Origin: Marivivens sp.
Lineage (GTDB): Bacteria; Pseudomonadota; Alphaproteobacteria; Rhodobacterales; Rhodobacteraceae
NCBI GenBank assembly: GCA_023254495.1
Contig: JALRLK010000043.1
Coordinates: 1-32,003, forward strand
Direction of reading: 5' to 3'
DNA length: 32,003 nucleotides
The notes beneath the pieces were generated by a model. It ran no database searches. It was not told the DNA's origin and worked only from the letters and a program-made list of their open reading frames with translations. Below are positions 1 to 32,003 of this stretch, in pieces; the first letter of the stretch is position 1, and the number at the start of each line of letters is the position of its first letter. The position numbers and the translations under genes are program-made.

Positions 1-1
1 T

Positions 2-685
2 GTGCGCGACGATGAGGGCAAGCCGACATCGGACCCCGAACGCTTTGCCCGCCTGAAAGAGGGCATCGAGAAGCACTGCCCTGGTATGATCGTGCAGCTG
101 TCCACCGGGGGCCGGTCCGGCGCGGGCCAAGCGCGCGGTGGCATGCTGCCCCTTCGCCCCGACATGGCCAGCCTCTCGGTCGGCTCCAACAACTTCCCGA
201 CCCGCGTCTATGAAAACCCGCCGGATCTGGTCGACTGGCTGGCGTCCAAAATGCTGAAATACGGGGTGAAGCCCGAGGTAGAGGCCTTTGACCTCTCGCA
301 CATCCTGAAAGCCAAAGAGATGCAGACCAAGGGCCAGCTTGCGGGCACCCCTTATGTGCAGTTTGTCATGGGCGTGAAGAACGCCATGCCGGCCGACAAA
401 TATGTGTTCGATTTCTATGTCGAGACGGTCCACCGCCTGTTCCCCGGCGCACCGTGGTGTGCGGCGGGGATCGGGCCCAATCAGATCGTTCTTAATGAAT
501 GGGCCATCGCTGCTGGCGGCCATGCCCGCACCGGTCTTGAGGACAATGTCCGGCTGGACCGAAACACCCTCGCCCCCTCAAACGCCGCGCTGGTGCGCCG
601 CACGGTCGAGATCGCGGAAGAGCACGAACGCCCGATTGCCTCATGGCAGGAGGCGCGCAAGCTACTCGGGCTGCGCGCCGCCTGA
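2..685 (+). CDS. 3-keto-5-aminohexanoate cleavage enzyme family (BKACE/DUF849), 5' end truncated by window
   Basis: ORF open at window start; translation (IVQLSTGGRSGAG, RPDMASLSVGSNNFP, PEVEAFD, APWCAAGIGPNQ) matches the C-terminal half of the BKACE family. Confidence 0.85.
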   Translation: MRDDEGKPTSDPERFARLKEGIEKHCPGMIVQLSTGGRSGAGQARGGMLPLRPDMASLSVGSNNFPTRVYENPPDLVDWLASKMLKYGVKPEVEAFDLSHILKAKEMQTKGQLAGTPYVQFVMGVKNAMPADKYVFDFYVETVHRLFPGAPWCAAGIGPNQIVLNEWAIAAGGHARTGLEDNVRLDRNTLAPSNAALVRRTVEIAEEHERPIASWQEARKLLGLRAA

Positions 686-691
686 CGGCGA

Positions 692-2911
692 TCAGGGCTT
701 CTTGCGGCGCGGCGTGTCGGCGCCGCCCGGCTTGCGCAGCGAGGTCTTTACGCCCGGCGGGGTAAAGCGCTTGGAGGCGTCCGCCGCGCGGTTAGGCTTG
801 GCGGGCTTGTCCTTGGGCGTGAAGTCGCCTTTGCGTTCGGGCTTGCCCTCGGACTTGGCATAGGGTTTGCGGCCCTCTTTGTCATAGGGCTTGCGGTCGG
901 CCTTGTCGTAGGGCTTGCGCTCAGACTTCTCATACGGCTTGCGCTCGGCCTTTTCGTAGGGTTTCCGCTCTGCCTTGTCATACGGCTTGCGATCAGGCTT
1001 TGGGCCGCGCTTTTCATAGGGCTTGCTGTCATCGCGGTCGCGGCGAGGGCGGTCTTCCTTGGCCTCGGGCTTCTTCCAGACCGGCTTGGCCGCCGGACGA
1101 TCTGAGGCCTTGTGGCGTGGTTTGCGCTCGGGGCGCGGCTCTGTAGTCGCCTCGGCTTCTACCGGCGCGGGGCGCTCAGCACGCGCGGGGCGATCCTCGC
1201 GGGGTTTGTAATCCTCGCGGGGTTTGTAGCCTTCACGCGGCTTGTAATCCTCACGCAGCTTGTGGGCGGGCCGATCCTCGCGAGGACCGCGATCCTCACG
1301 CGGCGGGCGTGGAGCGCGGGGCTTGGCGGGGCCAAAGTCGGGCGCGGCGTCGAGCGCGGTAACGGCGATCCCGTCTTCCAACGTCATGCCTGCGCCAATG
1401 GAGGCCAAGAAACGGTCCGCAGCGCCTTCAGCGATTTCTACAAAGCTCTCGCTATCCCGGATGCGGATCGCACCGATGGCGGTCTTGTCGAGGCCACCGG
1501 CCTTGCACAGCATCGGCAAGAGCCAGCGCGCCTCGGCCTTGGCGTCGCGGCCGACCGAGAGCGAGAACCAGCGGCTCGGGCCAAACTCCTGCTTTTCCTT
1601 GCGCGGCGCGGGGGTGTCGACCGGCGCGAGCTCTTCTGGCGCGGAGCGGCGCGATTTGTAGAGCTTGAGATAGGCCGCAGCGATCCGCTCGGCGCTATGG
1701 GCTTTGGCAAGTTCTGCGACGAAGGCGGCATCATCTTCGGAAACCGCTTCGGTCCAGACCGGATCGTTGAGCAGACGCTCTTGTTCCTGCGCGGCGATCT
1801 CTTCGGCGGTGGCGGCAAGGCGCCAGTCGGCCACCACGCGGGCGGTTTTCAACAGGCGATCGGCCTTGTTGCGCAGCTTGGGCGTCACGATCAGGGCGCT
1901 GACGCCCTTGCGGCCGGCGCGGCCGGTGCGGCCCGAGCGGTGCAGGAGGGTTTCGCCATTCGAGGGAAGCTCAGCATGGATCACCAATTCGAGGTTCGGC
2001 AGGTCGATGCCACGGGCGGCGACGTCGGTCGCCACGCAAACGCGGGCACGGCCATCGCGCATCGCTTGCAGGGCGTGGGTGCGTTCCTTTTGGGTGAGTT
2101 CACCGGAAAGCGCGACCACATGGAAGCCACGGTTCGACAGGCGGGCGGTCAAGTGGGTCACCGCTGCGCGGGTATTGCAAAAGACGATGGCGTTCTGGCT
2201 GTCGTGGTAAAGCAGCGTGTTGATGATCGCGTGCTCGGCGTCGATGGGCGAGACGGTCAGCGCCTGATAGGCGATGTCGGCGTGCTGTTCGCGGCTCGAG
2301 GTGGTCTGAACGCGAACGGCGTCGCGCTGATACTGTGTGGCAAGCCGCGCGATGGCGGGCGGCACGGTGGCCGAGAACATCAGGGTGCGGCGATCCTCGG
2401 GGGCTTCGGCGAGCATAAACTCTAGGTCTTCGCGGAAACCAAGATCAAGCATCTCGTCGGCCTCGTCCAAAACGATGGCCCGCAGCGATCCCATCTGCAG
2501 CGAGCCGCGCTGGATATGATCGCGCAGGCGGCCGGGAGTGCCGACAACGAGATGCGCACCACGGTCGAGCGCGCGGCGCTCGTCGCGCATATCGGTGCCG
2601 CCCACGCAGGAGGCGACGACAGCGCCAGTCTTGGCATAGAGCCAGCCCAGCTCGCGCATCACCTGAAGCGCCAGCTCGCGGGTCGGCGCGACGATCAGGG
2701 CAAGCGGCGCGCCCGCCGGCCCAAGGCGCTCTTCGCCCGCCAGCACGGTGTCGCCGATGGCAAGGCCAAAGCCCACCGTCTTGCCCGATCCGGTCTGCGC
2801 CGAAACCAGAAGGTCGGCCCCCGCCAATTCGGGCTTGGTCACGGCCTCCTGAACGGCGGTCATGGTGTCGTATCCGCGCTCGGCGAGCGCATCGAGAAGG
2901 GGCTGGATCAT
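692..2911 (-). CDS. DEAD/DEAH-box RNA helicase with RNA-binding region and long basic repetitive C-terminal tail
   Basis: Motifs AQTGSGKT, PTRELA, GTPGR, DEAD, SAT, HRSGRTGRAGR. Start chosen at MIQPLLDALAERGYDTMTAVQ rather than the longer ORF start at 3073. Confidence 0.93.
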   Translation of the reverse strand: MIQPLLDALAERGYDTMTAVQEAVTKPELAGADLLVSAQTGSGKTVGFGLAIGDTVLAGEERLGPAGAPLALIVAPTRELALQVMRELGWLYAKTGAVVASCVGGTDMRDERRALDRGAHLVVGTPGRLRDHIQRGSLQMGSLRAIVLDEADEMLDLGFREDLEFMLAEAPEDRRTLMFSATVPPAIARLATQYQRDAVRVQTTSSREQHADIAYQALTVSPIDAEHAIINTLLYHDSQNAIVFCNTRAAVTHLTARLSNRGFHVVALSGELTQKERTHALQAMRDGRARVCVATDVAARGIDLPNLELVIHAELPSNGETLLHRSGRTGRAGRKGVSALIVTPKLRNKADRLLKTARVVADWRLAATAEEIAAQEQERLLNDPVWTEAVSEDDAAFVAELAKAHSAERIAAAYLKLYKSRRSAPEELAPVDTPAPRKEKQEFGPSRWFSLSVGRDAKAEARWLLPMLCKAGGLDKTAIGAIRIRDSESFVEIAEGAADRFLASIGAGMTLEDGIAVTALDAAPDFGPAKPRAPRPPREDRGPREDRPAHKLREDYKPREGYKPREDYKPREDRPARAERPAPVEAEATTEPRPERKPRHKASDRPAAKPVWKKPEAKEDRPRRDRDDSKPYEKRGPKPDRKPYDKAERKPYEKAERKPYEKSERKPYDKADRKPYDKEGRKPYAKSEGKPERKGDFTPKDKPAKPNRAADASKRFTPPGVKTSLRKPGGADTPRRKKP
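848..991 (-). repeat. In-gene tandem repeat: about six 24-bp units encoding RKPYxKxx octapeptides in the helicase tail
   Basis: Translation reads RKPYDKAE RKPYEKAE RKPYEKSE RKPYDKAD RKPYDKEG RKPYAKSE; period 8 aa. Boundaries approximate. Confidence 0.85.
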
Positions 2912-3029
2912 GGCGGGTCTCGGTCTCATGCAAGGTTTGGAACGGCAAAAGGGCGCACCGGACCATGGATCGGTGCGCCTATACCCCTCTTGGGCCTTTG
3001 TATAGTGAAGATCGCCGGAAAACGGGCGA

Positions 3030-4646
3030 TTAACTGCCGGCCAGTATCCGCTCGGCCCCGATCCAGCCCACAAGGATCGACGGAGCGTTGGTGTTTCCGG
3101 CGATCAGGGTCGGGAAGATAGAAGCATCGCAGACCCGCAGGCCCTCGATCCCGTGAACCCTGAGATCCGGGTCCACAACCGAGGTCGCCGCATCCTGCCC
3201 CATCCGCGCGGTGCAGGAAGGGTGATAAACGGTGCCAGAGCGATTGCGGAAATCGTCGATCAGGGCGTCGTCGCTCTGCACCTCGGGGCCGGGGCGCAGT
3301 TCTTTGACGATGAGATCCTTGATCGGCGTTTGGCTGGCGATATGGCGCAGCTCTTTGACTGCCGCGAGCATCTCGGCCACGTCCTCGTCGGTCGAAAGCG
3401 CGTTGGCGACGATCTTGGGCGGCGCGAAGGGATCGGCGCTGCGGAGGTGGAGCGAGCCACGGCTCGTGGGGCGGCAGTTCGAGAGGCCGATGGAGAGGCC
3501 CGCGAAGGGATCGGGCGTCAGAAGCGGGCGCTCGCCCACGCGGGGGACCAGCGTCGAGAAAGCCTGAAAATAGAGCTGCATATTCGGGCGCGGCTGATCG
3601 GCGCTCGTTCGGAAGAAACCGCCGCCGTGGTTGATCGACTTGGCCAAGGGCCCGCGCCCGCCGAGGAAATAGCGCATCCCGACCCAGAGCTTGCCCCACC
3701 ACGGGCGGAGAATGTTGTTATAGGTCGGAACGCTGACTTCCCAAGTGTAGTTGATCCCCACATGGTCGTTCATGTGCTGGCCCACATTCGCATTGTCGGC
3801 GACAACCTCGATTCCCAAAGGCGCAAGCTCGGCCTTCGGACCTATGCCCGAGAGCATGAGAAGCTGGGGCGAGTTCACCGCGCCTCCGGCAAGGATCACA
3901 TCGCGGGCCGCCCGCACCTCAAGATCGCGCCCGCCCTTGCGATATGCGATGCCCACGGCCTTCTTGCCCTCGATCAGAACGCGGGTCGCATGAGCGCGGG
4001 TGATCACGGTCACGTTCGGGCGCTTCATCGCACGGCGGAGGAAGGCGCGGGCCGAGGAATTGCGGCGGGCGTGTTTGATCGTCATCTGATAGATGCCGAC
4101 CCCCTCCTGATCCTCGCCGTTGAAATCGGGATTGCGCTTGTGGCCCGCCGCCTCGGCCGAGGCGAGATAGGTTTCGACCAAGGGATGCAGGTCGGTCTTG
4201 TTGGCCGAGATAAACAGGGGGCCGCCCGTGCCGCGATAGGCGTTGCCGCCCGCCTCGTTGTCCTCAAGCGCGCGGTAGGCGGCGCGCACGGCCTCCCAGC
4301 CCCAATTCTCGCCCGCGATCCGGCCCCAATCCTCGTAATCCGTCCGATGCCCCCGCGCCCAGACCATCGCGTTGATCGAGCTCGATCCGCCAAGGATCTT
4401 GCCCCGCGGCCAGTAATCGCGATTGCCGCCAAGGCCGGGGTCAGCCTCGGTCTCATAGGCCCAGTTTACCCGCTTGTCATAGAAGAGCTTGCCATAACCC
4501 AAGGGCAGCGTGACGTAGAACCGCCGATCCGAGCCGCCCGCCTCGAACACCAGTACCGAATGCTTGCCGCTCTCCGAGAGCCTGTCGGCCAGAACACAGC
4601 CCGCCGAGCCGGCGCCGACGATCACATAGTCATAGGTCTGGGTCAT
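3030..4646 (-). CDS. GMC-family FAD oxidoreductase (choline/alcohol dehydrogenase-like)
   Basis: N-terminal YDYVIVGAGSAGCVLADRLSE dinucleotide-binding motif, GGSSSINAMVWARGH, C-terminal TVYHPSCTARMG...VDPDLRVHGIEGLRVCDASIFP. Confidence 0.93.
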   Translation of the reverse strand: MTQTYDYVIVGAGSAGCVLADRLSESGKHSVLVFEAGGSDRRFYVTLPLGYGKLFYDKRVNWAYETEADPGLGGNRDYWPRGKILGGSSSINAMVWARGHRTDYEDWGRIAGENWGWEAVRAAYRALEDNEAGGNAYRGTGGPLFISANKTDLHPLVETYLASAEAAGHKRNPDFNGEDQEGVGIYQMTIKHARRNSSARAFLRRAMKRPNVTVITRAHATRVLIEGKKAVGIAYRKGGRDLEVRAARDVILAGGAVNSPQLLMLSGIGPKAELAPLGIEVVADNANVGQHMNDHVGINYTWEVSVPTYNNILRPWWGKLWVGMRYFLGGRGPLAKSINHGGGFFRTSADQPRPNMQLYFQAFSTLVPRVGERPLLTPDPFAGLSIGLSNCRPTSRGSLHLRSADPFAPPKIVANALSTDEDVAEMLAAVKELRHIASQTPIKDLIVKELRPGPEVQSDDALIDDFRNRSGTVYHPSCTARMGQDAATSVVDPDLRVHGIEGLRVCDASIFPTLIAGNTNAPSILVGWIGAERILAGS

Positions 4647-4649
4647 GGC

Positions 4650-5807
4650 CTACCGGGGTTTGTTGGTGTCGTAGAGAGCGCTATAGGCGCTGGGTGTCCA
4701 GTCGCCAAGCTCTGCCACGGCATAGCTGGCTTTGTCGAGCCAATCAGGATTGATCTCGACGCCCCAGCCCGGCGCATCGGGCACGGTTACGCAGCCGCCC
4801 TCGACGGCATAGGGATCGCCGAGGAAGAGATCGCCTTGCCAAGGGTAGTAGTCCGCGCCCTCGATCGACAGTTCGAGGTATTTGCCCGCGTTCGGGATCG
4901 CCTTGAGAAGGTGCATGGTGCACATGGTCACGAGCGAGAGATTGGCCGCGTGCGGCGTGCAGGGCATACCCGCCTTGGCCGCCATCGTCGCCACCTCGAG
5001 CGTGCGGCAGATGCCGCCCATATACATGACGTCCGGCTGGACGATATCGACCGCGTGCATGGCGATCATCCGCTTCCATGTTGCCAGATCCCAGTCCTGC
5101 TCGCCACCCGTGACGTCAATCTCCAGCGCGGCGGTGACTTCGGCGGTGGCGTCGAGATCCCAATAGGCGACCGGCTCCTCATAGTGGCTGATGCCGTGAT
5201 CCTGAAGCATATGGCCCACTTCGATCGCCCGCTTCACGTGAAAGCCCGAGTTGGCATCGACCAGAAGATCGGCCCTCCCGCGCAGAGCCTTGGACATGGT
5301 CGGGATGATCTCTTCGGTGCGGCCCGGCCATTCGTCGATATTGTCGCCACACTCGGCGCCGATGCGGAATTTCACCGCGTCAAAGCCCTTGTCGTCGCAA
5401 AGCCGCAACAGGCGCGTGGCTTCATCCTTCGGTGTAATGTCGCGCTTCATTGAACTGGCGTAGGCGCGGAGTTTGCCCGGCGTCCCGCCCAGAAGCGCGA
5501 CCACCGGCTTGCCCTCGCGCCGCCCTTTCAAATCCCAAAGCGCCGTATCAAGGCCCGCCAGCGCCCGCGCCCGATAGCTTCCGGGAAACTTGTGCTCGCG
5601 CCGCTGCACGACGTCGATCAGGCGCGGGATATCCTCGCTGTCATTGCCCAGAACCCAAGGGACCAGCTGCCGGTGGAAAACCTGCGCCGTGATATCGGCG
5701 TTATAGGTCGAGGTCTGGCCCCAGCCGAAATGCCCATCCTCGGTTGTCGCTTTCACGAAGCAGACAAACTCGGTCGCAAAGGTTTCAAGTTTGACGATAC
5801 GCGGCAA
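4650..5807 (-). CDS. Mandelate racemase/muconate lactonizing enzyme family (enolase superfamily)
   Basis: Translation contains RARALAGLDTALWDLKGR, LLVDANSGF, HYEEPVAYWD, GGEQDWDL, DIVQPDVMYMGGI typical of MR/MLE proteins; 3 nt from the GMC gene start. Confidence 0.9.
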   Translation of the reverse strand: MPRIVKLETFATEFVCFVKATTEDGHFGWGQTSTYNADITAQVFHRQLVPWVLGNDSEDIPRLIDVVQRREHKFPGSYRARALAGLDTALWDLKGRREGKPVVALLGGTPGKLRAYASSMKRDITPKDEATRLLRLCDDKGFDAVKFRIGAECGDNIDEWPGRTEEIIPTMSKALRGRADLLVDANSGFHVKRAIEVGHMLQDHGISHYEEPVAYWDLDATAEVTAALEIDVTGGEQDWDLATWKRMIAMHAVDIVQPDVMYMGGICRTLEVATMAAKAGMPCTPHAANLSLVTMCTMHLLKAIPNAGKYLELSIEGADYYPWQGDLFLGDPYAVEGGCVTVPDAPGWGVEINPDWLDKASYAVAELGDWTPSAYSALYDTNKPR

Positions 5808-5907
5808 AGGGGCCTCCGGTCGGAAAAGGGTCTAGGACAAGTGCTAGGGCAAGGGGGTCATGCAATCTTCGCTCAGACGACATTTCCTTGCCGTTTTCGC
5901 CCGACGG

Positions 5908-6945
5908 TCAGCCGCCGAGCAATTGAATATAGGCGCGGATCAGCGCGACCCCCGCTTGATCGATGGTCGAGCGGCCAATCTCGGGCATCATGATTCCCGG
6001 ATCGGTGCTGTCGAGGCGGTAGAGCAGGATCGAATGATCGGGATCGCCTGGCACAATGTCATAGGCAAACCCGCCCGAGCCGCGCCCCGCCGCCACGGGG
6101 GGCTTCATGATGCCGCGATGGATTTCGCGATCTTCTTCCCAGTTGAGGTAGAGCCCCGAGGTATCCGCAGGCCGCCCCGGCGCGTGGCAATGGCCGCAGT
6201 TGGCGTCGAGATAGGCGCGGCCGCGGGCTTCAAGAGGCACAGCCTCATCAGTGAACGTGGGAGTTGCGGGGATCGAGCCACGGTCAGCGGGCAGTTCGGC
6301 GATGATCCCTGCCGCAAGAAGCCGATCAAGCTGGTTGCCGCCCTCTTCCGCGAGGTTGAGGTTGCGGACCTTCGGCCCGATCGGACGGAGGGCGCCATCG
6401 GTGCCCACATGGCAGCCTTTGCACTGGTTCACGTTGGGAACGTGATAGGCCACATCGACCGTGCTGCCGTCCGGCCGCGTGGCGGTCAGTGCCAGATCCT
6501 TGCCCGCGACCTTCAGCTCGGCCTCGTCCTGCGCCTCGTTCCAGACATAGGGCCAGGCTTTCCAGCCGGCTTCCTGATGGATCAAGAGCCGCGTCTCGAC
6601 GCGGTGGATGCCGCCCGCCCCGTCGGGATAGGCGAAGGTCTTGACCAAGACCGAACCCACCGGAAGATCGAGCACATCCTCGCCTTGGTAGGCCGCCGGA
6701 CCAGCCGATGCGGGCACATAGACGAAGCGGTATTTCAGCGCGTAGTCGGTAAAGAGGGGCGCGCTGATCGTATAGGGCACGACCGACGAATTGGGCGTCA
6801 TCGCGGCCATATCGTCGAAAAGGCCTATCTCCGAGAGGTTGGCGGGCGGCCTTGCAGCCGCCAAAGCCGTATCGTTCACCTCTGCCCCGACCGGCCCCGC
6901 AAGGAGGGCCAGCGCCGCAGCCAGCGCCTTAGAACGTCTGGTCAT
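5908..6945 (-). CDS. Secreted diheme c-type cytochrome, SO2930/TIGR03806-like
   Basis: Signal peptide; two CxxCH motifs (CKGCH, CGHCH); partner of the adjacent beta-helix gene. Confidence 0.82.
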   Translation of the reverse strand: MTRRSKALAAALALLAGPVGAEVNDTALAAARPPANLSEIGLFDDMAAMTPNSSVVPYTISAPLFTDYALKYRFVYVPASAGPAAYQGEDVLDLPVGSVLVKTFAYPDGAGGIHRVETRLLIHQEAGWKAWPYVWNEAQDEAELKVAGKDLALTATRPDGSTVDVAYHVPNVNQCKGCHVGTDGALRPIGPKVRNLNLAEEGGNQLDRLLAAGIIAELPADRGSIPATPTFTDEAVPLEARGRAYLDANCGHCHAPGRPADTSGLYLNWEEDREIHRGIMKPPVAAGRGSGGFAYDIVPGDPDHSILLYRLDSTDPGIMMPEIGRSTIDQAGVALIRAYIQLLGG

Positions 6946-8188
6946 TCACATCGACCCCACGGATGACAACACTGACCGGCCCAAGAGAGGGATAGGTCTC
7001 GGAGGCGTCTTTCATGCTGAGGCTGGGATTGTGGAGCCAGCGCGCCACGATATACATGATCAGGTTGGCATTTCCGAAAGGCGAATTGGCCTCGTAGACG
7101 TTGTCGTGGACCGAGTGGCGGCCGCCTTCTTCGATCCCCCAGAGGAAGAAATTGGGCAGCGGCATCACGCCATCCCAGATGATATTCGGCAGGGGCGTCC
7201 CCAGCGCACCGGTGACGATCTCGGCAAATTCGCTGGTGTCGGGATTGCCGCCCGAGGCGCCAAAGACGTTGTCGTGGATATGGATGCGCTTGGGCGTCGG
7301 GTCGTAGTTCTCGTCCTTGAATTTCTCGACATAGCTCATGATCGCCACGTTCACCGTGTCGTTGTTGCGCATATCGTTGCCGAAAACCTCGACATCCCTG
7401 TTCGCCATGATGAGCATCCCCGTCCCGCGCGGAACAAGGCCGACGATATTGCCCTGCGGGGCGAAATTGTCGGTGTTGTTGGCATAGCTCTTGTTGTCGA
7501 ACACGCGGATCGTATGGCCGCCCTGCTGCGGCAGGTTCGGGAGATCAAAGATCAGGATGCCGCCGGTGTTGTTGGTCAGTTCGTTGGCATAGACATCGGC
7601 ATAGTAGCTGTTCTCGATCTCTAGGCCCGCCACGTTGAATTCGCCACGGCTGTTGCGAACGATGATGTTTTCCGACTGGCCGATATAGATGCCCGCATCC
7701 GACGCCCCAATGGCGACCGATCCATCGATGTAGACGTTTTTGGTTTGCACCGGATAAAGGCCGTAGGAGCCGTTGTTCTCGTCGGGGCCGTTGGTCCACT
7801 CGGTCCGCACCCGCACGATGGCGATGCCGTCGACGCCCTTGATCTTGATCGCATCGCCCTTGGTATCCTCGACTGCGAAATCCTTGAGGATCGCGCCACC
7901 CGCGGTGATCAGAAGGCCCTCGGCCCCGCCGCTTTGGTTCTTGAAGGACAGGATCGAGCGATCCATCCCCGCCCCGACAATCGTGACATCAGGATTGTCG
8001 AGCGAGAGGCCATTGCGGATGTCATAGACCCCATCCGCCAGAATGATTGTGTCGCCCGGCTCCGCAAGGATCAGCGCTTCTTGCAGCTGCTCTTCGGCCG
8101 CATCACCGGGGAAAATATGAAATTCGTTGCCTGCAATGGCGGACTGCGCCCAAAGAATAGCGGCGACGGCTGCAATATGTCTGTTCAT
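6929..8188 (-). CDS. Secreted parallel beta-helix repeat protein (TIGR03805-like)
   Basis: Signal peptide MNRHIAAVAAILWAQSAIAG at in-frame ATG 8188; beta-helix repeats (GIYIGQSENIIVRNSRGEFNVAGLEIENS). Overlaps the next gene by 17 nt. Confidence 0.85.
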   Translation of the reverse strand: MNRHIAAVAAILWAQSAIAGNEFHIFPGDAAEEQLQEALILAEPGDTIILADGVYDIRNGLSLDNPDVTIVGAGMDRSILSFKNQSGGAEGLLITAGGAILKDFAVEDTKGDAIKIKGVDGIAIVRVRTEWTNGPDENNGSYGLYPVQTKNVYIDGSVAIGASDAGIYIGQSENIIVRNSRGEFNVAGLEIENSYYADVYANELTNNTGGILIFDLPNLPQQGGHTIRVFDNKSYANNTDNFAPQGNIVGLVPRGTGMLIMANRDVEVFGNDMRNNDTVNVAIMSYVEKFKDENYDPTPKRIHIHDNVFGASGGNPDTSEFAEIVTGALGTPLPNIIWDGVMPLPNFFLWGIEEGGRHSVHDNVYEANSPFGNANLIMYIVARWLHNPSLSMKDASETYPSLGPVSVVIRGVDVNDQTF

Positions 8189-8371
8189 GAAACAACTCCC
8201 TTTGGGAAAACGGAAGCCTATGCGGCCGGAAAATGTCAAGTTTGGCCATTCTTTACGTTGGTGAAACCTGAAAACGTCTGCCACCGAAATACCGCGGTAA
8301 TCGGCGCGAAACTGGAATTATTTTGCCGAAAGTGAAGGTTTGAGGCACAATTGCGGCAATGGGGGCCTGTC

Positions 8372-10326
8372 ATGTCATCAGAACCACAGATCCGGATCGG
8401 TGATCGGGAAGAGCTTGTATTCATGCTCGCCGAAGCCGCAGCCATCGAACACAATGTCATGTGCGGCTACCTCTACGGAGCCTGGAGCCTCAAGCTGGGT
8501 GAGCGTGACGGGCTGACGCCTGATCAGGCCAAGGTCGTCGCGGAATGGAAGCGGCTCATCACGCAGGTCGCCATCGAGGAGATGACCCACCTGACGCTGG
8601 TGGGCAATCTGGCGATTTCCATCGGTGGCGCGCCGCATCTCTCGCGGCCGGAATTCCCGATCCCTGCGGGCGAACATCCCGCCGCAATCGACCTTGAACT
8701 CGCGGGCTTTTGCCATGCCCTTCTGGACCACGCGATCTTTTTAGAGCGCCCCGAGGGCGTCGAGCTGGCCGATGCGCCCGGCTTTGCGCCACCTGCGGAA
8801 TACAGCCGCGCCGCGCCGAAAGGCACGATCATGCCCTCATCGCAGGACTATAGCACCATCGGCCATCTCTATCGCGGCATCTATCATGGCTTTGAGGTTT
8901 TGACCCGCCGCTATGGCGAAGAGGATCTCTTCTGCGGCACCATCGAGGATCAGATCACCCCCGCCGACGCCCCCTGCCCGGCCTTTCCGTTGTCAAAGAC
9001 CTCGCCAGCGCCCGTGACGCCATCGAGACTATCGTCGAGCAGGGCGAAGGGGCGCCGCAGCATTCCGAGGACTCGCACTACGCCCGTTTCCTTTCGGTCA
9101 AGGCGCAGCTTGAAGAGATGGTCGCCAAAGATCCGACCTTCCAGCCCGCCTGGCCCGTGGCCCGCAACCCCTGCGCCAAGGCACCGATCCCCGGCAGCAA
9201 CCGCATCCAGATCACCGACCCCGAGGCGGCGCAGGTGCTCGACCTCGGCAATTCTCTTTATAACCTCATGCTCCGCTGTCTTGCCCAAGCCTGGGACCGT
9301 GCGCCCGGAGAGGCAGCGACCAAACAACTGATGGTCACCCTTGCCCGCGAGGCGATGTGGGCGCTCGTGCCGGTGGGCGAATACCTTGCCTCGCTTCCGG
9401 CGGGGCCGGAACATCCGGCCCTGCACGCGGGGCTTTCGTTTTCGACCCTGCGGGATGTGCGAAGCCTGCCTGAAGGGCACGGCGAGATGCTCTTCCTCTC
9501 CGAGCGGATGGAAGAGATTGCCAAACACGCCGAGCGGCTCTTTCCCGAGGGGCACGAACTCTACAAGATACCTGCGGGCCTCCGCAAGATGGCGCGCAAG
9601 ATCGAGGTGCCCGGGGCCGAGCCGAAACCGGTCGCAGCCCCCCTCGTCAACGACAAGCGCGGCGCACCAGTGGCGGAGGGCGAGGACGATCCTTTTGGCA
9701 TCGCCGAGGGCAAGGAAATGACGCTGCATTTCAACTCCAAGCGCTGCATCCATTCACGGCGCTGCGTGCTGGGCGCGCCGGATGTGTTTCTTGCCAACGT
9801 GGTGGGCGAGTGGCTCTTTCCCGACAAGATGCTCACCGCCGATCTGCGCGGCATCTGCCACACCTGCCCCTCGGGTGCGATCACCTATGATCCGAAGGGA
9901 GACACACCGCCTGAGCCTGCGCCGCTGGTCAACTCGCTCAAGCCCCGCGAAAACGGCCCCTATGCCGTGCACGCGACGATCCTCATGGATGGCAAACCCG
10001 ACGGCTATCGCGCCACGCTCTGCCGCTGCGGCGCCTCGAAGAACGAGCCCTATTGCGACGGCTCGCACAACATGATCGGCTTCCGCGCCTCAGGCGAGCC
10101 GGAGACGCGGCCCTCTGATCCCCTGAAGGTCCGCAATGGCGAATTGCGGATTGATCCAGAGGTCAACGGCCCCTTGCAGGTGACAGGCAACCTCGAGATT
10201 TGCACCGGCACGAGGCGCAACGTGGATCGGGTTCAGTCGGTGCGGCTTTGCCGCTGTGGCGGATCGAAGAACAAGCCGTTCTGCGACAATACCCACCTCA
10301 AGATCGGCTTCCGCAGCGACCAGTAG
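8372..10326 (+). pseudogene. Ferritin-like (VioB/iminophenyl-pyruvate dimer synthase-like) + Fer4_19-like + two CDGSH domains; reading frame broken once near 8970
   Basis: ORF 8351-9331 gives the ferritin-like half; ORF 9118-10326 gives FNSKRCIHSRRCVLGAPDVF...CHTCPSGAITYDP and two CDGSH motifs (CRCGASKNEPYCDGSH, CRCGGSKNKPFCDNTH). The frames join if one C is added to the C5 run at 8970-8974 (reads DAPLPGLSVVKDLASARDAIE). Confidence 0.8.
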
Positions 10327-10329
10327 CCC

Positions 10330-11691
10330 TCAGAGATACCAGTCGTATTCCTGCCGCGAGATCGTGTCCATGAAGGCCTCGAGCTCGGCCGCTTTTACCT
10401 GCCGGTAGAGGTCGAGATAGTCCTCGCCGAAATAGTCGGTGAGGATCTCGGCCCGTCCAAGCGCGGCTAGCGCATCCCAGAACGTATTGGGCAGGGTTTC
10501 GTCCAGCTCTGCGCCCGCGTTGCCTGTATGCTTGGCGCCGGGATCGAGCTCGTTCGTGAGGCCATAATGGACGCCCGCCAGAACCGCGGCCGTGACGAGA
10601 TAGGGATTGGCTTCAGCCCCCGCCACACGGTGTTCGAGCCTGCGGGCGGCGCCATCGGTCACGGGCGGCAGGCGGAAGGCGACCGAGCGGTTGTTCTCGC
10701 CCCAGTCGCGGGTGACGGGGGTAAACTCGTCAGGCTTGAAGCGGCGATAGACGTTGATGTTGGGCGCGAAGATCGCCATCGCCTCGTGCAGCGTGGCCTG
10801 AAGGCCGCCCACCGCATGGCCGAGGAGCTTTTCGCCATCGGGACGAGCGGGATCAAAGATGTTGCGGCCCTCATCGTCCAAAAGGCTCATGTGGATGTGC
10901 AGGCCGTTGCCCGACAGGCCGGGGAAAGGCTTGGACATGAACGTGACGTCAAAGCCTTGCGCCCGCGCCTCGCCCTGCACCGCCCGCCGCAGAAGGGCGG
11001 CATGATCAGCAGCGCGGAGCGGGTCGGTCTGGTGCTCGAGATTGATCTCGAACTGCCCCGGACCGTATTCGCAGATGACCGTGCTGACCGGCAAGCCCTG
11101 CGCCCGGCAGGCTTCCTGCAAGGCATTGAGGATCGGGCTATATTCGTCGAGCTTTGCCAGCGAGAGCACTTGCCCCTGCGACTCGCGCTCGCCAGTCACA
11201 GGCGAGGCGGCGGGGATCGGCGCGCCGTCCGCGGCGCGGCCAAGGTCGGTGAGATAGAACTCCAACTCCAGCGCCACTACGGGCTTCAGGCCAAGACCGC
11301 GCACCATTTCGATGACATCCGCGAGGATCTTGCGCGGCTCATACCAGAAGGTCTCGCCATTCGTGGCGCGGGTCATCTGACACAAGACCTGCCCGCCTTT
11401 GCCGCCGCTCCAAGGGATCGGTGCAAAGGTTCCGGCAATGGGCCGCGCCATGCCGTCGGGATCGCCATCGGAAAAGCCGAAACCCATCGGATCGGCAGTG
11501 TTGCCCCGCACGTCCACAAGCTGCATCGCCGCGCAAACCGGCGTTCCGGCCTTGAGCATCTTGGCGACATGGCCAACGGGAAGCCGCTTGCCGATGGCCC
11601 GCCCGCAGAGGTCGATCACGATCGCGTCGATATACTCGATGAAGGGATGGTCTTGCAGAAGCTCGTCGAGCTCGGTCTCGGTGGCAAACAT
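10330..11691 (-). CDS. Glutamine synthetase family protein (gamma-glutamyl-amine ligase-like)
   Basis: Contains LELEFYL, GPGQFEINLEHQTDPLRAAD, GNGLHIHMSLLD, HRVAGAEANPYLVTAAVLAG, C-terminal EAFMDTISRQEYDWYL. Confidence 0.92.
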   Translation of the reverse strand: MFATETELDELLQDHPFIEYIDAIVIDLCGRAIGKRLPVGHVAKMLKAGTPVCAAMQLVDVRGNTADPMGFGFSDGDPDGMARPIAGTFAPIPWSGGKGGQVLCQMTRATNGETFWYEPRKILADVIEMVRGLGLKPVVALELEFYLTDLGRAADGAPIPAASPVTGERESQGQVLSLAKLDEYSPILNALQEACRAQGLPVSTVICEYGPGQFEINLEHQTDPLRAADHAALLRRAVQGEARAQGFDVTFMSKPFPGLSGNGLHIHMSLLDDEGRNIFDPARPDGEKLLGHAVGGLQATLHEAMAIFAPNINVYRRFKPDEFTPVTRDWGENNRSVAFRLPPVTDGAARRLEHRVAGAEANPYLVTAAVLAGVHYGLTNELDPGAKHTGNAGAELDETLPNTFWDALAALGRAEILTDYFGEDYLDLYRQVKAAELEAFMDTISRQEYDWYL

Positions 11692-11759
11692 GGGGTCTCG
11701 TCCGGTTCTGTTCCTTTGCAGGGATCATACCCACCCGAAGCCCGCGCGATAGCCCTTTC

Positions 11760-12992
11760 CTATGCCTTTTCGGGCCGGTGGGTCTCTCTGAGACCGAGGA
11801 AGAGCCACAGCCCCGACAGCGCCATCGCCCCCGCGGTAAGCCAGAAGCCCGCTTCGAGATGTCCCGAGGCATCCGCCACTAGGCCAATCGCCAATGCCCC
11901 GAAGGCATAGCCGAGATCGCGCCAGAACCGGTAAACGCCCAAGGCCGAGCCACGCCATTCGGGCTTGGCCAGATCGCCGACCGCGGCGATGAGGTTGGGA
12001 TAGAGGAGCGCCATGCCAACGCCCGTCACCGCCGCCGCACCCGCCCATGCAAGTGGGGCCGACAGGAGCGGGAAAGCCGCGACCCCCGCAGCGCATATGG
12101 CAAAGCCCGCGACGATCGGCGGCTTGCGCCCGATCCTGTCGGAAAGGGGGCCGGTCCAAAGCTGGCTTGCGCCCCAGACAAGCCCATAGGTCACTGTGAT
12201 CCAGCCGATGGTGACAAGGGCCACGCCTTGCGCCGCGAGGTAGACCGGCACCAGCGCCCACATCAACGCATCGACGAATTTCTCGACGCTGCCCGCCTGC
12301 GAAAGTGCCTGAAACTCGCGGCTGCGCCAGCTGACCAGCGCAAAGATGCTCTTGGCGGATACTGCGGGGGCCTTGGCCGCGCCAACCGGAGGCCGCGTCT
12401 CGGCAAAAGCCAAGATCGCCGCCACCAGCGCCAGAAGGTTGACGATCAGGCCAATGGCAAACAGCGCCGTGCGGGGATCGAATTGGCTCGCCAGATAGCC
12501 CGTCGCTAGGCCCGCAATCGCCACGCCGCCATAGCCCGCAAATTCATTGACGCCGGTGGCAAGCCCCCGCTGGTCGGGGCGGGCAATGTCGAACTTGGCG
12601 GTCACGGTCATCGACCAGCAAAAGCCCTGATTGACGCCCAAAAGCACATTGGCTGCGACGATCCAGCCCCAGCTTGGCGCGAGGAGGATCACGAAGGGGA
12701 TCGGCAAGGCAACGAGCCACCCCCAGATCAAGACCTTCCTTCGGCCCACGCTGTCGGACAGGCGGCCCGAGACAAAGTTCATCGCCCCTTTGACAAGGCC
12801 GAAGCTGACGACGAAAGCGAAGAGAGAGGCGACCGACCCTTGGGCGACGCCAAACTCTGTTTCGGCCATCGCGGGGATCACCGTGCGCTGAAGGCCGATG
12901 GTCAGGCCGACGAAGAACACCTGCAAAAGCTGCTGCAGGAAGAGGCCGAGGTTTTCTCGCAGGCCCAGAGGTCGGGTTGGCACGGTGGTCAT
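11760..12992 (-). CDS. MFS transporter
   Basis: Multiple hydrophobic segments; GRLSDSVGRRKVLIWG and GPLSDRIGRKPPIVAG loop motifs. Confidence 0.9.
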   Translation of the reverse strand: MTTVPTRPLGLRENLGLFLQQLLQVFFVGLTIGLQRTVIPAMAETEFGVAQGSVASLFAFVVSFGLVKGAMNFVSGRLSDSVGRRKVLIWGWLVALPIPFVILLAPSWGWIVAANVLLGVNQGFCWSMTVTAKFDIARPDQRGLATGVNEFAGYGGVAIAGLATGYLASQFDPRTALFAIGLIVNLLALVAAILAFAETRPPVGAAKAPAVSAKSIFALVSWRSREFQALSQAGSVEKFVDALMWALVPVYLAAQGVALVTIGWITVTYGLVWGASQLWTGPLSDRIGRKPPIVAGFAICAAGVAAFPLLSAPLAWAGAAAVTGVGMALLYPNLIAAVGDLAKPEWRGSALGVYRFWRDLGYAFGALAIGLVADASGHLEAGFWLTAGAMALSGLWLFLGLRETHRPEKA

Positions 12993-13029
12993 TTCGTCGA
13001 TTCCGGTTGCACTTCTGGTCGTAGGCGCA

Positions 13030-13057
13030 TATCATTCAAGAGATTTATTGAATGATA
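13030..13057. promoter_or_regulatory. Palindromic operator candidate TATCATTCAA-N8-TTGAATGATA
   Basis: Perfect 10-bp inverted repeat (13030-13039 / 13048-13057) in the divergent gap between the MFS gene and the ArsR-rhodanese gene. Confidence 0.75.
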
Positions 13058-13077
13058 CTTACGAACCGGCCCCCTCG

Positions 13078-13761
13078 ATGTCAACGTCCAACAAACTCGC
13101 CCTGATCGACGAATATGCCTCGATCGCCCGCGCCCTCGCCTCGCCGCACCGGATGCGCCTTTTGGAGCAATTGGCCCAAGGCGAGAAAGGCGTCGACGCT
13201 TTGGCCGAGAAAACCGAGCTGAGCTTTGCCAACTGCTCGCAGCACCTTCAGGAATTGCGCCGTGTCGGGCTGGTGACAAGCCGGCGCGAGGGCAAGGCCG
13301 CCATTTATCGGCTGACCGACGACGACACGCTGCGCCTGATGGCGCTGATCCAGAAGATCGCCCGCCAAAACATCGACCGTGTCGACGAGATCCTCGATGG
13401 TATCGCCGGCGGGATCGAGCGGCCCGAGCCTGTCTCGCGCGAAGTTTTGGCCGAGCGGTTGGCCGCGGGCGACGTGGTGGTGCTCGATATCCGCCCGCCG
13501 GAGGAATTCGCAGCGGGCCATATCCCCGGCGCGCTCAGCGCCCCGCTGGACGAGGTAGGCCAACTGGCCGAAAGCCTCGATCCGTCAACGCCGATCTTTG
13601 CCTATTGCCGCGGCCCCTATTGCCTTTATGCCGACCGCGCCGCCGCTGAACTGCGCCAGCGCGGGTTTGATGCCCGAACGGTCGAAGGCGGCCTGCCCGA
13701 CTGGCGCGCCGACGGCCGCCCCGTAGCGACGGTTGACAGGGCGGTCGACGCTGTAATCTAA
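13078..13761 (+). CDS. ArsR-family HTH regulator fused to a rhodanese domain
   Basis: N-terminal winged-helix (ALASPHRMRLLEQLAQGEKGVDALAEKTELSFANCSQHLQELRRVGLVTSRREGKAAIYRL); C-terminal rhodanese with VVLDIRPPEEFAAGHIPGA and YCRGPYC. Confidence 0.92.
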   Translation: MSTSNKLALIDEYASIARALASPHRMRLLEQLAQGEKGVDALAEKTELSFANCSQHLQELRRVGLVTSRREGKAAIYRLTDDDTLRLMALIQKIARQNIDRVDEILDGIAGGIERPEPVSREVLAERLAAGDVVVLDIRPPEEFAAGHIPGALSAPLDEVGQLAESLDPSTPIFAYCRGPYCLYADRAAAELRQRGFDARTVEGGLPDWRADGRPVATVDRAVDAVI

Positions 13762-13765
13762 CGGC

Positions 13766-14848
13766 TCAGCCGAGCTGATAGCCTGGCGTTGACTTCGAGA
13801 TCGCCAGTTCCTCGGCGTCCATATCCTCGGGGATGCCTTCAAACAGCGGCGTCGAGAGATAACGCTCGCCGGTATCGGGCAACATACAGAGGATAACGGA
13901 ACCCGGAGCGGCTTTCGCTGCGACCTTCATCGCGGCGGCAAAGCTCGCGCCGCCCGAGATACCGGTCAGGATCCCCTCTTTCCGGGCCAGCTTTCGCGCC
14001 CATTCGACACCCTCGGGCCCTGGGATCGGCAGAAGTTCGTCATAGCCCGCGCCATCGAGAAGCTCTTGGAGCACGAAAGGAACAAAGTCCGGCGTCCAGC
14101 CTTGGATCGGGTGCGGCTGGGCGATGGTCTGGCTGGCGGCGGGGGAATGGTTGGCGTTACGCTTCTGCTCCTCGCCCTGCCCGACAATCTGGGAATTGGC
14201 GGGTTCGGCCATGATAATCTTGGTCTCGGGCCTTTCGCGGCGCAGAACCCGCGCCACGCCTGTGATCGTCCCGCCAGTGCCATAGCCCGAGACGAAATAA
14301 TCCAGCCGGTTGCCCTCGAAATCGCCAAGGATCTCGTGGCCTGTTGTCATTTCGTGGATATCGGCGTTGTCGGCGGTCTCGAACTGATGGGCAAAGAACC
14401 AGCCATTCGCCTTCGCCAGCTCTTCTGCCTTGCGATACATCCCGATGCCCTTCTCGGCCCTCGGGGTCAGCACAACCTTTGCACCAAGCATCCGCATCAG
14501 CCGGCGCCGCTCGACCGAAAAGCTATCGGCCATGGTGACAACAAGCGGATAGCCCTTCTGCGCGCAGACCAATGCCAGGCCGATCCCGGTGTTGCCGCTC
14601 GTGGCCTCGACCACGGTCTGGCCCGGCTTGATCCGGCCTTCCCTCTCGGCGGCTTCGATGATGTTAAGAGCGAGGCGGTCTTTCACCGAACCGCCGGGAT
14701 TGAAGAACTCGGCCTTCACATAGAGCCGAACACCGGCCGGCGCGAGATTGTTGATCCTTATGCAGGGCGTATCGCCAACTGTATCGAGAACTGAATCGAA
14801 CACGCGCCCTCGGCCGTGCAGGTGCCGGATTTCATCTGATCTGTGCAT
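13766..14848 (-). CDS. cysK: Cysteine synthase / O-acetylserine sulfhydrylase-like PLP enzyme
   Basis: NPGGSVKDRLALNIIEAAE, EATSGNTGIGLA, GYGTGGTITGVARVL, GISGGASFAAAMKVA; start at 14848 preceded by GGAGGA. Confidence 0.9.
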   Translation of the reverse strand: MHRSDEIRHLHGRGRVFDSVLDTVGDTPCIRINNLAPAGVRLYVKAEFFNPGGSVKDRLALNIIEAAEREGRIKPGQTVVEATSGNTGIGLALVCAQKGYPLVVTMADSFSVERRRLMRMLGAKVVLTPRAEKGIGMYRKAEELAKANGWFFAHQFETADNADIHEMTTGHEILGDFEGNRLDYFVSGYGTGGTITGVARVLRRERPETKIIMAEPANSQIVGQGEEQKRNANHSPAASQTIAQPHPIQGWTPDFVPFVLQELLDGAGYDELLPIPGPEGVEWARKLARKEGILTGISGGASFAAAMKVAAKAAPGSVILCMLPDTGERYLSTPLFEGIPEDMDAEELAISKSTPGYQLG

Positions 14849-14945
14849 GGAGTCCTCCAAAGGGATAGGTCAGCAAATACGCCTTCGCCGATGATCATAG
14901 CACAATCCGGCGCAGTCTCGATGCGATCCATTGGGGGAACGGCAA

Positions 14946-14973
14946 AGAAAAACGCCCGGTCAATCGCCGGGCG
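14946..14973 (-). terminator. Rho-independent terminator closing the sHdr-LbpA/TusA operon
   Basis: Stem CGCCCGG (14953-14959) / CCGGGCG (14967-14973) followed on the minus strand by a T5 run (A5 at 14948-14952 on plus). Confidence 0.85.
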
Positions 14974-15043
14974 CTCTGTGGTAATTTGGTGCGCCTGAGG
15001 CAAACAAACGCGAACCAGATTCTCGTCTGGCCTGCCTCGGGGC

Positions 15044-15271
15044 CTAGGCGGTGTGTTTGATCGTGAAGAAGTAAACGTTCCCGTCCTGATGATGCTCGAC
15101 CAGTTCGTTTCCGGTGGTGCGGCAGAAGGCTTCAAAGTCCTTCACTGCGCCCGGATCGGTCGCCTGAATTTCCAGGGTGCCGCCGGTCGGAACATCCTTG
15201 AGTGCCTTCTTAGCCCGCAGGATCGGAAGGGGGCAGTTGAGGCCCTTCGCGTCGAGAGTTACGTCAGCCAT
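15044..15271 (-). CDS. tusA: TusA-family sulfurtransferase
   Basis: 75 aa; LDAKGLNCPLPILRAKKAL contains the CPxP active-site motif. Confidence 0.93.
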   Translation of the reverse strand: MADVTLDAKGLNCPLPILRAKKALKDVPTGGTLEIQATDPGAVKDFEAFCRTTGNELVEHHQDGNVYFFTIKHTA

Positions 15272-15283
15272 TCGTGTAATCCT

Positions 15284-15778
15284 TTAGATATAGAGGTTAA
15301 TTTCACTTTTGGTCGCGACCTCGACCCAAGACGCCGCGCCGCCAATGGCGACACCGTCGATCAGGTCTTCGCGCTTGTATTCAAAGAGATCGAGGGTCAT
15401 CTGGCAGGCAATCATGTTGACCTCGGACTCGATGGCCATCTCGCGCAGCTCTTCGACCGAGGCGACGCCCTTCTTCTTGATGAGGTTCTTCATCATCGCG
15501 GTGGTCAGCGCCGGCGCGCCCGGCAGGGCGGCCATGATGTTGGGCATGGCCATGTGGCCGCCCATCATCGGCATTTCCATAGCCGAGTTGCCGAGGGTCG
15601 TAACCTTCAGGTTCATGTCTTTCTTCAAAAGGCCGAGGCCGTAGAAGGTAAAGAACATGGTGACATCAAGCCCCATCGCCGCGGCGGTGGTGGCCAGAAT
15701 GAACGGAGGATAGGCCCAGTCGAGCGTGCCCTTCGTTACGATGATCGACATTGACTTTGCGTTTTGTTCGTCCGCCAC
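15284..15778 (-). CDS. DsrE/DsrF/DrsH-like family protein (DsrE2-like), GTG start
   Basis: SIIVTKGTLDWAYPPFILATTAAAMGLDVTMFFTFYGLGLL...ACQMTLDLF; located between lbpA and tusA. Confidence 0.88.
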   Translation of the reverse strand: MADEQNAKSMSIIVTKGTLDWAYPPFILATTAAAMGLDVTMFFTFYGLGLLKKDMNLKVTTLGNSAMEMPMMGGHMAMPNIMAALPGAPALTTAMMKNLIKKKGVASVEELREMAIESEVNMIACQMTLDLFEYKREDLIDGVAIGGAASWVEVATKSEINLYI

Positions 15779-15800
15779 GGGACATCCCTCCCATAATACT

Positions 15801-15818
15801 CCGGGCCTGACGGCCCGG
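15801..15818. other. Perfect GC-rich hairpin between lbpA and dsrE2-like gene
   Basis: CCGGGCC-TGAC-GGCCCGG; no U-run follows on either strand. Confidence 0.8.
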
Positions 15819-15839
15819 ACCTAGATCCGCGCCCTTAGG

Positions 15840-16280
15840 TCAAGCGCATCCTGCAAATTCATCAGCGGCCATCTTGGCCTCATAGGGCGCTGCAACTGCT
15901 GCTCCGGGGGTCAGGATCGCATCCGCTTCGCCCTGGTTGGCCGGCTTGACCCGCACCATCCAGCCGGCGCCGTAGGTATCGCTGTTGGCCAACTTGGGAT
16001 CATCGACCAGCGCCAAGTTCACCTCGACGATCTCGGCGGTAAAGCCCAGCTTGGCCGGGCCGACCCATTTGCCGCTCTCGACGGTGGCACAGCTTTTGCC
16101 GGCCTCGATCGTCTTGCCGGCCTTCTTGCCGGTAAAGGCCACAAGCTGGCCGGCCATGCCGGTCGCGATCATGGTCATGCCCGCGGTATAGGTGCCGTCG
16201 CCTTCGGGGCGATACCACAGGTTGTTCGGCACGTCGTAAAACAGATCGTCCGGAAGATTACATCCACGTACCACTGGCAT
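15840..16280 (-). CDS. lbpA: Lipoate-binding protein LbpA (GcvH-like)
   Basis: GcvH-like fold sequence WYRPEGDGTYTAGMTMIATGMAGQLVAFTGKKAGKTIEAGKSCATVESGKWVGP with lipoyl-lysine context (ESGKW), within an hdr-like cluster. Confidence 0.93.
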   Translation of the reverse strand: MPVVRGCNLPDDLFYDVPNNLWYRPEGDGTYTAGMTMIATGMAGQLVAFTGKKAGKTIEAGKSCATVESGKWVGPAKLGFTAEIVEVNLALVDDPKLANSDTYGAGWMVRVKPANQGEADAILTPGAAVAAPYEAKMAADEFAGCA

Positions 16281-16301
16281 CGGTCGACTCCTTCGTCTTC
16301 T

Positions 16302-16766
16302 TCAATTCGTTATGGTGCTGTCCGCACTGTGCAGCGGACGCGATGAGCAGCAGAAATCGCCCAAGCCACTTTCGTGGAGTTTGCCTCCGACGAACAATCC
16401 CAGATGCCGCAAGACATGGGCTTCGAGCATCAGGTGGTGGCGAGCTTGGGCAAGGTCGCCCTCGGATAATGACATCTCGACAACGTTCCGCAAATACACA
16501 AGTTCACGGCAGGTCTCGCGGCAGGCGTTGAACGAGGGATTGCCCTTTGCCCCTTGCCGGTGCAGCGCCAGAAGGCGATAACCCTCGACCTCTTCCTCGG
16601 TCGGAACGTTGCCTGCGGCCTCGACCCAAGCCTCGAGCACGACCTCTCCGGCCCCAAGGAGCTGCTTGGCAGAGTCGAGCGGCGCAGCGTCGGAGGCGGC
16701 CGACGCGGCTACGGCATCGGCCAGCGCGATTGCGCCATCAAGATCGAGGGGCGCCTGAAGGGTCAT
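16302..16766 (-). CDS. Uncharacterized 154-aa protein inside the sHdr operon
   Basis: ATG at 16766, start region adjoining the HdrB2 stop; translation contains FNACRETCRELVYLRNVVE and GDFCCSSRPL. No family recognised. Confidence 0.75.
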   Translation of the reverse strand: MTLQAPLDLDGAIALADAVAASAASDAAPLDSAKQLLGAGEVVLEAWVEAAGNVPTEEEVEGYRLLALHRQGAKGNPSFNACRETCRELVYLRNVVEMSLSEGDLAQARHHLMLEAHVLRHLGLFVGGKLHESGLGDFCCSSRPLHSADSTITN

Positions 16767-17692
16767 CCGAGGCCCTTTTCCTTGAGGAAGGCGCGCGAGT
16801 CCGACAGGTTTTCCTGAACGCCCACTTTCGAGGCCGAGAGGCCCAGCGCCATGCCAAGAAGCTGGGTAAAGTAGAGGATCTTCACGTTGGTCTTGCGCCC
16901 CAGAACCTTCTCGGCGCGGACCTGATGCATCTCGAGGCCGGTGTGGCAGGTCGGGCATTCGGTTGCGATCACCTCAGCACCGCAGGCCTCGGCCGTTTCG
17001 ATGATGTTGAGCACGAGCTTCGTGGACATATCGCTGTCCGAGAGCGAATGCGCACCACCGCAGCAGGCGGTTTTCAACGGAAACTCGACATTCTCGGCGC
17101 CGGCGGCGGCGAGGATATCATCCATGAAATGCGGCTTGGCGGTCGACTCGCTGCCGGGGCCCTTGTCCTTCTCGGGGAAGATGTGGCGCGGGCGTGTGTA
17201 CATACAGCCGTAATAGTTGGCGACCTTGATGCCTTTGAGCGAGTTCTTCACGCGCTTTTCGAGCTCTTCCTCGCCCACGGCCTTCTTGATCCAGTCAAGC
17301 GCGTGGATCGTCTCGACCTTGCCGGGCTTATAGGCATCGTGGCCGGCCTTGGCGCTGATGCGCTCGTTCACCTCGACCGATTTCGGATCATTGGCGAGGT
17401 CGTACTCGGCCTTCTTGAGGTTGTGATAGCAGCCGTTGCAGGGCGCCATGACCTTGTCGAAGCCCATATCCTCGGCGATCGAGAGGTTGCGGGCGGAAAG
17501 ATAGGTCTGCACCTTGGGGTCAACGTTTTTGACCTCCATCGCGCCGCAGCAGTTCCAGTTCTCGAGCTCGACAAGCTCAAGGCCCAAGGATTTGCCGACC
17601 GCCTTGGTCGAACGGTTATAGGCGTGGCCGGTGCCTTCTAGGGCGCAGCCCGGATAATAGGCGACCTTCTGGAGATCGTTGCTGCCGTCCAT
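16763..17692 (-). CDS. shdrB2: Heterodisulfide reductase subunit B-like, sHdrB2
   Basis: Two CCG-type motifs (YYPGCALEGTG...NWNCCGAME; YYGCMYTRP...KTACCGGAH). Confidence 0.92.
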   Translation of the reverse strand: MDGSNDLQKVAYYPGCALEGTGHAYNRSTKAVGKSLGLELVELENWNCCGAMEVKNVDPKVQTYLSARNLSIAEDMGFDKVMAPCNGCYHNLKKAEYDLANDPKSVEVNERISAKAGHDAYKPGKVETIHALDWIKKAVGEEELEKRVKNSLKGIKVANYYGCMYTRPRHIFPEKDKGPGSESTAKPHFMDDILAAAGAENVEFPLKTACCGGAHSLSDSDMSTKLVLNIIETAEACGAEVIATECPTCHTGLEMHQVRAEKVLGRKTNVKILYFTQLLGMALGLSASKVGVQENLSDSRAFLKEKGLG

Positions 17693-18432
17693 CAGTGGCC
17701 TCCCTTGGCGCCGACAGCGGCACGGTTCGCCGCTTCGACCTCTTGCACATATTCATTGATTGCCCGGCGCGATTTGGCCCAGTTGCGGGTGCGCGGGCGC
17801 CGCACGACCGCCATGCCCATTCGCATCAGGTAGAAAACCGGGAAGCGGAAGGCGAGGCCCTTGATCAGCGCCACCAGCCACGGCTGGGCGAGGGGCTGTT
17901 CGGTGCGGCGGAAGAAATTCATGATGACGCGGCTTTCCTCGATCTTGCCGGTCTTGATGACCTGACCCGAGAATTCCTCGTCAAATTCGGTCGAGGGGCT
18001 CTTGGGCGTGTGGCCCTTGAGCTCAAGCCAATGCGCGGTGGCCTTCATGACGCCCTCGGGCACCACATCGCGCGGGCAGGCGTAGGTGCATTTGTTGCAG
18101 GACACGCACTGCCAGATGATGTCCTTGTCGCGCAGCAGCTCTTCTTCCATGCCAAGGCGGATGAGATAGATCCAGTAGCGCGGGTTGAACTCGGGGTTCA
18201 CGGCGTTGACTGTGCAGGCGTTTGTACACGAACCACATTGCCAGCAACGATGGATATTCTCGCCGCCCGGCAGGGCCGCGATCTCGTCCTGCATATCGTC
18301 ATTGTAATCGGTCAGCGAGCGGCCCGTGATAAAGGTGCTCCAGTGGCCGGACACATCGACGCCGTCGATGACGAGGTTCTCATTCTCGACGAGATTCTCC
18401 TTCCGGATCAAGGACTTTTCATGAATTGGCAC
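17692..18432 (-). CDS. shdrC2: Heterodisulfide reductase subunit C-like ferredoxin, sHdrC2, GTG start
   Basis: Two 4Fe-4S motifs (CWQCGSCTNACTVN; CVSCNKCTYACPRDV); GGAGG ribosome-binding site upstream of GTG. Confidence 0.9.
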   Translation of the reverse strand: MPIHEKSLIRKENLVENENLVIDGVDVSGHWSTFITGRSLTDYNDDMQDEIAALPGGENIHRCWQCGSCTNACTVNAVNPEFNPRYWIYLIRLGMEEELLRDKDIIWQCVSCNKCTYACPRDVVPEGVMKATAHWLELKGHTPKSPSTEFDEEFSGQVIKTGKIEESRVIMNFFRRTEQPLAQPWLVALIKGLAFRFPVFYLMRMGMAVVRRPRTRNWAKSRRAINEYVQEVEAANRAAVGAKGGH

Positions 18433-19309
18433 GGGGAGCCTCCGGTTCGGGAAGTGCTGGGGTTCCCCCCAGGAAATGAGCTTGGCCGTCGATCAGACGC
18501 AGGCGGGTGCGGCCGGTTTCGGTGTCCACGGCATCAAGGCCGAGCATCCGGCGGGTATGCAGCATCGGATCGCCTTCCATCGAGAAGTCGGTCCGCAGGT
18601 ATTGCCCGCCCCGGTCGTTGATATAGGCCGCATAGACGTGGGCCATGAGAAGATCGGTATAGAAGGGCAGATCGCGAAAGACGCCTTCGGCGGCGAGAAA
18701 GCCCTGAAGCTCTTCCGACAGGGTCGAATGCATCAGGTAGTCGTCATCTGCGTTGATCTGCGCGGCGTCGACATCCTCGGCGTGCCAGATCTCGCGCAGG
18801 ACGCCGGTTTTCACCTTGGCATCCCAGACCCAGCGGCACATGAGCGGATAGCGATCAGGCGCCGTGAAGTGCAGAACCTCGGCCGCCAAATCGCGCACCC
18901 AGCGGTGCGCCTTGTCGGCGGGGAAGGAGGCCACGAAACCGGCGATCCGCTCGTCGGCGGTGGCGGTGTCGGACCAGCCCGTGAGAAGCTCGATCAGACG
19001 CTGGCGCATGATCGAGAAATCATTGTCGGCCAGCCATTGGCCGATCCGGCGGCGCACCGGGGTCACAAACGCGGCGAGGTCGAGGAATTCCTCTTTCGTC
19101 AGCTTGTCGATATGGCCCTTGCCCAGAAGTTCCTCAAAGAGCGAGGCCTTGAGCATCAGCGCGGTGATATAGCGCTCGACCCCGCCCGTGGGCTCGGCCG
19201 ATTGCACCATGTTCTCGAACGCCCGCCGCAAGCGGTGGCCGGACAGGTCCAGCACCGGCGCCGAAGGCACCGGGGCAGACTTTTCGGCCTGGCGGGCGAA
19301 ACCGAACAT
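18419..19309 (-). CDS. Hyp protein typical of position between sHdrA and sHdrC2
   Basis: 296 aa, overlaps neighbours; position matches the C1-B1-A-hyp-C2-B2 gene order described for sHdr clusters. Confidence 0.8.
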   Translation of the reverse strand: MFGFARQAEKSAPVPSAPVLDLSGHRLRRAFENMVQSAEPTGGVERYITALMLKASLFEELLGKGHIDKLTKEEFLDLAAFVTPVRRRIGQWLADNDFSIMRQRLIELLTGWSDTATADERIAGFVASFPADKAHRWVRDLAAEVLHFTAPDRYPLMCRWVWDAKVKTGVLREIWHAEDVDAAQINADDDYLMHSTLSEELQGFLAAEGVFRDLPFYTDLLMAHVYAAYINDRGGQYLRTDFSMEGDPMLHTRRMLGLDAVDTETGRTRLRLIDGQAHFLGGTPALPEPEAPRANS

Positions 19310-20358
19310 TACTCAGCCGCAACCTTTCCGGCAGGTTTGAAGTTAAGCGCAGCCATCGCGGCGGCCTGACCTTGGGCGATCGAGTCGTCGATCGTCTCGG
19401 GGCCGGTCGCGGCGCCCGCGACGAACACGCCGGGGCGGTTGGTCTCGGCCAGATGCGCATAGGTCGATTGCTTGGCGATGTAGCCATATTTGTTGAGATC
19501 GACGCCAAAGACCGAAGAGATCGTCATGTTGTCGACGTTGGGATCCATGCCGATGGCGTGAACCACCATGTCGAAGGGGATCGAGACCGGGCGCTTGATG
19601 AGCGTGTCCTCGCCCTTCACCAGAAGGCGCTTCCCGTCCGAGGTGACCTCGGCGATGCGGGCCTTGATGTATTTGACCTTATGCTCTTCCTGGCTGGCCC
19701 AGTAATAGTCGCCCTCGTAGAGGCCGAAGGTCCGGATATCCATGTAGTAGATATAGACGTTGGTCTTGGGCGACAGCTCGCGGATTTCCATCGCGATATT
19801 GGCCGAGACTGTGCAGCAGATCTTCGAGCACCACTCGCGGCCGATCTGACGGTCGCGCGAACCGACGCAGAGCAGGATCGCCACGCGGTCCGGCACGCGG
19901 CCATCAGAGGGGCAGCGGATGCCCTTGCCCGACGAGATCATCTGTTCGACCTGCACGGTAGTCACAACATCGGGATAGGTGCCAAAGCCCCACTCGGGCT
20001 TGTTGACGCTGTCAAAGTGGGTGAAGCCGGTGGTCAGGATCGTCGATCCCGCTTCGATCTTGGTTCCGTCCTTCAGCGTCGCGGTGAATGCGCCGGGCTC
20101 GCCCTCGAAGCTCTGCACCTGAGCGTTCAGGCGCACATCGACACCCTCGCGGCCCTGCACACGGTCGACCATGGCGCCGATGGCGTCCTTGGCCCATTCG
20201 TGCGAGGGGACGAGCTTGGCATAACCATCAAGGATGGGCGCGCCGCCGAGCCTGTCTTCCTTTTCGACCAGAACAACCTTCTGGCCGGCCGAGGCGAGGG
20301 CGTGTACTGCCGAGAGCCCGGCGGGTCCGCCGCCGACGATAAGAACGGGTTTCGTCAC
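19309..20358 (-). CDS. shdrA: Heterodisulfide reductase subunit A-like, sHdrA, GTG start
   Basis: VLIVGGGPAGLSAVHALASAGQKVVLVEKEDRLGG FAD motif, CVGSRDRQIGREWCSKICC cysteine motif; GTG at 20358 with AGGAG upstream. The 500-aa ORF in the track starts too early. Confidence 0.92.
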   Translation of the reverse strand: MTKPVLIVGGGPAGLSAVHALASAGQKVVLVEKEDRLGGAPILDGYAKLVPSHEWAKDAIGAMVDRVQGREGVDVRLNAQVQSFEGEPGAFTATLKDGTKIEAGSTILTTGFTHFDSVNKPEWGFGTYPDVVTTVQVEQMISSGKGIRCPSDGRVPDRVAILLCVGSRDRQIGREWCSKICCTVSANIAMEIRELSPKTNVYIYYMDIRTFGLYEGDYYWASQEEHKVKYIKARIAEVTSDGKRLLVKGEDTLIKRPVSIPFDMVVHAIGMDPNVDNMTISSVFGVDLNKYGYIAKQSTYAHLAETNRPGVFVAGAATGPETIDDSIAQGQAAAMAALNFKPAGKVAAE

Positions 20359-20360
20359 TA

Positions 20361-21731
20361 CTATGCTCCTGCGATCGCTTTGGGCCGAACGTAGCCGGGG
20401 CCCGAGGTGATGGCCCGCTTGGGGTCGTAAAGGGTTTCGATGCGGCCGGCCTTGACCTCGTCGAGGTAGCCTTCGAACTCGGCTTTGGCCTTCTCCCAGT
20501 CGATGCCCATCTTCTCCAGAAGGGTCTCGAAGGGCGAGGCGTGCCAGTGCAGCTGTGCCAGCTTGTAGGGATGTGCGCCCATGGTCAGCGCGGCGAACTG
20601 GCAATCGGCCATAACGGGCAGCGCATAGACCTTGTCGACAGCCTTGCCGATCCACTGGTTCTTGTCGAGCGTGGTGATACAGCCAGTGTCGTGGCCGATC
20701 ATCACGTCGGAACGGGCCTCTTCCACGGCGACCTTGATTTTGCGGTCGATGGCGAAAGAGCGGGTGAATTCGCGCTCGCCGATGATGTGGCGGAAGCCGA
20801 AGCCGCAGCAATCATACCATGTGGAATAGTCGATCACCTGCGTGCCCAGGGACTGAAGAAGGCCGGTGGTCACGGCCACACGGTCGCCGTTCATCACGGT
20901 GTCGTCGTAGATGACGTCTTCGGGGACCATCTTGTAGACGTGGCAGGCGGGGTGAACGGTCGAGCGGATGTTCGAGACATCCACCGTCTGGCGATCCTTG
21001 ATGCGGTGGCGCATGACGTGCAGCCACTCGGAATAATGCACGATCTCTTCGGGGATCAGGAGTTTGCCGTCAACAAGGCGGCCCAGCTTGCCAAGGATCG
21101 TCTTGACCTCTTCGCGCAGCTCGGCCGAGTGCAGAAGGAAGCCGCGAATTTCCTTGTAGTTTCCAAAGGATGTGCCGCAGTGGACGAGCGGGTAATAAGT
21201 GCCCTCGGGCAGGCCCTGCGACTTGGCCGAAACATAGGCCTGATGGAAATTCCGCAAGAACACGGCAGCGAGCGAAACCACGTTGCCGATGCCCGAGCCG
21301 TGATAGTTCCACGCGGTGCAGGAGGTCTGGTCGGTCTCGTCGAGATAGTTCAGGCCGAGCTGGTTCTGGATCCAGAGGATCGACGAGGGATAGCCCGGGA
21401 TATTGCCGCACTGGCCGCAGGATTTGTGGTGCCAGAGGTTGTTGGTGGGGATCTTCTTGTCCCAGCCGAAAAGCGTCTTGGCCATCACCGGCTCGTGGAC
21501 GTCGGTCACGCGGTGAACCTTGATCTCGCCCTCTTTTTCAAGCTGCCACATGATGTCGCGCACGTCTTCCTTGCGCTCTTTCGAGGTCAGAAGCGCGCGT
21601 TTGTCGATCCGCGCCTCGACCCAGTCGGTCGCGCGGCGGGCTTCGGTCGTGCTCAGCTTGGTCGGCGTCCAATCGGCCCCAAAGCCGTTGTAGGCACCCG
21701 ATTTCGAACCATTGGTAGTGTCGTTGGCCAT
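20361..21731 (-). CDS. shdrB1: Heterodisulfide reductase subunit B-like, sHdrB1
   Basis: Start MANDTTNGSKS at 21731; CGQCGNIPGYPSS and WYDCCGFGFRH...GHDTGC cysteine motifs. Confidence 0.9.
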   Translation of the reverse strand: MANDTTNGSKSGAYNGFGADWTPTKLSTTEARRATDWVEARIDKRALLTSKERKEDVRDIMWQLEKEGEIKVHRVTDVHEPVMAKTLFGWDKKIPTNNLWHHKSCGQCGNIPGYPSSILWIQNQLGLNYLDETDQTSCTAWNYHGSGIGNVVSLAAVFLRNFHQAYVSAKSQGLPEGTYYPLVHCGTSFGNYKEIRGFLLHSAELREEVKTILGKLGRLVDGKLLIPEEIVHYSEWLHVMRHRIKDRQTVDVSNIRSTVHPACHVYKMVPEDVIYDDTVMNGDRVAVTTGLLQSLGTQVIDYSTWYDCCGFGFRHIIGEREFTRSFAIDRKIKVAVEEARSDVMIGHDTGCITTLDKNQWIGKAVDKVYALPVMADCQFAALTMGAHPYKLAQLHWHASPFETLLEKMGIDWEKAKAEFEGYLDEVKAGRIETLYDPKRAITSGPGYVRPKAIAGA

Positions 21732-21768
21732 AATGTCCTCCGTCCGTGCAGTTGCAGCTACAGGCGTA

Positions 21769-22524
21769 TCAATCGTCGTCGTCTTCGTCGTCTTGCTCGT
21801 CGAGCCAGTCTTCCCACTCTTCGCGCTTCTCATCCATCACGTCGGCAACGACGTCGAAGAGGTTTTCATCGACGGTCTCGAGCTGTTTGAGAACGCCGGT
21901 CGCTTCCCAGATGGTGTAGAGTTCGACCGAGGTCTTGAGGTTCACTTCCCAGGCCGTGTCGAGCGTGTGCATCGTCGGCATGGGGATCGCTTTGCGCAGG
22001 ATCATCAAAGGCGCATCGACCTTGGCCACGTTGGGGCCCCAGTCGGGGAAGGCCTCTTTGGTGATCATGTTGGGGGCAAGCTGGTTGCCGGTGGAAACCA
22101 CCTTGAGAAGCACACGGCTGAAGGGCCGGAGCACCTCTTTGACCGATTCAAACTCGTGCTTGATCGCCACTTCGCGCATTATCATCACGAGGCCGCCGGG
22201 CGAGTTTTCGAAGGGGCAGCGGGCGGCGCAGGTATAGCACTGGGCGCAGGCCCAGATCTTTTCCTGCATCGCGTCATAGATGCCTTCGAGGTTTTCGGTC
22301 CAAAGAAGCTGGACGATCTCGCGGGGGCTATAATCGTAGTAATGCGCCGAGGGGCAGGTCGCCGTGCAGATGCCGCAGTTGAGGCAGCCGTGAATCTCGT
22401 GGCTATAGGTCGGATGGTTCCGGATATCGTCGAAGATTTCCTCGAGCTGTTCCCGGCTGACCGGCGCACCGTCTGAGACCGGATCGGCGATCGGCGGTAG
22501 CGGGATCGACGAATGGGCTGTCAT
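21769..22524 (-). CDS. shdrC1: Heterodisulfide reductase subunit C-like ferredoxin, sHdrC1
   Basis: CLNCGICTATCPSA and CAQCYTCAARCPFE 4Fe-4S motifs; acidic C-terminal tail DEQDDEDDDD. Confidence 0.92.
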   Translation of the reverse strand: MTAHSSIPLPPIADPVSDGAPVSREQLEEIFDDIRNHPTYSHEIHGCLNCGICTATCPSAHYYDYSPREIVQLLWTENLEGIYDAMQEKIWACAQCYTCAARCPFENSPGGLVMIMREVAIKHEFESVKEVLRPFSRVLLKVVSTGNQLAPNMITKEAFPDWGPNVAKVDAPLMILRKAIPMPTMHTLDTAWEVNLKTSVELYTIWEATGVLKQLETVDENLFDVVADVMDEKREEWEDWLDEQDDEDDDD

Positions 22525-22547
22525 GGCTTCGGCCTCCCTTGGCGACG

Positions 22548-22928
22548 TCAGTAGGTCAGAACGCGAACGTCATCGTCTTCCATGATGGATTCAATCACAT
22601 GGGCTCCGCCCACGATCCCTTCGCATTCGGGGATCAGGTCGTCGGCAGTCATTTCAAAGAGATCAAGGTTGGGCGAGCAGCAATAGAATTTGGCGCCTGC
22701 CTCATGTGCATCCTTGATGAAATCATAAACAGTCTTGGGCGAGCCTTCCTTGACGACAAGTTTCTCGGCCTCACCCTTCTTCATCAGGCGGCCGGCGGTA
22801 GCGGTGCAGATGACCTCGACCTCATAATCCATCGCTGCCGCGACAGTTGCCTGGAAGAACGGAGCACCCAGCTCTTCCCCGTTGCGAGGGTCGGTATTTA
22901 CCATCACGATAATCAGCTTTTCCGCCAT
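22548..22928 (-). CDS. DsrE-family protein (DsrE3-like)
   Basis: MAEKLIIVMVNTDPRNGEELGAPFFQATVAAAMDYEVEVICTATAGRLMKKG...GAKFYCCSPNLDLFEM; RBS GGGAGG upstream. Confidence 0.88.
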   Translation of the reverse strand: MAEKLIIVMVNTDPRNGEELGAPFFQATVAAAMDYEVEVICTATAGRLMKKGEAEKLVVKEGSPKTVYDFIKDAHEAGAKFYCCSPNLDLFEMTADDLIPECEGIVGGAHVIESIMEDDDVRVLTY

Positions 22929-22992
22929 ATTTCCTCCCTTTGGCGCCGAACCCAAGACTCCCCATCCCGAGTGTGTCGCCCATTCCTCAACA

Positions 22993-23012
22993 AAATCTTA
23001 TATGTAAAATTT
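22993..23012 (-). promoter_or_regulatory. AT-rich promoter/operator candidate upstream of the dsrE3-hdr operon
   Basis: Isolated AT-rich tract in GC-rich DNA with imperfect inverted repeat AAATCTTA-TATG-TAAAATTT (7/8 match). Confidence 0.45.
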
Positions 23013-23072
23013 CGCATGTCAACGAGACTGTGCCTCGATGCATGACCGTCACCTTCCCGAAGAAAGGGCGCG

Positions 23073-23762
23073 TCACATCCAGCCGCAGTGATCGACGATC
23101 GAAACCATGAGCCTGCTGAGCGCTTCGGCGATCTCGGCCTGCCGGTCTCCAAGTTCGACAAGCGCAGACACAGTATCGTCAGGAGTTTCAGCGAATTCCA
23201 TGATCAGGTCTTCGGCCATGCCACGCTTGTAGCCGGGGTGACCGACCATGCCGAGGCTGTTGCCGTTCACCGTAAAAGCCATGATCTCGCCGTTCGGTCC
23301 TAGCGCGGAAATCTCGGCGGATTTTGGCGGAACGGGGCGATCCCGAAGATAGGAGGCCATCGGAAAATCGCTCGGCAGCGTCGCGCCAAAGGCCGAATCG
23401 GCCACCGGATTGATTCGCGACACGTCAAAGCGCAGGGGAGCTTCGGCCGCCCCACCTCCGGCGGCCACCGAAAGGATCACCGCGCCAAGGCCAAATCCCA
23501 AAACCGGAAGCCCCGCATCAAGGAAAGCCTTGGTGAGGCGCAGCTCTGGCCCGAGGCTGGGCAAGATATGTCCGCTGACCACGCCATATGGGCCTGCGCC
23601 CAGAAGCACCAAGCCGTCGAAATTTCCGGTCACGGACGGGATAGATCCGCCCGCCGCAAAAGGCCGGCGATACTGGAAGCGGACGTTGCGCCCTTCCATA
23701 TGGTCCTCCATGAAGCCGAGGTATTCCGACTCGGTATGCTGGATAACGCAGAGGTTCTTCAT
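23073..23762 (-). CDS. Class I glutamine amidotransferase-like protein, catalytic residues not conserved
   Basis: GATase-1 fold sequence (LVLLGAGPYGVVSG, AFLDAGLPVLGFGLGAVIL, GMVGHPGYKRG) with Gly where the nucleophilic Cys is expected; ATG overlaps the ligase stop (ATGA). Confidence 0.82.
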   Translation of the reverse strand: MKNLCVIQHTESEYLGFMEDHMEGRNVRFQYRRPFAAGGSIPSVTGNFDGLVLLGAGPYGVVSGHILPSLGPELRLTKAFLDAGLPVLGFGLGAVILSVAAGGGAAEAPLRFDVSRINPVADSAFGATLPSDFPMASYLRDRPVPPKSAEISALGPNGEIMAFTVNGNSLGMVGHPGYKRGMAEDLIMEFAETPDDTVSALVELGDRQAEIAEALSRLMVSIVDHCGWM

Positions 23763-24832
23763 GGCTGCGCGGTCGCGGCCATCACGGCCTTGGCGATATC
23801 GGCCCCGGTGACACCCGGCATCTCGATGCCGTTGCCCTCAAGTGCTGCATCGGCGACAGCCGCAAGCGCTGCCTCGTCGAGAGCGCAGCCGCTCAGCGCC
23901 GCGGCCACCATGTCGATCCCTTCGGGCGGCAGGCAGGTGAAATCGCCGCTGATATCCAGCTCCTGCACTTTGCCGTCGTGACTCACAAGCCGCGTGCGGA
24001 TCATCCCGCCCGGCGCCTTGTGGCCGCCTTCCGAGATATGCGTGTGTTCAGAAATCTTGACACCATGCGCCACCGACCGGCGGGCCTTCATATAGGTCCA
24101 GTAGGGATCGGCAAGCTCGGCCTCGGCCCGGGCGATGGCGGCCAGTTCCTCCTCGGTTGGCTGGTCATAGACCGGTTCGACCTTGAGCACATCGGCGCAA
24201 TGCTTAAGGAACCGCGCCTTGATATCGGCCCGTTCAGGCATCTGGCCCAGCTCTTTGGCCATCGTGGTCATATAGTCGTCGAGCGTCTGGCGGAGCTTGT
24301 CGCGGAATTTCTCGGACGGAACCTTGAGGCATTTCGACATGGTCTCGGTATCGAAATCGAGCATGAAGCTGCCGACCATCACCGTGGCTTCGCCGATCGA
24401 AGCCGCTCCCGTGCCGCCGATCTTGCGGCCATCGACATGGATATCGTTCACGGGGCGATAGTTGGCGTTGATCCCCAACTCCTTGTAGGTCCGCACCACC
24501 GGTTCGATGAACTGCGGATAGAGGTTGACCGCAAACTCCGGCGCCTTGTCGCGGGGATAGATGAAATGGGTGAAAAGCTGGTTCTCGTCGAGATAGACCG
24601 CGCCTCCGCCCACATGGCGGCGATAGATCGGCAGGTTGCTCGCCTTGCAGAAATCCTCGTCAACTTCCTTGGCGACCTCTTGGTGCATCCCCACGCAGAC
24701 ATAGGGCGTTTGCGGCGAAACGAGCGAGAGGATCGGATCGCTATCGGGGCCGATGGTTTCGGCAAGGCCGTGATAGACGGCTTGGCTCCGCAGCGCCGGG
24801 ACCATCCCGAAATCTATGACTCTGAGTTTCAT
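23759..24832 (-). CDS. Lipoate-protein ligase with C-terminal accessory domain (sLpl(AB)-like)
   Basis: LplA signatures LPIYRRHVGGGAVYLDENQLFTHFIYP and GRKIGGTGAASIGEATVMVGSFMLDFD; extra C-terminal region HTHISEGGHKAPGGMIRTRLVSHDGKVQELDISGDF. Confidence 0.9.
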   Translation of the reverse strand: MKLRVIDFGMVPALRSQAVYHGLAETIGPDSDPILSLVSPQTPYVCVGMHQEVAKEVDEDFCKASNLPIYRRHVGGGAVYLDENQLFTHFIYPRDKAPEFAVNLYPQFIEPVVRTYKELGINANYRPVNDIHVDGRKIGGTGAASIGEATVMVGSFMLDFDTETMSKCLKVPSEKFRDKLRQTLDDYMTTMAKELGQMPERADIKARFLKHCADVLKVEPVYDQPTEEELAAIARAEAELADPYWTYMKARRSVAHGVKISEHTHISEGGHKAPGGMIRTRLVSHDGKVQELDISGDFTCLPPEGIDMVAAALSGCALDEAALAAVADAALEGNGIEMPGVTGADIAKAVMAATAQP

Positions 24833-24916
24833 GCAACCCTCCCACAGGCAAAGCCGAGAAGACATATCAGCTTTTCTTAATGTGCCAGTGAAACTCTCCT
24901 AGGGGAAGAGGAAAGG

Positions 24917-25621
24917 TCAGGCGGTCTGGACGAGGGCCGAAAGCGGCTCGATGGTGGCCACGTTCCGTGACCGGAGGTCAGCCAAGACCCACTCGGCCAT
25001 CGAGAAATCCTCGGCGGCCGTGTCGCGCGAAGGCGTGACGACCACCCGAAGGCCAGCGGCTTGGGCAGAGAGGACGCCATTGCGGCTGTCTTCAAAGGCC
25101 AGAGCCTCGGACGGGTCGATCCCAAGGCGCTTGACCGCCAGATTGAACACATCCGGCGCAGGTTTCTTGGCGTAGACCTCATCGCCCGCCGCGATCACGT
25201 CGAACACCTCGGCCGCCTCTTTGCCCCAGCACGCGCGGCAGAGGGCATCGACATTGGGGCGGTTGGTCGTTGTGGCGACGGCCACCTTCAGTCCCGCCGC
25301 GCGGGCGGCGGCGATCAGGTCGGCCACACCCGGCCGCAGCGTCAGCGCACGGCTCTCGACAAGCGCGCCATAGCGGTCGGTCTTGGCCTTGTGCAGCGCG
25401 GCGATCTCGTCGTCGCTCGGGCTCGCCGCCCCAATGTGCTCGCGGAAGGCGCGCATCCGCTCCTTGCCGCCAGTGGTCTTCAGAAGCCAGGTGTAGTCCT
25501 CAATGCTCCAGTACCAGTCCACGCAAGCCTCGGCAAAGGTTTCGTTGAAGGCGCGGCGGTGGGCTTCTTCTGCTTCCGAGAGCGTCCCGTCGACGTCGGA
25601 AATCAGGGCACTAAGCGTCAC
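24917..25621 (-). CDS. HAD-superfamily hydrolase, CbbY-like
   Basis: LISDVDGTLSEAEEAHRRAFNETF, KVAVATTTNRPN, AFEDSRNGVLSAQAAGLRVVVTPS. Confidence 0.9.
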   Translation of the reverse strand: MTLSALISDVDGTLSEAEEAHRRAFNETFAEACVDWYWSIEDYTWLLKTTGGKERMRAFREHIGAASPSDDEIAALHKAKTDRYGALVESRALTLRPGVADLIAAARAAGLKVAVATTTNRPNVDALCRACWGKEAAEVFDVIAAGDEVYAKKPAPDVFNLAVKRLGIDPSEALAFEDSRNGVLSAQAAGLRVVVTPSRDTAAEDFSMAEWVLADLRSRNVATIEPLSALVQTA

Positions 25622-25731
25622 TAGAGGGTGCGCATCTCGGCCACTATCCCCGGCAACCTGGAGAAATCGGAAAAGGCGACCGCCTAGGCGGAGGGCCTGT
25701 CCTTCCCCGCCAGACCTGATAGCTTCGCGCT

Positions 25732-27204
25732 ATGAGCGCGATCTTCACCTTCGACAATTCCTATGCCCGCGATCTTGAGGGGCTTTATTTGCCGTGGACC
25801 GGCGCCAAGGCGCCTGCGCCGCAGGTATTGCGGGTGAACGAGGCTTTGGCGTTGGAGTTGGGGAATGATCCCGGCACCCTCCGGTCCGCGGAAAGCGCCG
25901 CCTTCCTCACCGGCACCACCGCCCCTGAAGGCGCGGCGCCACTGGCGATGGCCTATGCAGGGCACCAGTTCGGCGGCTTCTCGCCCCAGCTTGGCGACGG
26001 TCGGGCGCTGCTTCTGGGCGAAGTGATCGACAGGAAAGGCAAGAGACGTGACATCCACCTCAAAGGCTCGGGTCGGACGCCATTTTCCCGTGGTGGCGAT
26101 GGGAAGGCCCACCTCGGCCCCGTCTTGCGCGAATTTCTGATTGGCGAGGCGATGCACGCGCTTGGCGTGCCAACAACCCGCGCCTTAGCGGCAAGTCTGA
26201 CGGGCGAGATGGTCTGGCGCGAAGGCGGCAAGCCCGGCGCGGTCTTGGCGCGGGTCGCATCTTCGCATCTGCGCGTGGGAACCTTCCAGTTCTTCGCCGC
26301 CCGCGGTGAGACAGACCGACTGCGCCAACTGGCCAACTATGCCATCTCCCGGCATTTCCCCGATCTGAAAGGCGCAAACGACCGATATCTGCAGCTTCTC
26401 TCCCGCGTCAGCGAGGCGCAGGCGCGGCTCGTCGCCCAGTGGGTCAACCTCGGTTTTGTCCACGGTGTGATGAACACCGACAACGTCGCCATTTCAGGCG
26501 AGACCATTGACTATGGCCCCTGTGCCTTCATCGACGCCTACGATCCCAAAGCCGTGTTCAGTTCGATCGACCGCAATGGCCGCTATGCCTATGGCAACCA
26601 GCCCAATATCGCCCAATGGAACCTCGCCCGATTTGCCGAGAGCCTGCTCGACCTGATCGACCCCAAGGACAGCGACGCCGCCATCGCCAAGGCGACCGAG
26701 GTGCTGAGCCATTTCCCGCATCACTATCAGGCGGAATGGCTCAAGGGTGTTCGGGCCAAGCTCGGTCTGATGAAAGACCTGCCCGGCGATCTTGATCTGG
26801 CGAATGATCTTCTGGCCCTGATGGCCGAGAGCCGCTCCGACTTCACCCAGACTTTCCGCTCTCTTTCCGACGCAGCACGCGAGTCAGAGGCGGCCTTCCG
26901 CGACCGCTTCCTCGATCTGTCCAAGATCGACCGATGGCTTGACCGCTACGCGGAGCGGTCCTCGCTCGAAGATATCCCGGCAACTAAGCGAACCGCGACA
27001 ATGGACCGAGTCAACCCGATCTACATTCCGCGCAACCACAAGGTCGAAGAGGCTCTGGAAGCCGCTGAGAGGGGAGAAATGGCGCCTTTCGATAGGCTCC
27101 TCGCCGCCATCACCTCGCCGTTCGAGGCGCAAAAGGGTTTAGAGGCCTATGCCGAGCCCGCTCCTGACGATTTCGGCCCATACACGACCTACTGCGGCAC
27201 GTAG
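25732..27204 (+). CDS. selO: SelO/YdiU family protein adenylyltransferase (pseudokinase fold)
   Basis: AYAGHQFGGFSPQLGDGRALLLGEV, DIHLKGSGRTPFSRGGDGKAHLGPVLREFLIGEAMHALGVPTTRALA, FVHGVMNTDNVAISGETIDYGPCAF. Confidence 0.94.
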   Translation: MSAIFTFDNSYARDLEGLYLPWTGAKAPAPQVLRVNEALALELGNDPGTLRSAESAAFLTGTTAPEGAAPLAMAYAGHQFGGFSPQLGDGRALLLGEVIDRKGKRRDIHLKGSGRTPFSRGGDGKAHLGPVLREFLIGEAMHALGVPTTRALAASLTGEMVWREGGKPGAVLARVASSHLRVGTFQFFAARGETDRLRQLANYAISRHFPDLKGANDRYLQLLSRVSEAQARLVAQWVNLGFVHGVMNTDNVAISGETIDYGPCAFIDAYDPKAVFSSIDRNGRYAYGNQPNIAQWNLARFAESLLDLIDPKDSDAAIAKATEVLSHFPHHYQAEWLKGVRAKLGLMKDLPGDLDLANDLLALMAESRSDFTQTFRSLSDAARESEAAFRDRFLDLSKIDRWLDRYAERSSLEDIPATKRTATMDRVNPIYIPRNHKVEEALEAAERGEMAPFDRLLAAITSPFEAQKGLEAYAEPAPDDFGPYTTYCGT

Positions 27205-27205
27205 C

Positions 27206-28318
27206 CTACCTGCGCGCGATCCACGCGCCGTTGGCCTTTGAAGAGGCCAGCGCCGCCTCGATAAACCACATCCCCTCATGCCCCGCCTCGATGCCCGGCA
27301 AGAGCGGCCTTTCGCTTCCGGCGATAACATCGGCGATCTCGTCGTAGAGCGTGGCAAAGGCTTCGAGATATCCTTCGGGATGCCCCGGCGGAATGCGGGT
27401 CCAATCGGGGCCCGAGCCAGTGCCGCCCCGCGTCAGAATCTGCTTGGGCTCGCCCAGACGGTTCAGGGTCATCCGGTTGGGATCTTCCTGCCCCCACTCG
27501 AGCCCGCCCTTCTCGCCATAGACCCGCAGGCACAGACCGTTCTCGTTGCCGACCGCGACCTGACTGACCCAAAGCATCCCCCGCGCGCCCTTCTCAAGCC
27601 GTAGGAGGATATTGGCGTTGTCATCGACCCGCCGCCCCGGCCCAAAGGATTGTAGGTCGGCCGCGAGAGCCTCGACGCCAAGGCTGGTGACAAAAGTTGC
27701 AAGGTTGAGCGCGTGGGTGCCGATGTCGCCAATCGCTCCTGCTCCGCCGGTTTTTGCGGGATCGGTGCGCCATCCCGCTTGCTTTTGCCCTTCTGTTTCG
27801 ACCACCCGCGAAAGCCAGTCCTGCGCGTATTCGACCTGCACCACGCGGATCGCCCCAAGTGCTCCCTCGGCAATCAACTGGCGGGCACGGCGGATCAGGG
27901 GGTAGCCCGTGTAATTGTGGGTCAGAAAGAACCGCGCCTTGCTCTTTTGGGCGGCGGCGGCCATTGCCTCGGCCTCTTCCATGCTCGCACAAAGAGGCTT
28001 GTCGCAGATCACATGGATTCCCGCCTCGAGGAAGGCAATCGCCGGTGCGGCATGAAGGTGATTGGGGGTAACGATGGCAACGGCTTCGATTCCATCGACC
28101 CGTGCCGCCTCTGTTCGTGCCATGTCGGAGAAATCGGCATAGGCGCGATCGGCTCCAATCCCCAGATCGGCCGCGCTATCGCGTGCCCGCGCCGGATCTG
28201 AGGACAACGCCCCCGCAACAAGATCATAACGCCCGTCCATCCGCGCGGCGATCCGGTGCACCCCGCCGATAAACGCCCCGTGCCCGCCACCCACCATTCC
28301 TAGCCTGATCTTGCGCAT
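27206..28318 (-). CDS. Gfo/Idh/MocA family oxidoreductase
   Basis: IRLGMVGGGHGAFIGGVHRIAARMDGRYDLVAGALSSDP, GIEAVAIVTPNHLHAAPAIAFLEAGIHVICDKPLCASMEEAE. Confidence 0.93.
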   Translation of the reverse strand: MRKIRLGMVGGGHGAFIGGVHRIAARMDGRYDLVAGALSSDPARARDSAADLGIGADRAYADFSDMARTEAARVDGIEAVAIVTPNHLHAAPAIAFLEAGIHVICDKPLCASMEEAEAMAAAAQKSKARFFLTHNYTGYPLIRRARQLIAEGALGAIRVVQVEYAQDWLSRVVETEGQKQAGWRTDPAKTGGAGAIGDIGTHALNLATFVTSLGVEALAADLQSFGPGRRVDDNANILLRLEKGARGMLWVSQVAVGNENGLCLRVYGEKGGLEWGQEDPNRMTLNRLGEPKQILTRGGTGSGPDWTRIPPGHPEGYLEAFATLYDEIADVIAGSERPLLPGIEAGHEGMWFIEAALASSKANGAWIARR

Positions 28319-28359
28319 AGTTTGCCCTCCGATTGGCGCCAATCAAATCAACCCAGAAA

Positions 28360-29562
28360 CTAGGTCGCAATCCCTTCCTTCCGGCCCGCCTCTGCCAGAT
28401 GATAGAGCCATGCCACGAGAACGCATAGAGCCGCCATGGTCCACCAGAGCGCGGTTCCGCCGCCGAGATGCAAGAGGCCGCCACCCACAAGCGGACCGAT
28501 GGCAAAGCCGAAACCGGCGAGCGAAGAGGCGCCGAAATAGCTGCCTTTTATGTCTTTCGGAGCCATACGGTCGATGATCAGATTGATCGTCGGAAAGAGG
28601 ATCCCCTCGCCGATCGACAAGACGATAATTGCGAAAAGGATCGTGTATTGGGACGTGATCGGCACCACGGCAAGCATGGCGAAGGCAACTGCCATTAGCC
28701 CGATCCCCAGCATCGCCCGATGGAGCGGGGCCACGCGTTGCAAGGCCGCCAAGAGCGGGAATTGAAGGACAAGGACGGTCGCGGCATTGGTCAGCGTAAC
28801 CTTCGGGTAAAAGGTCACCGGATCAATTTCTCCGCCCTGCTGGATATACTGGATCAGGCCGGCCTCGAGCTGGGAATAGGCGATGCCACCTATGCCAAGT
28901 GCGAGGACGAAAACCTGAAACGATTTGTCCTGCGCCAGAACCCTCAACGCCTCGGAAAAGGAAAACGCCTTGCCCGCCACGCGCCCGCGCGGCGGGGTGC
29001 GGAAAAAGATGAAGAGGGCCACAAGGAGGTAGACCGTCAGGACGCCTGCGACGATGAGAAAAGTCTCTTGCCGCCCTGTCAGCCCCCAGGCCACCCCGAC
29101 CACCGGCCCGAAAGCGGCCCCGAGGTTGAGCGAATAGTAACGCATATGCAGCGCGAGATCCTTGGCGTCGCGGTCTTCAAGCTCGTCGGTCAGGAGGGCC
29201 CGCCCCGGAGTTTCTATCGCATTGGACGCGACGCTTTCCACTAGCATCGCGAAAAGGATCACCCAGAGATTTTCCGTTACACCCAGCAAAGCCAGCGACA
29301 GAATGGCTACCACAAGCCCCAAGACGATGATCCGACGGCGCCCGAACCGGTCGGAGAGGTAGCCGATATAAAGCCCCGTCGTCGCAGCCGCGAGGCCGGA
29401 GATGCTCAGAAAGACGCCTACCTGAAAGGTATCAAGCCCGTGGTCGCGATGCAGGATCACAGCAAGATAGGGCCAGACCATAAAGAACACGAACCTGCTG
29501 GCCATCGTCGCAAGAATGATCAGCCAGACAACCGGCGTGAACTGGGAAATCGACCGAAACAC
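28360..29562 (-). CDS. MFS transporter
   Basis: Twelve-helix-like hydrophobic pattern; GYLSDRFGRRRIIVLGLV motif. Confidence 0.9.
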   Translation of the reverse strand: MFRSISQFTPVVWLIILATMASRFVFFMVWPYLAVILHRDHGLDTFQVGVFLSISGLAAATTGLYIGYLSDRFGRRRIIVLGLVVAILSLALLGVTENLWVILFAMLVESVASNAIETPGRALLTDELEDRDAKDLALHMRYYSLNLGAAFGPVVGVAWGLTGRQETFLIVAGVLTVYLLVALFIFFRTPPRGRVAGKAFSFSEALRVLAQDKSFQVFVLALGIGGIAYSQLEAGLIQYIQQGGEIDPVTFYPKVTLTNAATVLVLQFPLLAALQRVAPLHRAMLGIGLMAVAFAMLAVVPITSQYTILFAIIVLSIGEGILFPTINLIIDRMAPKDIKGSYFGASSLAGFGFAIGPLVGGGLLHLGGGTALWWTMAALCVLVAWLYHLAEAGRKEGIAT

Positions 29563-29725
29563 AATGAGCCCCTGTAAATTGAGTTCCGGCCATGATCCCT
29601 GTTACCGCTTCAATCAAGCCTAAGGTTCAGCGGTTCATAATATTCTTGGCCTATTGGGATTGCATAGCCACAGGTTCGGAGGTCTTTTCGCATAGATGAA
29701 CCGCGGGTTTAGGAGAGATTGAGCG

Positions 29726-30770
29726 GGCTCTGTTGCACAAATCGGTTGAACGCCGAGTTTCGCCTTTCCCTGGACGGAGTTATCCCACAGCTTCCGTGAC
29801 GGGTATGCCGAGCGCGGTGTAGCCGTTCAGGACGGCGATGCGGACCTGAAGCTCCGCGACTTGGCGGTCGAAGTCCCGCGCCATGAGCCGCTGGCCCAGC
29901 AGTTTGACACATTGCATCTTCGTTTCGACGCGGCTTCGGCGATGATATCCACTCCATCGTCGCCAGAGCGCGCGGCCTAGGTATTTCGTCGCACGCAGGG
30001 CCTCGTTTCGCGCCACGGCTCCAGCGGTGATCGTCCTCCAGGGCTTTGCGTTCTTGCGGGGCGGGATGACGGCATGGGCACCACGATCTGCAATCGCATC
30101 GTGGCATTTGCGCCTGTCGTAGGCGCCATCAGTCGTAACGCTAGCGATTTCCTGGTCCTGCGGGATTTGGTCGAGAAGGTCGGGTAGGATCGGCGCATCA
30201 CCGATGTGGCTCCCGGTGACTTCGACGGCTCAGATCTCCAACGCTTCCTCATCGATCCCAAGGTGGATCTTGCGCCAGACGCGCCGTTTAGGGCCACCAT
30301 GTTTGCGGGCGTGCCATTCGCCTTCGCCCTCAACCTTAATGCCAGTGCTGTCGATCAGCAGGTGCAACGGACGAGCCGCGATACGGGATATTGACAGCCA
30401 GCGTATTCTGGCCGCGCGACAGCGTGCTGAAGTCGGGCACCGACCAGTCGAGGCCAACCAGTCGCAACAGGCTTTCGACGAAACCGGTTGTCTGCCACAG
30501 CGCCATCCCGAATAGCACCTTCATCGAGAGGCATGTCTGTATAGCGGCGTCGCTATAGCTTTGCTGGCGGCCACGCCTGCCTGTCGGCACGGCATCCCAG
30601 CTCATCTCGGGGTCGAATCAGATCGTCAGCGAGCTCCGGCGCTTGAGCGCTTCATTGTAGGCTGGCCAGTTCCTGGTCTTGTAGGTCGGGGGTATGGTTC
30701 TGCTCATACATCCCAGCTACCACGCTGGATTCACGAGATGAAACCCTCACGCGATTTGTGCAACAGAGCC
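29726..30770 (-). mobile_element. Decayed IS5-family insertion sequence with 19-bp perfect terminal inverted repeats
   Basis: GGCTCTGTTGCACAAATCG at 29726-29744 and its reverse complement at 30752-30770; internal minus-strand fragments resemble IS5-family transposase (PLHLLIDSTGIKVEGEGEWHARKHGGPKRRVWRKIHLGIDEEALEI). Confidence 0.92.
29783..30710 (-). pseudogene. IS5-family transposase pseudogene (frameshifts plus at least two in-frame TGA stops)
   Basis: TGA at 30618-30620 (before FDPEMSWDAVP) and 30230-30232 (LEI*AVEVTGSHIGDAP); frame changes near 30660 and near 30370-30380. Boundaries approximate. Confidence 0.85.
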
Positions 30771-30773
30771 GTC

Positions 30774-31376
30774 TCAGACAATTAGGCTATCACGGGCAAT
30801 CATTGCCGCATGGGTACGGTTCTTTGCTTCCAATTTAGCTGTAAGTGATCGAACGTGCATCTTTACGGTTACCTCCTGTAGCTCGAGATCCCGTGCAATT
30901 TCCTTGTTTGTTTTTCCAGAACAAATACCGATTAGTACCTCTCTCTCGCGTCCGGACAAACCGAAAAGGTTTTCGGGATTTTCATTGAACAGAAATTCGA
31001 ATGGTGCAAATTTTTCGCCTGCTATCATAAATTTAACCGCGAAAACCATAGATTTTACGCTCATTGCCGAGGTAATAAGACCTGCAGCGCCAATCTCAAG
31101 AGCCGCTTCGGCAATGGACCGGGAAGCGGTCCTCGATAGAACCGCTACAGGTTGACCTTGGTTAAGCTCAATCAATTTACGGAGGCCGTCCAGCCAGTTG
31201 ATACCTGGCATTGTGTGATCTAGGAGTACCAGGTCAAATGGCCCCAAAGCCTTAACTTTATTAAATGTATCATCAATGTCGTTCGCTTGTTCCAAGTTGG
31301 CTCCAAGCTGACCCGCAAGGAATTTAGAAATCAGCTCCCGGACAAGTGCTTGTTCGTATGCAATTAGTATCTTCAC
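30774..31376 (-). CDS. LuxR/NarL-type response regulator (receiver-like domain + HTH), orphan
   Basis: Receiver-like KILIAYEQALVRELISKFLAG...FDLVLLDHTMPG; C-terminal LSGREREVLIGICSGKTNKEIARDLELQEVTVKMHVRSLTAKL HTH_LuxR. Confidence 0.9.
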   Translation of the reverse strand: MKILIAYEQALVRELISKFLAGQLGANLEQANDIDDTFNKVKALGPFDLVLLDHTMPGINWLDGLRKLIELNQGQPVAVLSRTASRSIAEAALEIGAAGLITSAMSVKSMVFAVKFMIAGEKFAPFEFLFNENPENLFGLSGREREVLIGICSGKTNKEIARDLELQEVTVKMHVRSLTAKLEAKNRTHAAMIARDSLIV

Positions 31377-31565
31377 AACTCAGACCTAGCGAAAGTCATC
31401 CAATCTTGCTCCGGCGAAACACAGGCTATTCTAACCTTAAAGTATTAATTAGATATTCTAAAATTAATTTTTGATCTACTATGACAATGCCACCGCGCAC
31501 CTCCAGTTCCGGCATCGCCGATCGCATTAAACATATCATTCTCGGAAAACAGTAGGCCCGGCGCG

Positions 31566-31730
31566 ACAAAAAAGCCCCCTTCCACGCTTTCGTGAAAGGG
31601 GGAGTCCGGTGGCTCTCGCTACCGGATAGATGTCGTTGAGGTGGGTCGATCTGGGAAGGCGTCGTACTGACCCGCAACAGATCAAGAGGCTATTGGCCCT
31701 CTCAAAAGCATTGGGGCGCAAACGTTGTTA
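31566..31730 (-). ncRNA. Candidate intergenic structured RNA ending in an intrinsic terminator (5' end unknown)
   Basis: No convincing CDS; strong terminator at 31568-31602 plus additional hairpin at 31606-31625. Confidence 0.35.
31568..31602 (-). terminator. Rho-independent terminator (minus strand)
   Basis: 12-bp stem CCCCCTTTCACG-AAAG-CGTGGAAGGGGG on the minus strand (one G-U wobble) followed by CTTTTTT. Confidence 0.85.
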
Positions 31731-31888
31731 CTTTCCAAGTGGAAGGCTAACGAACCTGCGCGAGAGGCGCAAAAGTTGCCGTGCGGGAAGTATGCGAGCA
31801 ATAGTTGACCTTTGCCAAATCCCCGCTCATTCTGATCGGACCAATAACACGCCGCCATGTGAAGCGGCGCATTTGAAGGGAGAATATC

Positions 31889-32003
31889 ATGTTCAAACAC
31901 GTTGCCGGGGCAATTGTTGCCGCAACGCTTGCCGTGCCGGCCTTTGCTGCCGATCTGGGCGGCCAGATCGTCAATATCGGCTCCGACACCACCTATCCGC
32001 CGC
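31889..32003 (+). CDS. Periplasmic substrate-binding protein of an ABC transporter (truncated by window end)
   Basis: ATG at 31889 after GAAGGGAGAA; signal peptide MFKHVAGAIVAATLAVPAFAADLG then GQIVNIGSDTTYPP, typical of amino-acid-type binding proteins. Confidence 0.75.
   Translation, partial: MFKHVAGAIVAATLAVPAFAADLGGQIVNIGSDTTYPP

Follow-up and report, generated by a model that had tools for sequence, protein, structure and literature searches.

LipX, a protein encoded beside the sHdr-LbpA genes of sulfur oxidation, has lost the catalytic cysteine and glutamate of the class I glutamine amidotransferases in every relative checked, which makes a job in sulfur oxidation other than that of a glutaminase almost certain. 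A non-catalytic LipX is well supported, the protein is probably an accessory of the sHdr pathway, and the best explanation overall, to which we give about even weight, is that LipX is a family-wide pseudoenzyme that works by binding in the sHdr-LbpA pathway. Current models of thiosulfate oxidation count LipX among the enzymes that assemble the lipoate cofactor on LbpA2 (PMC11582611). Neither the gene family nor its name is new; apparently undescribed, within the literature searched, are the family-wide catalytic loss, the full co-occurrence with sHdr in our samples, and a sox-type relative.

The LipX of Hyphomicrobium denitrificans is Hden_0687, a “putative glutamine amidotransferase” (PMC10332631, PMC10451225), and the name “GATase1” has been used for a gene in hdr-lbpA clusters (PMC6067878). 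An slpl(AB) deletion that spared lipX exists in H. denitrificans. No lipX deletion was found in the sHdr-LbpA literature searched, and our literature search found no description of LipX as a pseudoenzyme or as a protein without catalytic residues.

Results

We analyzed a 32,003-nucleotide stretch of a Marivivens sp. contig (hereafter, the window) from an 84%-complete genome assembly. The order of its genes, ligase-lipX-dsrE3-shdrC1B1A-H-C2B2-I-lbpA, is that of the published H. denitrificans cluster (Table 1), and we take the gene at issue to be the lipX of the sHdr-LbpA literature, the link to Hden_0687 resting on synteny. Next to the cysK-like gene that closes the shdr cluster, or convergent with it, is a plus-strand gene (12898-13761) that reads by eye as an ArsR-type regulator carrying a rhodanese-like domain at its C terminus, a candidate sulfane-sulfur-responsive regulator. 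Lipoate ligases of two types are encoded in the window genome, the first in an HDAC-lipS1-lipT-lipS2-slpl row on another contig (G000:C92, equivalent to L126 4081-9734) and the second overlapping lipX (window 23759-24865).

Table 1. Features of the window cluster and two LipX-type genes at other loci (locus given with the location)
Feature	Location	Strand	Remarks
lipX	23073..23762	-	229 aa, ATG start; predicted class I glutamine-amidotransferase fold; catalytic Cys and Glu replaced (G91, G177), H175 retained
ATGA overlap, ligase TGA stop and lipX ATG start	23759..23762	-	sequence read
Lipoate:protein ligase, here named sLpl_W	23759..24865	-	LplA-like catalytic domain plus C-terminal LplB-like domain; stop overlaps lipX start
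DsrE3-type sulfurtransferase gene	22548..22955	-	dsrE3C by synteny with H. denitrificans lipX-dsrE3C; next downstream of lipX
shdrC1	21769..22524	-	synteny and cysteine motifs
shdrB1	20361..21833	-	true start probably 3' of first ATG; relatives start at about residue 35-48
shdrA	19309..20371	-	approximate; start inferred near VVTKPVLIVGGG
shdrH	18419..19309	-	function unknown; synteny
shdrC2	17692..18432	-	
shdrB2	16763..17692	-	
Probably shdrI, conserved cluster gene	16302..16958	-	start uncertain; overlaps shdrB2
lbpA, GcvH-like lipoate-binding protein	15840..16280	-	
DsrE2-type carrier	15284..15778	-	L113 homolog exceeds NCBIfam DsrE2 cut-off
tusA	15043..15271	-	75 aa
sox-type LipX homolog	L113 8356-9102; L114 8116-8829		Cys-less, in sox cluster
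Divergent G396 copy	L134 8382-9083		Glu at nucleophile position, Gln for Glu of H-x-E; near hemL-like gene

The protein is read from the minus strand; the plus strand at 23073-23762 gives no such protein, and the strand was missing from the earlier note. The translated elbow is L88-G89-F90-G91-L92-G93-A94 and the second motif is G174-H175-P176-G177, i.e., H-P-G replacing H-x-E, with GGC as both codon 91 and codon 177. The alignment register was controlled with PDB 9xfs, a Cys-containing relative that aligned GKPLLGICLGAQ on GLPVLGFGLGAV, and with a paralog from the window genome itself (L075; GICLGAQ, QFHFE), which gave the same alignment. The open reading frame and these controls confirmed what the earlier note had read, namely, glycine for cysteine in a G-F-G-L-G-A elbow and H-P-G for H-P-E, and its descriptions of an intact gene and of a lipX start that overlaps the ligase stop as ATGA also held. 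Against the three closest relatives, dN/dS was 0.04-0.10; the gene is thus not decaying, and it is under purifying selection.

A genome scan across bacteria and archaea yielded 73 loci, and 70 proteins (the window protein and 69 others) were aligned. At residue 91, cysteine was found in 0/70 proteins (glycine in 66, glutamate in 4), and glycine stood in place of the catalytic glutamate at position 177 in 70/70, so the loss is no local mutation. The check named in the earlier note, for orthologs in equivalent clusters that retain C-H-E, found none in the alignment. His175 was kept in 67/70, with asparagine in 3/70. Identical losses occur in the isolates Oricola nitratireducens NBU1457, Solirhodobacter olei Pet-1, Rhodobacter sp. 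SW2, and R. aestuarii DSM 19945. Across 385 alphaproteobacterial genomes, 12 matches had E values below 1e-60 and the next came only at 1e-20; all 12 above this clean gap were Cys-less with H-P-G or N-P-G, and the relatives read below it had C/H/E in 19/19.

Ordinary relatives (n = 21) had C, H, and E plus His139, Gln161, and Gln173 in 21/21, and these last three are gone from LipX; the glutaminase signature lost therefore comprises Cys91, His139, Gln161, Gln173, and Glu177 (numbering of ordinary-relative residues). LipX has an invariant set of its own, E19, H21, F35, R140, and K179 and the C-terminal K-x-x-M-x-E-D-L-I-M-E-F; in 49 sequences, 38 columns were invariant. No replacement nucleophile, in the form of an invariant cysteine or serine, was found in the 70 aligned proteins or in the 49-sequence column survey. 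In a quick-search tree with SH-aLRT support and without bootstrap, one 99% branch parted LipX, the sox-type homologs, and the divergent L132 from all Cys-bearing proteins.

Several candidates were not accepted as LipX. A relative on an Acidithiobacillus caldus plasmid (H2, 27% identity) is a Cys-bearing amidotransferase of the ordinary kind, encoded next to amt and PII genes, and G561 (L133) and L088, which fall just below the LipX group, are ordinary C/H/E proteins. A Planctomycetaceae record (L073) was left uncounted: about 35 residues match at the contig edge, after which the frame departs from the family, and it is probably an assembly chimera.

The predicted fold of LipX is that of class I amidotransferases. 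The AlphaFold model (mean pLDDT, 93) places a strand at residues 87-90 and then a helix at 92-100 at the elbow, and the structures closest to it in the PDB belong to class I amidotransferases and gamma-glutamyl peptidases (1o1y, 3m3p, and 8khs; E values of 1e-14 to 7e-14). The nearest solved sequences are PDB 9xfs, 1o1y, and 3m3p. LipX scored 12.1 bits against the Pfam GATase cut-off of 22.8 and matched NCBIfam PRK07053 at an E value of 5e-11 (42.5 bits against a cut-off of 250). In terms of enzyme class, the modeled fold is present and the cysteine of G-x-C-x-G, the glutamate of H-x-E, and a family score above the curated cut-offs are absent.

With sHdrB1 as the marker for sHdr, 10 of the 385 genomes in the alphaproteobacterial sample and 7 of the 399 in a phylum-wide sample were positive. 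A Cys-less LipX-type protein was present in 10/10 and 7/7 of these (15 distinct genomes), the copy in G396, which sits on a long branch, being counted as positive by a threshold set after the data were seen; among sHdrB1-negative genomes, such a protein occurred in 2/375 and 0/392. LipX is thus associated with sHdr-LbpA sulfur oxidation. As to whether it occurs exclusively with LbpA, all 15 sHdrB1 genomes have LipX, and the two negative carriers (G194 and G287), in which LbpA was not found, have a more distant homolog.

The single sHdrB1-positive genome outside Alphaproteobacteria is G396, whose order and class hold one genome each in the collection searched. Its LipX-like copy has the elbow GIELGG and the motif FHPQ, yet KSALLEDMVMEY resembles the LipX signature, and E19, Y31, R33, E73, D141, K179, E184, D185, and E189 are retained. 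The copy lies apart from the shdr genes, which are there accompanied by two LbpA, LipS1, a ligase, and LipT. In a further sHdr- and LipX-positive genome (G281, L112; 97% complete), a window-type ligase adjoins lipX in the opposite direction, and LipS2 was not found in this genome.

A ligase gene lies immediately upstream of lipX in 52 of the 73 loci with readable upstream sequence, and 37 of these ligases are of the type otherwise linked to lipS1-lipT-lipS2 and 15 of the window type. Of the 52 ligase-preceded loci, 47 have a lipX start that reads ATGA or GTGA. The next tested gene downstream is dsrE3 in 67 of 77 loci, mostly less than 250 bp off, making it a steadier neighbor of lipX than the upstream ligase. 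At 11 loci, lipX is divergent from lipS1 or from an HDAC-like gene, and most of these retain dsrE3-shdr downstream. In two Robiginitomaculum loci (L058 and L063, approximately 10001-10696), lipX is directly behind a topA-like gene, and no sHdr, lip, or other known partner genes were found within 10 kb of it. The lipS1-lipT-lipS2-ligase row is regularly headed by a gene that we identified by eye as an HDAC/acetoin-utilisation-type deacetylase (34/82 loci; for example, L107 3121-4311 and L126 4081-5205). To our knowledge, such a deacetylase has no known role in lipoate assembly.

The homolog in G194 and G287, 38 to 39% identical to the window protein, adjoins soxX, soxY, soxA, soxB, a YeeE/SoxT-like transporter gene, and DsrE2. 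It has the Gly elbow and H-P-G, and the EDLIMEF signature is absent. Searches of both genomes did not find sHdrB1 or LipS2, and LbpA queries gave weak GcvH-like matches only; DsrA was above its curated cut-off, with a second Dsr match beside it. This setting makes an exclusively lipoate-related role less likely for the group as a whole and leaves such a role open for LipX proper. A convergent, slightly overlapping neighbor (L113 7781-8359, 192 aa) had no NCBIfam match.

Discussion

Could the missing residues be a peculiarity of this assembly, or could LipX be an enzyme after all? In a single incomplete metagenome assembly, one might suspect a sequencing error or a gene that has lost its function locally, but the identical residues in isolate genomes and in all 70 proteins, together with the low dN/dS, refute local mutation, assembly error, and a decaying gene, and we regard this explanation as practically eliminated. 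The annotation and the PRK07053 match, although far below its cut-off, would suit a working glutaminase or ammonia-channelling amidotransferase with another nucleophile. Since five residues invariant in ordinary relatives are gone, we consider this highly improbable; LipX is very probably dead as a glutaminase. The more serious objection to a non-catalytic LipX is that its invariant charged residues could form a new active site, using some of His9, Glu19, His21, Arg140, Asp141, Lys179, Glu184, Asp185, and Glu189 and possibly acting on a lipoyl or acyl substrate. That many of the invariant residues are charged keeps this reading alive, and nine conserved residues persist even in the divergent L134 copy. 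However, the family has no invariant cysteine or serine nucleophile, His175 is replaced in three proteins, the elbow residue is either glycine or glutamate, and binding surfaces can match such conservation, and we judge a rebuilt active site unlikely.

What LipX would bind is a closer question, for which the earlier proposal of a non-catalytic helper for LbpA maturation and a role in sulfur delivery with DsrE-type carriers are two comparable readings. If LipX is a non-catalytic adaptor acting by binding, its most likely client would be LbpA, which is our first choice because LbpA is the one protein that has to be handled by both ligase types, by the LipS sulfur-inserting enzymes, and by sHdr; LipX synthesis might then be coupled to that of the ligase, and LipX would hand LbpA from modification to use. 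We give a direct client role of LbpA or its ligase somewhat less than an even chance. Alternatively, LipX may serve sulfur delivery and not lipoate attachment, as a non-catalytic partner of the DsrE-type or TusA carriers that feed sHdr (reverse Dsr for the sox-type form). The steadiness of DsrE3 as a neighbor, the 11 loci with lipS1 or an HDAC-like gene upstream in the opposite direction, the presence of LipX alongside both types of ligase and in a genome where LipS2 was not found, and the sox-type homolog amid sox and DsrE2 genes would all fit. Yet the overlap of lipX is with the ligase, dsrE3 being 118 bp away in the window; the lipX-dsrE3C gap of H. denitrificans has been probed in published work as the region upstream of dsrE3C; and the sox-type homolog, without the EDLIMEF signature, may have another job. 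On balance, we find this alternative possible and rather doubtful.

The LbpA adaptor has difficulties of its own, since sox-type homologs occur in genomes where LbpA, sHdrB1, and LipS2 were not found and the two Robiginitomaculum genes have no known partner within 10 kb. Furthermore, the Thioalkalivibrio lipS1-slpl(AB)-lipT-lipS2 genes, which do not include lipX, modified LbpA in Escherichia coli, where the second sulfur insertion was inefficient (PMC10332631). LipX was therefore dispensable for ligation there and is not generally essential for that step, while the inefficient insertion leaves room for a role. The pseudo-amidotransferase part of the earlier proposal is thus supported, whereas the helper part is not established, given the steadier dsrE3, the two ligase types, LipX in G281, where LipS2 was not found, the modification in E. 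coli, and the sox-type homolog. More doubtful still is a broader possibility, that a pseudo-amidotransferase was recruited as an unrecognised non-catalytic part of cytoplasmic sulfur oxidation, common to sHdr and, in divergent form, to Sox/reverse-Dsr, and docking sulfur carriers or LbpA; if that is true, the listing of LipX as a lipoate-assembly enzyme is wrong.

Because the family is hardly one of glutaminases, the experimental target is a binding partner and not ammonia transfer. A Cys-less elbow together with K-x-x-M-x-E-D-L-I-M-E-F also offers a cheap sequence marker of the sHdr pathway in genomes.

Among known systems, the H. denitrificans cluster is closest, with the order slpl(AB)-lipX-dsrE3C-shdr and an slpl(AB) stop that overlaps the lipX start as ATGA (PMC10332631), as in the window. 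The group of PRK07053, TM1158 (1o1y), and DnfC (8khs) resembles the LipX model in fold (TM-score, 0.79-0.82), elbow geometry, and the His of H-x-E, and an N-terminal QH...G motif is partly common to both; unlike that group, LipX is without Cys, Glu, and His139/Gln161/Gln173 and has its own C-terminal signature. Human CPS1 retains an amidotransferase-like domain that is inactive, with serine for cysteine (PMC4655335), and there, as in LipX, the fold has outlived the catalytic cysteine. The CPS1 domain is fused to its synthetase, whereas LipX stands alone, retains less of the site, and is linked to sulfur oxidation.
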